From NCBI GenBank assembly GCA_017538365.1, contig JAFYIZ010000033.1, forward strand, positions 1 to 64,000: a DNA stretch of 64,000 nucleotides, written 5' to 3'. A model generated the notes under the pieces. The model was not told the DNA's origin, did no database searches, and saw nothing but the letters and a program-made list of their open reading frames with translations. This document shows positions 1 to 64,000 of this stretch, piece by piece (within the stretch, counting starts at the first letter, position 1; the number at the start of each line of letters is the position of its first letter). The stretch is from a bacterium (GTDB taxonomy: Bacteria; UBP6; UBA1177). A program made the translations under genes and the position numbers.

Positions 1-824
1 ATCCATTTCCCTTTGTAGAAAGCGCCCGAATAGCCGTAAAACCCGAGAAGGTCTTTGTCGAACATCGCGGCTGAATTTTTGTCGAGAGCAAAAGAGTATG
101 TTCTGCTGTCCTTTGTTTTTCCGGGCTTGAGTATCTCCGCTCCGACAGGATAACGGTAGTTCCATGATCTTTCCAGGACTTTGTCCCGGGCTCCTGTGAT
201 CCTTACTTCGGGAAAGAAAGTCTTTTCCGAAAAAAGGAGAAACGGAGAATCGTTCGGAGCACAGAGATCGGGTCTCATCGAGACCGGAAATTCAAGTCCC
301 GGTTTCGTCGTGCTTTTCTCGCGGCAGCGGTTGTCGCAGTTGAAGCAGTGCTGCGGAACGCTTTTCCTCGAAAGGCACAGTCCGAATTCAGCGATGCATG
401 CCTTGTCGGAAACAAAGTAGATCGGCTCCAGACCGCTCTCTTTCGCGAATTTGAGATCGGCTTTTCCGCTGACGACCGGAGTGACAGAGAGATCTTTGAA
501 AAAATCGGGAAACGATATCATCCTGAAATTCGAGAAAAGTGCTATCTTCCCGGTGAATCCCGCTTCGCGCAAAGATTTTACGATCGATGAATCAGTCAGA
601 AAAACATGATCGAAAACGGCGCAATTTTGTAAAAAAAGCTCAAAAGGATATGAATTTTTCTCGTAAAATACGGCAACTGCCGATTTTTTGCGCTTCAGTG
701 ACGCGATTATGCGGTTGAAAGTTTCGAAATCGTCAAAAAACGGAACTACAGGAATACCGTCCGGAATGTTCTGCCGAAGATTGAAGATCTGTTCGGGAAA
801 CTGGATAAAATAGAAGTGTTCCAA
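1..824 (-). CDS. Partial U32-peptidase-like protein (UbiV-like cysteine pattern), C-terminus outside window
   Basis: An open frame of about 274 codons runs leftwards off the window edge with no stop. An in-frame TGA at 830-828 lies just upstream, so the start is TTG at 824 or ATT at 827; the ribosome site is weak. Cysteines fall at about residues 143, 150, 160, 163 and 167. The spacing C150-x12-C163-x3-C167 matches what I recall of the 4Fe-4S ligands of UbiV, a U32-family protein of oxygen-independent ubiquinone hydroxylation. The flanking 'VSDKACIAEFG' also resembles U32 proteins. The N-terminal 100 residues are not recognisable to me. The gene starts 12 bases after the small PxxKW gene and is probably cotranscribed with it. 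The function is inference; a radical- or Fe-S-linked U32 role is only a possibility. Confidence 0.5.
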   Translation of the reverse strand, partial: MEHFYFIQFPEQIFNLRQNIPDGIPVVPFFDDFETFNRIIASLKRKKSAVAVFYEKNSYPFELFLQNCAVFDHVFLTDSSIVKSLREAGFTGKIALFSNFRMISFPDFFKDLSVTPVVSGKADLKFAKESGLEPIYFVSDKACIAEFGLCLSRKSVPQHCFNCDNRCREKSTTKPGLEFPVSMRPDLCAPNDSPFLLFSEKTFFPEVRITGARDKVLERSWNYRYPVGAEILKPGKTKDSRTYSFALDKNSAAMFDKDLLGFYGYSGAFYKGKW

Positions 825-835
825 AATTCAGAAAC

Positions 836-1078
836 TTATTTCTTTTTACCTGCCGCTCTTTTCGAAGCCTTAAGAGGATTGAGCTTCTTGGTCGAAACTT
901 TAACTTCTCTTTTTACATGGGAAGCAAAAGAGCAAACCTGGTCATTTTCCCAGTGAAATGAAGGATCTGCATATTTTTTGCAGAAGCTGCCTGCATCTGT
1001 TGTTTCAACTTTGTCGCAGCCTTCGCAACGTTCGTCAACCGGAAGTTTTACTATTTTGTCGAAATCTTTGTTAGCCAT
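836..1078 (-). CDS. PxxKW-family-like small cysteine-rich protein
   Basis: This encodes 80 residues. I chose ATG at 1078 because a GGAGGG ribosome site lies 8 bases upstream; a longer start at 1108 would run through that site. A CxxC pair (CEGC) is followed by FCKKY, then PSFHW and a last cysteine (VCSFASH). This order matches the PxxKW cysteine-rich family of deltaproteobacteria, with His in place of Lys. The four cysteines probably bind a metal, but no biochemical role is known to me. The tail is Lys-rich (KASKRAAGKKK). A strong promoter (TTGACA, 16 bp, TATGCT) lies upstream, and the U32-like gene follows. Confidence 0.65.
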   Translation of the reverse strand: MANKDFDKIVKLPVDERCEGCDKVETTDAGSFCKKYADPSFHWENDQVCSFASHVKREVKVSTKKLNPLKASKRAAGKKK

Positions 1079-1119
1079 TTTTATACCCTCCAAAATGGTT
1101 AGAACCAAAAAACCGCGAC

Positions 1120-1147
1120 AGCATATTCAAAAACTCGGAAATGTCAA
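1120..1147 (-). promoter_or_regulatory. Promoter of the PxxKW gene
   Basis: On the minus strand TTGACA (1147-1142) is separated by 16 bp from TATGCT (1125-1120). The sequence then continues GTCGCGG and a six-T tract. This matches the shape shared by other promoters in the window. Confidence 0.6.
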
Positions 1148-1157
1148 TATAATTTGG

Positions 1158-1185
1158 TTGTTTTAAATAAAAAACGTCGTATAAT
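1158..1185 (+). promoter_or_regulatory. Promoter of the first thioredoxin-like gene
   Basis: TTGTTT (1158-1163), a 16-bp spacer and TATAAT (1180-1185) are followed by GCCTTG and a seven-T tract. It is divergent from, and partly overlaps, the promoter region of the PxxKW gene. Confidence 0.55.
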
Positions 1186-1223
1186 GCCTTGTTTTTTTGT
1201 AATTTGTGAAGGCGAGTAGCGTT

Positions 1224-1598
1224 ATGAAAAAGATTTTTATTTTGCTTGCTTCGGTAATGTTTTCATTCATGCTTTCTGCCGAAGAGACGCCGCAGAAAAG
1301 CGAAAGATTTTATTTCTTTTATTCCGAGTCGTGTCCGCACTGTCACGAAGCAATGCCTTTTGTAGAGGAATTGGAAAAAGAGTTCCCGAATATTGAATTT
1401 AAGAAACTTGAACTTTCCAAAGCGCCTGAAAATATGGCGATTTTCAATAAAAAAGTTGAGAGTCTCGGCATTAAGGGCGGTGGTCTTCCTACTTTTGTTT
1501 TCAGAAACAAGTATGTTGTCGGATTTAAAAAAGGGGTCTATGAAGAAAAAATCCGCGCGATGATCGGGCATCCTGTCAAAAAGGAACCGAGGAAATAA
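1224..1598 (+). CDS. Periplasmic thioredoxin-fold protein
   Basis: This encodes 124 residues from ATG 1224, preceded by AAGGCGAG; an upstream GTG at 1206 lacks a comparable site. Residues 1-18 form a Sec signal peptide ending LSA. A thioredoxin-type CPHC active site lies at about 37-40, and GGGLPTF supplies the cis-proline loop (residues 88-94). The protein is therefore likely a periplasmic thiol-disulfide oxidoreductase. It closely resembles the thioredoxin part of the next gene (CPHCHEA, PENM and GG-PTF recur), so the two look like a duplicated pair. Its partner could be the membrane domain encoded next door. Each gene has its own promoter. Confidence 0.8.
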   Translation: MKKIFILLASVMFSFMLSAEETPQKSERFYFFYSESCPHCHEAMPFVEELEKEFPNIEFKKLELSKAPENMAIFNKKVESLGIKGGGLPTFVFRNKYVVGFKKGVYEEKIRAMIGHPVKKEPRK

Positions 1599-1612
1599 AA
1601 TCTGCTGTTTTT

Positions 1613-1640
1613 TTGTTAAAAAAATGTTTTTGGCTATGAT
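1613..1640 (+). promoter_or_regulatory. Promoter of the thioredoxin/DsbD-like fusion gene
   Basis: TTGTTA (1613-1618), a 16-bp spacer and TATGAT (1635-1640) are followed by TGCCGGA and a seven-T tract. This is the same architecture as the promoter 455 bases upstream. Confidence 0.55.
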
Positions 1641-1675
1641 TGCCGGATTTTTTTGTTCGTAACTTGGAGGTCTTT

Positions 1676-2818
1676 ATGAAAAAAATTTTTCTGCTGCTCA
1701 TTCTGACACTCGTTTCATTTGCGCTCTCGGCTCAGGAAGTGCAGAAAGACAATGTTTTTTACTTCTTTTATTCTTATAAGTGTCCGCACTGTCATGAGGC
1801 GCAGCCCTTCATCTCAGAGATAGAGAAAGAATACACCGATATAACCTTCAAAAAGCTGGAAGTTTTGCAAGTTCCTGAAAATATGAAACTTTTCAGGGAA
1901 ATGACACAGAAGCTCGGTATTCAGGGCGGCGGAGTTCCGACATTCATTTTCAACGGAAAATTCATCGTCGGTTTCCAGTCGGGGCATCACGACGCTCTTA
2001 TCCGCGAAATGATTGAAATGAACAAGGCTGACGGCGAGTCGTGCGGCGAGCAGTGTCAGGAGTGCAAGGAAAACGTGATTGATGTTCCCGTTTTGGGAAA
2101 AATTGACGCACAGCTCGTCAAACTTCCGAGTTTTACTTTCATCATCGGCCTTCTTGACGGCGTTAACCCCTGTGCAATGTGGGTTCTGATGTTTCTTCTC
2201 ACTCTTCTTGTCGCTGCAAAAAACAGGAAAAAAGTCATTATGATAGGCTCTGTTTTCGTTATTTCTTCGGGTGTTGTCTACTTCCTTTTCATGACGGCGT
2301 GGCTCAATATCTTCACATTTATGGGAATGACGACCTACGTCACGATCGCACTCGGTGTCGTTGCGCTCATCATGGGACTCATCAACATGAAGGAGTTTTT
2401 CTTCTTCAAAAAAGGTGTCAGCCTTATGATCCCCGACAAAGTAAAACCGAAACTTTTCGAAAAAATGAGACAAGTAATCAACAACAAAAGTATGTTTCTC
2501 TCGATCTTGGGAACTATCGCACTTGCGTTCTTCGTAAATCTGATCGAGCTCGGCTGCACGATCGGACTTCCCGCGATCTACACGAGAGTTCTTTCGATCC
2601 AGAATGTCTCGACACTCAAAAAATATCTTTTCATGGCGCTTTACAATGTTTATTACGTCGTTCCTCTTGCAGTGATCGTGCTTGTTTTCGTAGTCACTAT
2701 GGGTAAGCACAGATTCGAGGAAAAACACGCGAAAAAACTCAAACTCGTGAGCGGACTTCTCATGCTCACGCTCGGACTCATTTTGATCATAAAACCAGAT
2801 CTTTTGGTTTTCTCTTAG
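1676..2818 (+). CDS. Thioredoxin domain fused to a DsbD/CcdA-like membrane reductase
   Basis: This encodes 380 residues from ATG 1676, behind TTGGAGG. A signal peptide (1-19) leads into a thioredoxin domain with CPHC at 36-39 and GGGVPTF near 84-90. A Cys-rich linker follows (residues 123-130, CGEQCQEC). The C-terminal half is a membrane domain of about six helices. NPC at 164-166 starts one helix, and a second cysteine sits in LIELGC about 130 residues later. Such a membrane cysteine pair is how DsbD and CcdA proteins pass electrons from cytoplasmic thioredoxin to the periplasm. I infer that electrons enter through the membrane pair and exit through the fused CPHC domain, possibly also reducing the neighbouring thioredoxin-like protein. 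Confidence 0.8.
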   Translation: MKKIFLLLILTLVSFALSAQEVQKDNVFYFFYSYKCPHCHEAQPFISEIEKEYTDITFKKLEVLQVPENMKLFREMTQKLGIQGGGVPTFIFNGKFIVGFQSGHHDALIREMIEMNKADGESCGEQCQECKENVIDVPVLGKIDAQLVKLPSFTFIIGLLDGVNPCAMWVLMFLLTLLVAAKNRKKVIMIGSVFVISSGVVYFLFMTAWLNIFTFMGMTTYVTIALGVVALIMGLINMKEFFFFKKGVSLMIPDKVKPKLFEKMRQVINNKSMFLSILGTIALAFFVNLIELGCTIGLPAIYTRVLSIQNVSTLKKYLFMALYNVYYVVPLAVIVLVFVVTMGKHRFEEKHAKKLKLVSGLLMLTLGLILIIKPDLLVFS

Positions 2819-2827
2819 ACGCCGTCT

Positions 2828-2916
2828 GATCTTGCGGGATTCCGAGATCCCGTGATAGCGTGATCCCGAAGGCGGCGACCGTGATCCCGGGATCCCGAGA
2901 TCCCGCTATCCCGTGA
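2828..2916. repeat. Degenerate nGATCCCG short-repeat array
   Basis: About six copies of an 8-mer close to TGATCCCG or AGATCCCG are packed into this gap, partly as inverted copies (GGGATTCC, CCCGGGATCCC). CGAGATCCCG occurs twice, near 2843 and 2896. No reading frame or promoter is evident. It lies between convergent genes, so it may be a REP-like or foldable intergenic element. Confidence 0.6.
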
Positions 2917-2933
2917 TTTTGCGCCGCCACTGG

Positions 2934-2960
2934 CAAAAAAACGGCGGCCGAAGCCGCCGC
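2934..2960 (-). terminator. Rho-independent terminator of the subtilase gene
   Basis: On the minus strand a perfect GCGGCGGC stem with a TTCG loop and GCCGCCG return arm is followed by seven T. It begins 9 bases after the subtilase stop codon. Confidence 0.85.
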
Positions 2961-2968
2961 TGAATGAA

Positions 2969-5565
2969 TTAAAGAGTTGTGATTGAACAGCCGCTTGATT
3001 TTTTCTTTACCGGCTGGTCGTCGTCAAGAGTCATGTCATCATCTGAATCGTCAGCCGGCTCTTCGTCAGCAGCTGTGTCGCTGTCTGTTTCGTCAGGATC
3101 GTTGCGGGGAACACACCTTGATTCAACGCACTTTGTTTCGTCGTCATAATCGCGGCATTCTTCATCTTTGCTGCACGGCATTCCGCAGATATTTTCTTTG
3201 CCGTTGTAGATTTTGTGGCACTTCATGTCGTAATCGGGACCGAAACCGAAACTTCTGCACTGACTGTCGTCTTCGCAGCCAGGAAGACAGATGTTGTAGA
3301 TGCCGTACATGCCGAAATCAACCTCGGCGCATTTGTTGGCGCCGTCTTCCTCATCATTGCAGCGGTCATCATTGCCGCACATGATGATACACATTCCGCC
3401 TGGTATTTCTGTCATACACTGGGCATTGTATTTGCAGTCTTCGTTGGTTTCGCACGCTCCCATCGGTTCGGACGGATTCAGGTGACAGAGTTTTGTTGTT
3501 TTGTCGCAGTAAGCGTCTTTGGAACAATCGGTATCTTCCGAACATTCAGGAAAGCACTTGCCGAGCATTTCATCGGTGCACCCGAAACCTTCAGGACACG
3601 GGTGAGCAGCATTGCACTCAAGAAGACATTCAGGGTCATAGTCACTGTTTTGTGCCGTTCCGTCAGGACATGCGAAGTTGTTGTTTTTGATTATGCAGTA
3701 ACCGTCGTTCAATTTAAACTTGCCGAATTCTCCCGTAAGACAATCGACATCATCGCCTTTGAAGTCGGCTGTTTCGCAATCTTTTGCCTCTTTGCACTTT
3801 GCCGAGACTTTGGAAATGTCTTTATTCAGACCTTCGTCAACACTGCCGTCGCAGTTGTTGTCAAGATTGTCGGCTACTTCGTCGGCGCTTTCTTCACACA
3901 TATCGAGACCCATTGCGAGTCTGACAGCTTTGAGCAGATTTAGTCTGCCGTAGCCGAATTTTATGCTGTGACCGTCTTTATCGTAAAAACCGGTTTCCGG
4001 ATTAATTTTGTCGGCACTTTCGTGAAGGATATAGATTGCTTCTTCAAGCGTAAGTTCCGGATTTACCGAGAAAATGACACCGAATGCGCCTGTGATGACA
4101 GGAGTTGATGAAGATGTTCCGCTGAACTGGTTCGTATAGTCATCGTCAAGGTCTCCGTAGCCTGTGAGGAAACTCGTTGCTATGCCGACCCGAGGTCTGA
4201 TCGAAAGTGAGGGGGCAACGATGTCTATCATGTCACCGTAGTTCGAGTAAGTGACGCGCGTATCCCATGCAGAGCTTGCGCCTACCGTGACGACACTGCT
4301 TGTTACTTTTTTGCACTCGCCTTCGCTTTCTCCTTCTTCTTCAGTTTTTTTGCATCCTTCGCCGCGTTTCAGTTTGAATTCGTATGAAAGGATTCCTGTG
4401 TAGGCCGCATCAATGCCGTCGTTGCCGCTTGCATAGACGATAACGCCGCCTTTGCCGTTTCTTCCTTCTTCCATGAATTTCTTATGGCTTTCAATTTCAT
4501 CCTGAGATGCCGGAATGTTGTCGTAAACTGCCATCGGACCGAAAGAACAGTTGATTGCTACGATTTCCGGATCGGCCGTATATTTTTCGTAAACTTCCAT
4601 CAGCTTTTCGCCGGATTCCATCGTTCCGATTCCGCCTTCCATGTAGGTAACGGGATAAATTCCGCACCACGGGCATATTCCGACTGTTCCGATTTCGTTG
4701 CCTTCTGCAGCAGCGACGCCGGCGCAGTTTGTTCCGTGCGAATAGTAAGATGCATCCGACATCGGGTCTTCAGGATCAGGGATGTAGGTCCCGGGATTTC
4801 CGGTTTCACCTTCGTGAACCATGTTGAAGCCGTCTTCAAGTTTGTTTTTGAGGTCGGGATGCTCGAAATCGACACCGCTGTCCATGATGGCAACTTTCGT
4901 TTTTTCGTTGAAATTCTCAAGATTTCCAGCCTCGATTTGGTTATAGATAAACTCCATAGCCTCTTCGAATTTGACATCGGCATGTTTGAGAGTCTCGATT
5001 TCATCGTCGTAAAAACCGATTGCTTTGCCGGTATTTTTCAAAGACCACTGGTAGCCTTCGGTATAGTATTTGTCTTTGATCGGGAACTTCACGGGATTGA
5101 CAGATTTGAGTTCATATCTTCTGTAAAGGTTGGGAAAAGCGAATCCGTCACCGTTTTCAACAATCTGCTGAGCGATTTTGACGCTGTCGGTTGCGCCGTC
5201 AAATTTGATATAGTCGTAACCGCTCATAAGCTCAACTGCTTTGATATTGTATTTTTGCTCAATAAATTCAACACTTTTTGCTCCGCGGTAGAACAGCTTT
5301 GAATCGGCGATTACAAAATTCATTCCGGAAAGGTAAACCGGCAGATTCCCCTGATTTTTTTTGTCAATAACTATGAATCCGTCGTTTGAACGCCACTTCA
5401 TCTTGTAGTTTTCGGGTGCTTTGAGCGAAACCGCATCGATTTTCGAAGCGAAAACATTGCCGTTTCTCTGAATCTCAAAAATGTTCCGTCGCTTCTGTAA
5501 ACCTTTTCAGCAAACAAAGTCATGCAGAAAAGCGTCATGAGCGTGAAAAGCACAAACTTTTTCAT
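2969..5565 (-). CDS. Secreted S8 subtilase with cysteine-rich, Asp-rich C-terminus; frameshifted near its start
   Basis: A serine protease of the subtilisin family. The catalytic triad is visible: Asp in AIMDSGVDFEHPDL, His in YYSHGTNCAG and Ser in FSGTSSSTP. ATG 5565, with an AGGAGG site, encodes a signal peptide (MKKFVLFTLM...LFA), but that frame ends at 5398. The rest continues in another frame from about 5484, and the join reads sensibly (FEIQRNG...) if one T is added to the five-T run at 5477-5481. The corrected protein is about 865 residues. After the protease domain come a MopE-like DNNCDG-VDEG motif, several cysteine-rich EGF-like segments, an Asp-rich linker and a tail KKKSSGCSITTL. 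The tail stops where a membrane anchor would be expected. The frameshift may be an assembly error. Confidence 0.85.
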
Positions 5566-5646
5566 AATTCCTCCTAAAAACAGTAAAAAAACTATTTGTG
5601 CAAGCAAAAATTGAACTGATGTTTTTTGTAGAATAAAATCAAATGA

Positions 5647-6141
5647 TTATGCGTCCCTTCCGCAGCATTTTTTATATTTTTTGCCGCTTCCGCAGGGGCA
5701 CGGATCGTTACGGCCGACTTTCGGAGTCTCGCGTCTTACCTGTTCAGGCATGATCTGGGTTCCGTCCTCGAAGAACCATTTTCCGTCGATTTTCTTGAAC
5801 ATCGCGTGTTCGTGATGGCACTGCATAACGCCGTCAAGCATTGAAAACGCCTTGAAATCTACGCTTCCCGTCTCGTCGTTTTTGCCGCCCGCTTCAGTTC
5901 CGGTGATTTCGAGTTTTTTCCAGTCGGTCTTTTTCGACCATCTTTCGACCGCTTCACGCGACATGTTTCCGGTCTGATCGGGAACAACGGTATCCATAAT
6001 GAAATCTATTTCGTGAGCCGCAAAAGCCGAATACCTTGCACGCATCAGCTCTTCAGCAGTTTCAGCAGTTTTTTTGCCTTTGATTATCGGTTCGCAGCAT
6101 TCTTCGTAATTTTTTCCGCTTCCGCAGTAACATTCAGTCAT
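5647..6141 (-). CDS. YchJ-like SEC-C motif protein
   Basis: This encodes 164 residues and matches the YchJ/UPF0225 layout. An N-terminal SEC-C-like zinc motif ([13 protein letters not shown], residues 4-16) is followed by an NTF2-like central domain with [12 protein letters not shown] canonical C-terminal SEC-C motif closes it ([15 protein letters not shown]). SEC-C motifs bind zinc and in SecA contact SecB or ribosomes; YchJ itself has no firmly known role. The start is preceded by TAGGAGGAAAAA. It follows the lipoprotein gene 9 bases downstream on the same strand and is likely cotranscribed with it. Confidence 0.85.
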
Positions 6142-6150
6142 TTTTTCCTC

Positions 6151-6681
6151 CTACTTCAACAACCATTTTTTATTTTCTTTTGAAAACTCGAACTCCGCTT
6201 TTTCAACGGTGGTTTCCGGTTTTATATACTGTTTGTCGGCGAGCGGCTTGAAAATCTCGTAAAGTTCGCCCTCACAGACCGTTTTGACCTGATATTCGGC
6301 ATTTGCGTACTTTCCGGTGTTTACGATCCCGTTGAAATGGTCGAAAACCGTTGAGCAGACTTCGACCGTGCAGCGGTTTTTCTCGCACTGAAAGATTTTT
6401 TTGCCTTCTTCAGTTGCCTCGAACATCGGCATTTTCTTGCCGGCAGCTTCTACAAAAACATCATCTTTGAAAGTGAGATATTTTCCCGTAGCAATCGCCT
6501 TGTAAACAGGTTTGTAGCTCGGATCGGTCATTGCACCCAGATAGAACGAAACGCTTCTCCCCGGCATTTTTGCAAGACGCTCTTTTATCAGTGCTTCCGC
6601 AGTTTCAGGTTTGAGAGAATTGTCTTCGCACGAAACGAACAGGACTAAAATAATAGAAACAAGAATCAAAACTTTTTTCAT
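6151..6681 (-). CDS. Putative lipoprotein of unknown function
   Basis: This encodes 176 residues from ATG 6681, with CGAGG upstream. The first 18 residues are a hydrophobic signal (MKKVLILVSI...) ending in a lipobox-like LFVSC, so Cys 18 is probably lipidated. The remainder is soluble, with two further cysteine pairs (FQCEKNRCTVEVC) that could form disulfides. I recognise no domain. It probably forms a two-gene unit with the SEC-C gene. Confidence 0.7.
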   Translation of the reverse strand: MKKVLILVSIILVLFVSCEDNSLKPETAEALIKERLAKMPGRSVSFYLGAMTDPSYKPVYKAIATGKYLTFKDDVFVEAAGKKMPMFEATEEGKKIFQCEKNRCTVEVCSTVFDHFNGIVNTGKYANAEYQVKTVCEGELYEIFKPLADKQYIKPETTVEKAEFEFSKENKKWLLK

Positions 6682-6761
6682 AGTAAACCTCGAAAACAAG
6701 AGAACTTAAATTCCGCAAATGGTAGTTGTTTTTGGAAGAATGTAAATTTTTAGCCGTTCGT

Positions 6762-6849
6762 CGTCATCTTGAGCAACGCGAAAGATCTCTTGTCATGTTG
6801 AGGCATGCCGAAACATCTCGTGGATTATTCGCTTCACTCAGAATGACAT
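6762..6849 (-). repeat. Palindromic dispersed repeat, copy A
   Basis: A sequence of about 88 bases beginning CGTCATCTTGAG and ending CTCAGAATGACA. It is the reverse complement of the cores at 10554 and 11716 and has the same orientation as the copy at 42806. When translated this repeat gives the familiar spurious HSERSEES-type peptide. It lies immediately upstream of the capE promoter, and the matching direct copy lies just after the last gene of the locus. Confidence 0.8.
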
Positions 6850-6881
6850 ACAGATTCTTCGCTATTTTTAAAAATACGTGT

Positions 6882-6887
6882 ATAATA
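6882..6887 (+). promoter_or_regulatory. -10 element of the capE promoter
   Basis: TATAAT is followed by ACCGCG and a seven-T tract, as at other promoters here. The -35 is poor (TCGCTA at 6860-6865, 16-bp spacing). It would drive the polysaccharide locus. Confidence 0.5.
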
Positions 6888-6928
6888 CCGCGTTTTTTTG
6901 TTGAAACTTTTAAGTTGCGGAGGTTTTT

Positions 6929-7975
6929 ATGAGCGCATTCAGCGGAGCAACACTGATGATTACCGGTGGAACGGGTTCTTTCGGAAACACTGTTCTCAAG
7001 CATTTTCTGACTTCGGATATCGCGCAGATACGTATTTTTTCACGTGACGAGAAAAAGCAGGACGATATGCGCCACGAATTGCAGGCGAAATATCCGGATC
7101 ACGCTAAAAAAGTTAAATTCTATGTCGGTGATGTCCGCGATCCGCAATCGATTGCAGATGCGATGCCCGGTGTCGATTATATTTTTCATGCAGCTGCACT
7201 GAAACAGGTGCCCTCTTGCGAATTTTTCCCGATGCAGGCAGTCAAAACCAACGTCGAAGGAACTGACAATATGCTTCATGCGGCGATAAACGCTGGTGTT
7301 AAAAGAGTCGTCTGTCTCAGCACCGACAAGGCGGCTTACCCGATAAACGCGATGGGAATCAGCAAGGCGATGATGGAACATGTCATCTATGCAAACGCGA
7401 GAGTTGCGGCGGAACGCGGCGGAACAGTAATCTGCTGCACACGTTACGGCAACGTTATGTGTTCCCGCGGCTCGGTAATTCCTCTTTTCATTGACCAGAT
7501 CCATGCCGGAAATCCGATAACGATTACCGACCCCAACATGACCCGCTTTCTCATGAATCTTGACGAAGCAGTCGAGCTTGTCAGATTCGCTTTCGAGCAT
7601 GCAAATCCGGGCGATCTTTTCATCCAGAAAGCCGACGCATCCACTATCGGAGATCTTGCAAAAGCTGTTCAGAAACTTTTCGGCGATACAGGAACCAACA
7701 TCATCGGAACAAGACATGGCGAAAAACTTTACGAAACCCTTATGACTAGAGAAGAAAGGCTCCGTTCCGAGGATATGGGTAAATACTTCCGAGTCGCAGC
7801 TGACAACAGGGATCTCAACTACGACAAATTCTTCGTAAAAGGCGAAGTCCACACGATGGCTGACGAGGCTTACACGAGCCACAATACAACGAGGCTCGAT
7901 GTCGAAGGAACTGTCGAAAAGATAAAGACCACCGACTATGTTAAAGAGGAACTTCAGGGCATCCGCCATAACTAA
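6929..7975 (+). CDS. capE: UDP-GlcNAc 4,6-dehydratase/5-epimerase, CapE/WbjB type
   Basis: This encodes 348 residues, an extended short-chain dehydrogenase. The NAD(P)-binding TGGTGSFG is at 12-19. The active site reads STDKAAYPINAMG-SK, with Met in place of the usual Tyr, as in inverting 4,6-dehydratases such as FlaA1 and CapE. CapE makes the 4-keto-6-deoxy L-talo intermediate from UDP-GlcNAc, the first step to UDP-L-FucNAc. The next two genes match the remaining steps (CapF and CapG types) in the same order with gaps of 8-10 bases. GCGGAGG precedes the ATG. It is probably cytoplasmic and hexameric, as in the family. Confidence 0.9.
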   Translation: MSAFSGATLMITGGTGSFGNTVLKHFLTSDIAQIRIFSRDEKKQDDMRHELQAKYPDHAKKVKFYVGDVRDPQSIADAMPGVDYIFHAAALKQVPSCEFFPMQAVKTNVEGTDNMLHAAINAGVKRVVCLSTDKAAYPINAMGISKAMMEHVIYANARVAAERGGTVICCTRYGNVMCSRGSVIPLFIDQIHAGNPITITDPNMTRFLMNLDEAVELVRFAFEHANPGDLFIQKADASTIGDLAKAVQKLFGDTGTNIIGTRHGEKLYETLMTREERLRSEDMGKYFRVAADNRDLNYDKFFVKGEVHTMADEAYTSHNTTRLDVEGTVEKIKTTDYVKEELQGIRHN

Positions 7976-7985
7976 AGAGGCTTGA

Positions 7986-9227
7986 ATGAACATTCTGGTA
8001 ACGGGCGCGGCTGGTTTTGTAGGCCGCAATTTAGTCGAAAATCTCAAAAATATACGCGATGGCAAAAACAGGACGAGACCGAATCTTTCGATAGGTGAAA
8101 TTTTTGAATACGACCTCGGGAATACCGCATCAGAGCTTGATCAGTGGTGTCAAAAAGCAGATTTTGTCTTCAATCTGGCAGGTGTGAACAGGCCGAAAGA
8201 CCCGAAAGAGTTCAGAGAGGGGAATTTCGGTTTTGCTTCAACTTTGTTAGACACGCTCAAAAAGCACAAAAACAAGGCACCAGTCATGCTTTCAAGCTCG
8301 CTTCAGGCAACTTTAGCCGGGCGTTTCGGAACTTCGGAATACGGCCTCAGCAAAAAAGCGGGAGAAGAACTTTTCTTTGATTACGCAAAAGAGACAGGCG
8401 CAGAAGTTTTTGTTTACCGCTTTCCCAATTTGGTAGGAAAGTGGGTGAGACCAAACTACAACAGTGCGGTCGGGACTTTCTGCAACAACATCGCGAACGA
8501 TCTTCCGATAACGGTGAATGACCCGAGCGTAGTTCTTGAAATGCTTTTTATCGACGATCTGATTGATGAAATGCTTGATGCGATGGAAGGTCATCCGCAC
8601 AGATGCGACTATCCGGCAGCGGGCGAAGTTGTTGACGGTGTTGAATTCGACGGCCTCACTCCGCTTTGGCGTGAATCAGGCAGATACTGCGGTGCAAAAG
8701 TCACTCACAAAGCGACTCTGGGTTACATTGTGGAATGCCTGAACAAGTTTCACGATCAGCCCAAAACTTTGATGATGCCCGAAATTGCGCCAGACAGTTT
8801 CGAAAAAAAGCTCTATTCGATGTATCTCAGCTATCTTCCGAAAGAAAAAGTCGCGTTCGACCTCAAAATGAACTGTGACGACAGAGGAAGTTTCACTGAA
8901 ATAATGAAGACATTCGACCACGGCCAGTTTTCGGTCAACATCAGCAAACCCGGCATCACAAAAGGGGAACACTGGCACAACACGAAATGGGAATTTTTCA
9001 TCGTAGTAAGCGGTCACGGCCTCATTCAGGAGCGAAAGATAGGAACAAACGAAGTTATCGAATTTGAAGTGAGCGGAGAAAAAATCAAGGCAGTCCACAT
9101 GCTTCCGGGATACACTCACAATATAATCAACCTTTCAAAGACTGAGAATTTAGTCACGCTGATGTGGGCGAATGAGACCTTCGACCCGAATCATCCCGAC
9201 ACTTTTTTTGAAAAAGTCGTGAAATAG
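7986..9227 (+). CDS. capF: CapF/WbjC-type bifunctional reductase with C-terminal cupin
   Basis: This encodes 413 residues. The N-terminal two thirds are an SDR domain (TGAAGFVGRN at 6-15, active-site YGLSK near 118-122). The last 130 residues form a cupin with HWHNTKWEFF as metal-binding segment and a later PGYTHN. This pairing is diagnostic for CapF, whose cupin acts as C-3 epimerase and whose SDR half reduces C-4, giving UDP-6-deoxy-L-talosamine. An insertion near residues 205-225 is longer than I expect. It lies between capE and capG in one operon. Confidence 0.9.
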   Translation: MNILVTGAAGFVGRNLVENLKNIRDGKNRTRPNLSIGEIFEYDLGNTASELDQWCQKADFVFNLAGVNRPKDPKEFREGNFGFASTLLDTLKKHKNKAPVMLSSSLQATLAGRFGTSEYGLSKKAGEELFFDYAKETGAEVFVYRFPNLVGKWVRPNYNSAVGTFCNNIANDLPITVNDPSVVLEMLFIDDLIDEMLDAMEGHPHRCDYPAAGEVVDGVEFDGLTPLWRESGRYCGAKVTHKATLGYIVECLNKFHDQPKTLMMPEIAPDSFEKKLYSMYLSYLPKEKVAFDLKMNCDDRGSFTEIMKTFDHGQFSVNISKPGITKGEHWHNTKWEFFIVVSGHGLIQERKIGTNEVIEFEVSGEKIKAVHMLPGYTHNIINLSKTENLVTLMWANETFDPNHPDTFFEKVVK

Positions 9228-9235
9228 GAGGAAAA

Positions 9236-10399
9236 ATGGCGAACTGGAAAGAAAACGGAAAACTGAAACTTCTGATAATCGTAGGCACGAGGCCTGAGAT
9301 AATCCGCCTTGCCGCGGTCATCAAAAAGTGCAGAAAATATTTCGACACGATCCTCGCACACACCGGGCAGAATTACGACTACAATTTGAACGGCGTCTTT
9401 TTTCACGACCTCGAACTTGACGATCCCGAAGTTTACATGGATGCGGTCGGCGAGAATTTAGGTCAGACGATGGGAAACATCATCGCAAAAAGTTACGAGC
9501 TTATGGTTGAACTCATGCCGGATGCTGTGCTTGTGCTGGGAGATACCAACAGCTGCCTTTCAGTCATCGGCGCAAAACGCCTGCACATTCCTATCTTTCA
9601 CATGGAAGCCGGCAACCGCTGCAAGGACGAATGTCTTCCCGAAGAGACCAACCGCCGCATCGTTGACATCATTTCCGATGTAAACATGGCTTATTCAGAG
9701 CACGCAAGAAGATACCTTGCCGACTGCGGTCTGCCGAAAGAACGCACTTATGTCACAGGCTCTCCGATGGCAGAAGTCCTTCACTCAAATCTTGCAAAGA
9801 TCGAAGCCTCCGACATTCACGAAAAACTCGGTTTGAAGAAAGGAAAATACATTCTTCTCTCGGCTCACAGAGAGGAGAATATCGATACCGAAAAAAATTT
9901 CACGAGCCTTTTTTCTGCGATAAATGCGATGGCTGAAAAATATGATATGCCGATACTTTACAGCTGCCACCCGAGAAGCCGCAAAAGGCTCGAGGCAAGC
10001 GGGTTCAAGCTCGATAAACGTGTCATTCAGCACGCTCCGCTAGGTTTCCACGATTACAACTGTCTTCAGATGAACGCTTTCTGCGTCGTTTCAGATTCTG
10101 GAACATTGCCGGAAGAAAGCAGCTTCTTCACATCGGTCGGACATCCGTTCCCGGCAGTCTGCATCAGGACTTCTACCGAACGCCCCGAAGCACTCGACAA
10201 AGCGTGCTTCATTCTTTCCGGAATCGATGCGTTGGGGCTTTTGCAGGCAGTCGATACCGCGGTCGAGATGGTGAAAAACGAGACTGACGGCGGTGCTGTT
10301 CCCGTTCCCGACTACACCGATGAAAACGTGTCCGACAAAGTCGTAAAAATAATCCAGAGCTATACCGGAATAGTCAACAGAATGGTTTGGAGAAAGTAG
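9236..10399 (+). CDS. capG: UDP-N-acetylglucosamine 2-epimerase family, CapG/WbjD type
   Basis: This encodes 387 residues and is the final step of UDP-L-FucNAc synthesis, C-2 epimerisation. The family signature VGTRPEIIR starts at about residue 17. Other hallmarks are HTGQNYD, LGDTNS, HMEAGNRC and a C-terminal SDSGTLPEES. The length fits the family. AGGAGGAAAA precedes ATG 9236. With the two genes upstream it forms a complete capEFG set. It ends before a 280-base gap holding a promoter and repeat copy B, so a transcription break is possible here. Confidence 0.9.
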   Translation: MANWKENGKLKLLIIVGTRPEIIRLAAVIKKCRKYFDTILAHTGQNYDYNLNGVFFHDLELDDPEVYMDAVGENLGQTMGNIIAKSYELMVELMPDAVLVLGDTNSCLSVIGAKRLHIPIFHMEAGNRCKDECLPEETNRRIVDIISDVNMAYSEHARRYLADCGLPKERTYVTGSPMAEVLHSNLAKIEASDIHEKLGLKKGKYILLSAHREENIDTEKNFTSLFSAINAMAEKYDMPILYSCHPRSRKRLEASGFKLDKRVIQHAPLGFHDYNCLQMNAFCVVSDSGTLPEESSFFTSVGHPFPAVCIRTSTERPEALDKACFILSGIDALGLLQAVDTAVEMVKNETDGGAVPVPDYTDENVSDKVVKIIQSYTGIVNRMVWRK

Positions 10400-10479
10400 C
10401 TCTTACGATCACTCTTTCGATTTTTCCTTAATTTGTTTGTTTTAGCGCAAAATTCAATAGATTTTTTAATAAAATTAAA

Positions 10480-10485
10480 TATAAT
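10480..10485 (+). promoter_or_regulatory. -10 element upstream of the DUF3791/DUF3990 operon
   Basis: TATAAT is followed by ACCGCGGTTTT, the same downstream shape as other promoters in the window. No convincing -35 is visible at 16-17 bp. It lies upstream of repeat copy B and could drive the following small operon. Confidence 0.45.
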
Positions 10486-10508
10486 ACCGCGGTTTTGAAC
10501 GTGCCATG

Positions 10509-10675
10509 ACCTCACCCTTGGTACCTCTCCAGTGTGGCGAGGGGAAAAGTGGTCGTCATTCTGAGCGTAGCGAAGAATCTATGAGATGTTTCGGCAAGCC
10601 TCGACATGACGGGAGATCTTTCACATTCGTTCAAGATGACGGAGGTGCGTGTGCGGTTTTGCGGATTATGAGGTG
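10509..10675 (+). repeat. Nested palindromic repeat, copy B
   Basis: The core at 10554-10642 (CGTCATTCTGAG ... AAGATGACGG) differs from copy C at only about two positions. On the left is the arm ACCTCACCC...CTCTCC, which is also present in copy C. The right arm is reduced to GCGGATTATGAGGTG. Copies B and C are direct repeats on either side of the DUF3791-DUF3990-DUF3791 operon. Confidence 0.8.
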
Positions 10676-10680
10676 TAAAT

Positions 10681-10896
10681 ATGAGTGACAGACAGATCGA
10701 ATATTCGGTTTTCTGCATTGAAAATGTTGCGGAGCAACTTGGAAAAACAGGTGCGGAAGTCTTTAATATGCTGAATGAAAGCGGACTTCTGAAATCTTAT
10801 ATCATTCCGTCTTACGAAGCGCTGCACACGCAAAGCAAACAATATATTGTTGATGAGATAATTTCTGTTTTGAAAGAAAGGAATTTAGTCGCATGA
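10681..10896 (+). CDS. DUF3791 protein, putative antitoxin partner
   Basis: This encodes 71 residues with the DUF3791 pattern (YSVFCIENVAEQLG, F-ML-ESGLL, PSYEALHTQS, VDEIISVL), mostly helical. DUF3791 proteins typically neighbour DUF3990 proteins. It overlaps the next start by 4 bases (ATGA), so the two are translationally coupled. It is probably the small regulatory or antitoxin partner of the ADP-ribosyltransferase-like protein, by genomic analogy only. The ATG lies right at the end of repeat copy B, with AGGTG as ribosome site. Confidence 0.75.
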   Translation: MSDRQIEYSVFCIENVAEQLGKTGAEVFNMLNESGLLKSYIIPSYEALHTQSKQYIVDEIISVLKERNLVA

Positions 10897-11387
10897 AGTT
10901 GTATCACGGTTCGACAGTAGTTGTTAAAGATCCGCTTGTTTCTTTCGGGCGTGACGATCTTGATTTTGGCAAAGGTTTCTACACCACCGATTTGAAAGAA
11001 CAGGCCGAGAGCTGGGTCAAGCGCTTTCTCGTTTTGGGAAAACGCTCGTTTGTAAGCGTTTATGATTTTGACAATACTGATATCGAGGAAAAATGCCGCT
11101 ACAGAAAATTCCGTGAATACAACGAAGATTGGCTTGATTTTGTTCTCAACTGCCGTTCGGGCGGACAAGAATTTTTGAATTACGATATAATCGAAGGCGG
11201 GATCGCGAACGACAGAGTCTTCAATACCGTGGAACTCTATTTTTCCGGTCTCATAGACAAAAGCACGGCATTGAGCCGCTTGAAGTATGAAAAACCAAAC
11301 AACCAGATCTGTTTTGTAAATCAGGATATTTTGAATAAAGTCCTGCGTTTTGAAACTTTTTACGAAGTTTTCGGAGCGAAAAAATGA
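10893..11387 (+). CDS. DUF3990 protein, ADP-ribosyltransferase-like putative toxin
   Basis: This encodes 164 residues. KLYHGST at residues 2-8 and LDFGKGFYTT near 29-38 are the hallmark segments of DUF3990. As I recall, Pfam places DUF3990 with the ADP-ribosyltransferase fold. His of YHG and Tyr of GFYTT would bind NAD, and PNNQICF near 143-149 is the conserved C-terminal segment. The target is unknown. It overlaps DUF3791 genes on both sides by 4 bases, giving a tightly coupled triplet. This layout resembles a toxin between two antitoxin-like partners. Toxicity is inference. Confidence 0.75.
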   Translation: MKLYHGSTVVVKDPLVSFGRDDLDFGKGFYTTDLKEQAESWVKRFLVLGKRSFVSVYDFDNTDIEEKCRYRKFREYNEDWLDFVLNCRSGGQEFLNYDIIEGGIANDRVFNTVELYFSGLIDKSTALSRLKYEKPNNQICFVNQDILNKVLRFETFYEVFGAKK

Positions 11388-11644
11388 GAGCCGACAAAAC
11401 ACTTTTGCAGATGAAATATGCGAGGATCATCGCTCTGATTGCGAAACGTGCTGGCATAGACTCTGAAAAAGCAATGGACATGTTTTATAACTCAAAAACC
11501 TATATGTTCATGAGCCAGGGGATAAGTGATTTTCATTGTTTGAGTGACAATTATCTTGCTGAAGAAGTTTTGCGGGAACAAGAAAAGGAACAAGTAAGGG
11601 AACAAGTAAAGGAGCAAGTAAGCATGGAGGTCGTTGAAAAATGA
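11384..11644 (+). CDS. Second DUF3791-like protein with EQVK repeat tail
   Basis: This encodes 86 residues. The first 60 resemble DUF3791 (YARIIALIAKRAG, FYNSKTYMFM, LSDNYLAEE). The tail is an EQEK-EQVR-EQVK-EQVS repeat predicted to be helical. The tail is encoded by four 12-bp tandem units at 11576-11623. It overlaps the DUF3990 gene by 4 bases. Two DUF3791 genes around one DUF3990 gene is notable. They are clearly diverged from each other, so this is not a recent duplication. Confidence 0.65.
   Translation: MRADKTLLQMKYARIIALIAKRAGIDSEKAMDMFYNSKTYMFMSQGISDFHCLSDNYLAEEVLREQEKEQVREQVKEQVSMEVVEK
11576..11623 (+). repeat. 12-bp tandem repeat, four units, in the second DUF3791 gene
   Basis: Four units near GAACAAGTAAGG lie head to tail. 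Each adds four residues (EQ-x-K/R/S), so changes in copy number would keep the frame and lengthen or shorten the helical tail. Confidence 0.75.
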
Positions 11645-11670
11645 ATCTCCTCTTCATAAATTCGGTTCAA

Positions 11671-11882
11671 ACCTCACCACTAACCCCTCTCCAGTGTGGC
11701 GAGTGGAGAAATGGTCGTCATTCTGAGCGCAGCGAAGAATCTATGAGATGTTTCGGCAAGCCTCAACATGACGGGAGATCTTTCACATTCGTTCAAGATG
11801 ACGGAGGTGCGTGTTCTGTTCTCCCTTCTCCACACTGGAGAAGGGTCGGGGATGAGGTTAGAGAAGGGTTGGGGATGAGGTC
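11671..11882 (+). repeat. Nested palindromic repeat, copy C (most complete)
   Basis: The core at 11716-11804 nearly equals copy B. It is enclosed by inverted arms: ACCTCACCACTAACCCCTCT at 11671 and, on the right, CACTGGAGAAGGGTCGGGGA followed by TGAGGTT, with a further partial copy (GAGAAGGGTTGGGGATGAGG) next to it. One palindromic repeat thus looks inserted into another. The open frame that can be read through it (11641-11907) is repeat sequence rather than a gene. Confidence 0.8.
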
Positions 11883-11903
11883 GATCCCGGAGGTGTTAAA
11901 TAG

Positions 11904-13901
11904 ATGACTTTATCACAGAAAAAAGATGAGATAAGAAGATTTTTCGGAATGAAGCACTGGGTCGTTATATCGGCGATGCTCGTTGTCTATGACATTCTGG
12001 CGGTCTCTCTTGCGTATTTCCTTGCTCTCTGGCTGCGTTTCGATTGCAGTTTCAGTTCCATTCCAAAATACTATTTTGGGAGTTGGCAGGTATTCGCGCC
12101 GTTTTATGCATTTGTATGTGTCATTGTTTTTTATTCGCTCAGGCTTTACAAGGTCATCTGGCGTTTTGCAAGCTACAGCGAGATGCTGAGGATGATGCTC
12201 GCGACTGCGGTCACGACTGTTTTTCATATCGCTGCGATCACAGTGTTCGTAAAAAGAATGCCGGTCTCATACTATATCATCGGTCCTGTAATACAGTTCA
12301 TTCTGACGCTGGGGATACGTTTCCTCTACAGGGTCTACAACTTCATCAGGATAGATCCCCGTTTTGAGAGAAGGGCTTCGGAAAGGATCAACGTCATGCT
12401 GATCGGTGCCGGCAATGCGGGGCAGATGCTCATCCGTGATGTCAAAAACGCGAGAGGTCTCAAGGACAAGATAGTCTGCATCATAGACGACAATGACAAC
12501 AAGTGGAATCGCTATATCGAGGGAATTCCCGTCGTCGGCGGCAGAGAGATGATCATGTCGAGCGTTGTCAAATACGGCGTCAAAAAGATATATATCGCAC
12601 TTCCTTCCGCGACGATGGCCCAGAGGAGGGATATCCTTGCAATATGCCAGGAGACAGGATGTGAGCTTAAGAACCTTCCAGGCATGTATCAGCTGGTTAG
12701 CGGCGATGTGACTGTATCCAATCTGCGGAAAATTTCTATCGAGGATCTGCTCGGGCGGGAACCTGTAAAAGTGCAGACGGAAGAGGTCTTCGATTTTATA
12801 TGCGGCAAGACGGTCCTTGTCACAGGCGGAGGCGGTTCGATCGGTTCTGAACTTTGCAGGCAGATCGCGGTGCATAACCCGAAAACGCTTATTATTTTCG
12901 ATGTCTATGAAAACAATGCATACGATATCCAGCTTGAGCTTCGTGAAAAATATTCCAAACTTAATCTTGTGACGCTCATCGGTTCAGTCAGGGATTCCAG
13001 AAAAATGTTCCAGGTGTTTGAAGATTATAAGCCCGATATCGTCTATCACGCAGCTGCCCACAAACATGTCCCTCTCATGGAAGACAGCCCATGCGAAGCG
13101 GTCAAAAACAATGCGATCGGTACTTACAAAACGGCTTATGCCGCGATGGTGCACAACTGCAAACGTTTCGTGCTTATCTCCACTGATAAAGCGGTCAACC
13201 CGACCAACATCATGGGTGCGAGCAAGCGTCTGTGCGAAATGATAATACAGAGTTTTGATTCCAAGATCAAAGCTGGAGAGGCAGCTCAGATCCCGCAGCT
13301 TTTCACCCACTACACAAAGACGAAAAGCGGCAAGGAGAAACTCGATGTTGCGCGAAATGCAGAATTTTTCCGCAATATCAAAACTGAATTCGTGGCTGTG
13401 CGTTTCGGAAACGTTCTCGGAAGCAACGGCTCTGTGATACCGATCTTTAAAAAGCAGATCGAAAAGGGCGGTCCTGTCACAGTGACTCACCCTGACATCA
13501 TCCGCTATTTCATGACGATACCCGAGGCGGTCACTCTTGTCATGCTGGCGGGCACTTACGCAAAAGGGGGAGAGATCTTCGTTCTTGATATGGGAAGCCC
13601 CGTCAAGATAGACACTCTTGCAAGAAACCTTATCCGTCTTTCCGGTTACAAGCCCGACATCGACATCAAGATCGACTACACCGGTCTTCGTCCAGGCGAA
13701 AAACTTTATGAAGAGAAACTTCTGGCGGAAGAAGGGACAAAAAAGACTGAAAACGAGAAGATACATATAGGATGCCCCATCAAATTCAATACTGATAAAT
13801 TTCTCGATGATCTGAATAAACTGATGGATGAAGCCTATGCGAACAATGCCGATATAAGGAGCCTTGTGGCTGAAATGGTAAGCACATATCACCCGCAGTA
13901 A
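11904..13901 (+). CDS. WbpM/CapD-like membrane UDP-sugar 4,6-dehydratase
   Basis: This encodes 665 residues. Four N-terminal membrane helices (about 18-150) lead into two Rossmann regions. The first is at MLIGAGNAG near 165. The second is the catalytic domain with VTGGGGSIGSE near 302 and the dehydratase active site STDKAVNPTNIMGASK, where Met replaces Tyr. This is the layout of WbpM, which converts UDP-GlcNAc to the UDP-4-keto-6-deoxy product used for QuiNAc or D-FucNAc. A phosphoglycosyl transferase and an SDR reductase follow, as in Pseudomonas O-antigen loci with WbpL and WbpV. CGGAGGTG precedes the ATG, immediately after repeat C. Confidence 0.9.
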   Translation: MTLSQKKDEIRRFFGMKHWVVISAMLVVYDILAVSLAYFLALWLRFDCSFSSIPKYYFGSWQVFAPFYAFVCVIVFYSLRLYKVIWRFASYSEMLRMMLATAVTTVFHIAAITVFVKRMPVSYYIIGPVIQFILTLGIRFLYRVYNFIRIDPRFERRASERINVMLIGAGNAGQMLIRDVKNARGLKDKIVCIIDDNDNKWNRYIEGIPVVGGREMIMSSVVKYGVKKIYIALPSATMAQRRDILAICQETGCELKNLPGMYQLVSGDVTVSNLRKISIEDLLGREPVKVQTEEVFDFICGKTVLVTGGGGSIGSELCRQIAVHNPKTLIIFDVYENNAYDIQLELREKYSKLNLVTLIGSVRDSRKMFQVFEDYKPDIVYHAAAHKHVPLMEDSPCEAVKNNAIGTYKTAYAAMVHNCKRFVLISTDKAVNPTNIMGASKRLCEMIIQSFDSKIKAGEAAQIPQLFTHYTKTKSGKEKLDVARNAEFFRNIKTEFVAVRFGNVLGSNGSVIPIFKKQIEKGGPVTVTHPDIIRYFMTIPEAVTLVMLAGTYAKGGEIFVLDMGSPVKIDTLARNLIRLSGYKPDIDIKIDYTGLRPGEKLYEEKLLAEEGTKKTENEKIHIGCPIKFNTDKFLDDLNKLMDEAYANNADIRSLVAEMVSTYHPQ

Positions 13902-13913
13902 GATGAGGAAAAC

Positions 13914-14756
13914 ATGTTGATTTTTTTGATAGTTCTGATCTCCGTTTTTGCGGTAGTTTTTGCAGTCATGTCTCTCACCGCCGTTATAAAAAAGCCTTCA
14001 TCAGTGTTTAAGGATAGGCCTGAAGAACAGAATCCCATGCAGGGAAAGATGGTCGTATTTGTTGAGAATGAAACGGAACCTGAAAACGCAGACGGTGTCA
14101 GAGGGCACTTGGAAGCTATCGCGGATAGCTGCCATAAGGCCGGAATATATGAAGCTGTAGTGAAGAGATCTCTTGATATCATCTTAAGTTTTTGCGGACT
14201 TGTTGTTCTTTCTCCCGTGTTTGCATTTCTTAGCCTCTGGATAATGATCGATGATCCGGGCCCGGTGCTCTTTACGCAGAAACGGATAGGCAAGGACAAA
14301 CAGTATTTTAAACTCCACAAATTCCGTTCCATGAAAATGGATACCCCGCACAATGTTCCGACGCACATGCTGGAAAATCCTGAACAATATATCACAAAGA
14401 GCGGTAGATTCATTCGCGCTCACAGTTTGGACGAACTTCCTCAGATCTGGGATATCTTTATTGGAAACATGAGTGTCATCGGGCCGCGTCCCGCTTTATG
14501 GAATCAGGATCTGCTGACATCTGAGAGAGACAAGTGGAAAGCTAACGACATCAAGCCCGGGCTTACCGGATGGGCGCAGATCAATGGTCGTGACGAGTTG
14601 GAGATCCCTGTTAAAGCCAGGCTGGACGGAGAGTATGTCGAGAAGGAGAGCTTCTTCTTTGACTGCAGATGCTTTATCGGAACAGTGTTCAGTGTTGCCC
14701 GCGGGGAGGGTGTTGTCGAAGGCGGAACAGGTGAGATGAAGAAGAAGGAAAAATAG
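13914..14756 (+). CDS. Initiating sugar-phosphate transferase (polyprenyl-phosphate phosphoglycosyl transferase)
   Basis: This encodes 280 residues. A first hydrophobic helix (1-25) and linker precede the transferase core from about residue 80. The core has VKRSLDIILS, a reentrant helix, QKRIGKDKQYFKLHKFRSM, SLDELPQIWD, IGPRPAL and PGLTGWAQINGRD. These are the motifs of monotopic phosphoglycosyl transferases (WcaJ/PglC superfamily), which start lipid-linked glycans at the inner membrane. The extra N-terminal helix and roughly 80-residue linker are more than the PglC minimum. From its place between WbpM-like and WbpV-like genes I infer that it transfers an N-acetyl-6-deoxyhexosamine phosphate. 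Confidence 0.88.
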   Translation: MLIFLIVLISVFAVVFAVMSLTAVIKKPSSVFKDRPEEQNPMQGKMVVFVENETEPENADGVRGHLEAIADSCHKAGIYEAVVKRSLDIILSFCGLVVLSPVFAFLSLWIMIDDPGPVLFTQKRIGKDKQYFKLHKFRSMKMDTPHNVPTHMLENPEQYITKSGRFIRAHSLDELPQIWDIFIGNMSVIGPRPALWNQDLLTSERDKWKANDIKPGLTGWAQINGRDELEIPVKARLDGEYVEKESFFFDCRCFIGTVFSVARGEGVVEGGTGEMKKKEK

Positions 14757-14762
14757 GTTTTG

Positions 14763-15593
14763 ATGATGAAAAACGTTCTTATAGCCGGAGCAAAAAGTTA
14801 TATCGGTGAATCTTTTAAAGAATTCTTGTCTCAGTGGCCTGATGAATACTCTGTTAATGTGATGGACACACTGGGGTTGAAGCCTGTTCCCGAAATGTTT
14901 AAAGGTGTCGATGCTATCTTCTGTGTTGCAGGGATCGCCCACATAAAAGAAACGGCAGAAAATCGTCATCTTTATTTCGATGTGAACCGGGATCTTGTCG
15001 TGGAGATAGCAAAAACGGCGAAGTCTGCAGGTGTCAAACAGTTCGTTCTGCTCTCATCGATGTCAGTATACGGACTTGAAGTCGGAAGGATAACGAAAGA
15101 TAGCGAGCCTGCTCCTGTCACAGCTTACGGAAAGAGCAAATTGGAAGCGGATGAAGAGATAAAGAAACTGGAAGATGAAAATTTTGTGTTCACTTGTCTC
15201 AGACCTCCGATGGTCTATGGAAAGAACTGCACGGGAAACTATCGTGCACTTAGGAAGTTCGCCCTTAAATCTCCAATTTTTCCGAATTATCAGAATAGGC
15301 GTTCGATGGTCTATATCGGAAACCTGTGTGAATTCGTAAAGTGCTGTATTGACGAGAGACGCGCAGGCTTATTCTTCCCGCAGAATGCTGAATACACAAA
15401 CACAAGTGAGATGGTGACGGCGATAGCGGAAGCTCATGGGAAAAAGATAAAACTGACAAAAATTTTCAACTTGGCGATCAAGATCGCTCCGATCAATGTG
15501 GTTAGAAAAGTGTTCGGTAACTTGGTTTACGAGCCTGTGGACACAGTGGATAAATACGGGGTTAAGGAAAGTATCAAACTGACAGAGGAATAA
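14763..15593 (+). CDS. NAD-dependent epimerase/reductase, WbpV-like
   Basis: This encodes about 276 residues. The Rossmann segment LIAGAKSYIGES starts at about residue 6 and is shorter than the classic GxxGxxG. The catalytic triad is visible as SSMSVYG and AYGKSK (YxxxK). ATG 14763 and 14766 are adjacent starts, and the ribosome site is weak. The position after WbpM- and WbpL-like genes suggests a C-4 reductase making UDP-QuiNAc or UDP-FucNAc, but an epimerase is also possible. Confidence 0.8.
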   Translation: MMKNVLIAGAKSYIGESFKEFLSQWPDEYSVNVMDTLGLKPVPEMFKGVDAIFCVAGIAHIKETAENRHLYFDVNRDLVVEIAKTAKSAGVKQFVLLSSMSVYGLEVGRITKDSEPAPVTAYGKSKLEADEEIKKLEDENFVFTCLRPPMVYGKNCTGNYRALRKFALKSPIFPNYQNRRSMVYIGNLCEFVKCCIDERRAGLFFPQNAEYTNTSEMVTAIAEAHGKKIKLTKIFNLAIKIAPINVVRKVFGNLVYEPVDTVDKYGVKESIKLTEE

Positions 15594-15604
15594 GATAGGT
15601 GAAT

Positions 15605-16366
15605 ATGAATAAATTGGAAAAGATCACCATTCTCATGGCGGCATACAACGCCGAAAGAACGATAAGATCTGCTATCGAATCGGTGTCGGCGCAGACCTGT
15701 GCTGATTGGGAACTCATCGTCGTGAACGACTGTTCGAAAGATGGGACTCAGGCGATCGTTTCTGAATTTGCCGCGAAAGATCTGCGGATCAAACTCATTA
15801 ACAATGAGACCAATCTCGGTGTTTCGCTCACCCGCAAAAAAGCTCTTGATACAGCGACGGGGGCATGGATCGCGGTGCTTGACAGCGACGATATGTGGGC
15901 ACCGAACAAACTCGAAAAGCAGCTTGCTTTTGCTAAAAAGACTGGTGCTGATCTCGTTTTCACCGCTTCGGCGTTTATGGATAATGATGGCAACCCGATA
16001 GACTGGGTGCAGCACGCTCCAGAGACTGTTTCATACTGCGAACTTTTGAAGCAGAACATTATTTCCAATTCATCTGCTTTGGTGAAAAGGGATTTGTATG
16101 AAAAGTTTTATGCTATCGGGGATAAGATGCATGAAGATTTTGCGATGTGGCTCAATATCATCAAAGCGGGATATAAAGCCTGTGGATTGGACGAACCTCT
16201 TTTGATATATCGTCTTGCTAAGTCATCAAAATCAAGCAACAAACTGAAAGCGGCTAAAATGACTTGGAATGCTTACAGATATATCGGCTTAAATCCTTTG
16301 ACAGCGTCATATTATATGTGCTGGTATACAATAAAAAGTTTGTTGAAATACAGAAATTTGAAGTAA
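15605..16366 (+). CDS. Family 2 glycosyltransferase
   Basis: This encodes about 253 residues from ATG 15605; an in-frame GTG at 15599 is the alternative. It has the GT-A fold. ILMAAYNAERTI near the start, VVNDCSKDGT, and VLDSDDMWAP (the DxD region) are standard GT2 motifs. HEDFAMWLNI near residue 176 matches the conserved ED region. It probably adds a sugar to the lipid-linked repeat unit on the cytoplasmic face; donor and acceptor cannot be read from sequence. Confidence 0.85.
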   Translation: MNKLEKITILMAAYNAERTIRSAIESVSAQTCADWELIVVNDCSKDGTQAIVSEFAAKDLRIKLINNETNLGVSLTRKKALDTATGAWIAVLDSDDMWAPNKLEKQLAFAKKTGADLVFTASAFMDNDGNPIDWVQHAPETVSYCELLKQNIISNSSALVKRDLYEKFYAIGDKMHEDFAMWLNIIKAGYKACGLDEPLLIYRLAKSSKSSNKLKAAKMTWNAYRYIGLNPLTASYYMCWYTIKSLLKYRNLK

Positions 16367-16386
16367 TATAATTTGGAGAAATTATT

Positions 16387-17838
16387 ATGAAAGTTTGTTT
16401 TATCAATCCTCCGTTTAAACCTGAATATGGAAAGTTTTCCCGTGAATCCCGCAGTCCCTCGATAGGCCACAGCGGTGTTTTGTATTATCCCCTCTGGCTG
16501 ATTTATGCGGCATGTGTAGCTGAAAAAAACGGTTTTGAAGTTGTATTTATTGATGCTCCGGCAAAACAGTTGAATAAGGAGCAGACTTTGGAGCGTGTTG
16601 CCAAAGAGGCTGCTGATGCAAAGTTGTTTGTGTTTGATACGAGTACTCCTTCCATTTACAGCGATGTCGAATTTGCCGGAACGATCAAGGACAAATATCC
16701 TGAAGCCTTTACGATGCTGGTCGGAACGCATCCTTCGGCGACTGCGGAAGAAACTATGGGAATCAGCACCAAAATCGACGGCCTTGCAAGACACGAATAT
16801 GACTACATCGTGCGTGATACGGCAATTGCGATCCGTGACGGCGGAGATTTTTCGACTGTTATGGGTTTGACCTGGAGAAAAGGTGATCAGGTCATCCACA
16901 ATCCCGATGCCGAGCATATTACCGATTTGGACGAAATTCCTTATGCAGCTGATTTCATCAAGCGTCATTTGACAGTAACGGACTATGTTTTTCCTGCAGC
17001 TGCATTTCCGGCAATTCAGATTTTTACAGGGCGCGGCTGTCCGGCTCAGTGCAATTTCTGTGTCTATCCGCAGACGCTTCACGGTCACAAATACCGTCTC
17101 CGTTCTCCAGAAAATGTTATCGGTGAAATTGAGTATATCATCAAGAATTTCCCGGATGTTAAGGAAATCGTGTTTGAAGACGACACTTTTACAATCAACA
17201 AGAAGCGTATGACCGAAATATGCAATCTGATACTTGAGCGGAAGATAAAAATCCGCTGGTTGTGCAATGCCCGCGTAAATCTGGATTACGAGACGATGGT
17301 GCTTATGAAAAAGGCGGGATGTCACCTGATTATTCCGGGAATAGAAAGCGTTGATCAGCAGATTTTGAACAATATCCACAAGGGAACGACGGTAGAGCAA
17401 ATTGAAGAATATGTCGCAAACGCCCGCAAAGCCGGTCTGATGATTCATGCATGCTATATGGTCGGCAACGAAGGTGAAACGCACGAAACGATGAATGCGA
17501 CTCTGGCTGCTGCTCTTCGTTTTAAAACAGATACTGCACAGTTCTTTCCTTTGATTCCGTATCCGGGAACCGGAGCATACAACTGGGCGAAAAGCAACGG
17601 ATATATCAGCGGCAAATACGACGATTACATTCTTGATGACGGTACATTGAACTGCGTTGTCAATACTCCCGAACTGAGTGCCCAGGAACTTGTTGATTTC
17701 TGTCAGATGGCACGAAAAAAATATTATCTGCGTCCGTGGTATATTTTCCACCGGATCGTGCGCGGATTGATGGATCTTGAAGATTTGAAGCGTTCCTTAA
17801 AGGCGTTCCGCAAGTTGAAAGAAACAATTTTTAAATAA
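16387..17838 (+). CDS. B12-binding-type radical SAM protein
   Basis: This encodes 483 residues. The N-terminal 150 residues have the cobalamin-binding-domain fold (FINPPF, LIYAACVAEKNG, GTHPSATAEE), without a clear DxHxxG motif. The radical SAM core begins near residue 217 with GRGCPAQCNFC, the CxxxCxxC site for the 4Fe-4S cluster that cleaves S-adenosylmethionine. EDDTFTINKKR and GIESVDQQIL are conserved core segments. The family includes methyltransferases and cyclases. In a glycan locus it may methylate or rearrange a sugar or lipid, but I cannot assign a substrate. Its GC and codon use resemble its neighbours. Confidence 0.85.
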   Translation: MKVCFINPPFKPEYGKFSRESRSPSIGHSGVLYYPLWLIYAACVAEKNGFEVVFIDAPAKQLNKEQTLERVAKEAADAKLFVFDTSTPSIYSDVEFAGTIKDKYPEAFTMLVGTHPSATAEETMGISTKIDGLARHEYDYIVRDTAIAIRDGGDFSTVMGLTWRKGDQVIHNPDAEHITDLDEIPYAADFIKRHLTVTDYVFPAAAFPAIQIFTGRGCPAQCNFCVYPQTLHGHKYRLRSPENVIGEIEYIIKNFPDVKEIVFEDDTFTINKKRMTEICNLILERKIKIRWLCNARVNLDYETMVLMKKAGCHLIIPGIESVDQQILNNIHKGTTVEQIEEYVANARKAGLMIHACYMVGNEGETHETMNATLAAALRFKTDTAQFFPLIPYPGTGAYNWAKSNGYISGKYDDYILDDGTLNCVVNTPELSAQELVDFCQMARKKYYLRPWYIFHRIVRGLMDLEDLKRSLKAFRKLKETIFK

Positions 17839-17843
17839 GCATA

Positions 17844-18812
17844 ATGAATTCTGTCGCCGGAAAGAAAATACACATTGTCAGCACAGTCAACGGCCAGGTT
17901 AACGAAGGAATGCGCAATGTGGCTACTCATATTGCAAGAGCTTTCGAAAAAAATAATGAAGTCAGATATTCAGGCCTGAAAGATATTCTTTCTATTGTCA
18001 GAAACAGTTGTTCCTGCGATGTTACAATGGTTTTTGCCCGTGCAAACAAACTTGTTTACTGGCTTAGCCGCATTATCGGTTTTTTCAGTAAAAATCTTTG
18101 GATTGTCTGCGTTCAGAAGCCGGATGACGATTTTGCTGCGCTGACTAAAAAACATCCGCTGAAAGCCGGTTATCTGACAATCGTAGAAAAAGATCTTGAT
18201 GCTGTTGCTGTCCGACCGGGATTCAGAAAGAAGCTTTTTGATGTCGGTATCAAGTCGGATAAATTTTCTCCGGTTGATAAACAGAGACAGACTGAACTGA
18301 AGAAAAAATATGGTTTTGATCCTGATCGTTTACTTGCCATTCATGTCGGACATTGTTCTGCAGGACGCGGCTTGGAGGATTTTGCCCTAATCAAAGATGC
18401 CGATAAAATGGTCGTCGCATCAGGAATGTTTGAAAATGCGAAAACGGTAAAAACTCTGGAAGATTACGGCGTAAAAATTCATAAAGGCTATCTTGAGCAT
18501 GTTGAAGAGATTTATCAGATGGCGGATGTTTACATTTTTCCGACGCATTCGACCGAATTTGTCATTTCAATTCCGCTTTCTGTTATGGAGGCTCTCTCTT
18601 GCGGAGTTCCAGTTGTCGGATATCAGGATTTTTCCAATCTTTCCGCTATTTCTGCAGAAGATGATGCGATATTGCTTATAGACGACAAAAGCGAACTTAA
18701 TGCTGCTGTGATCTGTACTGCGGCAAAAAAACGCGACAAAAGTTATTTGAAAATTGCAAAAACTTGGGAGCAGGTGGCTACCGATGTTTTGAATGTTGTA
18801 GGGAGGGATTAA
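17844..18812 (+). CDS. Glycosyltransferase, GT4-like
   Basis: This encodes 322 residues. The C-terminal half carries GT-B features: HVGHCSAGRGLEDF, a VYIFPTHSTEF segment and PLSVMEALSCGVPVVGYQ, with Glu placed as in the family-4 EX7E-type motif. The N-terminal half is poorly conserved. It starts 5 bases after the radical SAM gene and ends 1 base before the kinase-like gene, so it is part of the same transcript. Substrate unknown. Confidence 0.8.
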   Translation: MNSVAGKKIHIVSTVNGQVNEGMRNVATHIARAFEKNNEVRYSGLKDILSIVRNSCSCDVTMVFARANKLVYWLSRIIGFFSKNLWIVCVQKPDDDFAALTKKHPLKAGYLTIVEKDLDAVAVRPGFRKKLFDVGIKSDKFSPVDKQRQTELKKKYGFDPDRLLAIHVGHCSAGRGLEDFALIKDADKMVVASGMFENAKTVKTLEDYGVKIHKGYLEHVEEIYQMADVYIFPTHSTEFVISIPLSVMEALSCGVPVVGYQDFSNLSAISAEDDAILLIDDKSELNAAVICTAAKKRDKSYLKIAKTWEQVATDVLNVVGRD

Positions 18813-18813
18813 T

Positions 18814-19482
18814 ATGAAGCCTGCAATGATAAGTTTTATGGGGTTGGATGGTTCGGGAAAATCAACAAGTATTGATTACGCTTATGAGCAGTTGAAAAAG
18901 CGCGGCTATAAAGTCGAGATAGTGCGGGCTGCTTATGTCATAGTTGTGATGCACTGGATCATCAAACTCGGCAAAAAAATTCTGATGAAAAAGGAAAGCA
19001 ACCCGTTCGGCGGTGATTACAAGGCATATCTCGAGAGTATGAGGAAACAGGCTCAAAAAGGCGGTGTGTATAAGATTTTTTCCGCGATAACCACTTTGGA
19101 ATTCAAGCTCCAGATATTTTTCCGTATTTCTCTGAAACGCTTTCTCGGAACGACTCTGCTGGTAGACCGCTATATTTACGATAATATCGTGACTTATGCG
19201 GCAAACCTCGGTCTTGGTGAAGATTACATGAAACATGCTATGGACACGAAATGGAAAAACGCACCGCGCCCTGACTTGATCATCTATATCAAAACTCCGG
19301 TTGAAGTGTGCTGCAGCCGCAAAGACGATATTCCCGATCCGCTCTATCTGGAAATACGGAAACCTCTTTATGAAAAAGTGGCTGACATGTACGGTGCAAC
19401 GGTAATCGCCGGTGATCAGGATAAGCAGAAAATGCTGGATGAAGTGATGGAAGCTGTGGATAAAGTGCTTCCTGAAAAGTAA
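18814..19482 (+). CDS. Thymidylate-kinase-like P-loop kinase
   Basis: This encodes 222 residues. GLDGSGKSTS near 10-19 is a P-loop, LLVDRYIYDN near 111-120 matches the DR(Y/H) motif of thymidylate kinases, and DLIIYIKTPVEVCCSRK is the LID-side strand. Housekeeping Tmk has similar length, but this copy sits within a glycan locus. A long helical insert lies at about 40-95 (KKILMKKESN...). I suspect a dedicated kinase for a sugar, polyol or lipid rather than dTMP. Such paralogues are common in polysaccharide loci and are of unknown function. Confidence 0.75.
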   Translation: MKPAMISFMGLDGSGKSTSIDYAYEQLKKRGYKVEIVRAAYVIVVMHWIIKLGKKILMKKESNPFGGDYKAYLESMRKQAQKGGVYKIFSAITTLEFKLQIFFRISLKRFLGTTLLVDRYIYDNIVTYAANLGLGEDYMKHAMDTKWKNAPRPDLIIYIKTPVEVCCSRKDDIPDPLYLEIRKPLYEKVADMYGATVIAGDQDKQKMLDEVMEAVDKVLPEK

Positions 19483-19500
19483 TTTTTGGAGAAATACTGA

Positions 19501-20943
19501 ATGATAAAAAAACTGATAATCCTCGGCATTGACGGAATGGATAAGGATGTTGTTGTCAGGTATAAAGATAAACTGCCGCATTTATACGGTTTGATGAAAA
19601 AGAACGGTTTTCCGCATCTCACTTCTGTATTTCCTGCCGACACTATGCCCGCATGGTCAACTATCTATACCGGTATGGATCCTTCCGAGCACGGCATTAT
19701 AAATTTCGTCAATGTCGGCGCGAAGAACAATACCTATAAGCCGCTGGTGTTTGATGATTCCGCTTTTAAGGGAAAAACATTTTGGGATGTTCTCAATCAG
19801 CACGGAATAAGTTGTGCGGTAATCCTTCCCATGAATATCAAGGAAGGTTGGGAAATCAACGGATTGATGATTACGCGGCCTTATGAGGGAAAAATCCGCG
19901 TTTATCCGCAAAACAGGGAAAGTTTTTACAATCCGCGTTTCGATATACTCGGCACGGAAGGCAAGTTTACTTCAGAAAAGGATCTTGCGGGACTGCGTGA
20001 CGAGTTTTTCGCAAAAGTGAACGAAGAAATCCGGCTTACGAGGCTTGCAATAGAGAACGAAGATGCTGATGTTCTCTTCTCATATTTTTCCACTACCGAC
20101 GGTATTCAGCATGACTTCTGGCGGCACTGCGACCCGAATCATCCGGAATATCCTGGATCGAACGAGTATGGAAATGTGATTCGGGATATGTACGTCGCGA
20201 TGGATGAATATGTCGGTGAAGTTATGGAAAAACAGCCCGATACGCCGCTTCTGATTATGAGCGACCACGGTCACGGCGCGAGACCGGTTTATACCGTGCG
20301 TATCAACGAATTGCTGCGTCGCGGAGGTTTTCTTACGCCGAAAGGAGGTGGTGACGGATCAAAGCCGTCAGCAAAGAAAAAAATCAAAAAAGCGATAAAG
20401 AAAGCTGCTCTCGGCATTGTCAAAGGCATCGGATTACCCAAATGGGCAATGAAATTAGCAAAAAAATTTCCGGTTTGGAAAAGTCTTTTTGCATCGGCAG
20501 CCGATTTTGACTGGGATAAAACTCAGGCGTATCTGAGTGACCTGAGCGCACTTAAAAACTACAGCTACGGCGGCATCCGTCTTAATGATAATGTTGCAGA
20601 CAAAGATGCTCTGGCGGATAAGATAATCGAGTATCTGAAACCGGTCAAAATTGAGAGCGAAGAAAAGAATTTGTTTGAATGGATCGTGCGGACGAATACT
20701 TTCTATCATGGTCCCTATCTCAATAAATATCCTGAAATCATATATCAGATGGATGAACGCTGGGGCGGAGAGTGGGAACTCGGCAAAAACGTGTTCGAAA
20801 AAGGCGGTTTTATGTATATGATGTCTCCCGGTGGTCACAGATGGCGGACAGCAGTTTTGATGACCAATAATCTGAAACTTGAAAAACAAAATTATGAAAT
20901 GACTGATATCTATGAAATTATTATGGGTGCTTTAGATCAATAA
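19501..20943 (+). CDS. Alkaline-phosphatase-superfamily phosphodiesterase-like protein
   Basis: This encodes 480 residues with no signal peptide. IDGMDKDV near 10-17, SVFPADTMPAWSTIYTG (nucleophile Thr region) near 43-59, STTDGIQHDFWRH near 197, and MSDHGHG near 257 supply the metal-binding Asp and His residues of type I phosphodiesterases and nucleotide pyrophosphatases. It may hydrolyse a phosphodiester or transfer a phospho-group to a glycan in the cytoplasm. Similar proteins occur in polysaccharide loci without known substrate. It is encoded by the same transcript as the kinase-like gene 18 bases upstream. Confidence 0.85.
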   Translation: MIKKLIILGIDGMDKDVVVRYKDKLPHLYGLMKKNGFPHLTSVFPADTMPAWSTIYTGMDPSEHGIINFVNVGAKNNTYKPLVFDDSAFKGKTFWDVLNQHGISCAVILPMNIKEGWEINGLMITRPYEGKIRVYPQNRESFYNPRFDILGTEGKFTSEKDLAGLRDEFFAKVNEEIRLTRLAIENEDADVLFSYFSTTDGIQHDFWRHCDPNHPEYPGSNEYGNVIRDMYVAMDEYVGEVMEKQPDTPLLIMSDHGHGARPVYTVRINELLRRGGFLTPKGGGDGSKPSAKKKIKKAIKKAALGIVKGIGLPKWAMKLAKKFPVWKSLFASAADFDWDKTQAYLSDLSALKNYSYGGIRLNDNVADKDALADKIIEYLKPVKIESEEKNLFEWIVRTNTFYHGPYLNKYPEIIYQMDERWGGEWELGKNVFEKGGFMYMMSPGGHRWRTAVLMTNNLKLEKQNYEMTDIYEIIMGALDQ

Positions 20944-20956
20944 CAGGGTACAAAAC

Positions 20957-21433
20957 ATGAAAAAATATTTGAATGAATTAAGGCTTTGTATTATAAGAAT
21001 GTACCTTAAAATGAGATTCCATGGTAAGATTGATCTCGGTACAAATTTCAGAGTCCGAAAGCGTTTCTGTTGTCTTATTCGAAATGGAAAAGTTACCATT
21101 GGAGACAATGTTTCTTTCAATAACAACTGTTCTGTTACTGCTTTGAACAGTGTTAAAATTGGTAACGACACCATATTTGGCGAGGGGGTAAAAATATATG
21201 ACCATAATCATAGTTTCCACAAGGACGCTGGATTGATACGAACTCAACCTATAAAAATGGGAAGCGTAACTGTTGGAAATAATTGCTGGATTGGAAGCAA
21301 TGTCGTTTTGCTAAAAGGAACAGAAATAGGGGATGGGTGTGTAATTGGAGCTGGTTGTGTGATTTCGGGAAAAATTCCTATTAACACGCTTGTTAGATGT
21401 AACCAATCATTAACTTATGAAGAAATTAAATAA
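20957..21433 (+). CDS. Left-handed beta-helix acyltransferase
   Basis: This encodes 158 residues. Hexapeptide repeats run from about 45 to the end (VTIGDNVSFNNN, VKIGNDTIFGEGV, VTVGNNCWIGSNV, GDGCVIGAGCVI). YDHNHSFH near 80 holds the catalytic His typical of WcaF/WbbJ-like O-acetyltransferases. It probably acetylates a glycan sugar in the cytoplasm. From here on base composition becomes more AT-rich, suggesting separately acquired genes. It overlaps the next start by one base. Confidence 0.85.
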   Translation: MKKYLNELRLCIIRMYLKMRFHGKIDLGTNFRVRKRFCCLIRNGKVTIGDNVSFNNNCSVTALNSVKIGNDTIFGEGVKIYDHNHSFHKDAGLIRTQPIKMGSVTVGNNCWIGSNVVLLKGTEIGDGCVIGAGCVISGKIPINTLVRCNQSLTYEEIK

Positions 21434-22593
21434 TGCAAGAAAAGATGACTAAAAAAAAGATACTTGTTTGGGAAACTTTGGGAACAGTTTCCGGCGGTCA
21501 GAAAATGACCTTGACAATATTGGACATGCTCTCTGATCAGTATGAGTTCTGCTGTCTGATTCCAAAAGAGGGAATGCTTTCCGAAGAACTGAAAAAACGG
21601 AATATTTCTTATGTTTTGATGGGTGATCAGACGCTGCCGACCGGTGTTAAAGGGAAGCAGGTGATTTTTCGTTATGGATGGATGTCACTGAAAAATATAT
21701 GGAAATCCTGGGGAATCATCCGAAAATACAAACCTGATATGCTTTACTGTCCGGGACCTGCGGCTCTTCCGTGGAGTGCAATTTGCGGAATTCTGACGGA
21801 AAAGCCTGTAATCTGGCATCTGCATCATATTTTTCTGGACGGAGCTACAAAAAAACTGCTCAACATCTGCGGGAAATTTAATAGCGTCCGAAAAATTATT
21901 GCCGTATCGAATTGCGTGGGAAATCAGATTGTTGCTGATGCAGCTCATAAAAAAGTTGAAGTTCTCTACAATCCGGTCGATGTACAGAAATACGCCAACG
22001 GTGATTCAACTTCTATAAAAGCTGAAATTGAAAAGATTTTCGGATATAAACTCGACGACACCAGAAATGTCATCGGACATGTCGCTTTGGTTCAAAGATC
22101 GAAAAGACAGGATTTTGTCTTGAATGTAATTGCCGAATTGAAAAAACGAGGCATAAATTCTGTAGGAATATTTGCCGGAGAAGCCCGCGAGCCTGATTTT
22201 TTGGAGGAATTGAAGCAACACGCCAAAGATTTGAATATTTCTGATGATGTAACATTTCTCGGCAGACGCAGCGATATTCCGGATCTTCTTAAAATGACAG
22301 ATGTTCTGATGATTCCTTCTTCGTTTGAAGGTTTTCCTCTTGCAGGATTGGAAGCGGCTGCAGCCGGAGTTCCTGTGGCGGCATGCAATGTTGCCGGAGC
22401 GGAAGAATTTATCCGGGTAAGCGGAGACGGAGCCTGCTTCACTGAAAACAATGTTGAAGAGGCTGTAAAGGCGATTGAAACCATCATGGTGAGAAAAGCT
22501 GAAATGGCTGAAAACGGCAGAACATTTGCAGCTAAAATGTCTAATGCCGAGTATGCTTCGAGAATCGGAAAAGAGTTCGGGAAAATTGTGTGA
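21433..22593 (+). CDS. Family 4 glycosyltransferase
   Basis: This encodes 386 residues. The N-terminal domain has ETLGTVSGGQKMTL and WHLHHIF. The C-terminal domain has HVALVQRSKRQDF, VTFLGRRSDIPDLL, and PSSFEGFPLAGLEAAAAG, the Glu pair of the GT4 motif. It is a retaining GT-B glycosyltransferase, probably adding a sugar to the repeat unit. It follows the acetyltransferase (TAATG overlap) and precedes the polymerase. Confidence 0.88.
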   Translation: MQEKMTKKKILVWETLGTVSGGQKMTLTILDMLSDQYEFCCLIPKEGMLSEELKKRNISYVLMGDQTLPTGVKGKQVIFRYGWMSLKNIWKSWGIIRKYKPDMLYCPGPAALPWSAICGILTEKPVIWHLHHIFLDGATKKLLNICGKFNSVRKIIAVSNCVGNQIVADAAHKKVEVLYNPVDVQKYANGDSTSIKAEIEKIFGYKLDDTRNVIGHVALVQRSKRQDFVLNVIAELKKRGINSVGIFAGEAREPDFLEELKQHAKDLNISDDVTFLGRRSDIPDLLKMTDVLMIPSSFEGFPLAGLEAAAAGVPVAACNVAGAEEFIRVSGDGACFTENNVEEAVKAIETIMVRKAEMAENGRTFAAKMSNAEYASRIGKEFGKIV

Positions 22594-22612
22594 CAAGGCC
22601 GTGTAAGGATTT

Positions 22613-23851
22613 ATGAGAATAAAAGAAAAAAGCTTACTTCTTGTATTGATATCAGCTTTGTTTATATATAATACGTGTACTTTTATAAGGTTGCAGTATA
22701 GCTTCTATTTGGCAACATTTTTGTATGTGATTGTTTTTCTTTGGGCATTACAGGCAGGATGGTTAAAAAAAACATTTTTTCTGCATTCTTCCATTATAAA
22801 ATGGTTTGTGTTGCTTACCTGCTTCTCATCTTTAATCTATGTTCATGGCGGATCATATCAGTGGACAACATTTTTTGGTAGTTATATTCAAATTCTTTTT
22901 TGGATACTTGCATTTGAAATAGTAGCCAAAAATTTTTCTGAACAAGAGATAAAACACTATTTGAATATACATATTCTGCTGATGATATTTTGGTCGTTTG
23001 CAACCATTAGAGCTCTTGCAATGTATCCTATGGCTTCTCGTGCAATGTACGGACATGCTGCAGAAATATCGGATACTTCATTTCTGCATTCTATGGGATG
23101 TGGCGGATACGGTTTTATTTACGGTCTTGTATTTATCAGTATGGCTTTATTTCATAAATTATTGAAACAATGGAACAATATTAGTCAAAAAAAATTCTTG
23201 CTTTTGGTGCCGATTGTCATATTTGGTTACACAATTATTAAAGGTGCTTTTACAACAGCTCTTATTATGTTAATATTATCTGCTATATTATTGTTGTTTT
23301 ATGCGAGAACAGAAAAACACGGCATCGGTATTTTGCTTCTGTTTGCTACAGCAACATTTATATTTGGTTTTTATAGTGAATTTATAGATTTGATTTATGC
23401 AATAGGAGAATTGTTTGGCATAAATCTGTTTATGAATAAAATGGAAATGATAAATCAAGCTTTAAATGCCGAAGACATTGAGAGGCTTTCAAGGTTTCAA
23501 AACTATTATGCTTCATGGCTAGGTTTTATTGCCAATCCGATTGTTGGGTCAAGTGGAGCAGGTGGAGATTCTCAAATATTGGTTCATTTGTCATATATGG
23601 GGCTTGGCGGCTTGACGTATATAGGATTCCTTCATTCCGCTTTTACTGTTATGAAGAATTATATTGATAAACAGTTTGTTAATATTATTGAAATTCTGAC
23701 TGTTTTTCTTGCCTTATTCAATACTTTTAAAGATATGACTTCAATTTCAGTAGTTTTTTTCTTAACACCATGCTTGATGCTTGCTGATAAAAAATCTGAA
23801 GTTGCAAATGCAGCAAAAGACGAGGTAATCAATGAAAGTGTTTCTAATTAA
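22613..23851 (+). CDS. wzy: Wzy-like O-antigen/capsule polymerase
   Basis: This encodes 412 residues with about ten or eleven hydrophobic helices and a larger periplasmic loop between about 270 and 330. GAGGDSQILVHLSYMGLGG precedes the last helices. Wzy polymerases share topology rather than sequence, and this is the only such protein in the locus. It would join lipid-linked repeats at the periplasmic face. AAGGATTT precedes ATG. The low GC is typical of wzy genes. The downstream gene begins 20 bases inside it. Confidence 0.75.
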   Translation: MRIKEKSLLLVLISALFIYNTCTFIRLQYSFYLATFLYVIVFLWALQAGWLKKTFFLHSSIIKWFVLLTCFSSLIYVHGGSYQWTTFFGSYIQILFWILAFEIVAKNFSEQEIKHYLNIHILLMIFWSFATIRALAMYPMASRAMYGHAAEISDTSFLHSMGCGGYGFIYGLVFISMALFHKLLKQWNNISQKKFLLLVPIVIFGYTIIKGAFTTALIMLILSAILLLFYARTEKHGIGILLLFATATFIFGFYSEFIDLIYAIGELFGINLFMNKMEMINQALNAEDIERLSRFQNYYASWLGFIANPIVGSSGAGGDSQILVHLSYMGLGGLTYIGFLHSAFTVMKNYIDKQFVNIIEILTVFLALFNTFKDMTSISVVFFLTPCLMLADKKSEVANAAKDEVINESVSN

Positions 23852-25028
23852 CTCCTCATGTAACGGCAGCACTGGTAAAATCGCACGGTCGATCTGCTCT
23901 GTTTTGAAAGAATCTAGTAATGAATATTTTTTTGCTCATGGTATAGGTCATTATGATGATCCCAAATCATTAAGCCTGAGTAATTGGTTTGAATCACATT
24001 TGCACGATCAGCTTTCAAAACTGACAGGAATGCAGGGTTATTTTTCAATTTTCAGAACAATAGAACTGGTTCATAAATTAAAAGCAGAAGATCCGGATAT
24101 AATTCATCTTCACAATTTGCACGGCAATTATCTGTGTTTACCGATATTATTCCGATATTTAAAGAATAGCAGGGCTAAAATAGTTCTTACAATGCATGAC
24201 TGTTGGTGGTTCACAGGAAAGTGTGCCCACTTTACATTTGTAAAATGTGAAAGATGGAAAACAGGTTGCGGGAATTGTCCTCAATGGAGTGTGTATCCAA
24301 AGAGTTATTTTTTTGACCAAAGCAAAAGATGTCTTAATGATAAGAAAAAATGGCTAACTTCAATAGGGGATAGATTGACAATTGTTACTCCTTCTCAATG
24401 GCTTGCTAACTTGGTAAAGCAATCTTTTTTAAAGGATTATCCTGTAAAAGTTATCAATAATGGAATTGATCTAGAAGTATTCAAGCCGACAGTCAGCGGT
24501 TTTCGCGCCAAATATCATCTGGAAAACAAATTAGTTCTTCTTGGAGTTGCGTTCGCTTGGGGAGAACGCAAGGGTTTGGATGTGTTTGTCGAGTTGGCAA
24601 AACGCTTGGATGACAGATTTAAAATAGTTCTTGTCGGTACAAACGATAAGGTTGATAAGCAACTGCCTGAGAATATAATTTCTATTCACAAAACAAATAA
24701 TCAAACTGAATTGGCTGAAATTTATACTGCGGCAGATTTGTTTGTTAATCCTACAAGAGAAGAAGTGTTGGGACTAGTGAATATTGAAGCGCTTGCCTGC
24801 GGAACTCCGGTTATTACTTTCAAAACCGGAGGATCACCGGAATGTATAGATGAAACTTGCGGAAGAGTGGTTGAATGTGATGATTTGACTGCTTTAAGAA
24901 ATGAAATTGTTCGAATTTGCGAGACGCATCCTTATTCCGACACTGCTTGTCAAACAAGGGCGAAGAAGTTTGATGCGCAATCTAAGTTCAGAGAATATTT
25001 AAATATTTATTCAAAGTTAATAAAATAA
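23832..25028 (+). CDS. Family 4 glycosyltransferase, WcaC-like
   Basis: This encodes 398 residues. LINSSCNGSTGKIARSI near 4-20, HLHNLHGNYLCLP near 89-101 and TMHDCWWFTGKCAHF near 117-131 are characteristic of a GT4 subgroup in exopolysaccharide loci. A cysteine cluster follows (CERWKTGCGNCPQW), possibly structural zinc. NPTREEVLGLVNIEALACG near 298 holds the EX7E pair. It overlaps wzy by 20 bases. Confidence 0.87.
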   Translation: MKVFLINSSCNGSTGKIARSICSVLKESSNEYFFAHGIGHYDDPKSLSLSNWFESHLHDQLSKLTGMQGYFSIFRTIELVHKLKAEDPDIIHLHNLHGNYLCLPILFRYLKNSRAKIVLTMHDCWWFTGKCAHFTFVKCERWKTGCGNCPQWSVYPKSYFFDQSKRCLNDKKKWLTSIGDRLTIVTPSQWLANLVKQSFLKDYPVKVINNGIDLEVFKPTVSGFRAKYHLENKLVLLGVAFAWGERKGLDVFVELAKRLDDRFKIVLVGTNDKVDKQLPENIISIHKTNNQTELAEIYTAADLFVNPTREEVLGLVNIEALACGTPVITFKTGGSPECIDETCGRVVECDDLTALRNEIVRICETHPYSDTACQTRAKKFDAQSKFREYLNIYSKLIK

Positions 25029-25040
25029 AAAGGTGCTTTG

Positions 25041-25976
25041 ATGGAAGAAAATAAAAATAGTATGGTTTCAATAGTAATTCCAGCCTACAATGCTTCGAAT
25101 TATCTTGCCGAAGCAATAGATTCGGCCTTGGCTCAGACATATAAAAATATAGAAATAATTGTCGTCAATGATGGTTCCCCTGATAACGGTGCAACTCGAA
25201 AAGTCGCGGAAGCATACGGAGATAAAATTCGTTACTTTGAAAAACAAAACGGCGGTTGTGCATCAGCGCTTAATTTCGGTATTAAACAAATGAAAGGTTT
25301 TTGGTTTTCCTGGTTGTCTCACGATGATTTGTATTTGCCTACAAAAATTGAAGCGCTTATTTCATTGGTTGACCGGTATTCCTTGGATCCAGAAACAACG
25401 GTTCTCGGATGCAATGACTTGATTATGGGACCGAGCGGTAGAACATCAGCAAATTTATTCAATAATACGCTTGGAATTTTGAATCCTGTAAAAGCGTTTG
25501 GAGAAACGCTTAATAAAAATACATTTAATGGATGCGGATTACTGATACCCAAAGCGATTTTGGAGAATGTCGGAGATTTCCGTACAGATTATAAACACTT
25601 GCTTGACCGAGAACTTTGGATGCGTATTGCGGTTAAAGGTTTTAAATACTGTTATGCTGACGACCCGTTGGTAATTTCGAGAGTTCACAATAGTCAGATT
25701 ACAGTTAAAGCCCAGCAAAGTTTGTTTGATGAAGAAGAGTTGTTGATACGGGAATATGTGAACCCAGCGTCTCAACAGGATGGTTTCCTGGAACAGCTTT
25801 GTTTTTTTGCTGAAAAACGTCAACATTATAGACTCGGCAAGAAAATACAAAGTTTGTTGAAAGAACAAAAAAAACTTACTGCTAAGATACGGATTCAGAT
25901 ATTTCGTTGGAAAATTGACGGGGTGCTGAAAAAAATAGTTAGAAACAGCTATAAACAATTTTTAAGGAAAAAATAG
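25041..25976 (+). CDS. Family 2 glycosyltransferase
   Basis: This encodes about 311 residues. SIVIPAYNASNYLAEAIDS, VVNDGSPDNG and WLSHDDLYLP give a GT-A domain with its metal-binding Asp pair, and LLDRELWMRI is the ED-like catalytic region. ATG 25041 follows AAAAAGGTGC; a TTG one codon earlier is possible. The C-terminal 80 residues are basic and helical, as in membrane-associated transferases. Substrate unknown. Confidence 0.85.
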   Translation: MEENKNSMVSIVIPAYNASNYLAEAIDSALAQTYKNIEIIVVNDGSPDNGATRKVAEAYGDKIRYFEKQNGGCASALNFGIKQMKGFWFSWLSHDDLYLPTKIEALISLVDRYSLDPETTVLGCNDLIMGPSGRTSANLFNNTLGILNPVKAFGETLNKNTFNGCGLLIPKAILENVGDFRTDYKHLLDRELWMRIAVKGFKYCYADDPLVISRVHNSQITVKAQQSLFDEEELLIREYVNPASQQDGFLEQLCFFAEKRQHYRLGKKIQSLLKEQKKLTAKIRIQIFRWKIDGVLKKIVRNSYKQFLRKK

Positions 25977-25990
25977 TTTTAAATAAGGGG

Positions 25991-27163
25991 GTGCTAGTGC
26001 CAAGAGTCGTTTTTGTTTCAAATTATTTTAATCATCATCAGGCAAGTTTTTCTGATGCAATGTTTAATATGCCGGATGTTGAATATTATTTTATTGAAAC
26101 TACTGTAATGTCAGATAGTCGGAAAAAATTAGGATACGGGATTGATGAGAAACCCAAATATGTTTTGTCTGCTTATGAGTCCGAAAAAACAAGAAGTTAT
26201 TGTGCCGACTTAATAGATAAAGCTGATTTCGTCATTATCGGCAGTGCTGATGATAAATGGCTGGAAAATCGCCATAAACAGGGAAAATTTGTTTTCAGAT
26301 ATAATGAACGCTTTTATAAAAACGGTGTGCCTAAATGGAAAATTCCGTTGATATATGTGAGAAATTATTGTAAATTCGGCAGATTCAAAAACGAGTATCT
26401 GCTTTGTGCGAGTGCTTTTGCAGCGGCTGATGCTGCCCTGACAAGAACATATCTCGGAAAAACATACAAGTGGGGATATTTCCCTGAGACTAAGTTGTAT
26501 GATTTGAAAAAATTATTCGATAAAAAGAGTCGTAATGATAAGGTTTCTATCCTATGGTGCGGTAGACTTATAGGGTGGAAACATCCTGACGTGACAATTC
26601 AACTTGCAGAAAAACTGAAAAAAAATCACATAGATTTCTCTCTTAATATTATCGGTTGCGGTGCAATGGAGAACGAACTCCAATCAATGATTCAACAAAA
26701 AGATTTGTCTGATAAAGTTAAAATGCTGGGATCTATGAAACCTGATGAGGTAAGGGAATATATGGAAAGATCAGATGTCTTTTTGTTTACAAGTGACTTC
26801 CGAGAAGGTTGGGGTGCTGTTCTTAATGAATCAATGAATAGCGGGTGTGCCGTTGTTGCAAGTCACGCCATAGGTTCTGTTCCGTTCCTTATTGAAAATT
26901 GGCGAAACGGTATAGTTTATCAAAATGGAAATTTGGAACAACTTTACAATATCGTTGAAAAATTGATTAAGTCGCCGGATCTTAGGCAACAAATCGGGCG
27001 TAATGCATATAAATCCATGACGGAATTGTGGAATGCATCCATTGCGGCAGAAAGGTTGATGGTTTTATATAATGATCTTCGTAAAAAAAGTTTTTGTGAT
27101 CAGTTTGAAACAGGTCCGTGTAGCAGGGCTGAAATTATCAAGAACGGATGGTTTAGGGGATAA
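25991..27163 (+). CDS. Family 4 glycosyltransferase
   Basis: This encodes 390 residues from GTG 25991, with a second GTG at 25997; AAGGGG lies just upstream. The N-terminal FVSNYFNHHQASFSD is typical of a GT4 branch. The C-terminal domain contains LWCGRLIGWKHPDV, KMLGSMKPDEVREYM and FREGWGAVLNESMNSG, the catalytic EX7E segment. It is encoded by the last transferase gene before the flippase. Confidence 0.85.
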   Translation: MLVPRVVFVSNYFNHHQASFSDAMFNMPDVEYYFIETTVMSDSRKKLGYGIDEKPKYVLSAYESEKTRSYCADLIDKADFVIIGSADDKWLENRHKQGKFVFRYNERFYKNGVPKWKIPLIYVRNYCKFGRFKNEYLLCASAFAAADAALTRTYLGKTYKWGYFPETKLYDLKKLFDKKSRNDKVSILWCGRLIGWKHPDVTIQLAEKLKKNHIDFSLNIIGCGAMENELQSMIQQKDLSDKVKMLGSMKPDEVREYMERSDVFLFTSDFREGWGAVLNESMNSGCAVVASHAIGSVPFLIENWRNGIVYQNGNLEQLYNIVEKLIKSPDLRQQIGRNAYKSMTELWNASIAAERLMVLYNDLRKKSFCDQFETGPCSRAEIIKNGWFRG

Positions 27164-27166
27164 AAG

Positions 27167-28474
27167 ATGAGATTCGGCTTTTTATTTAGAAAAAGTCGTA
27201 TAAGGAGAAATGCAAGTTGGTTGGTTGGGGGCAGTATAGCACACAAGTTTATTGCGTTTTTTATTGCTATATGGACTGCAAGGTATTTAGGACCTGAGAA
27301 TTATGGTTTAATTAATTATGCTTCAGCATATACCACACTGTTTTTTTCACTATCTACTTTGGGTATAAGTTCTATATTGGTTAATGAGTTGATTAAAAAT
27401 CATGATGAAGAAGGAACTATAATGGGAACGACTCTTGTGATGCAAGGCGTTTCCAGTTTACTTTCAATAGTGATAATCTGCGTGATAGTTTCTTTTTTAA
27501 ATCGTGGTGAAACTTTGACTATAACGGTTGTGTTTTTATATAGTTTGGGTCTTTTCTTTCAAATGATGGATTCCCTTAAATATTGGTTTCAATCAAAATT
27601 GGAATCTAAGTATTCGGCAATCGCGTCAGTCGCTGCATACTTAATTAGTTCATTATATAAAGTTGTTTTGTTAATGACCGGAAAAAGTGTGATTTGGTTT
27701 GCCCTTGCTGCTTCTGTCGATTATTTGTGCATGGCCGTTATTATGTATGCTGTTTATAGAAAAAAGAATGGACCTGTGTTCCGGTTTTCAGTTGATAAGG
27801 CAAAGAAGTTATTCAATAATAGTTATCATTTTATACTTTCGGGATTGATGATTGCAATATATGGGGCAACTGATAAATTAATGTTAAAAAATATGCTTAC
27901 GGATGGGGCTGCTGTTGGTTATTATGGAACAGCTTTTTCCGTATGTAATATTTGGGTTTTTGTGTTGGCTGCGATTATTAGTTCATATAAACCTGTTATC
28001 TGCGAATTATATAATGTGAATAAGGAGGCCTATAATAATAAAAATATACAATTGTATTCTATAGTTTTTTATTGTTCCGTAATCGTTAGTTTGGTGATTA
28101 CGATTTTTGCTCGTTTAGGTATTTTTATTTTGTACGGAGAAAGCTATCTGCCAGCTGTGCAACCTCTTAGGATTTGCACATGGTATGTTGCTTTTTCGTA
28201 TCTTGGAGTGGCAAGAGATGCTTGGGTCGTTTGCGAGGGCAAGCAAAAATATTTGTTGTACATATACATGGGGGCTGCAATTATAAATGTTGTGCTAAAT
28301 TATTTTCTAATCCCTGTGTTCGGTGTGTCAGGAGCTGCCTTTGCCTCTCTTTTGACTCAAATAAGCACAATATTTGTATTTCCTTTGTTTATTAAGGATT
28401 ATCGCCCGAATGTTCGCTTGATGATTAAAGCAGTGTCTCTAAGCAATGTTAAGTTTTTTAAAGACCGATCATGA
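27167..28474 (+). CDS. wzx: Wzx-like polysaccharide flippase
   Basis: This encodes 435 residues with about twelve to fourteen membrane helices. The start has the flippase-type NASWLVGGSIAHKFIAFFIAIWTARYLGPENYG, in which ARYLGPENYG is the well-known N-terminal signature of Wzx/MATE-like exporters. A central ATDKLMLKNML matches the second signature. It would move the lipid-linked repeat unit across the inner membrane for Wzy. Together with Wzy this indicates Wzy-dependent assembly; no Wzz-like length regulator is seen in the window. Confidence 0.88.
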   Translation: MRFGFLFRKSRIRRNASWLVGGSIAHKFIAFFIAIWTARYLGPENYGLINYASAYTTLFFSLSTLGISSILVNELIKNHDEEGTIMGTTLVMQGVSSLLSIVIICVIVSFLNRGETLTITVVFLYSLGLFFQMMDSLKYWFQSKLESKYSAIASVAAYLISSLYKVVLLMTGKSVIWFALAASVDYLCMAVIMYAVYRKKNGPVFRFSVDKAKKLFNNSYHFILSGLMIAIYGATDKLMLKNMLTDGAAVGYYGTAFSVCNIWVFVLAAIISSYKPVICELYNVNKEAYNNKNIQLYSIVFYCSVIVSLVITIFARLGIFILYGESYLPAVQPLRICTWYVAFSYLGVARDAWVVCEGKQKYLLYIYMGAAIINVVLNYFLIPVFGVSGAAFASLLTQISTIFVFPLFIKDYRPNVRLMIKAVSLSNVKFFKDRS

Positions 28475-28556
28475 GAGTTGCATGGAACTATTTGAAATAA
28501 AAATAATCATATCTGTTGAAAAAATGAGGATAAATTAATACGTAAGGAGATTCAAT

Positions 28557-29399
28557 ATGCAAAAAGTTCTTAGTATTGAAGAACATAAACAAGTTCAACT
28601 TGATATTTTAAAGTTTGTTGCTGGTTTTTGTGAGAAAAAAGGTTTGTGTTATTTTTTAGCAGACGGGACTTTGCTCGGTGCGGTTCGTCATAAAGGGTTT
28701 ATTCCTTGGGATGATGATATTGATATCAGAATGCCAAGACCTGATTATAACAGAATGAGGCAGATTTTTAATGAGGAATGTAAAGATTCTCATTATCATC
28801 TGGTTGATCCGAGGGATAATGATGCTCATCATTATTTTATAAAAATCATAGATACACGAACTATAAAAATAGAGCCTGAACAAGACTATTCAACAGGCTT
28901 TTTAGGAGTCGACATAGATGTGTTTCCTATAGAGGGTTCCCCCGAAAATGAGGAAGAATTTTTGAAATGGGGGCGGGAAATAAGAAGTCTTAACAAAGCG
29001 TATGCATATAAAAAACGCCCACTGTATATATCAGTAAAAGCAACAATAGGAACTTATGTAAAGAAGAGGGTTCACCCTAAGTGGTGCTGGTTGTTTTTGT
29101 CGGCTTCTCGTATTGCAGAAAAGGTAATTGCTTTAGCAGACAGGTATATTTACGGTGAAGGCACATATGTGAGTTTTATCGGGGCCGGTGATCTGTTCAG
29201 GGTTCCTTACGAATGTTATAAAGATTATGTTATGATGAAGTTCGAAGACGCAGAATTCAGGGTGCCTGCCGGATATGATGCGGCTTTGACTAAACAATAC
29301 GGTGATTATATGAAGTTGCCGCCAATAGAAAAACAGGTTACACATCATGCCAACAATGTTTTTTGGAAAGATGAAGAGGAGGAAAATAAACATGCTTAA
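28557..29399 (+). CDS. LicD-family phosphotransferase, first copy
   Basis: This encodes 280 residues. The LicD hallmark [20 protein letters not shown] lies near 39-58, with the nucleotidyltransferase-like Asp triad. IDVFPIEG and the C-terminal YGDYMKLPP complete the family pattern. LicD proteins transfer phosphocholine or similar phospho-alcohols from CDP donors to sugars. TAAGGAGATTCAAT precedes ATG. It overlaps the aminotransferase gene by 8 bases, so it belongs with the donor-making genes that follow. Confidence 0.9.
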
Positions 29400-30480
29400 T
29401 TTTACTGTAGGACCGGTAATGTCCAGCGAAACTGTTCGTGCGATAGGTGCTGAGCAGGTTCCTTATTTCCGCACTCCGGAATTCTCGGAATTGATGTTTG
29501 AGAATGAAAGGCTTGTCAAAAAATTCGCGAAAGCTGACGATAATGCAAGGGTATGCTTCATGACGGGCTCGGGAACGGCTTCAATGGAAGCTGCAGTAAT
29601 GAATATTTTTACTGAAAACGATAATGTGCTTGTTGTTGATCCAGGCAATTACAGTTTCGGACATCGTTTTAAAGAAATGCTTGAGATCCACGGAATTCCT
29701 CACACTATCATTAAACCTGAATTCGGTCGCAGTGTTACTGCCGGACAACTTGCTGAATATGACGGGAAGGGTTTTACAGGATTTTTGGTAAATCTTGATG
29801 AAACTTCTGTCGGCGTGTTGCATGATATAAAATTGATAAGCGATTTCTGCAAGCGGAACGATATATTTTTGGTAGTTGACTCTATAAGTTCCTTCCTTTG
29901 CGATCCTTTCAATATGAAAGAGCTGAATGTTCAGGCTATGATCACCGGTTCGCAGAAAGCTCTTGCGTGTCCTCCAGGAATATCGCTGATAGTTCTTTCT
30001 CCAGCTGCTGTTGAGCGTGTTTACCAGAATAAGCCGAAAACAATGTATCTTGATCTGAAACTTGCTCTGAAAAACGGCGAACGCGGTCAAACTCCGTTTA
30101 CTTGTGCTGTCGGTATTCTGCGTCAGATAAATGCAAGGTTAAAAGAAATCGATGCTGCCGGCGGTGTTGAATCAGAGAATACGAGAATCGGCGGTTTGGC
30201 AGAATATTTCCGCAACAAAATTAAAGAGTTGGATCTGCCGTTTAAAGTCATATCGCACGATCTTCCTAATGCTGTCACTCCGCTTTCTCCGAGAGAAGGC
30301 GTTTCAGCGCACGAGATTTTCAATATTCTTAAAGATGAATACGGAATCTGGATTTGTCCGAACGGCGGTGAATTTAAAGACACTCTTTTTCGTGTAGGTC
30401 ATATCGGTGCGCTTGAGAAAAAGGATTTTGATACGTTGCTTGAAGCATTGCTGGATATGAAAAGAAGATCGCTGATCTAA
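29392..30480 (+). CDS. Class V aminotransferase, related to 2-aminoethylphosphonate transaminase
   Basis: This encodes 362 residues from ATG 29392, behind GAGGAGG; an upstream ATG at 29347 lies inside the licD gene. [11 protein letters not shown] near the start and [15 protein letters not shown] near 62 bind the cofactor phosphate. [12 protein letters not shown] provides the Asp, and [12 protein letters not shown] near 183-194 carries the PLP lysine. This resembles PhnW-type transaminases (aldehyde plus alanine to amine). No PEP mutase is in the window, so the substrate need not be a phosphonate. I infer it makes an amino-alcohol phosphate or similar head group for the adjacent cytidylyltransferase. 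Confidence 0.85.
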
Positions 30481-30496
30481 TGTGAAGGAGTTTTTT

Positions 30497-31774
30497 ATGA
30501 TAAAAGTTATTACTTACGGTACGTATGATCTGCTTCATTACGGTCACATCAGACTTTTGGAGCGGGCAAAAGCTCTCGGGGACTATCTGATTGTCGGAAT
30601 TACGAGCGACGATTACGATAAAACCAGAGGTAAAATAAACAATCAACAGTCTTTGATGGAGCGTGTCGCGGCGGTAAAGGCAACAGGACTTGCAGATGAG
30701 ATTGTAGTTGAAGAATATGAAGGTCAGAAAATTGACGATATTCGCAGACTCGGTGTCGATATTTTTACAGTAGGTTCAGACTGGGTCGGGAAGTTCGATT
30801 ATCTGAACGAATACTGCAAAGTCGTTTATCTGCCGCGGACGGAAGGTGTTTCCAGCTCGGAAATCAGGGCGGAAAAGAGAAAACTTCTTATCGGAACTAT
30901 CGGTGGAAACGGTGGTGTCCGCAGAAAATTCATAAAAGAAACGGAGTTTGTCAACGGAGTGGAATACAGAGAGTGCGGTGATGATCTGCAGGGTGTTGAT
31001 GCGGTCTATATAGTGTCTCATCCGAAAAACCATTACGATGATGTGAAGAGGGCTCTGCTTGCCGGGAAACACGTTCTATGTGAATCTCCTGTAGCTTTGA
31101 CGGTCGAAGGATATAGGGAACTTATGGATTTGGCTCATGATAAAGGGCTTATTCTCACAGATGCGATAAAAACAGCTTATTCAACAGCTTATTCAAGACT
31201 GCTTGTCGTTGCTAAAAGCGGCCGGATCGGGGATATAATTTCTGTAGATTCTGTATGCACCAGTCTTGCCGACGGGGCAGGAGAATCAGGGATTGATCTT
31301 TCCTTGAAACAGAACAGCATCTGTGCATGGGGTCCTACCGCGATGCTTCCGATTTTCCAGCTTCTCGGAACGAATTATAAAGATGTAAGGATAACAACGA
31401 AAATTATAGACGAAAAACTCAATTACGACGGTTTTACAAAAATAGATTTTGTTTTTGACAATGCTGTGGCTTCTGCCAAAGTCGCCAAAGCCGCAAAAGC
31501 TGAAGGCGAATTGGTAATTACAGGAACAAAAGGTTACATCTATGTTCCGGCGCCATGGTGGAAAACAGATTATTTTGAAGTGAGATTTGAGAATCCCGCC
31601 GATAACAAAAGATATTTCTATCAGCTTGACGGAGAAGGTATCCGTTATGAAGTCGTTGCGTTTGCGAAGGCTGTCGAAAGCGGAAAGAAAAATTTGTATG
31701 TGGAAGACAAAATTTCTGAAAAAATTGTTGGCGTAATAGAAGATTACAATAATTTTAACTATTTGAAAATTTAA
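30497..31774 (+). CDS. Fusion of TagD-like cytidylyltransferase and Gfo/Idh/MocA oxidoreductase
   Basis: This encodes 425 residues from ATG 30497, behind AAGGAG. Residues 1-130 are a glycerol-3-phosphate-cytidylyltransferase-like domain: GTYDLLHYGHIRLLERAK with HxGH, and RTEGVSSSEIR as the C-terminal signature. Residues from about 135 form a Gfo/Idh/MocA-type dehydrogenase: a Rossmann region with VDAVYIVSHPKNHYDD, GKHVLCESPVALT (the EKP-like segment, here ESP) and LTDAIKTAYS. The fusion would activate a phospho-alcohol with CTP and oxidise or reduce it or a related polyol. It lies between two licD genes and after the aminotransferase, suggesting a CDP-activated head group for glycan decoration. 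Confidence 0.85.
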   Translation: MIKVITYGTYDLLHYGHIRLLERAKALGDYLIVGITSDDYDKTRGKINNQQSLMERVAAVKATGLADEIVVEEYEGQKIDDIRRLGVDIFTVGSDWVGKFDYLNEYCKVVYLPRTEGVSSSEIRAEKRKLLIGTIGGNGGVRRKFIKETEFVNGVEYRECGDDLQGVDAVYIVSHPKNHYDDVKRALLAGKHVLCESPVALTVEGYRELMDLAHDKGLILTDAIKTAYSTAYSRLLVVAKSGRIGDIISVDSVCTSLADGAGESGIDLSLKQNSICAWGPTAMLPIFQLLGTNYKDVRITTKIIDEKLNYDGFTKIDFVFDNAVASAKVAKAAKAEGELVITGTKGYIYVPAPWWKTDYFEVRFENPADNKRYFYQLDGEGIRYEVVAFAKAVESGKKNLYVEDKISEKIVGVIEDYNNFNYLKI

Positions 31775-31779
31775 AAACA

Positions 31780-32628
31780 ATGAATAACGCAAAAGAATTG
31801 ACTCCGGAACAGTTCCGAAAAATGCAGTTGACAGAATTGGATATGTTGGTGGAATTCGATAGAGTATGCAGGAATAACAATATCAATTATGTTTTATTCG
31901 GAGGAAGTCTTTTGGGAGCTGTCCGCCATAAAGGATTTATTCCATGGGATGACGATGCAGACATCGGAATGTTAAGGGAGGATTATGACAGATTTAAGGA
32001 ACATATGAATGAAATGAATCCTGATATTTGCTATTTCCAAGACCATGATACTGATCCTGAATACAGATGGGGTTACGGAAAACTTCGTAGAACTGGAACA
32101 AAATATGTTCGTGTCGGTCAAGAACATTTGAAGTGTAAGACAGGAATTTTTGTGGATATATTCCCTATGGATGATATACCGCTGAGTATTGTCGGTCAGG
32201 TTCTCCAAGATTGGTACTGCTTTTGTATGAGAAAAATTATGTGGTCGGAGGTGGCTAAATACAACACAAAAGGATTTTGGAAATTGTGGTTTACGTTGTT
32301 GTCCAAAATTCCTGTTTCAATACCTTTCTCGGGATTAGATCGATATATAAGGAAAAGTAAAAATGAAACACCTAACAGGGTTAGATGTTTGGCATTTCCT
32401 GCTACGGGAACGCTTTATAAGAAAAATCCGATTACTGAAAGATACGGCATGCCAAAATCCTGGTTTACAGACAGGACAGAGTATTTGTTCGAAAGTCAGC
32501 AGTTTTTCAGTTCAAAAGATTATGATGTGGTGTTGAAATACATATATGGGGATTATATGAAACTTCCCGATGAAAATGACAGAGAGCAGCACTCTCCTTT
32601 TTCTGAAATTAAATTCCAAGATGAATAA
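31780..32628 (+). CDS. LicD-family phosphotransferase, second copy
   Basis: This encodes 282 residues. [21 protein letters not shown] near 41-61 is the catalytic motif; FVDIFPMDDIP and [11 protein letters not shown] follow as in the family. It begins 5 bases after the cytidylyltransferase fusion. The ribosome site is weak. It is clearly diverged from the first and third copies outside the motif, so the three may use different acceptors or act at different sugars. The GNAT gene overlaps or abuts its end. Confidence 0.9.
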   Translation: MNNAKELTPEQFRKMQLTELDMLVEFDRVCRNNNINYVLFGGSLLGAVRHKGFIPWDDDADIGMLREDYDRFKEHMNEMNPDICYFQDHDTDPEYRWGYGKLRRTGTKYVRVGQEHLKCKTGIFVDIFPMDDIPLSIVGQVLQDWYCFCMRKIMWSEVAKYNTKGFWKLWFTLLSKIPVSIPFSGLDRYIRKSKNETPNRVRCLAFPATGTLYKKNPITERYGMPKSWFTDRTEYLFESQQFFSSKDYDVVLKYIYGDYMKLPDENDREQHSPFSEIKFQDE

Positions 32629-32638
32629 TGAGGATGTG

Positions 32639-33448
32639 ATGATAAATAAGTGCGGTAAAGAATATGAAACCATTATTTTTAGCTATATAGGACAAGACTA
32701 TCCGGAGTGTCTCTATTTATATCTCAATTTGAAAAAATACGGTTTTGATAACACAACAACTGATGTTTATATTCAACGGGAAAACAATGTAATAACAGCT
32801 GTTTTGCTGAAATATTACACATGTCTTCATGTCTTTTCCAAAGATAATGATTTTAATTCTGCAGAGTTGGGAATTTTCATTGAACAAAATGGATTCTCGA
32901 TGGTTTATTGTATGTCTTCAACAGCAAGCCGAATCTATGAATGTCTGTCAAAAGAAACATTGGATCTGGCGACATTAACAACTGGCTGGGTAGCAAAAAT
33001 TACAAAAATAGACAAACAGCCGAAAGGTATTTCTGTTAAGGCCTCCAAACAAGACTTTGAACAAATCGTAAGATTGATTTATGAGGATGAAGATATCGGG
33101 AAATCTTATAAATACGAAATGCTTGCATGTCAGTTGGAAGAAAGGAACAGTGAAGGTTATGCCAGAAATTTAGTTATAAAGAACGGAGATTTGGTTATAG
33201 CTCATGCCTGCACTAATGCAGAAATTGACAAAATAGCTGTTGTAGCCGAACTGCTTGTAAGGGAAAATTTTAGAAGACAGGGGTATGCTTCTGAAATATG
33301 GCGGGATTTATGCGGGCAGCTGCTGCTTGAAAATAAAGAAGTCTATTCATTTTATTATTCGGAAGAATCCAGAGCTTTGCACCGTAAAATAGGCTTCAAC
33401 GAAGTTTGTGAGTGGGCAAAGATCGTGATTCAGCAAAAAAATTCATAG
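32639..33448 (+). CDS. GNAT-family N-acetyltransferase
   Basis: This encodes 269 residues from ATG 32639, with GAGG 6 bases upstream; ATG 32621 inside licD is the alternative. The C-terminal part has the acetyl-CoA-binding segment VRENFRRQGYASEIWRDL (R-x-x-G-x-A variant) and a final ALHRKIGFNEV typical of GNAT enzymes. The N-terminal 150 residues resemble a second degenerate GNAT fold. In this block it may acylate an amino group, perhaps the amine introduced by the class V aminotransferase; this is inference. Confidence 0.75.
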   Translation: MINKCGKEYETIIFSYIGQDYPECLYLYLNLKKYGFDNTTTDVYIQRENNVITAVLLKYYTCLHVFSKDNDFNSAELGIFIEQNGFSMVYCMSSTASRIYECLSKETLDLATLTTGWVAKITKIDKQPKGISVKASKQDFEQIVRLIYEDEDIGKSYKYEMLACQLEERNSEGYARNLVIKNGDLVIAHACTNAEIDKIAVVAELLVRENFRRQGYASEIWRDLCGQLLLENKEVYSFYYSEESRALHRKIGFNEVCEWAKIVIQQKNS

Positions 33449-33473
33449 TTCTGCGAAATCGGGGGATCGTTTT

Positions 33474-34352
33474 ATGGAAACATCACAAACAACAAGTTAT
33501 GAAAAGATTTGGAATATAGAATTGGATTTGTTCGAAAAATTCAAGAGTATCTGCGCAAAATACAATCTTGCATATTGTGCATCTTCGGGAACTTTGTTAG
33601 GCACAGTTCGTCATAGAGGTTTTATTCCATGGGATGATGATATGGATTTGTTTTTACCGTGGCAGGATTATGTTAAGTTTATGGAAGTAGCACCCAGAGA
33701 ATGTCAATATCCTTACTTTTTCCAAAGTTTTTTGACTGATCCTGAAAGCGAGGCAAGCGCGAGCAGATTGAGAAGAAGTGATACTACAGGCTTTACGAAA
33801 TGGGAACATGAAAATATTACAGGAAAGGATTATGACAGAGGTATATTTATCGATATATTCCCATTGTTCAATGTTCCTGATTCAGAGTCTGAAAAAAATA
33901 TTCAGAAAGAGTCCATTATGTTCTTTTGGAAGTGTATGCGAGGATATAATGCTGTCTGTCAGAAACAAGCGTGGGGGGGGGCAAATAAAGATTACGAACA
34001 ATATATCCCCTATTACAAAAGTGTATGCAAATCTATGAGTATAACTGATATAAAACGGGCATATTTGAATGCATGTGCAATGATTGATACCGAGACTAAA
34101 GAGGTCGGGGCCACATCTTCAAGAATTCATTTGTCTACATTGATGTGGCCATCAGAGTGGTATTCTTCATATGTAGATCTTCCATTTGAAAATACAACGA
34201 TAAAGTGTCCTGTTGAATATGAAAAAGTTTTGGAAAAGCAATACGGAAATTGGCGTGTGCCTGTTAAAAATGGCGCCAGACATGATTTTGCTGCTATTGA
34301 TCCTGAAACTCCATGGAAAGACTACGATATGGCATCGGTAAAGAATAGGTAA
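33474..34352 (+). CDS. LicD-family phosphotransferase, third copy, with poly-G tract
   Basis: This encodes 292 residues. [21 protein letters not shown] near 38-58 is the LicD motif, followed by DRGIFIDIFPLFNVP and a C-terminal YGNWRVPV. The reading frame runs through nine consecutive G at 33973-33981 (Trp167-Gly-Gly). With eight G the frame would end about 19 codons later; with ten G it would stop within three codons. Length changes in the tract would therefore switch the enzyme off, as in phase-variable surface genes of other bacteria. It is the last glycan gene before the defence island. Confidence 0.88.
   Translation: METSQTTSYEKIWNIELDLFEKFKSICAKYNLAYCASSGTLLGTVRHRGFIPWDDDMDLFLPWQDYVKFMEVAPRECQYPYFFQSFLTDPESEASASRLRRSDTTGFTKWEHENITGKDYDRGIFIDIFPLFNVPDSESEKNIQKESIMFFWKCMRGYNAVCQKQAWGGANKDYEQYIPYYKSVCKSMSITDIKRAYLNACAMIDTETKEVGATSSRIHLSTLMWPSEWYSSYVDLPFENTTIKCPVEYEKVLEKQYGNWRVPVKNGARHDFAAIDPETPWKDYDMASVKNR
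33973..33981 (+). repeat. G9 homopolymer inside the third licD gene
   Basis: Nine consecutive G in an AT-rich coding region. The present length keeps the gene open, and a one-base change in either direction truncates it near residue 170-190 of 292. It is a candidate slipped-strand mispairing site. Confidence 0.8.
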
Positions 34353-34415
34353 TAAGTGGTGAAAGGGAAACTAAATGAGTGAGGTGGTGTTGGGGGGAAT
34401 AATAGGAGAAGATTT

Positions 34416-35339
34416 ATGACAAGAGAAATTGTAGAATTCTTTCAGGCTGTTAATAAGGATTGTCCAGACAATATTGTGCATATATATTTCAGCGAAAAAC
34501 GAGGAAATAAATATAGAACATTCAATCCACAGATGTCCAATGAACTTCAAAAAAAGATTCTTGAGTTGTTGCTGCCGCCTCTATTAGAATTATTACAACT
34601 CCCGATAGTTCACTATAATCCCGTAGGTGTTCTTGATGAGGAAAATGAGCTTATTATTTCAACTCAGGTTGATAGTGTCGAAACTTTTAAAAATAGTTTG
34701 AAATCAGATACTTGCTATACGGATATGAGTTTGATCAAAATGAGCAATATTAGCTTCTATTGTGTTGAAATATCTTATAACAACAAAAGTGCTTATCTCT
34801 TTAGGCAGTTCGCGAAAATGAGTCGTCTTAGAAAAGGAATCCTTGGTCAATTGGTAAACAATACTCTGGCAGAACTTGACAATAATTTCTTAGGTATTGA
34901 TGATCGTACCGATATGGTTCTCATGGACGATACATTAATAATTATTAACCACATTTCGCTCGAAAGAGTATTTAATTATCGCGACAAATTTCAAGAAATG
35001 ACAAATCTAGCAATTGGACGCATTGTCGTTGAAGGTAAAATGACAAATGTCGAGCAATTTTCTGAAGATTGTCTTAAGGATGTGCGAATTATGAAACGTT
35101 TTACGGAGTTGATGTCAAAGGATAGTTTGCCTCTTTTTTTTGATAATTATGACCGTGTTCCGCAAATTGTTGATGCTCTAAATTTGAATATAAAGTTTGA
35201 TAAAGAAGGAAGAATGGTTTATGAAGATAAATCTCAACTTTACCATATAGTTCACTTATTCTCTGATTCTTATTTTAAATCGCTGATCGCGGAACGCGTT
35301 GGTGTTATTGAGCTTGAGGGAAAAATTAATGCTGACTAA
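34416..35339 (+). CDS. kwaB: KwaB-like DUF4868 protein of a Kiwa-type defence system
   Basis: This encodes 307 residues with no membrane segment. The C-terminal half has the DUF4868 pattern: VFNYRDKFQEMTN, FSEDCLKDVRIMKRF, then IKFDKEGRMVYEDKSQLYHI and LFSDSYFKS near the end. DUF4868 defines KwaB, the cytoplasmic DNA-associated subunit of Kiwa anti-phage systems. A four-helix membrane protein is encoded next, overlapping by 11 bases, as expected for KwaA. In the Kiwa operons I recall, kwaA comes first, so the reversed order here is noteworthy. TAGGAGAAG precedes the ATG; no clear promoter is seen upstream. Confidence 0.8.
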   Translation: MTREIVEFFQAVNKDCPDNIVHIYFSEKRGNKYRTFNPQMSNELQKKILELLLPPLLELLQLPIVHYNPVGVLDEENELIISTQVDSVETFKNSLKSDTCYTDMSLIKMSNISFYCVEISYNNKSAYLFRQFAKMSRLRKGILGQLVNNTLAELDNNFLGIDDRTDMVLMDDTLIIINHISLERVFNYRDKFQEMTNLAIGRIVVEGKMTNVEQFSEDCLKDVRIMKRFTELMSKDSLPLFFDNYDRVPQIVDALNLNIKFDKEGRMVYEDKSQLYHIVHLFSDSYFKSLIAERVGVIELEGKINAD

Positions 35340-35883
35340 ATTGTCGTGGTTGGCAATATATTTTGCTTCTTATTTCATAGTGTATTTCTTAATCCTTGTG
35401 GTTTTAATATATGAACATTGTACATCGAGTGATTATATAGAATATCTGCTTTCAAATAGTGTTGATTGGATTTGTATGATTCTTTTGCTGTTTTTATTGT
35501 TGTCGCTTGTTATTGCAAAAACAGTGAAAAATGCTGAAATGAATACACGAATAAAGGATGTCCCGCAAAAAAATATCACATTAGATGTTTGTCCATATTT
35601 CTTGCCGCAGGTTATAACTTGTGCAACCTTAATTTTTGCTGATTGGTGGATTTTAATTGATGTAGTGATATTTGTGACTTATGGGGTTTTTTTTGTTAAA
35701 TCAGAGAAGGTTTATACGGCTCTTTTGTTTGTAATACCGCTCGGAAATAAAATTTATCAATCTGGAGATAAAATAATAATAACACGATACTCTGAAGAGG
35801 AAATGCGAATGGTTTTGGAAGATAGCCCTGATGGAATTGAAGCAAGAATATTAACGAAAAATGTGTTTTATGTGAGAAAATAA
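35329..35883 (+). CDS. kwaA: KwaA-like four-helix membrane protein
   Basis: This encodes 184 residues from ATG 35329, with GAGGG upstream and an 11-base overlap with kwaB. Four hydrophobic segments (about 7-27, 43-64, 88-105, 107-125) are followed by a soluble C-terminal domain of about 60 residues (GNKIYQSGDKIIITRYSEEE). Size and topology match KwaA, the inner-membrane sensor of Kiwa. KwaA proteins are poorly conserved, so the assignment rests largely on the neighbouring DUF4868 gene. Confidence 0.68.
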   Translation: MLTKLSWLAIYFASYFIVYFLILVVLIYEHCTSSDYIEYLLSNSVDWICMILLLFLLLSLVIAKTVKNAEMNTRIKDVPQKNITLDVCPYFLPQVITCATLIFADWWILIDVVIFVTYGVFFVKSEKVYTALLFVIPLGNKIYQSGDKIIITRYSEEEMRMVLEDSPDGIEARILTKNVFYVRK

Positions 35884-35901
35884 AAACATAAGGAGAAAAA
35901 T

Positions 35902-36201
35902 ATGCCTGAATACACTACCGTTGCAACAATCACCAAAATTGAAAAAGCGAAGGTTTATATCAAGGGCTTTGGCAAATACCTTTACGAGGATTCCAATAAA
36001 AAACAGTGGAATATTTTGGAAGGTAATGGGGCCCCTAAATTGTTGCCAACAGATAGACTTCAAATGATTGACAAGGATTTGGTTGATAATTCTGTTGAAG
36101 TGCAACTCCTTGCACTATCAATGTTTCACAAGAAACCGCTGAAATTGACGATTGAAGAAGACGGCAAAAAATATTTTATTACTGCTGTCGAGGTCGAGTA
36201 A
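35902..36201 (+). CDS. Small protein coupled to the FRG gene, unknown
   Basis: This encodes 99 residues behind AAGGAGAAAAAT. I recognise no family. The N-terminal half is probably beta-rich (TTVATITKIEKAKVYIKGFG), followed by a short helix and a C-terminal strand pair (PLKLTIEEDGKKYFITAVEV), which could be a small barrel. Its stop overlaps the FRG start by one base (TAATG), so the two are coupled. A role as antitoxin, inhibitor or sensor for the FRG protein is possible but only inferred from the layout. Confidence 0.7.
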   Translation: MPEYTTVATITKIEKAKVYIKGFGKYLYEDSNKKQWNILEGNGAPKLLPTDRLQMIDKDLVDNSVEVQLLALSMFHKKPLKLTIEEDGKKYFITAVEVE

Positions 36202-37139
36202 TGACGGAATACCACGATATTTACTCTGTTGCCGATTACATTGAAGCGATAAAAAATTTCAAGCTTTACGGTGTTAATGGTTCACGCAGTAAAGGTGTCC
36301 GACTGTATTATCGTGGTGAACCGGCTGATTATGGAGAAACAGCGGGAACTCCTTCAATTGCTCGAGGCGGATGGTTGGAAGGCAACAGCGAATCAACTTT
36401 GTTCCGGGAATGCGAGCGCCTATTGCCGCGTGAATTCGCCAACTGCAAGACGACTTTCGAAAAATTGGTGCTTATGCAGCATTATCAGATCCGCACGCGC
36501 TTGCTGGATGTGTCATTTGGACCTTTGCAGGCTCTGTTTTTCGCGCTTTATATTGATCCAAAGAGCAAACAAGACGATTCTGGCGACAGTATAGTTCTGG
36601 TGTATGAAATCCCGGATGAAGCCATTTGTTCGTGGCATTCCGACAAGGTGAGCGTCATTTCAAACATCGCCGTTTACGCATACGATGATTTGGATATCTG
36701 GGATTTACCGTATAATGAAGAATCAACACAGTTGTTCGATAAAAAGGATTCTTTTAATGAAAATGAAAAAATACAGCAATTAGTTCATGAAATCAGGGCC
36801 GAAAAACCCTATTTCATAAACAGGATCATAAAAAGTCACATGGAATCTATTTACTGTGTGCATCCGTTACTGGATAACCCTCGTATCAGGGCACAACAAG
36901 GTGCTTTCCTTCTGTTCGGAATGAACGGTGACAAACATCACCTTGCGACACTTGAATCAAACAAGGGTCTGAAAATCAGCATGGCTAGAATCCGCATTCC
37001 GCAAGGAGCTAAACCCAGGATCCGTGAAGAATTGGAACTGCTCAGCCAAACGGTAGACACTGTTTATCCTGACTGGCAGGGTGTTTCTGATTATTTTGAA
37101 CATTTTTACGGGAAAACAGCGGAAGAGTTTTATAAATAA
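36201..37139 (+). CDS. FRG-domain protein, putative defence effector
   Basis: This encodes 312 residues. The FRG domain spans about 30-150: RLYYRGEPADYGE with the conserved Arg-Gly, PSIARGG, ECERLLPREF, and LMQHYQIRTRLLDVSFGPLQALFFAL, the strongest family motif (QHY-x-PTRLLD type, here IRTRLLD). The C-terminal part includes RIRAQQGAFLLFG, also typical. FRG proteins are frequent in phage-defence islands, and as I recall the fold may relate to ADP-ribosyltransferases. Its exact biochemistry is uncertain. It is preceded by the coupled small protein and followed by a remnant gene and a new promoter. Confidence 0.85.
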   Translation: MTEYHDIYSVADYIEAIKNFKLYGVNGSRSKGVRLYYRGEPADYGETAGTPSIARGGWLEGNSESTLFRECERLLPREFANCKTTFEKLVLMQHYQIRTRLLDVSFGPLQALFFALYIDPKSKQDDSGDSIVLVYEIPDEAICSWHSDKVSVISNIAVYAYDDLDIWDLPYNEESTQLFDKKDSFNENEKIQQLVHEIRAEKPYFINRIIKSHMESIYCVHPLLDNPRIRAQQGAFLLFGMNGDKHHLATLESNKGLKISMARIRIPQGAKPRIREELELLSQTVDTVYPDWQGVSDYFEHFYGKTAEEFYK

Positions 37140-37155
37140 TAGGCAGAGAAAATAA

Positions 37156-37266
37156 ATGAATTCAAAACAAAGAAGCATAATTTTAGATTTTCTTAAAGGC
37201 CTGGCTATTGTCGCTGATCCCTTGAAAATTTCAGATATTTCACTAAAATCTTTCCCCGCCTTATAG
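37156..37266 (+). pseudogene. Remnant of an acyltransferase-3 gene start
   Basis: A 36-codon frame begins MNSKQRSIILDFLKGLAIVA, which is like the N-terminus of membrane acyltransferase-3 proteins that O-acetylate surface glycans. The similarity ends there and the frame stops at 37264. The downstream part contains the promoter of the next operon. This suggests that a glycan-locus acyltransferase was cut when the downstream defence module was inserted. It rests on about 19 residues. Confidence 0.5.
37222..37249 (+). promoter_or_regulatory. Promoter of the AAA/DUF3226 pair
   Basis: TTGAAA (37222-37227), a 16-bp spacer and TAAAAT (37244-37249). The ATPase start is 40 bases downstream. It lies within the acyltransferase remnant. 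Confidence 0.55.
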
Positions 37267-37288
37267 GCTGTTATATGGAGGTGTTCCT

Positions 37289-38371
37289 ATGTTGGAAAGT
37301 ATTAAGTTCCAAAATTTCCGCGGTTTTAAAGATTTGGATTTGTCCGGTCTTTCGCAAATTACATTGTTAACCGGAAAGAACAGTGCGGGAAAGAGTTCTG
37401 TTCTTGAAGGGATTTTTCTGTTGATGGGATATGCTTTGCCGGATAATCTTGAGAAAATAAGGATGCTTCGCGGTTTGCCGGCGGCTTCTGATATAACACA
37501 GTTGTGGGAGTCATTGTTTTATAAGTTCGACACGTCGAAAGCGATTGAAATATCTGCGAAGTGCCAGGGTAAGCACTTGGATCTCAAATACGAGAGGGAC
37601 GATGCCTTCTCAACTTTGGATACAAATCAAAATGTTCTAAATACTTTTGTTGTGTTCAGCAGTTCTGCAGCATCATATTATACTCTCCACTATAGTTTTA
37701 CGGCTGATGAAGCGGCTCAAAATGGTCATTTGTTCCTTAATCCTGCCATAGGTCCCAACGGTGCTCTGGCGATGACGAGAAAAAATAACAAGGTGGGTTT
37801 TGAGACTCCGAATACGCAAATTGTAAAATTCGTTTCTGTCGGAAGGATGGATGATCTTGAACTTGCAGGATGGCTGGGGACTCTTAACTTAAGGGGAGAT
37901 CATCAGCTGATTGTTGATGCTCTCAAAATCATAGATCCGGATATTGTTGATATCCAGACAGTGGTTCAACAGAGGTACACCCAGCTTTATCTCATAACAA
38001 AAGACTCGTCGATTCCTTTAAAACTTGCAGGAGACGGTATTTGCAAGCTTCTCTACTGTGTGCTGTATGTTTTATGCAACCAAAATTCAATTGTTCTGAT
38101 CGATGAGATAGAAAACGGATTTCATTATTCCATGCAGGAATCTTTCTGGAATACTCTTGCGAAAGCGGCTAAGAAAAGCAATACGCAGATTATCGCAACA
38201 ACTCACAGCTACGAGTGCATAAAACATGCTGTTGACGGTATCGCCAATGCCGGAATGCAGGACAAATTCAGTCTTCACCGGATTGACAGAATCGGTGAGG
38301 AGAACAGAGCTACTCAATATTCAGGAGAACTTGTGAAAGATGCTGTGGATTCTTTGATGGAGGTCAGGTAA
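37289..38371 (+). CDS. RecF/OLD-like AAA ATPase of a two-gene defence module
   Basis: This encodes 360 residues. FQNFRGFKDLDL, then Walker A GKNSAGKSS near 30-38, are typical of SMC/RecF-type AAA_15/AAA_21 ATPases. Near the C-terminus are LAGDGICKLL (signature-like), Walker B IVLIDEIENGFHY and ATTHSYECI with the switch His. No TOPRIM domain is present in this protein; the TOPRIM-like DUF3226 protein follows with a TAATG overlap. The pair resembles a split OLD nuclease, analogous to PARIS (ATPase plus DUF4435). A GGAGG site lies upstream of ATG. Confidence 0.85.
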   Translation: MLESIKFQNFRGFKDLDLSGLSQITLLTGKNSAGKSSVLEGIFLLMGYALPDNLEKIRMLRGLPAASDITQLWESLFYKFDTSKAIEISAKCQGKHLDLKYERDDAFSTLDTNQNVLNTFVVFSSSAASYYTLHYSFTADEAAQNGHLFLNPAIGPNGALAMTRKNNKVGFETPNTQIVKFVSVGRMDDLELAGWLGTLNLRGDHQLIVDALKIIDPDIVDIQTVVQQRYTQLYLITKDSSIPLKLAGDGICKLLYCVLYVLCNQNSIVLIDEIENGFHYSMQESFWNTLAKAAKKSNTQIIATTHSYECIKHAVDGIANAGMQDKFSLHRIDRIGEENRATQYSGELVKDAVDSLMEVR

Positions 38372-39039
38372 TGGCAGACAGAGAAAACAAATCTATTGTA
38401 AAAGGGATGCAGCACCTGATTTTGTGTGAAGGGAAAGATGCACAGCTTTTCATGATTTATTATCTGAACAGTAAAGCTTTAGCGGATAATAAACAATATT
38501 CGGAAGTAGTTCAGGTTGAAGATTTCGGCGGTAATGAACAATTGAGTTCGGCGCTAAAATTGTGGTCAAAGGATCCAAATTTTCAAAATCTGAAATCGCT
38601 TGTCGTTCTTCGAGATTCTGAAACAGATGCTCAAGGTGCCGTAGACAGTATTAAGACTGCTTTTAAGAAGGCAGAATTGCCGGTTCCGTCATGCCCCCAT
38701 CAATTTGAAACTGACGGCACTTTGAAGACAGGTTTTCTTTTGTTTCCGGAATGTTCTTCTGATCTTAAAAACGGGACCCTTGAAGATTTATGTCTTTCTG
38801 TTTTAGAGGAAAGCGGAGTAACCGGAATAAGCGAAATCGATAGTTTTCTTTCAGATTTGGAAAAGCGTGAGATCAGAATTTTTCCACGTCGTTTTAAAAC
38901 GCGGTTGCACACATATTTTTCCATAACGGATGATTTTGTGTCACTCAAAATAGGAGAAGCCGCTAAAGCTGGAGCATTTGATTGGAATAGTCCTAAGCTT
39001 GATCAAATTAAGAGTTTCTTGGAAGAGATGATAAGGTAA
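38371..39039 (+). CDS. DUF3226-like (TOPRIM-fold) partner of the ATPase
   Basis: This encodes 222 residues. HLILCEGKDAQLF near 12-24 supplies the TOPRIM Glu, and SLVVLRDSETDAQGA near 80-94 supplies the Asp pair, as in DUF3226. The C-terminal half is helical. TOPRIM domains in such pairs cut nucleic acid when the ATPase partner senses phage. It overlaps the ATPase stop by one base, so the proteins are probably made in fixed ratio. DUF3226 assignment is by motif and length, not by search. Confidence 0.75.
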   Translation: MADRENKSIVKGMQHLILCEGKDAQLFMIYYLNSKALADNKQYSEVVQVEDFGGNEQLSSALKLWSKDPNFQNLKSLVVLRDSETDAQGAVDSIKTAFKKAELPVPSCPHQFETDGTLKTGFLLFPECSSDLKNGTLEDLCLSVLEESGVTGISEIDSFLSDLEKREIRIFPRRFKTRLHTYFSITDDFVSLKIGEAAKAGAFDWNSPKLDQIKSFLEEMIR

Positions 39040-39126
39040 CTCAAAGTATACTTCCCTCAGGAAAACCTAACACTTTCAATTCTCCAAATCCTGAAAATCG
39101 GTGAGGTTTTGCCCTTGTTTTTCAAA

Positions 39127-39147
39127 TTTTGTGCAAAAAGCACAAAA
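39127..39147. other. Inverted repeat downstream of the DUF3226 gene
   Basis: TTTTGTGC, a five-A loop and GCACAAAA form a perfect 8-bp stem. There is no T-run after it on the plus strand, so it is a poor terminator; it could be an operator. Confidence 0.4.
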
Positions 39148-39161
39148 CAAATGCCTCTTAA

Positions 39162-39176
39162 GGAACATTTTGTTCC
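39162..39176. promoter_or_regulatory. Perfect inverted repeat upstream of the AbiL-like promoter
   Basis: GGAACA, three T and TGTTCC make a 15-bp palindrome that ends 16 bases before the -35. The position suits a regulator-binding site. No regulator gene is adjacent, so autoregulation by the AbiL-like proteins or a host factor is conceivable. Confidence 0.4.
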
Positions 39177-39192
39177 GAAAATAAGTTTTGTC

Positions 39193-39220
39193 TTGACATT
39201 TTTGCAAAAGATCGTATGAT
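39193..39220 (+). promoter_or_regulatory. Promoter of the AbiL-like operon
   Basis: Consensus TTGACA (39193-39198), 16-bp spacer and TATGAT (39215-39220), followed by GTGGCGTTTTGTTTGG. Because the -10 overlaps an upstream ATG at 39216, the coding start must be further down. Confidence 0.75.
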
Positions 39221-39248
39221 GTGGCGTTTTGTTTGGAGGATTGTGAAG

Positions 39249-40646
39249 ATGAAAGATGCAACAGTAAGATTGGAAGGTATAGAAATCAGGAATTTCAAAA
39301 ATGTTTGCTATGGCAAGCTGAATTTTGAAAATTCAAGGACATATTCTGATGCGAGCATTTTGGGTTTATATGGTCAAAATGGTTCAGGTAAAACAGCTTT
39401 GATCGATGCAATTGCACTTCTTAAATTTGCTCTTGCCGGTCAGGAAGTTCCGCTCCAGTTCGCCGATTATATCAATATCGATGCTTCTTTTGCTAACTTG
39501 AAATACTTCTTTAAGGTCAGGAATCTTGAAATAGAAGCGGAATATAATGTTGTTTACGAATTCAATATCCGTAAAGAAATAAGTGAATCTTCCCAGAAAT
39601 ACAAGGCAGTTATATTTGATGAGGTGCTTTCATATTCGTATGAATCAAAAGATGAAAAATTAAAACTTCAATCTCTCATAGATACATGCACTGACGATGT
39701 TTTTGTTCCTGTCAGCAAATACAACGAGCTTGTCGGAAGCTGCAAGGATAGTAAAACAACTTTGATCGCGCATAAAAAATTTGCACTTATTTCTTCAAAA
39801 TCTTTCGTGTTCTCAAGCGAATTGCTTGATGTTATTCGCGTGAACTGCAAAGAAGCGCGTCATCTTTTCCTGATCAAAAGCTTGGTTTTGTATGGTAATT
39901 TCGAGCTTTTTGTAATCAATACGGCAAATTCAGGGATGATTACTGTCAACGGACTTCCGTTGAATTTTAAATATGAAGAAAAGGGAGAAATATCAATAGG
40001 AAATTTCATAATAAATTTGAACGAGCCGACATTTTTTTCTGAAAAAGAGCTTGATGTCGCAAAGAAAGTCATAAAGAATATGAATATTGTCCTTGCCAAA
40101 CTTGTGCCTGGATTGACGATCGGTGTCAGGGAACTCGGCACAGAACTCGCGGAAGATGCGTCTAAAAAAGTCAAGATCCAGCTGGTCTCAATGAAAAATG
40201 ATAAAGACATTCCTTTAAAATACGAATCCGAAGGAATTAAAAAAATAATTTCCGTCCTGCAGCTTCTGATCCTTGTTTACAATAATCCTTCGACTACTGT
40301 CGCGATCGATGAGTTGGATTCAGGGATCTTCGAATATCTTTTGGGTGAACTCCTTAGAATTATTTCAAAAAAAGGTGTGGGGCAGTTGATTTTCACTTCA
40401 CACAATCTTCGTCCGCTGGAAACGATTGATCGCGGCTTCATTGCTTTCACAACAACAGATCCAAAAGAACGTTATATTCGTCTTGCAAACATTAAAACCA
40501 ACAACAATTTACGTGATTTTTACTATCGCGATATTGTTCTTGGCGAGCAGAGAAAACCCGTTTATGATTCCACTAACAATTATGAAATTGATTTAGCATT
40601 CATGGAAGCAGGAGAAACATCTATAGAAACTGGAGATAACAAGTGA
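39249..40646 (+). CDS. AbiLi-like AAA ATPase
   Basis: This encodes 465 residues from ATG 39249, behind TTGGAGG; GTG 39243 is an alternative. EIRNFKNVCYG leads to Walker A LYGQNGSGKTALIDAI near 42-57. The central third is specific to this family. KYESEGIKKIISVLQLL is signature-like, and Walker B is VAIDELDSG, with TSHNLRPLE following. AAA ATPases of this type paired with a small TOPRIM-like protein form AbiL-like and RloA/RloB-like abortive-infection systems. The next gene starts at its stop (GTGA overlap). No DNA-binding domain is obvious. Confidence 0.8.
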   Translation: MKDATVRLEGIEIRNFKNVCYGKLNFENSRTYSDASILGLYGQNGSGKTALIDAIALLKFALAGQEVPLQFADYINIDASFANLKYFFKVRNLEIEAEYNVVYEFNIRKEISESSQKYKAVIFDEVLSYSYESKDEKLKLQSLIDTCTDDVFVPVSKYNELVGSCKDSKTTLIAHKKFALISSKSFVFSSELLDVIRVNCKEARHLFLIKSLVLYGNFELFVINTANSGMITVNGLPLNFKYEEKGEISIGNFIINLNEPTFFSEKELDVAKKVIKNMNIVLAKLVPGLTIGVRELGTELAEDASKKVKIQLVSMKNDKDIPLKYESEGIKKIISVLQLLILVYNNPSTTVAIDELDSGIFEYLLGELLRIISKKGVGQLIFTSHNLRPLETIDRGFIAFTTTDPKERYIRLANIKTNNNLRDFYYRDIVLGEQRKPVYDSTNNYEIDLAFMEAGETSIETGDNK

Positions 40647-41346
40647 CTCGTAAGAAAATAATTTTTGTCATTGTTGAAGGCTCTTCGGACGAAACAGCCC
40701 TTGGTGCTATTTTACAAAACATCTTTGATGTCAATCAAGTACATATTGAAGTTGTTCACGGCGATATTACAACGCAAAACGGGGTCATGCCGCATAATAT
40801 TCTGTCAAAAATAGGAGACATGGTAGCCGAATACATCAAGCAAAACAGATATCTTAAGAAATCTGACTTCGAAAGGATTATTCATATCGTCGATATGGAC
40901 GGAGCATATATTCCGAATGAAAATATTATTGAAGATGCCGACTTAGAAAAAACATCCTACTCTCTGAAAAACATAACTACAAACAATAAGTCGCATATTG
41001 TTGAGAGAAATAAGCAGAAAACTGCAAATATCAATAAGATATGTTCTTGCCATGAAATTAGGAAGAAGGAGATGATTCCTTATAAAGTTTTTTACATGTC
41101 TTGCAATCTTGATTTGATCATGTTCTACATGACAAAATCAACAGCACTGATGCTGAGAAAAAGCTGGATTCCAGAAAATTTGCGAAACAATACAAAGAAA
41201 ATATTCATGAATTTCTTTCATTTATTTCTGACTCAGATTTTTCTGTGAAGATGTCTTACGAAGAATCGTGGAAGTTTATCAAGCAGGGATTGCACTCGCT
41301 TGAACGGCATACAAATTTCGGTATTTGCTTTGAAAAGAATCTTTAA
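40643..41346 (+). pseudogene. AbiLii-like TOPRIM-type partner, disrupted by a 5-bp duplication
   Basis: GTG 40643 overlaps the ATPase stop. IIFVIVEGSSDETALG gives the TOPRIM-like Glu, and IIHIVDMDGAYIP the Asp pair, as in AbiLii/RloB-like proteins. The frame reads well up to SCNLD, then diverges and ends at 41248. Removing one unit of the exact tandem duplication TTGAT-TTGAT at 41109-41118 restores DHVLHDKINS..., which runs on to a stop at 41346 and gives about 232 residues ending SLERHTNFGICFEKNL. The effector is therefore probably inactive in this sequence, or switchable, or the duplication is an assembly error. A further short frame (41354-41428, FPEEVIYKNFKELLEVQENW...) follows and is unassigned. 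Confidence 0.75.
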
Positions 41347-41461
41347 TTTTTTTCCAGAAGAAGTTATCTACAAAAATTTCAAAGAGCTCCTTGAAGTACA
41401 AGAAAACTGGACAGAGGTTGAAGTGTAAATAGATTAACCTTTGTTTTAGGAGAATCACTAT

Positions 41462-41558
41462 GAGGAGTATAATGGCCAAACATTTTTGGACAGAAGAATC
41501 CTCTCGCAATTCCCAAAAATTTAAGTATTATAACGTGTTTTTGACGGAGGAAAAATGA
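41462..41558 (+). other. Short ORF or leader before the UDP-sugar dehydrogenase gene
   Basis: AGGAG at 41448-41452 precedes an ATG opening a 32-codon frame (MRSIMAKHFWTEESS...) whose TGA overlaps the next ATG (ATGA at 41555). TATAAT at 41468-41473 lies inside it, so it may instead be a promoter region. It may be a leader peptide, a gene remnant or chance. The rest of 41347-41554 shows only the unassigned short frame mentioned with the AbiLii-like gene. Confidence 0.3.
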
Positions 41559-42796
41559 GAGATTTTAAAGATCTGAAAATCGCGGTTGCCGGTACTGGTT
41601 ATGTTGGTTTATCGCTGGCTGTTCTGCTTTCGCAGCATCACGATGTGACGGCGGTTGATATCATCCCGGAAAAGGTGAAACTTCTGAATGAGAAAAAATC
41701 ACCGATCCAGGATGAATACATCGAAAAATATCTGGCTGAAAAAAATTTGAAACTCAAAGCGACGACCGACGGAAAAAGCGCTTATGCGGATGTCGACTTT
41801 GTTATAATCGCGGCTCCGACGAACTACGACCCGCAGAAAAATTTCTTTGATACGAGTGCGGTGGAAGCGGTGATCGACCTCGTGATGAGTGTCAACAAGA
41901 ACGCGGTCATGGTGATCAAATCTACGATCCCTGTCGGTTTCACGAGGCATATCCGTGAAAAGAAAAACTGCGACAAAATAATGTTCAGCCCTGAATTTCT
42001 GCGTGAGTCGAAGGCACTTTACGACAACCTCTATCCGAGCCGTATCATTGCAGGGTGCGACGAGGGAACGCGCGAGGCGGCTGAGGTCTTTGTTAAACTT
42101 TTGCAGGAAGGAGCTGAAAAGAAAGATGTTCCGACTCTTTTCATGGATTTCACTGAGGCTGAGGCTGTCAAACTGTTCGCAAATACATACCTTGCGCTGC
42201 GTGTCAGCTACTTTAACGAGCTTGATACTTACGCCGAAATGAAAGGCCTCAACACGGCGAACATCATCAAAGGAGTCTGCTTAGACCCGAGAATAGGAGA
42301 TCAGTACAACAATCCTTCGTTCGGATACGGCGGCTACTGCCTTCCGAAAGACACAAAACAGCTGCTTGCAAACTATGCCGATGTGCCTGAGAACCTGATC
42401 CAGGCGATAGTTGAGAGCAACCGCACGAGAAAAGATTTCATCTCCGATAGAGTCCTTGCAAAAGCGGGATATTACACGGGGTCATCGATGTGGAACGCGG
42501 CAAAGGAGCGCCCGATCACGATAGGAGTTTACCGCCTCACGATGAAAAGTAACAGCGACAACTTCCGCCAGAGCTCGATCCAAGGCGTTATGAAACGCAT
42601 CAAGGCAAAAGGGGCGACAGTCATCGTCTATGAGCCTGCACTTGCCGACGGCACGACATTCTTCGGCTCCCTCGTCGTCAACGACATCGACCGCTTCAAA
42701 ACAAGCTGCGACGCAATCATCGCAAACAGATACGACAAGATCCTCGATGATGTCAAAGACAAAGTCTACACAAGGGATTTTTTCGGGAGGGATTAG
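41555..42796 (+). CDS. ugd: UDP-sugar 6-dehydrogenase, Ugd-like
   Basis: This encodes 413 residues. [15 protein letters not shown] near 11-25 binds [35 protein letters not shown] and [14 protein letters not shown] (catalytic Cys near 257) are hallmark segments of UDP-glucose 6-dehydrogenase. The product would be UDP-glucuronate, or another UDP-uronate, for the polysaccharide. GC is higher than in the defence island and like that of capEFG. ACGGAGGAAAAA precedes ATG. It is the last gene of the polysaccharide locus before repeat copy D. Confidence 0.92.
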
Positions 42797-42805
42797 ACCG
42801 GACCT

Positions 42806-42898
42806 CGTCATCTTGAACGAACGTGAAAGATTTCCCGTCATGTTGGAGGCTTACCGAAACATCTATTTGAGATTCTTCGCTACGTTCAGAATGACGGG
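42806..42898 (-). repeat. Palindromic dispersed repeat, copy D
   Basis: CGTCATCTTGAAC...CAGAATGACGGGG, in the same orientation as copy A at 6762 and the reverse complement of the cores of B and C. It begins 9 bases after the ugd stop. With copy A it forms direct repeats around the whole polysaccharide-defence locus. Confidence 0.8.
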
Positions 42899-42933
42899 GA
42901 GACCTCCCCAGCGCGTCATCTTATTCCGATTCC

Positions 42934-42961
42934 TTGACAGAAAAACGGGAGTTACTAAAAT
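42934..42961 (+). promoter_or_regulatory. Promoter upstream of the 69-residue gene
   Basis: TTGACA (42934-42939), 16-bp spacer, TAAAAT (42956-42961), then CTTTCGTC and a six-T tract. It marks a new transcript after the polysaccharide locus. Confidence 0.7.
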
Positions 42962-42986
42962 CTTTCGTCTTTTTTAGGAGGTCGGA

Positions 42987-43196
42987 ATGTCTATCAGCAA
43001 AGTCGGTGACGATTTGAAGCAAATGCTTTTTCTCGTCCATTTCAAAGACGGATATGTGAAACCCGTTATCGCTTCCACTCAGGCTCAGGTGCGTGAAATC
43101 ATAGCCGCAGAGGGCGAAAGAAAGGTCGAAGATATAGACAAAATCGTTCTGGAACAGAATTATTATCCCCAGAACGAAGATTATTACGATATTTAG
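42987..43196 (+). CDS. Small protein of unknown function
   Basis: This encodes 69 residues behind TTAGGAGGTCGGA. The sequence is acidic and soluble (FLVHFKDGYVKPVIASTQAQVREIIAAEG). This pattern of strands followed by a helix suggests a small alpha/beta protein. I recognise no family. It follows a strong promoter and is 8 bases before the lipoprotein gene, so the two and the MORN gene may be cotranscribed. Confidence 0.7.
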   Translation: MSISKVGDDLKQMLFLVHFKDGYVKPVIASTQAQVREIIAAEGERKVEDIDKIVLEQNYYPQNEDYYDI

Positions 43197-43204
43197 GAGG
43201 AACC

Positions 43205-44272
43205 ATGAAAAAAAATTCCTTGTTTATTCTGTTTGCCGTTCTTTTGTTTTTTGTCGGATGCGGCAACGGCGGAAACGAATATGACCAATACGGCGACACC
43301 GGCGATTCGGGAAAAGATGACGATACCGCGGATACGGTTCCCGACAAAGATTCTTCCGATACAGCCGATGAACCGGCAGATGCTGACACGGATAATAAGC
43401 CTGATGATGACAACGAAACCGTCGACGATGAAGATAGCGACGGCTCGAATGTAGACGACGACTCTTCATCAGCTCAGGATTTCTGGTCGACATGCGAAGG
43501 AATTATCGCGTGTGCCAAAGAATGTGCCGATGATGATTCCGACTGTGTCAACAATTGTTATGTGAAAGGAAATGAGGAGGGGCAGCTTTATTACAGGCGT
43601 TGGAGAGAGTGCTTCGACAGCGCATGTGCGGAAGACCGGACGGCAGAATGTTCCGCTGAAAACTGCAGTGAATGGGATAAACTGTGTAATGTGGCAGAGG
43701 CTTTTGAATATGAAATCACAATTCCTGCACCTTACGGAAATGCTGAATTTGCAGGCAGTTTCTCTTTTATTCTGAATAATTCCTTTCCGACGTCTGAAAG
43801 CCAGCTTTTGTTCGAAAGTTTTGCTTCGGGCAAAATTTCTTCGATGCCGGTCACTCTGGGCGGAACGATAATGTCATTTGTCAGAACTACTGCCGACCAG
43901 CGTGACGGAAAGGTCGTTGAAGTTTATCAGGTTCCGTACAATACTTCCACGCAAACCGTCGGAAATCCGGTCATTCTGCTTAGAATCAAAACCGATGCCG
44001 CGACGGAAGGTGAACACGTTGTAGGAGTCGGCGATGAAAGCGATGCCAGACTGATTGTCGGAGAGATTGATTCGCAGTACAATTTTTCCTGTTATCACGC
44101 ATTCGGAATCGGCTCATTCAAAATCGATAAGGCCGTGATAAAAACCGGTTCTTCAGGAGTTTTGAACTTCAGCAACGGCATTGCAGAACTTTTCAGTCCG
44201 TATAATATTCCTGAATTAGGCGGCGATGCACGTGAAATACTCGGTGTTGAGGCTTGTTCTCTTATCTGGTAG
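43205..44272 (+). CDS. Asp-rich surface or periplasmic lipoprotein
   Basis: This encodes 355 residues. A signal peptide ends in VLLFFVGCGNGG, a lipobox with lipidated Cys 19. An Asp/Thr/Ser-rich, low-complexity linker covers about 28-90 (DTGDSGKDDDTADT...). A cysteine-rich segment (CEGIIACAKECADDDSDCVNNC) follows at about 97-119, then a probably beta-rich domain to the C-terminus. The same acidic linker style occurs in the subtilase C-terminus and in the lipoprotein at 62490. Function unknown. AGGAGGAACC precedes ATG. Confidence 0.8.
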   Translation: MKKNSLFILFAVLLFFVGCGNGGNEYDQYGDTGDSGKDDDTADTVPDKDSSDTADEPADADTDNKPDDDNETVDDEDSDGSNVDDDSSSAQDFWSTCEGIIACAKECADDDSDCVNNCYVKGNEEGQLYYRRWRECFDSACAEDRTAECSAENCSEWDKLCNVAEAFEYEITIPAPYGNAEFAGSFSFILNNSFPTSESQLLFESFASGKISSMPVTLGGTIMSFVRTTADQRDGKVVEVYQVPYNTSTQTVGNPVILLRIKTDAATEGEHVVGVGDESDARLIVGEIDSQYNFSCYHAFGIGSFKIDKAVIKTGSSGVLNFSNGIAELFSPYNIPELGGDAREILGVEACSLIW

Positions 44273-44282
44273 GAGAGAAAAT

Positions 44283-45323
44283 ATGAAAAAAGTGATTTGC
44301 ATTTTCTGCTGTTTTTTGTCTCTGTTTCTTTGTTCGTGCGGAAGTGCCGACAAGAAGACTTCGCGCAAAAAAAACGTTCCCGTAAAGTCGGAAGAGGCTG
44401 ACAACGGACAAAAAGATGCCGATAACGGAATTACGGAGAACGGAATTCACAATCTGCCTAACGGAGACCGCTATATCGGCGGCTTCAAGGATCACAAAAA
44501 ATACGGTGAAGGCGAGTACATCTATGCGAACGGCGACCGTTACAAAGGTTTTTTCGAGAACGGTCACTACAACGGTCAGGGCGAACTGACGCTGAAGGAC
44601 GGAACCAAGTATATCGGCGAATTCAAAGACGGTCTGCGCCATGGTCAGGGAACTCTTACATTCCCTAGCGGCGCAAAGTACGAAGGTTCTTTCGTCAACG
44701 ATATGATGGAAGGCGAGGGTGTTTTCCGTTTCCCTGACGAAAGGGAGTACCGAGGGAATTTCAAGAAAAATTTCAGACACGGTCACGGCGTGATGATTTT
44801 TCCGAGCGGCGCAGAATACGACGGAGATTTCAACGACGATAAACGGAGCGGAAAGGGAAAGATGACTTACCGCAACGGTTCTGTTTATGAAGGCGATTTT
44901 GTTGACGGAAAACGCGAAGGCAAAGGGACGCTGACAAAGAAAAACGGCGATGTTTATACGGGTGATTTCGAAGCCGACAACCCTGAAGGCATAGGAAAAT
45001 ACGTTTTTGCTAACGGGGATGTCTACGAGGGTGATATTAAGCAGGGCGCGCTGACGGGAAGCGGCATAAAAACAATGAAATCAGGCGTTTATGAAGGCGA
45101 ATTTCTTAACGGCTCATTCCACGGCATGGGCAAATTCACCGGCAAAAACGGTTTGGTGAGATACGGCGTATGGCATCACGGCAACCTTGCAAAACAGCTT
45201 CCGATGCCGAAGGAAGGTGAAGAAGGCGAAGAAGAAAGCGTTTCTTCGGATGAAGACGAATCCGAAAGCGAGGAAACAACTGCTCCCGTAAAGGAAGAAA
45301 GCGGCGAAAAGGCTGCCGATTAA
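44283..45323 (+). CDS. MORN-repeat lipoprotein
   Basis: This encodes 346 residues from ATG 44283, behind GTAGGAGAG. A signal peptide ends in LSLFLCSCGS, so it is probably lipidated at Cys 19 or 21. About ten or eleven MORN repeats of 23 residues follow (pattern YxGxFxxGxxxGxG), from about residue 67 to 310. An acidic Glu/Ser-rich tail (EGEEGEEESVSSDEDE) closes it. MORN repeats form an elongated beta sheet used for binding membranes or proteins. The gene is one base from pth. Confidence 0.88.
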   Translation: MKKVICIFCCFLSLFLCSCGSADKKTSRKKNVPVKSEEADNGQKDADNGITENGIHNLPNGDRYIGGFKDHKKYGEGEYIYANGDRYKGFFENGHYNGQGELTLKDGTKYIGEFKDGLRHGQGTLTFPSGAKYEGSFVNDMMEGEGVFRFPDEREYRGNFKKNFRHGHGVMIFPSGAEYDGDFNDDKRSGKGKMTYRNGSVYEGDFVDGKREGKGTLTKKNGDVYTGDFEADNPEGIGKYVFANGDVYEGDIKQGALTGSGIKTMKSGVYEGEFLNGSFHGMGKFTGKNGLVRYGVWHHGNLAKQLPMPKEGEEGEEESVSSDEDESESEETTAPVKEESGEKAAD

Positions 45324-45324
45324 C

Positions 45325-45840
45325 ATGCTTGTCGTTTTTCTGGGAAATCCCGGTTCTGAATACAAACTCACGCGTCACAACTCCGGTTTTATCGTTGCCG
45401 AAAACATGGAGCTCACGCAGGATCTGCGCTGGAGTCAGAAATTTTTCGGAATGTTCGCGAAAAAAGATTTTTCAGGGCATCAGCACTGCTTTTTGAAGCC
45501 GGAAACTTTCATGAATTTAAGCGGAAAAAGCGTTCAGGCGGCAAAGTCTTTTTTCAAACTGAGCGAGCGCGAAATCGTTGTCGTGCATGATGATATCGAA
45601 ACTGAATTCGGAGTCGTAACTTTTAGGGAGGGCGGCGGCTTTGCAGGACACAACGGCTTGAAATCAATAGCAAATTCAATCGGAAGCCCTGATTTCCTGC
45701 GTATAAAAATCGGTGTCGGCAGACCGAAAAAAGGTGATGTCGCCTCTTTTGTTCTGGGAAAATTTACTCCTGAAGAAATGTCTTATTTCCCGGCTGTAAC
45801 GGAATCGGTCGAGGAAAAGCTGAAAGAGCTGCTTCAATAA
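45325..45840 (+). CDS. pth: Peptidyl-tRNA hydrolase
   Basis: This encodes 171 residues. LGNPGSEYKLTRHNSGF near 6-22 contains the conserved Asn and catalytic His 18. FLKPETFMNLSG, VVHDDIETEFG with the catalytic Asp, and GGGFAGHNGLKSI follow. The enzyme releases peptides from prematurely dissociated peptidyl-tRNA. It is slightly short for the family (about 185-195), missing some of the C-terminal helix. It starts one base after the MORN gene. Confidence 0.93.
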   Translation: MLVVFLGNPGSEYKLTRHNSGFIVAENMELTQDLRWSQKFFGMFAKKDFSGHQHCFLKPETFMNLSGKSVQAAKSFFKLSEREIVVVHDDIETEFGVVTFREGGGFAGHNGLKSIANSIGSPDFLRIKIGVGRPKKGDVASFVLGKFTPEEMSYFPAVTESVEEKLKELLQ

Positions 45841-45844
45841 AATA

Positions 45845-45872
45845 TTGCTTTTTCGGCAACTGTCTGTAGAAT
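45845..45872 (+). promoter_or_regulatory. Promoter of the PpiD-like gene
   Basis: TTGCTT (45845-45850), 16-bp spacer, TAGAAT (45867-45872), then GCCCGCCGGTTA and a six-T tract. Confidence 0.55.
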
Positions 45873-45917
45873 GCCCGCCGGTTATTTTTTGTATCTTTAT
45901 TTATTAGAGGTTTTTAA

Positions 45918-47159
45918 ATGTTTCAGGACATCAGAAAAAAAGGAAGTTCGCTGCTGATCACGCTCATGTTTGCGGCGATTATCGTTACGTTCGTTATTTC
46001 TTTCGGTCCCGGTGACAAAGCAGGCTGCAACTCGACACAGAACAGTGCCGCTTCTGTCAACGGTGAAATCGTCACAATGTCGGAATTCCGTTTCGCCTAC
46101 TCGAATCTTATGGATTATTACCAGAGGATTTTCAGAGATTTCAACAACGAAATGGCGAAGCAGTATAAACTTTCGGACAAAGCTTTAAACGGTCTTATCG
46201 GCGAAATTCTTGTCGCTCAGGAAGCTGAAAAGCTCGGTTTCAAGGTTGCCGATGAAGAAGTCAGCAATGAAATCGTTAAAAATCCCTACTTCCAGAAAAA
46301 CGGCGCGTTCGACAAGGAATCGTACGACAATATGGTCAAATTCACGCTGAATACGACTGTAGCGGCTTATGAACACCGCGTAAGAATGCAGCTTTTGGCT
46401 AGAAAACTCAGAAACTATCTTGTTGACAACATTACCGTTTCCGATACCGAAGCAAAAGACGAATTTGTTGCTTCCAACGAAAAAATCGACGCTTTCGTCT
46501 ATGTTTTCTCAGATTCCAACCTCAAAGCCGACAAGAAAAACGCTCTCATTGCAGCTATTACGGATGACGAAGCTGCAGCTTACCTCAAAGAGAATGAAGC
46601 AAAAGCGAAAATGGCTTTTGACGACAACGTTTCCAAATATTCGAAAGGCGAAGGACAGACTGTTTTCGAAGATGTCAAAAACGACGTTGCGAAAGACCTT
46701 CTTCTTGCTCCGAAACTTGAAGAAAAAATCAAGGCTGATTCGGCAAAACTTCTTGAAATGCTTAAAGGAAACCCTGAACTTTCCGCTGAAGAGATTTCGG
46801 CTGCATTCGCTGACTGGGATCTCAACGGAAGAGAGATTTCCGTTACGAAAAAATCAACTTTCGCTGCCGGAATCGGTTTCACTCCGAAATTCATAGAAAA
46901 GCTTTTCTCCGATCCTGAACCGAAGCTTCTTGACGAAGTTTTCAAGACCGAAGAGAACAGATACGTCGTTGCGAAAATTACGAACCATACTGCAGCAGAC
47001 ATGGCTGAATTCGAAGGCTCAAAAGCGGTTCTCAAAGCAAATCTTGCAACAGCTAAAAAAGGTCAGATTTACGAAGCTTACGTTGAAAAACTCAGAGCTG
47101 AAGCGCGTATCGAAATCAACAGAGAATTCCTTAAACTTTTCGAAGGTTCCGAAAAGTAG
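45918..47159 (+). CDS. PpiD/SurA-like membrane-anchored chaperone without PPIase domain
   Basis: This encodes 413 residues. A cytoplasmic N-terminus (MFQDIRKKGSSLL) and one membrane helix (about 12-30) are followed by a SurA-type N-terminal domain: VNGEIVTMSEF, LNGLIGEILVAQEAEKLGFKVADEEV, NPYFQKNGAFDKESYDNM. These match PpiD. I do not see the parvulin domain (GG-LG or GYGYHI-type motifs), so this is a short form that probably acts only as a periplasmic chaperone near the Sec translocon. TTAGAGG precedes the start. It has its own promoter. Confidence 0.82.
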   Translation: MFQDIRKKGSSLLITLMFAAIIVTFVISFGPGDKAGCNSTQNSAASVNGEIVTMSEFRFAYSNLMDYYQRIFRDFNNEMAKQYKLSDKALNGLIGEILVAQEAEKLGFKVADEEVSNEIVKNPYFQKNGAFDKESYDNMVKFTLNTTVAAYEHRVRMQLLARKLRNYLVDNITVSDTEAKDEFVASNEKIDAFVYVFSDSNLKADKKNALIAAITDDEAAAYLKENEAKAKMAFDDNVSKYSKGEGQTVFEDVKNDVAKDLLLAPKLEEKIKADSAKLLEMLKGNPELSAEEISAAFADWDLNGREISVTKKSTFAAGIGFTPKFIEKLFSDPEPKLLDEVFKTEENRYVVAKITNHTAADMAEFEGSKAVLKANLATAKKGQIYEAYVEKLRAEARIEINREFLKLFEGSEK

Positions 47160-47189
47160 TCACTTTTAAAATCGCCAAAATCGCTATTT

Positions 47190-47861
47190 TTATTTCTGAA
47201 CGGATACTACCGTAAGAGTTTTTTCTTCGACTTTGAATTTTATTTCGCAACCTGCAAACTGAAAGCCGTAAATCCTTGTCGGATCGTTCTGATATGCCGG
47301 ACGCGGATCTAAAGCTAAGATTTCTTTGAGTGCTTCAAGTTTTTCGGCAGGGATTTTACCAGTAAATTCAGTCGGAATAACAACTTTCAAAAGGGCTTTT
47401 TCCGCGATTTTGTCGAACAAATCAGTTGCCGAAGTTATTGCATCGACTGCCGGAAGATAAGGTTTTATGTCGTAAATCGGAGTTCCGTCCATGAGGTCGG
47501 CGCCCGAAATAAAAATTTCACCGTTTTCTATTTTTTCGATTTTGACGGCTGAAAGAGCGAGACTGTTCGGGCGGAAAGGGGAGCGCGTCGCAAAAACTCC
47601 GACTTTTCTGTTGCCTCCGAGGCGCGGCGGTCGCACCGTAGGAGACCAATCTTCCTGCTTTGCTTCTGAAAAACCCCATATAAGCCATATGTGAGAAAAG
47701 TTTTCAAGTCCGGAAAGTGCTTCGGGAGAACGAAAATCATGTTCGAAAACTATTTTGGCGCTGAGTGTAGGAGCAAGCCCGCTCTGACGCGGAATGCCGA
47801 ACTTTGTCGGGAAATCGCTTTTGATCCTGGCTATTATTTTCAGAGTTCGGCTGTCACTCAT
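47190..47861 (-). CDS. trmO: TrmO-like tRNA (t6A37) methyltransferase
   Basis: This encodes 223 residues. FGIPRQSGLAP near 21-31, FSHIWLIWGFSE, RPPRLGGNRKVGVFATRSPFRPN near 78-100 and DLMDGTPIYDIKPYLP are the signature segments of the TsaA/TrmO family, which methylates N6-threonylcarbamoyladenosine in tRNA using S-adenosylmethionine. The length matches E. coli TrmO. It overlaps the upstream CDP-alcohol phosphatidyltransferase by one base. Confidence 0.92.
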   Translation of the reverse strand: MSDSRTLKIIARIKSDFPTKFGIPRQSGLAPTLSAKIVFEHDFRSPEALSGLENFSHIWLIWGFSEAKQEDWSPTVRPPRLGGNRKVGVFATRSPFRPNSLALSAVKIEKIENGEIFISGADLMDGTPIYDIKPYLPAVDAITSATDLFDKIAEKALLKVVIPTEFTGKIPAEKLEALKEILALDPRPAYQNDPTRIYGFQFAGCEIKFKVEEKTLTVVSVQK

Positions 47862-48664
47862 TATTTTTGTGGAATTTTAGAAACTTCACGCTCTTTTTTG
47901 ATGACTTTGACTGAAAACATGATCGGAACGACGATTATTCCGCACACGATAAGACCGCAGTCAAGACGTGTGAAAAGCCAGTATTGTCTGGTTATCAATG
48001 CCAGCGCAGCCCAGAAGAATATATCGACTTCGTTGACTTTGAAAATCGAAAATATTGCATAGAAAAACCACTTTACCCAGTCGGAAAATCTGCGTTCTGG
48101 CGGAGTTGACCACTTCGGACATCTGTCCATTGAGGCGCCGAATTTTTCAAGTGTTCCTTTGCGGAAATTTTCAATTATTTTGAGGTCGAGCAGAACTCTT
48201 TCGCTTACCCATTTCGCATATCCGGCGATGTATGTGACAGTTGCTGCCATAAGCGGGATGATCAGATCGATAAATTCGTGAGTTTCGTCGTAAGCTCTGA
48301 ATCCGATTGCCCAGAACATCAGCGTCATAGTGACGGCATCGGAGATTTTGTCGAAGAAAAAGCCGAATTTAGTCGGGCAATTGCGAAAGCGCGAAACGGT
48401 TCCGTCCATGTTGTCGAGAACAAGACCGAGGTTTAGCAGAATCGCACCTGTTACTCCGCCGGCATAGCTTCTGTCAAAGAAGACGAAAGCACTTCCTGCA
48501 AGTTTCGTGAGTATGCTGACGACCGTGATTCTGTTAGGTGTCACCCACTTTTTTTCGACTATCGGCAAAAGGAAAAGTATTGTCAGAGGACGGGCGAAAA
48601 GCATTGCCCAAAAGTCGTCCGACTGATAATTTCTGAGTTTCATCCAGCGATCTTTAAGTTTCAT
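47861..48664 (-). CDS. CDP-alcohol phosphatidyltransferase family protein
   Basis: This encodes 267 residues with about five or six membrane helices. The family motif DG-x2-AR-x8-G-x3-D-x3-D is present as DGTVSR...GFFFDKISD near 88-112, with Ser in place of Ala. Members join a CDP-linked lipid or alcohol to an alcohol in phospholipid synthesis. The exact product here cannot be told. A cytoplasmic N-terminus of about 20 residues precedes the first helix. Confidence 0.85.
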   Translation of the reverse strand: MKLKDRWMKLRNYQSDDFWAMLFARPLTILFLLPIVEKKWVTPNRITVVSILTKLAGSAFVFFDRSYAGGVTGAILLNLGLVLDNMDGTVSRFRNCPTKFGFFFDKISDAVTMTLMFWAIGFRAYDETHEFIDLIIPLMAATVTYIAGYAKWVSERVLLDLKIIENFRKGTLEKFGASMDRCPKWSTPPERRFSDWVKWFFYAIFSIFKVNEVDIFFWAALALITRQYWLFTRLDCGLIVCGIIVVPIMFSVKVIKKEREVSKIPQK

Positions 48665-48717
48665 TCTGATTCTCCGGAATTTTTAAGAAATTGTAATGTT
48701 TTTATGAACAGATGCTG

Positions 48718-49170
48718 TTAAAACGGCAGTTCGTCGTCTTCGTTATCGAATTTCGGAGCGTTGCCGGTCTGCGGTTGTCCTTCTCCTTCCTTCGGATTCT
48801 GCTGATATGTGCGTTCCGGCTGACCGGAAGAGGAATTTTCTTTGTTGGAATCAATAAAATTCCATGAATTTGCAATGATTTCAAAGACTGTTCTTTCGTT
48901 GCCGTCTTTATCCTGATATGTTCTCGACTGAATTTTGCCGTCGACGAAAACAAGCGAGCCTTTTTTGAGGAATTTCGAAGCATTTTCAGCCTGATTGCCG
49001 AAAACAACTATTCTGTGCCACTCGGTTTTTTCCTCAAAACTGTCGCCTTTTCTGATTCTGTCTGAAGTTGCAAGTGAAAAGTTGCATATCGGAGTATTGT
49101 TCGACGAATATCTTATTTCAGGATCTCTTCCGAGACGACCGATGAGCAAAACTTTGTTAAGACCACTCAT
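48718..49170 (-). CDS. ssb: Single-stranded DNA-binding protein
   Basis: This encodes 150 residues. The OB fold covers 1-110: NKVLLIGRLGRDPEIRYSSNN, FSLATSD, EWHRIVVFG, KGSLVFVDGKIQSRTYQD. A Gln/Gly/Pro-rich flexible linker follows, then the acidic tip DDELPF that recruits repair and replication proteins. It binds single-stranded DNA as a tetramer. It is not within the rpsF-rpsR-rplI operon, where some bacteria place it. Confidence 0.95.
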   Translation of the reverse strand: MSGLNKVLLIGRLGRDPEIRYSSNNTPICNFSLATSDRIRKGDSFEEKTEWHRIVVFGNQAENASKFLKKGSLVFVDGKIQSRTYQDKDGNERTVFEIIANSWNFIDSNKENSSSGQPERTYQQNPKEGEGQPQTGNAPKFDNEDDELPF

Positions 49171-49179
49171 AGTTTACTC

Positions 49180-50424
49180 CTACTTTTTGATTGAGGTTGG
49201 TTTGTCTTTGTCGGGCATTCTTTCGCCGAGTATCGTTGCAATCATCATGTTTGCATTCTGGTTGAGGTTGCCTTCAACGCCTTTAGCATCGTTGTTGAAG
49301 CGGAATTTGATGTTTCCGTTGATGATCTCAAGCATTCCTTCCATGAATTTGTTGACCGGTCTGCCGTTCTGCTCGTCGAATATGTAGAGGAGAACAAGCG
49401 AGATTACGAGAAGGAAAACAGCAACGATGGTGAATGTTCCGCGTTTTGCCGCAAGCGGTTCGAGAAGTTTGTCTCTTGATACCAGCGACAGATAGAAAAG
49501 ATCTTCGTTGTCGGAAAGCGACGGATGGCGTGATACACTTGCAAAGAAGGTTTCACCGTTGAGAACGATTTCCATATCGTGTCTTTTCGTGTTTTCTTCA
49601 TCTATTTTTGCGATAAGATCTTGATTTCCTTTGATGAATTTTTTGAAGCTCTCGTGAAGCTGTGTCGGAAGCGTGCTGCCGAGGAGCGAAGTTTTGTCAA
49701 AAAATCCAAAGTAGAATTTTGACTGCTGGTTGCCGAAAATCGACTCGTCGTAAAGGCTTGCAACAGCATGTTTTGCGGCTTCGGAATCAACATTGTCGGC
49801 AGAGAAGTAGATACCGATGATGTTTCCTTTGTCAGCTATCGGAGCTGCTGAAACAAGGTAGGTTTTACCTTTTATCTTCATAACGTCACGGTTTGCCGTG
49901 CCGCGCATAACTGCCTGAAACAGTTTTTCGTTCGAAAGATTGACGCCTTTGAAAATGCCGTCAAGGTTCTTTGCGATGATGTTTCCTTTCGTATCTGCAA
50001 CGAAAATCGTGTCACTGTAGTCGTATATCTGGTTGATGACGTTCATCTCGGTTTCGATTTTGTCAACGAAAGCCTTTGCGTTGGGTGAGAGTTCGGTTCT
50101 TTTTACTTCGCCTTCCTTTGCTTTTCCGTCGTTTTCAATAGCTTCATTAGCAAAAGCGGAAAGGACTTCTTCCGAAACTTCTTCCCATTTTGCCGGATCA
50201 AGAGCTTCTATGAGTTTCGCATTTTTGGCGATTGATTCGACTTTGTGTATTTTATCGAATTTGTCAGCCTCGGAGATTCTTGAATAAATCGATACCGATT
50301 GCGAAACGGCGTTTTTTGCCGATTCTACAAGGTTGCTGCTGGTGTAGTTGACGAAGAAGTAGCTTGTTGCGATGTAAAGCAACACGGTCAGAATGATCGT
50401 TGTGAGAAAAAGTTTGATTTTCAT
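49180..50424 (-). CDS. Membrane sensor with extracytoplasmic Cache-type domain and no output domain
   Basis: This encodes 414 residues. Membrane helices lie at about 5-25 and 328-350. The periplasmic part between them contains SDTIFVADTKGNIIAKN and GKTYLVSAAPIADKGNIIGIYF, which is typical of Cache sensor domains. After helix 2 only a short HAMP-like segment remains (NKFMEGMLEIINGN). No methyl-accepting, kinase or cyclase domain is present, so signal output must use a partner or the protein is truncated. Ligand unknown. It begins inside the stop of purN (4-base overlap). Confidence 0.75.
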   Translation of the reverse strand: MKIKLFLTTIILTVLLYIATSYFFVNYTSSNLVESAKNAVSQSVSIYSRISEADKFDKIHKVESIAKNAKLIEALDPAKWEEVSEEVLSAFANEAIENDGKAKEGEVKRTELSPNAKAFVDKIETEMNVINQIYDYSDTIFVADTKGNIIAKNLDGIFKGVNLSNEKLFQAVMRGTANRDVMKIKGKTYLVSAAPIADKGNIIGIYFSADNVDSEAAKHAVASLYDESIFGNQQSKFYFGFFDKTSLLGSTLPTQLHESFKKFIKGNQDLIAKIDEENTKRHDMEIVLNGETFFASVSRHPSLSDNEDLFYLSLVSRDKLLEPLAAKRGTFTIVAVFLLVISLVLLYIFDEQNGRPVNKFMEGMLEIINGNIKFRFNNDAKGVEGNLNQNANMMIATILGERMPDKDKPTSIKK

Positions 50425-51041
50425 AATTCCTCCTTGTTTGAAAACAGAACTTGTCTGCCAGATATTGAATATTTACCGGTAGTTACTATCGTTATCGCTT
50501 TTGAAAGCAGGATGTGTTCCTGTTCCAGAATGCGTGCTTTGAAGGTCTCTTTCGTGTCGTCGTCGTGCCTCAAAACGGGCTGCTGAAGGATTATCGGACC
50601 GCCGTCAAGTGTTTCATCGACAAAGTGTACCGTGCAGCCTGAGACTTTTACGCCGTAATCGAAAGCCTGTCCCTGTGCGTCGACTCCTTTGAAAGAGGGA
50701 AGAAGTGACGGGTGGATGTTGATGATTTTTCCTTCATAACCCGAAAGGAAAGTGTGGCCAAGAACTTTCATGAATCCTGCAAGGACAATTAGTCCGGTGC
50801 CGAAAGGTTTGACGGCTTCAAGCAGTCTGGTTTCATAATCTTCTTTCGGCTCGTCCTTTTTTTTCGGAAGGATGATTGTTTTGATGCCGAAAGATTCCGC
50901 TTTTTCGATGCCTGGCGCCGATCTTTTGTCGGAAAGAACAAAACTTATTTCGTCAACTCCAACAAGCTTTTTGTCGGTGAAATTGCTGCATATTGCAGCC
51001 ATGTTTGTGCCGGTGCCTGATATGAAAATACCGATTTTCAC
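50421..51041 (-). CDS. purN: Phosphoribosylglycinamide formyltransferase
   Basis: This encodes 206 residues. FISGTGTNMAAI near 6-17 is the phosphate-binding loop. VLAGFMKVLG, NIHPSLLPSFKG with catalytic Asn and His, and GCTVHFVDETLDGGPI with catalytic Asp are all intact. It uses 10-formyltetrahydrofolate in the third step of purine synthesis. It overlaps the upstream gene by one base and the Cache gene by 4 bases, forming a compact operon of unrelated functions. Confidence 0.94.
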   Translation of the reverse strand: MKIGIFISGTGTNMAAICSNFTDKKLVGVDEISFVLSDKRSAPGIEKAESFGIKTIILPKKKDEPKEDYETRLLEAVKPFGTGLIVLAGFMKVLGHTFLSGYEGKIINIHPSLLPSFKGVDAQGQAFDYGVKVSGCTVHFVDETLDGGPIILQQPVLRHDDDTKETFKARILEQEHILLSKAITIVTTGKYSISGRQVLFSNKEEL

Positions 51042-51985
51042 TAGTTTTTCTCTTCCAAAAATTCTATAATTTCATCTTTTTCCGGAATGATTTCAGTTCC
51101 CTTTCTCTCGCCGTTGAGAACGTAGGGTTCTTTTTCTTTCGGGTATCTTGCCACAAAATACTGTGCGTCATTCTTTTTAACGGGAATCATTCTGATTTGA
51201 GGCGGAAGAACACCGATGCCTTCAGGGTCTACTGCCGGAGTTACAACGCAGCCTTCGCCGAAAACGCGGAAAAACGCTACTTCGCCCTCAGGTTCGCACA
51301 TGATATTGTTGTCTTTTACGTGTTTTTCAAGCATAGCTTCGATCGCTTTTTTGTCGTAGCAGCCGAGGTTTTTGTCACGTTCGTTTTCAAGGACGAGCTG
51401 AAATGTCGGTTTGCACAGAACTTTTTCAGTCAAAGGCTTTTCAACGAAGTAATGCGGAATACCGGTCGGAACTTCGCAGCTGTATTCGCAGTTCGGCACA
51501 GGTTCGTTTGTGACGGCCTGGTAAAGCTCGATTCTGGTTCCCAGCTGATGGATTTCGACTGTTGCGACCGAACCTTTTACGATGTTGATTTTTCCGCTGT
51601 GAAGCAATCCGGTTTTGAAAGTGGTGATGTATGGCGCTGCCGTTTCCAGCATTGTGTACGCTCCCGACTTGAGATCAAGCGAAACGGTGTGTTTGCCTGC
51701 CGGAATTTTGTCTGCGCGGATGCAGTTTTTCTTCTTGTCGATCGGTCTGAAAGAATTGTTTTCCCTGCCGTCTACCAACAATCTGAAATTTCTGATGAAA
51801 ATCTCTGTTTCTTTGTACTGCTGGAAGCCCGATTTTTCGGCTTCATCGGAATCTTTTGTAGAAAGTATGAAATCCGTTCCTTCACTGAAGGCGCAAAGTT
51901 CAAGCGCAGCGTACGGGGCAGCAAACGCAGTAACAAATGGTGCACTTAAAAAAGCTAGAAAAATCAAGTATTTGGTGAATCTCAC
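51041..51985 (-). CDS. Secreted protein of unknown function
   Basis: This encodes 314 residues from GTG 51985, which has GGGAG 8 bases upstream; the longer ATG start would bury the signal peptide. MRFTKYLIFLAFLSAPFVTAFA is a Sec signal. The mature part contains probably beta-rich segments (RNFRLLVDGREN, AGKHTVSLDLKSGAY) suggestive of immunoglobulin- or carboxypeptidase-regulatory-like folds, and seven cysteines. I recognise no enzyme motif. Confidence 0.65.
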   Translation of the reverse strand: MRFTKYLIFLAFLSAPFVTAFAAPYAALELCAFSEGTDFILSTKDSDEAEKSGFQQYKETEIFIRNFRLLVDGRENNSFRPIDKKKNCIRADKIPAGKHTVSLDLKSGAYTMLETAAPYITTFKTGLLHSGKINIVKGSVATVEIHQLGTRIELYQAVTNEPVPNCEYSCEVPTGIPHYFVEKPLTEKVLCKPTFQLVLENERDKNLGCYDKKAIEAMLEKHVKDNNIMCEPEGEVAFFRVFGEGCVVTPAVDPEGIGVLPPQIRMIPVKKNDAQYFVARYPKEKEPYVLNGERKGTEIIPEKDEIIEFLEEKN

Positions 51986-52032
51986 GTCAAACTCCCAAAA
52001 AATTATAAAAACCATCAAAAAAATCGCGCAAT

Positions 52033-52060
52033 ATTATAATACAAATAAATTTTTTGTAAA
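52033..52060 (-). promoter_or_regulatory. Promoter of the secreted protein-purN-Cache operon
   Basis: On the minus strand TTTACA (52060-52055), 16-bp spacer and TATAAT (52038-52033), then ATTGCGCGA and a seven-T tract. Confidence 0.6.
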
Positions 52061-52090
52061 TAAAAACTCTGCTTTTTATAAAAATTCATC

Positions 52091-52432
52091 CTAAAAGGCG
52101 TGTCTGAACATGAAAAATACGGCGCCTACAAGACACAAACCGGCGAAAAGAAAATCCAGAGTCAGTTTTTCCTTCATGTAAAAAACGGAGAAAAACGCGA
52201 AAACGACCATCGTTATCACTTCCTGCATAACTTTGAGCTGACCGACGGTGTAAAATTTGTAACCCATGCGGTTTGCCGGAACCTGAATGCTGTATTCAAA
52301 AAATGCTATTCCCCAACTCATCAGGATTATCAGAAAAATCGGTTTGTCCTCGATCTTCAGATGCCAGTACCACGCAAAACACATGAAAATATTTGCAGCT
52401 GCAAGAAGGAGAATGGGATAAATTCTTTCCAT
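52091..52432 (-). CDS. DUF486 membrane protein
   Basis: This encodes 113 residues with four hydrophobic helices. ILLLAAANIFMCFAWYWHLK at the start, SWGIAFFEYSIQVPANRMGY near 39-58 and LKVMQEVITMVVFAFFSV near 66-83 are the conserved DUF486 segments, a family related to small drug/metabolite transporters. The transported compound is unknown. It lies alone between the efflux operon and the purN operon. Confidence 0.9.
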   Translation of the reverse strand: MERIYPILLLAAANIFMCFAWYWHLKIEDKPIFLIILMSWGIAFFEYSIQVPANRMGYKFYTVGQLKVMQEVITMVVFAFFSVFYMKEKLTLDFLFAGLCLVGAVFFMFRHAF

Positions 52433-52490
52433 TTTTCACCTCAAAGAAATTAAACGGCGGGATTTTAGCAGAAATTTTCCGGAAATAAAC

Positions 52491-55400
52491 TTATCTTAAG
52501 TGAAGTTTTACGAGAATGCTGTCAACGACCGCATAAACGCTGGGGACAAGGATAAGTGTGATGAGGGTCGACACGGTGAGACCGAAAACGACGGCTGTTC
52601 CCATCGGGCTGAACATCGCAGCACCTTCACCAGACATGAGCATCATCGGTACCATACCGAAAATAGTGGTCATTGCTGTCATAAGAATAGGTCTCAGACG
52701 CTTTCCGCCGGCGATGACGAGAGCATCGTGCGTCGAAAGGGAGTCACGCTCCTTGATCTGCTTCATGTAGTCGATAAGAACGATCGCGTTGTTGACGACG
52801 ATTCCGACAAGAATGATCATGCCTAAGAATGCCGGCATGGAGAGTGATTTGCCCATTATGAGAAGACCGAGAAGAACGCCCGAGATTCCGAACGGGATCG
52901 AGAAGAGGATTACGAACGGGTCGATGAAAGACTCGAACTGCGCCGCCATGACAAGGAAGACAAGGACGACACCGAGGAGAAGAAGGGCCAACAGGTCGCC
53001 TGTGGTATCCTGCTGCTGCTTCATGTTGCCGCCGTACTCGATACCGATGTCGGCCGGCATGTCTATGGTTTTGAACGCTTCCAGAACCTGCGGATAGATT
53101 TTTCCGACCGCGATATCGTCTTCAAGGTTAGCAGAAACGGTGACCATTCTTTCACGGTTGAGTCTTTTTACTACGAGCGATGTGAGGCCGTCGGTGACTT
53201 CTGCGACGTCTTTGAGTTTTACTACGGTGCCGTTCAAGGTCTTGAGCTCCATTTCCTTGAGCTGTTCGATGTTGGAGCGGTCGCCTTTCTGGTATTTGAC
53301 GACGATGTCGTACTCCTGACCGTTGTCTCTGTAGACCGAAGCGGTCTGGCCGTAGAACGAGTATCTGACAGCCATGGCGATGGAAGCCATTTTGAGCCCG
53401 ACTTTGCTTGCTCTGACACGGTCTACTTTGATCGATATCTCGGGTTTCAGAACGTCGGCGTCGTTCGTTACGTCGGTAAGACCTTTTATTTTGAGAAGTT
53501 CGCTCTGGAGTTTTGCCGCATAGAGCGAGTTTTTCTCGAAACTCTTGTTGAGAAGTTTGATGGTTATCGGTTTTTCCGACATACCCATGCCGTTTCCGCC
53601 TGTCGTGAAATCGGCTTTTTCGATGCCTGCGACCTCGGTCGTTATTCTTTTACGGATCTTTTTCGCATACTGTCTGACGGTGACTTTACGGTAGTTCGTC
53701 GAAATGAGTTTCGCACCTATCGTCGCGGTGTTGGTTCCTTCGATCTTCTGCGACATACCGCTGTTGTTCGAACCGCCGCGGACGTAAGTTCTCGTCAGGT
53801 GCTCAAGCGGGATCTCCTCACGGATGATACGCTCGATGTGCTGAGCCGCCTTCAAAGTCTCTTCGATCCTCGTTCCCTGCGGAAGCTCGATATCGATCTG
53901 AAGCGAACCCTGGTCATCCTCAGGCATGAAGTCGAGACCTACGACAGGAACAAGCATGAGTGAGCCTATGAAAAGCGATATCGCAACAACTATAGTCGTC
54001 TTTTTGTGGTTCAGGGTCTTTTCTATGACTTTCGAATAGAGATTTTCCGCAGTAGAAAGGAATTTTTCACCTGCGCGGTAAAAGAAATTCTGCTTTTTAG
54101 GCTTGTCATCAACGATGACATTTCCGTTTTCGTCTCTCGGAGCCTGTCTCAATATCTTCGAGCAGAGCATCGGAGTAAGGAGCATTGCGGAAAGAAGGGA
54201 AGCCGCAAGTGTGAGGATGATGACTCCGGCGAGCTGAGCAAAGAATATGCTGATAAGTCCGCTGACAAAGAAAAGAGGAGCGAAAATAACGATCGTGGTG
54301 AGCGTCGATGCGATGATCGCGCTTCCTACCTCTGTCGCGCCTTTGATAGCTGCATTGATCTTGTTTTCGCCTGACTCGAGATAGCGCGTGATGTTATCGA
54401 GAACAACGATCGAGTTGTCGACGACCATACCTACTGCAAGGCACAGAGACATGAGCGATACCATGTTCAGAGTGTAGCCGAAGCCGTAGAGGAACGCGAA
54501 CGCGATGATCATCGAAGCGGGTATCGAAAGGATGACGATAAGGCTCGAACGGATTCTGCGCAGAAAGAAGACAACGACTAACATGACGCAGATGATAGCG
54601 GTAAGGACTGAGTCTGAGAGGTTGCCGACCATGCTCATGATGTATTCGGAGTTGTCGCGGATGATATCGATGTGCATTCCTTTCGGAAGTCTGCCGTTCA
54701 TCTCGGAGATCCTCTTTTTGACGGCGTCAGCGATCGCGACGGTGTTTGCGCCAGACTGCTTCTGGACCATCATGAAGACCATGTATTTTCCGTTGTTGAG
54801 ACCGAACTGTCTTGTGTCGTCAGAACCCCAGAAAACACGCGCCACATCCTTGATCCTGATGATACCCATCGGAGTATTTGCGATGATCGTTTCTGCAACT
54901 TCGTCGATATCTTCGTATTCGCCGGGAACACGGAGAGTATAGTCGAAAGAACCTATCTGCATGTTTCCGCCGGGAACTGAAAGGTTTTCAGCCGCGATGA
55001 CTGAAGAAATGTCACTTACAGAAAGTCCCAGGGAAGCGAGTTTCTGTTTGTCTGCCGCGATGATTATCTGCTTTTCCATAGCGTTGAAAAGACCGACAGT
55101 ACCGACGCCGGGGATTCGTTCCAGCGGGTTCTGGATGTAGTCTTCGATCGTCTCTTTCTGGAAACGGATATCCTCTTCTTCCGAGGTTACCGCCATGAAC
55201 AAAATAGGCATCATGCTGAGGTCGATCTTGAAGATTCGCGGGTCATCAACGTTGTCGGGAAGATAACTTCTGACCATGTTGATTTTGTCTCGTATCGAGT
55301 TTGTAGCCTCGGCCAGATCGACGCCGTATTCAAATTCACAGCTTACAGTAGACAGGTTTTCCATCGACTGGCTGTGTAGGTTCTTCAAATTTTCTACCGA

Positions 55401-55616
55401 TGAAAGAGCCGATTCGAGAACTTTCGTGACCTTCTCCTCGACTTCCTCAGAACCTGCGCCTTCATAGATCGTGATGATCGAAATATACGGGATTTCGATA
55501 TCGGGCATAAGGTCAATCGGAAGATCGGTGAGAGAATAAAGACCGAAAAGGGTCATCATCAGGAATATGACCGTGACAAGTACCGGTCGTTTTACCGCAA
55601 CTTGAGGAATACTCAT
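52491..55616 (-). CDS. RND-family efflux pump permease
   Basis: This encodes 1041 residues, the usual AcrB-type length with twelve membrane helices and two large periplasmic loops. PVLVTVIFLMMTLFGLYSL begins helix 1. VVDNSIVVLDNITRY near 399-413 is the helix-4 Asp region for proton translocation, and GIVVNNAIVLIDY near 935-947 the matching second-half segment. It expels drugs, lipids or other amphiphiles using proton flow. Encoded with its adaptor 11 bases upstream, an embedded TetR regulator and a TolC-like channel. Confidence 0.93.
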   Translation of the reverse strand: MSIPQVAVKRPVLVTVIFLMMTLFGLYSLTDLPIDLMPDIEIPYISIITIYEGAGSEEVEEKVTKVLESALSSVENLKNLHSQSMENLSTVSCEFEYGVDLAEATNSIRDKINMVRSYLPDNVDDPRIFKIDLSMMPILFMAVTSEEEDIRFQKETIEDYIQNPLERIPGVGTVGLFNAMEKQIIIAADKQKLASLGLSVSDISSVIAAENLSVPGGNMQIGSFDYTLRVPGEYEDIDEVAETIIANTPMGIIRIKDVARVFWGSDDTRQFGLNNGKYMVFMMVQKQSGANTVAIADAVKKRISEMNGRLPKGMHIDIIRDNSEYIMSMVGNLSDSVLTAIICVMLVVVFFLRRIRSSLIVILSIPASMIIAFAFLYGFGYTLNMVSLMSLCLAVGMVVDNSIVVLDNITRYLESGENKINAAIKGATEVGSAIIASTLTTIVIFAPLFFVSGLISIFFAQLAGVIILTLAASLLSAMLLTPMLCSKILRQAPRDENGNVIVDDKPKKQNFFYRAGEKFLSTAENLYSKVIEKTLNHKKTTIVVAISLFIGSLMLVPVVGLDFMPEDDQGSLQIDIELPQGTRIEETLKAAQHIERIIREEIPLEHLTRTYVRGGSNNSGMSQKIEGTNTATIGAKLISTNYRKVTVRQYAKKIRKRITTEVAGIEKADFTTGGNGMGMSEKPITIKLLNKSFEKNSLYAAKLQSELLKIKGLTDVTNDADVLKPEISIKVDRVRASKVGLKMASIAMAVRYSFYGQTASVYRDNGQEYDIVVKYQKGDRSNIEQLKEMELKTLNGTVVKLKDVAEVTDGLTSLVVKRLNRERMVTVSANLEDDIAVGKIYPQVLEAFKTIDMPADIGIEYGGNMKQQQDTTGDLLALLLLGVVLVFLVMAAQFESFIDPFVILFSIPFGISGVLLGLLIMGKSLSMPAFLGMIILVGIVVNNAIVLIDYMKQIKERDSLSTHDALVIAGGKRLRPILMTAMTTIFGMVPMMLMSGEGAAMFSPMGTAVVFGLTVSTLITLILVPSVYAVVDSILVKLHLR

Positions 55617-55627
55617 ATTTTCCTCCG

Positions 55628-56770
55628 CTATTCTCTTGTTTCAACAACTGTTACAGTCTGTCCTTCCTCGAGCTGTCTGCCGCCGCCGACAACGATCTCC
55701 TCGTTTCCTTCGAGGCCGCTTTTGATGATCGAATAACCTTCGACAGATCCGCCGAGCGTGACGTTTTTCGAGAAAACTTTGTTCTCCTCGTTTTTGACAT
55801 AGACCGTTCCGACCTCGTTGTCACGGGTGAATATCGAGTTTCTCGGAACGACGAGGTGTTCTCTCTCAGGCAGTGTTATCTTTGCGCGGACCGTCATTCC
55901 GGGTTTGTAGAGATGTTCTTTGTTGTTGAAGACGAATTCGACTTTTACGCTGCTTGTCGCTGAATCGACCTTGCTGTTGATGTAGTTTACTTTCGCAGTT
56001 TCAGTCTTGTCGGGGTATGCGTCGAAAGAGATTTCCGCGGTGGAATCTTTCGTGATGCCGTATATCTCCATTTCGCTGATGTAGAGATCGACTTTGAGTT
56101 TGTCGGTCTGCACTATTTCGAACATCGGAGCAGCAGGAGCCGCCATTTCGCCGATCTCGCCTCTTTTCATCGAGATGTATCCGTCGAAAGGAGCTTTTAT
56201 CGTGGTGTATGCAAGCTGGTTGTTGTAGTTGTTGAGCGAACTTTTCGCCATTTCTACCTGCGCTTTCGCAGCTGCGAGGCCTGCTTCGGTCTGTTTGTAG
56301 CCGGATTCTACCGATTCAAAGTCGCTTTCGGAGATGGAACCCTGCTTTTTGAGTTTTTTGTAACGCTCGTAGTCGTTGCTCATCTTTTCAAAAGCAGCTT
56401 CCGCCTGCATTACACCTGCTTCTGCAGCCTGGACCTGTGCTTCAGCCGCCTTTTTGCCGACCATGTAGTCAGTCTTGTCGAGCTGCGCCAATGCCTGTCC
56501 CGCCTTTACTTTGTCGCCTTCCTGAACATGGAATTTAACGATGTTTGCCGAAACTTTCGGTGTAATAGTCGCTACCTGGAAAGCGGTCGTCGTGGACGAA
56601 CTGTCGAAAGTCTCCGCAAATTTTTTGACCTGCGGCTTCGTGATGATTACGGCCTGCGACAGTGCTTCGCCTTTATCCATTCTCGGTTTTCTTTTGCACG
56701 AAACAGAAGAAACGAGCACAAGGGTGGCAATGAGTGTCATAATGAGTGCTGACCTGAAATTGAATTTCAT
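55628..56770 (-). CDS. RND efflux periplasmic adaptor lipoprotein
   Basis: This encodes 380 residues from ATG 56770, behind GGAGGAG. A signal peptide ends VSSVSCKRK, so Cys 25 is probably lipidated. A barrel-sandwich half (ISANIVKFHVQEGDKVKAGQALAQLD) and a long helical hairpin at about 90-180 follow, then the second lipoyl half (TIKAPFDGYISMKRGEIG) and a beta barrel. It bridges the RND pump and the TolC-like channel. The TetR gene lies immediately upstream, so translation may be coupled. Confidence 0.92.
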   Translation of the reverse strand: MKFNFRSALIMTLIATLVLVSSVSCKRKPRMDKGEALSQAVIITKPQVKKFAETFDSSSTTTAFQVATITPKVSANIVKFHVQEGDKVKAGQALAQLDKTDYMVGKKAAEAQVQAAEAGVMQAEAAFEKMSNDYERYKKLKKQGSISESDFESVESGYKQTEAGLAAAKAQVEMAKSSLNNYNNQLAYTTIKAPFDGYISMKRGEIGEMAAPAAPMFEIVQTDKLKVDLYISEMEIYGITKDSTAEISFDAYPDKTETAKVNYINSKVDSATSSVKVEFVFNNKEHLYKPGMTVRAKITLPEREHLVVPRNSIFTRDNEVGTVYVKNEENKVFSKNVTLGGSVEGYSIIKSGLEGNEEIVVGGGRQLEEGQTVTVVETRE

Positions 56771-56782
56771 CTTCTCCTCCAA

Positions 56783-57463
56783 TTAGTTTTTATTTTCAAA
56801 AGTTGTTTTTATCAAAGCATCGAGACCGCTGATCACAAAAGTTGAAAAATCATCTTTCGTCAGCGACTTTAGTATTTCCTTATATTCCGCTTCCAGGCGG
56901 CTGATTTCCTGATTCGTCGATCCGAGCAGATTCCACTTGAACATATATTTCAGCGTTTCGCCGCATGAAGCGCTGAAAAAAAGTGCTATTTTTTTTGTTC
57001 TCGGATCATTTTCGCTTACTCCGGCGTATTTTGCGATCATCAGTATCACCTGGTCGAAATCAGCTTTTTTGCTCTGCACGATCTCGCTTGTTATTGCGGG
57101 AACATTGATGACATACTTCGCAAGTTCGGCAATGACATTGTCTGAAAAACTCATGAGACGGGCAAAATCCTTGTCCTGCGGCAGATCGAAAAGAAAATCA
57201 CAGTATAGTTTGATGGTCTCTTTAGGATTTTTCGCTTTTTTGATCGTCGAGTCGAGTCTTTCCAGCATCATGGCGCGGTATTTTTTGAAGCTCGCCAGCA
57301 TCAGGGTCTCTTTAGAATCAAAGTAGTAGTAAAGCGCCGATTTCGTAAGCCCCGATTTTTCGGCAACATCGTTGAGAGTCACCTTTTCGATACCGTACTG
57401 CTTGAGCAGAGAGACGAAATTCTGAATAATCATCGCCTTTTTTTCTTCGGTTGAGATCTTCAT
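56783..57463 (-). CDS. TetR-family regulator of the efflux operon
   Basis: This encodes 226 residues. The N-terminal helix-turn-helix reads VTLNDVAEKSGLTKSALYYYFDSKETLM near 24-51, the TetR consensus. The C-terminal domain is helical and variable, suited to ligand binding. It is encoded between the TolC-like and adaptor genes, 1 base after the former, so it probably controls its own operon, whose promoter lies upstream of the TolC-like gene. Confidence 0.92.
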   Translation of the reverse strand: MKISTEEKKAMIIQNFVSLLKQYGIEKVTLNDVAEKSGLTKSALYYYFDSKETLMLASFKKYRAMMLERLDSTIKKAKNPKETIKLYCDFLFDLPQDKDFARLMSFSDNVIAELAKYVINVPAITSEIVQSKKADFDQVILMIAKYAGVSENDPRTKKIALFFSASCGETLKYMFKWNLLGSTNQEISRLEAEYKEILKSLTKDDFSTFVISGLDALIKTTFENKN

Positions 57464-57464
57464 G

Positions 57465-58790
57465 CTACTCTCCTTCGGTGATTTTTCCGTATTCCGTGCC
57501 GATTGTTATCGCAAGCGTGTGGAGTGCGACTTCGTGCTCGTAAAGTGCCGTGAGAAGTCCTAATTTAGCGCTTCTCAGCGATATGGAAGCGTTGAGAAGA
57601 TCGGTTTCCGTCGTCATTTTCGCCTTGTATTTGTCTTCTTCGATACGGAGATTTTCTTCAGCCGATTCGATCTCTCTTTTTGAAATTTCTATCGCCATAG
57701 CCTTGATTTCGACATCGTTTTCAAGCTGGGTCAGCTGAAGCGAAAGCTGCTTTTTCGTAGCCGCGTTTTCGAGCTTTGTCTGAACTTTTTTATGCTTCGA
57801 CTGCTTGATATCGAAAGCGGTTTTTCCCCAGTCGAAACCTATCGACCACGAAAGCTGGCCGCCTACAAAAACTGTATCTTCAGGTTTCATTGAGCCTGCA
57901 TCCCAGTCCTTTTTGTAGCCAGCGACAAGTGCCAGAGTCGGGATGAGAGGCTGAGCAGCCATCATTTCGGAGTATTCGTAAACGCTTTCGCTTTTTTCCA
58001 GAAGTTTGTATTCAAGCCTGTTGTCAAGCATGATTTTTTCAAGTTGAGAATTATCTGCTGAAAGGTTGTTCTCGGTTACTTCTTTCTTTTTAAGTTCGAA
58101 CGAGTCAGCCGGAGCGTTTATGAGGATCCCGATATTCTTCTTTATGAGGTTGGTGTTTCCGATGACTGTCTGGATCTGCTGCTCGAGGCGCGTCATTTCG
58201 ATCTCGATCTTGAGTACCGAACGCTTGTCGACAACGCCCGCATCGTAGAAGTTTTTCGCCTGTTCGTAATATTTCTGAAGCTGTTCCTTTGTCTCGTTGA
58301 GGATCTCCATGCTTTCGTTAAGCAGCTGGTAGTTGTAGAAAAGGTTCATAACTTCGAGCTTGAGCTGATCTTCAGAAAGTTCGCGCTGGAGTCTCGCGAT
58401 ATCTTCAGCTGTTTCCAGACTTTTATAGCCGTAAGATACGCTCCAGAGCGGAGTTATCGGCTGAACAACGGTGATTCCGAGAGTTCTGGTTTTTTCAGGA
58501 AACGGCACCGTTACAGGCTGAAATGTCGTCATATCGACACTTGAATAACCTTCCGGATTGTATTTCGGCATCCAGGTAAGAGCCACATCAAGAGTCGCTG
58601 TCGGCAGGAATGAGAAAACCATTCCGTTTTTTCCGCTTTTAGCAGCCTCTTCGCTTTCCTGCATAGCCTTTATCTTTTCACTTTCCTTCAGCGAGCGTTC
58701 GATGCACTCTTCAAGCGAAAATGTTTCGGCAGCCGCGGAAAAACAAGCGAACATAACCAAAATCGCCGCTGCAAAACTTTTAAATCTCAT
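57465..58790 (-). CDS. TolC-like outer membrane efflux protein
   Basis: This encodes 441 residues from ATG 58790, behind AGGAGGG. A signal peptide (cleavage after ACFSAAA) is followed by FSLEECIERSLKESEKIKAMQESEEAAKSG, the typical N-terminus of the outer membrane efflux family. Two long coiled segments, each with repeats of the helical barrel, and two beta hairpin regions are visible. It is probably the trimeric outer membrane channel for the RND pump. It is the first gene of the operon tolC-tetR-adaptor-RND. Confidence 0.9.
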   Translation of the reverse strand: MRFKSFAAAILVMFACFSAAAETFSLEECIERSLKESEKIKAMQESEEAAKSGKNGMVFSFLPTATLDVALTWMPKYNPEGYSSVDMTTFQPVTVPFPEKTRTLGITVVQPITPLWSVSYGYKSLETAEDIARLQRELSEDQLKLEVMNLFYNYQLLNESMEILNETKEQLQKYYEQAKNFYDAGVVDKRSVLKIEIEMTRLEQQIQTVIGNTNLIKKNIGILINAPADSFELKKKEVTENNLSADNSQLEKIMLDNRLEYKLLEKSESVYEYSEMMAAQPLIPTLALVAGYKKDWDAGSMKPEDTVFVGGQLSWSIGFDWGKTAFDIKQSKHKKVQTKLENAATKKQLSLQLTQLENDVEIKAMAIEISKREIESAEENLRIEEDKYKAKMTTETDLLNASISLRSAKLGLLTALYEHEVALHTLAITIGTEYGKITEGE

Positions 58791-58850
58791 GTTCCCTCCT
58801 TGAATTTTTGAACATTTGAGCAAAAAAGACAAAAAACAAAAAACTTGAGA

Positions 58851-58878
58851 TTTGTAGCCAAAATCGCTGCTGTGTCAA
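58851..58878 (-). promoter_or_regulatory. Promoter of the efflux operon
   Basis: On the minus strand TTGACA (58878-58873), 16-bp spacer and TACAAA (58856-58851), followed by TCTCAAG and two T-tracts. No clear TetR palindrome is evident to me around it. Confidence 0.65.
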
Positions 58879-58912
58879 GAGTTAAATCATGAAAAAATGT
58901 AACTTGGTGATA

Positions 58913-59614
58913 TTATTCTGAAATTTTTGACAAGGGCGAGTTTTCTTCCTCGAAATTCCATGTGGAAGACAAGTCGTTGTTTTCACTGACTATTGTCATT
59001 TCTATGCGTGAAAATCCGTCAAAACTGCCGTTTATTACAGCCGAGCCTACGAGCGTAGAGTGGGTGTCGCCGATGCTTCCGCTGCATCCGAAATCGATTT
59101 TGTTTTCCTTCTCTTTCATCGAAACGGAATAAGAGCATAAAAAGTTTTGCCCGCATGAAAAGAGATCCCAGCTCTGTCCGTCGAAAAGCGGTGTGCGCGG
59201 CATAAAATAGATGAAATTGCGAAGAGCTGTCGGGTAGTGCGGAACGAAATCTTCGGGACAGTAGGAAGAGGAAATATCGAGTTTCTGCGAATAGGTACTG
59301 CCTTTTATCAAAGGTTTGAGAACAGGATCAAAATCGCCTTCGGTTTTTCCTTCGAGAGTGAGGATGTTGTTTGAAAAAGTCCTTTTTTCGTGAGCCGTGT
59401 AGCGGTTTTCAAGAGTCGAAACTTTTCCTGATTTATAGGTTATTTTACCGGTTTCTTTGATCTTTTTGTCAAGAACAGCTTCAGGTTTGAATTCAAAAGC
59501 CGTTTTCGGTGAAAAACCGCCGCGATAAATATAAACAGCCGCAATTATTGCGAAAACCAGGATAAGTCTTTTTGACAGTCTTTTGATGAAGCTGTTATTG
59601 TTTTCAGGATTCAT
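58913..59614 (-). CDS. Membrane-anchored protein of unknown function
   Basis: This encodes about 233 residues from ATG 59614; ATG 59623 and 59638, further inside dnaB, are alternatives. One membrane helix (about 18-33) is followed by a soluble, probably periplasmic, beta-rich domain with four cysteines (YCPEDF, FSCGQNFLC, DFGCSG). FIYFMPRTPLFDGQSWDLFS near 130 resembles a DUF3108-like segment, without certainty. It overlaps the end of dnaB and is presumably cotranscribed with it. Function unknown. Confidence 0.6.
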   Translation of the reverse strand: MNPENNNSFIKRLSKRLILVFAIIAAVYIYRGGFSPKTAFEFKPEAVLDKKIKETGKITYKSGKVSTLENRYTAHEKRTFSNNILTLEGKTEGDFDPVLKPLIKGSTYSQKLDISSSYCPEDFVPHYPTALRNFIYFMPRTPLFDGQSWDLFSCGQNFLCSYSVSMKEKENKIDFGCSGSIGDTHSTLVGSAVINGSFDGFSRIEMTIVSENNDLSSTWNFEEENSPLSKISE

Positions 59615-61019
59615 TTGCCTGCTCATAGCTGTCTGCAACAGGATCGAGCTGGAGGAATTTCATGTAGTGCGGAACGAAGCGGAATTTGATGCTTCCGGTT
59701 GGTCCGTGCCTGTTTTTTTCAACGAAAATTTCGGCTTCGTTGTTTTTGTCTTCCTCTTTTTTCTTGTAGGCGTCTTCCCTGTGGATGAACATGACCATAT
59801 CGGCGTCCTGCTCGATTGAACCGGAGTCTTTGAGGTCGCTCAGCATCGGTTTGTTGCTGCTGAATTCCACTTTTCCGCCGCGGCGCTCCTCGATTTTCCG
59901 GTTGAGCTGCGCCATAGCGATTATCGGAATGCCGAGATCCTTTGCCAGTTTCTTGATGTTTTTCGAGTTGTATTCGACCTGACGGACTTTATCCTCTTTA
60001 AAAACATTGGAATCCATGAGCTGGAGATAGTCGATGAATATGCAGTCGAGTTTGTTCGGCCCCTGCCTCTTCGAATTCGGAGTTTTGCGGAGTTCCGCAT
60101 CGAGTTTTTTCGCTTTCGAGCGGAGTTCCGGAATAGTCAGAGATGAAGATTCATCAATGAAAATAGGAAGTTCTGCAACCGCATCGAAATTTCCCCACAG
60201 TCTGTTCGTTTCATCAGGATCGAACTTCGCGTTGAGGAGACTCTTTGAATTTATGCTGCATTCGATGCTGACGAATCTGTTCAGAATCTGCTGTGCCGGC
60301 ATTTCGAGCGAAAAGAAAAGGACGTTGAGTCCCTGTTTCGCTATAGCAAGCGCCATATTTATCGCAAAACCTGTTTTTCCCATGCCGGGACGGCCCGCAA
60401 CGATAACCATATCGCCCGGTTTGAGACCGCTGCACATTGCGTCAAGCCTCGGATAACCCGATGAAATTCCGAGAAGCGAAGCGCCTTTGTTTGCCTGCTC
60501 CTGAATTCTTTCGAGCAGTTCGCCCATAAGAGTTTTGAACGGTACAACCGAGTTAGTATGTCTGCGGTTGCCGAGTGCGATAAGCTCGTTAGTCGTCTGG
60601 TCGGAAAGCTCGTCGAATTCGGTTTTCTGGCCGTACGAAATGTCTATCGCGTTCGAGCAGATACCTATCAGCGAGCGGTGAAGCGACTTTTCCAGAATTA
60701 TCGAGCAGTACTGCTGAAGCGTTTCTTCAGAATATATCGGTGCGTTTTTCGCAAGATCGAAGACGAAAGAGGCTTCCGGCGGATTCGGTATTTTTGCAAA
60801 TTCGTCGATGACCGTGAGTGCGTCGGGAGTTCTCTGCGATTCGAAGATGACCTTGATTGTACGGAATACCGCAGCGTGGCGTTCCTGCGAGAAATCTTCC
60901 GGCAGCAGACCGAAACCTTCGATGTCGCCGTAAAGCTTGCCGTCGTTTAGGAGACATCCTAAAAGGGCGGCTTCTACGTCGACATTTGCAGGGAGCATTC
61001 TGAGGGATGTGTCTTCCAT
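59604..61019 (-). CDS. dnaB: Replicative DNA helicase
   Basis: This encodes 471 residues. The N-terminal domain (MLPANVDVEAALLGCLLNDG, residues 8-27) binds primase. The RecA-like core has Walker A VAGRPGMGKTGFAINMA near 203-219, Walker B IFIDYLQLMD, and FSNNKPMLSDLKDSGSIEQDADMV-like loops. It forms a hexameric ring at the fork. It follows rplI, as in many bacteria. No intein or unusual insert is present. Confidence 0.95.
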   Translation of the reverse strand: MEDTSLRMLPANVDVEAALLGCLLNDGKLYGDIEGFGLLPEDFSQERHAAVFRTIKVIFESQRTPDALTVIDEFAKIPNPPEASFVFDLAKNAPIYSEETLQQYCSIILEKSLHRSLIGICSNAIDISYGQKTEFDELSDQTTNELIALGNRRHTNSVVPFKTLMGELLERIQEQANKGASLLGISSGYPRLDAMCSGLKPGDMVIVAGRPGMGKTGFAINMALAIAKQGLNVLFFSLEMPAQQILNRFVSIECSINSKSLLNAKFDPDETNRLWGNFDAVAELPIFIDESSSLTIPELRSKAKKLDAELRKTPNSKRQGPNKLDCIFIDYLQLMDSNVFKEDKVRQVEYNSKNIKKLAKDLGIPIIAMAQLNRKIEERRGGKVEFSSNKPMLSDLKDSGSIEQDADMVMFIHREDAYKKKEEDKNNEAEIFVEKNRHGPTGSIKFRFVPHYMKFLQLDPVADSYEQANES

Positions 61020-61062
61020 GAAGAATCCTTATGTTTTAAAGAAAAATTGTTCTAACAGATAA

Positions 61063-61539
61063 TTATTCAGCAGCCTGAACCGGAGCTTCCTCGCTGTCTT
61101 CAGAAACTACGAAAAGTTTGAAAACGCCGCGGACTTCTCTGAAAAGTTTGACTTCGACTTCGTAAACACCGCTTTTTTTGATATTCGAGTCAATGATGAG
61201 GTCTCTGTGGTCGATCTCAAATCCTTTTTCTTTGAGTGCGTCGCCGATCTCTCTGCTTGTTACGCTGCCGAAAAGTTTTCCTTCGTCGCCGACTTTCTTG
61301 CTGATTTTGATTTCGCATGCAGCAAGTCTGGAAGCGAGGTCATTAGCTTTTGCAAGCTCGGAATTGATCTTCTTTTCGATCATTCTTTTGTTGAACTCAA
61401 GCTGTTTTACGCTTTTTTCGTTTGCAACAAGTGCAAATCCCTGCGGAATGAGGTAGTTGCGTGCGTAGCCGTCTTTTACTTTTACGACTTCGCCTGCTTT
61501 GCCGAGTTTTTCAACGTCTTTTGCAAGTATAACGTTCAT
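61063..61539 (-). CDS. rplI: Ribosomal protein L9
   Basis: This encodes 158 residues. MNVILAKDVEKLGKAGEVVKVKDGYARNYLIPQGFA is the classic L9 N-terminus, followed by a long connecting helix and the C-terminal domain (LFGSVTSREIGDALKEKGF). It binds domain V of 23S rRNA. The length is slightly above the usual 148, due to an acidic tail. Encoded in the S6-S18-L9 operon. Confidence 0.96.
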   Translation of the reverse strand: MNVILAKDVEKLGKAGEVVKVKDGYARNYLIPQGFALVANEKSVKQLEFNKRMIEKKINSELAKANDLASRLAACEIKISKKVGDEGKLFGSVTSREIGDALKEKGFEIDHRDLIIDSNIKKSGVYEVEVKLFREVRGVFKLFVVSEDSEEAPVQAAE

Positions 61540-61548
61540 TTTACCCTC

Positions 61549-61773
61549 CTATCTTCCGGTTACGGTGTAGGGAAGGAGCGCGATCGATCTTGCTCTTTTG
61601 ATCTCTCTCGAAAGCTCTCTCTGGTGTTTTGCGCATACGCCGCTGATTCTTCTCGGGATTATTTTTCCTCTTTCGGTGATGTAGTTGAGAAGAAGGTCTA
61701 CATTTTTGTAATCCGGTTCAACTTCGGTGTGAAGGCAGAAACGGCAGACTTTTCTTTTTTTGTATGAAGCCAT
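61549..61773 (-). CDS. rpsR: Ribosomal protein S18
   Basis: This encodes 74 residues, the expected size. [21 protein letters not shown] and the core [39 protein letters not shown] are strongly conserved. CxxC and further Cys and His suggest a zinc-binding form. It binds the small subunit next to S6, encoded upstream. AAGGAGAGAACC precedes the ATG. Confidence 0.96.
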
Positions 61774-61788
61774 GGTTCTCTCCTTAAA

Positions 61789-62274
61789 TTAAAGTGTTAC
61801 GTCTTCTTCTTCCTCACCGGCGCTGGTCAGTGATTTCTGAAGCTCTTCATTGTATTTTCTTGCATCTTCGAAACCGTTTCTTCCGTCTTCATAAGCCTGT
61901 TCCGGAGAAGATTTCTTTTCCTGCTTGTCGAAAAGGGAAGCGATTCCTTTTGCCGACTCGAGCATTTCGTCGAGATTTTCGACTTTTTCTACTTTTACCG
62001 ACATGAACTTGAGAACGACTTCCCAAATGTTGAAGTTTCTTTCAACTTCTTCAACCATTTTGCCGTTTCCGATAATGTCGAAAAGCAGATAGTGACCTTT
62101 AAGATTCTTTTTGATTTCATAAGCAAGCTTTCTTTCGCCCCATGAACGAAGAGAAACGATTTTGCCGCCGAAATCATTGACGATAGCGTCTACACGCTCA
62201 GCGAATTGCTTAATTGCTTCCGGGCCGCCTTCGGGCTTGAGGATAGCAGTAAGCTCGTAGTGTTTTCTTTCCAT
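61789..62274 (-). CDS. rpsF: Ribosomal protein S6
   Basis: This encodes 161 residues. HYELTAILKPEGGPEAIKQF opens the ferredoxin-like fold, and SLRSWGERKLAYEIKKNLKGHYLLFDIIG is the conserved central part. The last 60 residues are an acidic extension (GEEEEDVTL at the end), making it longer than the 95-135 usual. It is the first gene of the rpsF-rpsR-rplI-dnaB operon. GTAAGGAGG precedes the ATG. Confidence 0.95.
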   Translation of the reverse strand: MERKHYELTAILKPEGGPEAIKQFAERVDAIVNDFGGKIVSLRSWGERKLAYEIKKNLKGHYLLFDIIGNGKMVEEVERNFNIWEVVLKFMSVKVEKVENLDEMLESAKGIASLFDKQEKKSSPEQAYEDGRNGFEDARKYNEELQKSLTSAGEEEEDVTL

Positions 62275-62352
62275 AATTCCTCCTTACGGGTATAAAGTCC
62301 AAAACATTGAACAAGGAGACTTTCCACTGTTCAAAAAACAATTAGCGCAGGG

Positions 62353-62380
62353 AATATAGTCAGAAAAGTTCAAAAAGCAA
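62353..62380 (-). promoter_or_regulatory. Promoter of the rpsF operon
   Basis: On the minus strand TTGCTT (62380-62375), 16-bp spacer and TATATT (62358-62353), followed by CCCTGCGCTAATTG and a six-T tract. The leader of about 80 bases to rpsF could hold the S6-S18 autoregulatory RNA; the minus-strand leader can pair GTTCAATG-type segments, but I could not resolve a structure. Confidence 0.6.
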
Positions 62381-62432
62381 GATTTTTGTTTCTTTACGGC
62401 AGGAGGTCTCTCCCGGCGCTTTAAAAAAACTT

Positions 62433-62460
62433 TTGCGGAAAAAATCCGTTTCGCTATAAT
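62433..62460 (+). promoter_or_regulatory. Promoter of the lipoprotein gene
   Basis: TTGCGG (62433-62438), 16-bp spacer, TATAAT (62455-62460), followed by ACTTGGATTTTG and a six-T tract. It is divergent from the rpsF promoter. Confidence 0.55.
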
Positions 62461-62489
62461 ACTTGGATTTTGTTTTTTCGGAGGCGACT

Positions 62490-63164
62490 ATGAAAAAAGT
62501 TTTTTTGATTTTTTCGGCGTTGATTTTCAGCGTATTTTTTACCGCATGTATTCAGAACAGCGATGAACAGTACGAAGTGGAAGACTTTCAGGTAGATAAC
62601 GAATACATCGAATATCCGGATGCAGATGACGATACTGTCTCCGACGATGATGCCGCAGGTGCTGTGTGGGATGTCAGCTTTTCGTTCCTCGGAACTATAA
62701 ACGACGGCAACGCAGAGACGATCAACTACGGTTCGGGCGTTCTGACTTATATCAACCTTGAGGGTAACCCTGTAATGGTGAACAGCGCTTCATGGGTCAT
62801 TAAAAAGTCGATAACTTTGAATTCGGGTCATCAGGTTCCGATCCTTCAGGTCTTTTTTGCAGACAGCGCTGCACATGCGGACGATGACGGCAGAATAGTT
62901 TACTTCGTGCTTCAGCTCGAAGGTTCGTCGGTTTCTTCAAAAAGCGAGACTTACTACATCAACAACGACAAACTTTACAAAGCGAAAGTCAGACTCGACG
63001 AGGAAGGAAAAATCGAGGAAATCTGCTACATTCAGGAACCCGATCCCACGAAGGGCAAAGTCAATATTTACACCAGCAACATCCGCATCGGGGAAGAACT
63101 CAGAGTCGACGGCTATGCGAATATGCTCGATATGGAGGTTAAAGAGTGCAAGGTAATGAACTGA
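62490..63164 (+). CDS. Asp-rich lipoprotein of unknown function
   Basis: This encodes 224 residues from ATG 62490, behind CGGAGG. A signal peptide ends VFFTACIQN, lipidating Cys 20. An acidic linker follows (about residues 24-58, many Asp and Glu), then a probably beta-rich domain. A similar style is seen in the lipoprotein at 43205. I recognise no family. The adenosine deaminase gene starts within its last 19 bases. Confidence 0.75.
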   Translation: MKKVFLIFSALIFSVFFTACIQNSDEQYEVEDFQVDNEYIEYPDADDDTVSDDDAAGAVWDVSFSFLGTINDGNAETINYGSGVLTYINLEGNPVMVNSASWVIKKSITLNSGHQVPILQVFFADSAAHADDDGRIVYFVLQLEGSSVSSKSETYYINNDKLYKAKVRLDEEGKIEEICYIQEPDPTKGKVNIYTSNIRIGEELRVDGYANMLDMEVKECKVMN

Positions 63165-64000
63165 AAAAAGTCGACGATGCGGTTTCCGATGTCGCCCACA
63201 GTCTCACACTGACACGCGAGTTTTTTGAAAAGCTTCCGAAAACCGATCTTCACGTCCATCTTGACGGTTCTCTGCGTCTGGAAACGATTTGGGATCTGGC
63301 AAAAAAAGATCATATCGACCTCGGTGCAGACTCGATTGAAGAATTGAGGAATCTTATTTCTCCCGGAAAAACGCACGCATCTTTAAACGATTATCTGAAA
63401 GGTTTTGAAATAACGCTCAAAGTTCTGCAGACAAGGGAAAACCTTTACCGCGCGGCTTACGAGCTTGCCGAAGACTGTGCCAAAGAGAATGTCGGCTACT
63501 TCGAAGTCCGCTATTCACCGATACTTCACACGCAGAAAGGGCTCTCTCTGCCGGTAATTCTTGAGGCTGTCATCGACGGTCTCAAGGCCGGACAGCGCGA
63601 TTTCGGCGTTATGAGCGGCGTAATCGTCTGCGGTATGCGCAACATTTCACCCGAAGTGAGCCTCAGAATGGCCGAACTTGCCGTCGCATTCAAACACCGC
63701 GGCGTTGTAGGATTCGACCTTGCCGGAGCAGAAAACAATTATCCGGCGAGAGATCATCTCGGCGCGTTTTCCCTGATTCTTTCGAACAATGTCAATGTAA
63801 CGATCCACGCGGGCGAAGCTTACGGTCCCGACAGCATTCATCAGGCGCTTCACTATTGCGGCGCACACAGAATAGGTCACGGTGTCAGACTGCGCGAAGA
63901 CGGAGATCTTTTGAACTACGTCAACGACCACAGGATTCCGCTTGAGCTCTGTCCTTCGAGCAACGTCCAGACCGGCGCCGTCAAAAACATCAGCGAACAT
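63146..64000 (+). CDS. add: Adenosine deaminase, C-terminus outside window
   Basis: 285 codons are present and the frame is open at the right edge. GTG 63146 has GGAGG 7 bases upstream, within the end of the lipoprotein gene. LPKTDLHVHLDGSLR holds the zinc-binding HxH. VTIHAGEAYGP near 214-224 supplies the third His and the catalytic Glu, and RIGHGVRL near 238-245 the substrate-contact His. The later Asp-Asp pair lies beyond the edge. The enzyme deaminates adenosine to inosine. The overlap with the lipoprotein gene implies one transcript. Confidence 0.92.
   Translation, partial: MQGNELKKVDDAVSDVAHSLTLTREFFEKLPKTDLHVHLDGSLRLETIWDLAKKDHIDLGADSIEELRNLISPGKTHASLNDYLKGFEITLKVLQTRENLYRAAYELAEDCAKENVGYFEVRYSPILHTQKGLSLPVILEAVIDGLKAGQRDFGVMSGVIVCGMRNISPEVSLRMAELAVAFKHRGVVGFDLAGAENNYPARDHLGAFSLILSNNVNVTIHAGEAYGPDSIHQALHYCGAHRIGHGVRLREDGDLLNYVNDHRIPLELCPSSNVQTGAVKNISEH

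Follow-up and report, generated by a model that had tools for sequence, protein, structure and literature searches.

The lic1 locus of Haemophilus influenzae carries tetranucleotide repeats, and these lie in licA, not in licD. The enzyme PptA belongs to another family than LicD. In the pathogenic Neisseria, the gene pptA holds a poly-G tract within its coding region, and the phosphorylcholine on pilin is phase-variable (PMC10434233). Poly-G tracts have been surveyed in Campylobacter with a cut-off of seven G or C, yielding 1944 tracts in 77 genomes, of which G9 is the commonest length and most lie inside open reading frames (PMC6321876). LicD-like transferases are also found in phosphonate tailoring clusters (PMC6697681).

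Here, we analyze a tract of nine G in licD3, a LicD-family gene of a bacterium from an uncultured-looking phylum, and compare it with these systems. The window is the whole stretch of DNA analyzed, 64,000 nucleotides long. Like pptA, licD3 has a G tract inside a gene for a phospho-decoration of the surface. The poly-G gene described there is pptA and not licD (PMC10434233). Variation is documented for pptA, which encodes another enzyme, and is a candidate property of the licD3 tract. With Campylobacter, the locus shares the G9 length and the position within an ORF; the abundance of tracts reported there (PMC6321876) contrasts with a single coding tract here, which is at chance level. The clusters described for phosphonate tailoring likewise bring together a PhnW-like aminotransferase, a CTP_transf_like domain and LicD (PMC6697681), but no PEP mutase was found among the 10 proteins scanned. 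The decoration would be of the lic type, as in H. influenzae lic1, but the window genome has no choline kinase above cut-off. Our analysis favors a coincidence of codons over an evolved switch for the licD3 tract and points to two other kinds of poly-G tract in the same lineage as stronger leads.

The tract and its reading frame

The tract lies in the last of six neighboring genes on the forward strand. The features are as follows.

28557..29399, + strand: licD1, with no G or C run longer than 5
29347..30480, + strand: class-V aminotransferase, nearest to PhnW/AepZ, below cut-off
30482..31774, + strand: cytidylyltransferase domain fused to a Gfo/Idh/MocA oxidoreductase domain, nearest to the glycerol-3-phosphate type, below that model's cut-off
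31780..32628, + strand: licD2, in which all G and C runs are shorter than 5
32570..33448, + strand: GNAT-family acetyltransferase
33474..34352, + strand: licD3, LicD-family phosphotransferase-like protein of 292 aa (Pfam LicD 5.4e-39; model pLDDT 84; best PDB matches FKRP)
33973..33981, + strand: nine-G tract, TGG GGG GGG G (W167-G168-G169-A170)
33986..33988, + strand: TAA, first stop if the tract has ten G (171 aa), by frame reading
34036..34038, + strand: TGA, first stop if the tract has eight G (187 aa), by frame reading

The original prediction placed nine G in an open licD gene and expected eight or ten G to truncate the protein near residue 170-190. Both points held when coordinates and frames were read again: licD3 runs GCG TGG GGG GGG GCA across the tract within an intact ORF of 292 codons, and its product would end at 187 aa with eight G and at 171 aa with ten. 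With 6 or 12 G, the downstream frames stay open (291 or 293 aa). The tract is thus in frame and above mutable length, as judged by reference lengths from other genera, and a change of one unit gives a truncated product; both are properties of contingency loci. No other G or C run in the window reaches seven. The next-longest is a G6 at 34392-34397, between licD3 and the KwaB gene. Viral contigs scanned with the tract flanks for same-species alleles returned none.

Frequency of G runs in the genome and the genus

The assembly is a 49-contig draft of 2,320,231 bases that is 97.6% complete. The licD3 tract is its only G run of at least nine; two more runs have exactly eight, and the genome holds no second coding tract of at least eight G. 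The number of runs of at least nine expected per genome is 3.4 under a base-composition model and 0.15-0.19 from the decay of run lengths. Redrawing synonymous codons (56 window ORFs, 57,015 bases, 300 redraws) gives 0.023 per window, or ~0.85 when scaled to the genome. With one run observed against 0.15-3.4 expected, such tracts are not over-represented in the genome. Similarly, the three overlapping G7 matches of the window were reached by 15 of 100 dinucleotide shuffles.

Within licD3 itself, a run of at least nine arose at a frequency of 0.0067 (2 of 300 codon redraws, ~0.7%), but the gene was chosen for its tract. One run of this length per genome is ordinary, and its location in licD3 is striking for the gene alone. 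GGG is the rarest glycine codon in the window ORFs (101 of 1218), and the pair GGG-GGG is used in one of 69 Gly-Gly pairs, that of licD3.

Across the genus, there are 12 G runs of at least nine, once overlapping windows are merged, in 10 of 15 genomes. We read 11 of the 12, the remaining one, in G001, being left out. Six belong to one intergenic element (L036 was assigned to it by eye only and is absent from the listing of the 141-base query described below), two lie outside convincing genes (L043 and L044), and three are coding. The coding tracts are those of licD3, a hexapeptide acyltransferase (L037, in G003) and a penicillin-binding protein from a sister species (L038, in G004), and all three read TGG GGG GGG G, encoding Trp-Gly-Gly and then Ala or Val. 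Switching is not a likely reason for the tracts in the acyltransferase and the penicillin-binding protein. Because the same TGG GGG GGG motif is present in a penicillin-binding protein, an unlikely switch, codon coincidence can produce a G9, and it is mainly because of this shared Trp-Gly-Gly codon pattern that we rank coincidence first for licD3. Separately, a 50-G run (L142, at the end of G021:C147) stops exactly at the contig end and is most likely an assembly artefact.

The gene cluster and the LicD3 protein

At E 0.001, LicD matches in the assembly are limited to the three licD genes (28557, 31780 and 33474). A draft Oscillospiraceae genome from the goat reticulum has the same six gene kinds in the same order (L008:5004-10870), and the proteins of 28557-34352 are, in order, 35, 63, 77, 82, 58 and 55% identical to those of L008; the counterpart of the cytidylyltransferase-oxidoreductase fusion is also of nearly equal length. 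The arrangement suggests a six-gene glycan module common to two phyla, with transfer between them.

The chemistry of this module was approached through family models. None of the five cluster proteins compared with NCBIfam scored above an equivalog cut-off, the nearest names being glycerol-3-phosphate cytidylyltransferase for the fusion protein and PhnW/AepZ for the aminotransferase. By its curated cut-off, TIGR03301 finds no AEP transaminase (148.7 of 360.8 bits), and a choline-transferase model was matched at 83.7 of 225 bits, far under its cut-off. A search of the assembly for choline kinase gave a single match to PF01633, which we take to be the family that includes LicA, at 18.5 bits against a cut-off of 29. 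The original prediction regarded licD3 as a phosphorylcholine-type LicD; this attribution finds no support, given the lack of a choline kinase above cut-off, a neighboring cytidylyltransferase nearest to the glycerol-3-phosphate type, and the breadth of the LicD family. Going by its family, LicD3 would probably transfer to a glycan a group activated as CDP or CMP derivative. Rfam, at gathering cut-offs, reported nothing in the window.

LicD3 has a single Pfam LicD domain (PF04991) at residues 27-258, which scores 135 bits against a gathering cut-off of 22.6 and spans profile positions 1-227 of 227. The AlphaFold2 model, built from 12 aligned sequences, has a mean pLDDT of 84. All 13 PDB matches found by Foldseek at E <=0.001 are FKRP (E 2.9e-6 to 2.3e-5), with a TMq of only 0.41-0.48, and a sequence profile for licD3 likewise ranks FKRP first. 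FKRP therefore matches LicD3 in both family and fold, and the title of FKRP structure 6kam names CDP-ribitol. In the model, W167 ends the helix 138-167 and residues 168-171 form the next loop, with a mean pLDDT of 64 over the block 161-170; this loop probably tolerates change. Truncation at 171 or 187 aa would remove the C-terminal strands of the model (210-276), together with F238, which is invariant in the alignment, and L253, Y257 and G258, which are nearly so.

We compared 13 homologues (L008, L010, L011, L012, L013, L014, L056, L057, L015, L017, L018, L021 and L022). The tract glycines are unconserved across them, and 12 of the 13 have no G or C run longer than 5. The exception, L021, has a G7 at another site. 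This licD gene comes from a sister species (G009:C49), and its G7 falls at codon 35, in a conserved N-terminal motif. L008, the closest relative found (~54-55% identity), reads R-R-G-E-G-K-A-V opposite Q-K-Q-A-W-G-G-A of licD3 and has no G run above 4; the remaining homologues show gaps or unrelated residues at the site. The original prediction had named free replacement of the GGGGGG codons by other glycine codons as refuting a switch; the replacement of the tract codons in L008 goes halfway towards this, in a comparison that spans species and not strains. L008 was the one relative returned by a scan of genome contigs, and 400 genomes from its family, a subset of a larger group, added two homologues at <40% identity (E <=1e-40).

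The DNA of the tract also matches GCGTGGGGAGGGG in L008 at an offset of seven bases from the codon register. No other off-register 13-mer of the gene matches at 11 or more of 13 positions. A compensated frameshift at the tract relative to L008 was considered on this ground and is not used here: codon-pair shuffles gave matches of at least 12 of 13 in 31 of 2000 trials, and rotations gave them in 10 of 261.

Poly-G tracts elsewhere in the lineage

The two G8 runs of the window genome, both outside the window, are copies of one element.

G000:C3:11379-11386 (L004): element copy with G8, intergenic
G000:C35:91439-91446 (L007): element copy with G8, intergenic

These runs and several others in the genus have common flanks, AATAAAATCAAAT(A/G)GTT...TTTTTC-G8/9-TAAAATTTT-CTCAATAAAAATCGG. 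Searching the 28 phylum genomes with the two flanks and a free middle gave 15 places, spread over nine genomes that all belong to the genus (9 of its 15, and none of the 13 others); a reversed control gave none. The tract at these places is G8 in seven, G9 in four, G7, G6 and an interrupted run in one each, and absent in one. A 141-base query gave 79 matches, some of them partial, in 14 of 15 genus genomes. Among 53 element loci read, 50 distinct copies cover the tract, and 31 of these have a G-rich tract of at least 5 (G9 in 4, G8 in 11, G7 in 3, G6 in 4, G5 in 2, interrupted in 7), pure G runs being confined to lengths of 5-9. The other copies have a poly-T of varied length in its place or no homopolymer. 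Downstream of 44 of the 50 copies lies a gene whose product begins, as judged by eye, like a lipoprotein or with a signal peptide, and several lipoprotein families are represented; the gene survey covered only the same strand downstream, which partly builds the shared strand into the result, and both strands were listed for 12 loci. In the window, the element was not found (best match E 0.08).

A promoter scan of L004 placed TTGCCG-16-TAAAAT across the tract, though weakly, with 2 sites where shuffles give 0.8. Of 27 anchorable copies (four more were unanchorable), 26 have a TTA or TTG hexamer at an equal offset; for 14 of the 27, the script had chosen other hexamers. Measured from the hexamer through the tract, the stretch has a length of 14-18 in 24 of the 27 copies, and the sequence that follows is TAAAAT in 12, TAATTT in 6, TGATTT in 5 and another in 4. 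Given this offset and stretch, the tract would occupy the spacer between -35 and -10. We regard the element as promoter-like and as a candidate for transcriptional phase variation. Its nearest known analogue is the poly-G tract inside the porA promoter (PMC3639595). A narrow literature search, which says little, found nothing joining poly-G promoters, lipoproteins, phase variation and the rumen.

The length of the tract varies among closely similar copies. In three genomes, L103, L106 and L111 have flanks that are 98-99% equal and downstream proteins that are 99% equal, with tracts of G4AG4, G8 and G5AG3, respectively, and L106 has three extra bases beside the tract. Across 244 similar pairs, we counted 191 differences in tract length, or ~0.10 per base when the tract is taken as 8 bases, against 1131 flank indels in 29,560 bases. 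Because this tract rate is only ~2.6 times the flank rate, as obtained with a gap-permissive aligner and non-independent pairs, we call the element length-variable and not hypermutable.

Tracts of another kind occur in G020 and G022, two same-order genomes from family f3, in lipoprotein-like genes with leucine-rich repeats (LRR), the repeats being recognized by a Pfam LRR_4 match under its cut-off. Here the G tract comes shortly after a conserved Cys, at residue ~70. Of six such tracts typed by script, one is a G10 in frame (L141), three are G9 out of frame (L028, L050 and L141), one is a G14 out of frame (L139), and one is a G15 that sits at a contig edge and lacks its upstream part (L135). 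A seventh tract, the G10 of L140, stays in frame for 190 codons. L139 carries a second run, of G9. The combination of one position, several lengths and one open frame class, read here across paralogues in draft genomes, would be the usual signature of translational phase variation. Both the promoter element and the LRR lipoprotein tracts are stronger leads than the licD3 tract.

Interpretation of the licD3 tract

We think that the licD3 tract is probably incidental, a mildly slippage-prone coincidence of codons, and favor this over an evolved switch. LicD3 would be an ordinary LicD-family nucleotide-dependent phosphotransferase encoded by the 3'-most gene in a surface-glycan module of six genes, and a Trp-Gly-Gly in a variable loop that uses the rare GGG codon twice would give the nine G. 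The tract would be expected to slip more often than the rest of licD3, producing rare LicD3-minus cells with a protein of 171 or 187 aa. The genome encodes MutL (469 bits, the cut-off being 180), and this mismatch repair would weigh against frequent slippage. Presumably no selection keeps the tract for switching.

A possible alternative, to which we give real but lesser credence, is translational phase variation, in which slipped-strand mispairing would switch licD3 between full-length (6, 9 or 12 G) and truncated forms and thereby vary a surface-glycan decoration. A surface-glycan gene with an in-frame intragenic G9 has the look of a contingency locus, eight or ten G would delete the C-terminal strands and the four conserved residues given above, and the chance of such a run in licD3 alone is small. 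Intragenic poly-G switching is known for the phosphorylcholine transferase gene pptA (PMC10434233), and meningococcal tracts of at least 8 are mostly variable (PMC5084427). Poly-G lengths differ within the genus and the order, so changes at G8-9 do occur in the lineage, and the LRR lipoprotein genes of same-order genomes are convincing candidates for intragenic poly-G switches, which raises the prior for such switching in this lineage. However, the tract is missing from the relatives read, chance suffices genome-wide, the licD3 tract has no coding companion of similar length in the genome, and mutL is present. The Trp-Gly-Gly pattern and the chance counts together make phase variation less likely for licD3.

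A broader proposal, which we consider doubtful, is a lineage-wide poly-G contingency comprising promoter-spacer tracts, intragenic LRR tracts and licD3, by which lipoproteins and one glycan decoration would switch independently. An assembly or sequencing error, by which the true tract would have another length with the gene usually off, or the run would be shorter, is very improbable: the genome is a draft and homopolymers are prone to sequencing error, but we disfavor an artefact because with nine G the ORF runs unbroken through 292 codons, and both sides of the tract align with L008 at the protein level.

By itself, the licD3 tract is a plausible, weak candidate, and its kind is well known. 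Its greater importance is as a lead to poly-G tracts in a small, uncultured-looking phylum, sampled here by 28 genomes that are all drafts in many contigs. If the promoter and lipoprotein tracts switch, they would make up a surface contingency system outside the usual pathogens, and metagenome reads could reveal this directly.

Genes downstream of licD3

Defence-like genes follow the glycan cluster.

34416-35883: KwaB then KwaA (Kiwa-like), overlapping, directly after licD3
36201-41248: FRG/PDC-S15, AbiLi/PDC-M38A (with a weak PDC-M38B match), and another ATPase with a small partner

The genes at 36201-41248 separate the glycan cluster from a gene at 41555, which by eye resembles a nucleotide-sugar dehydrogenase gene.
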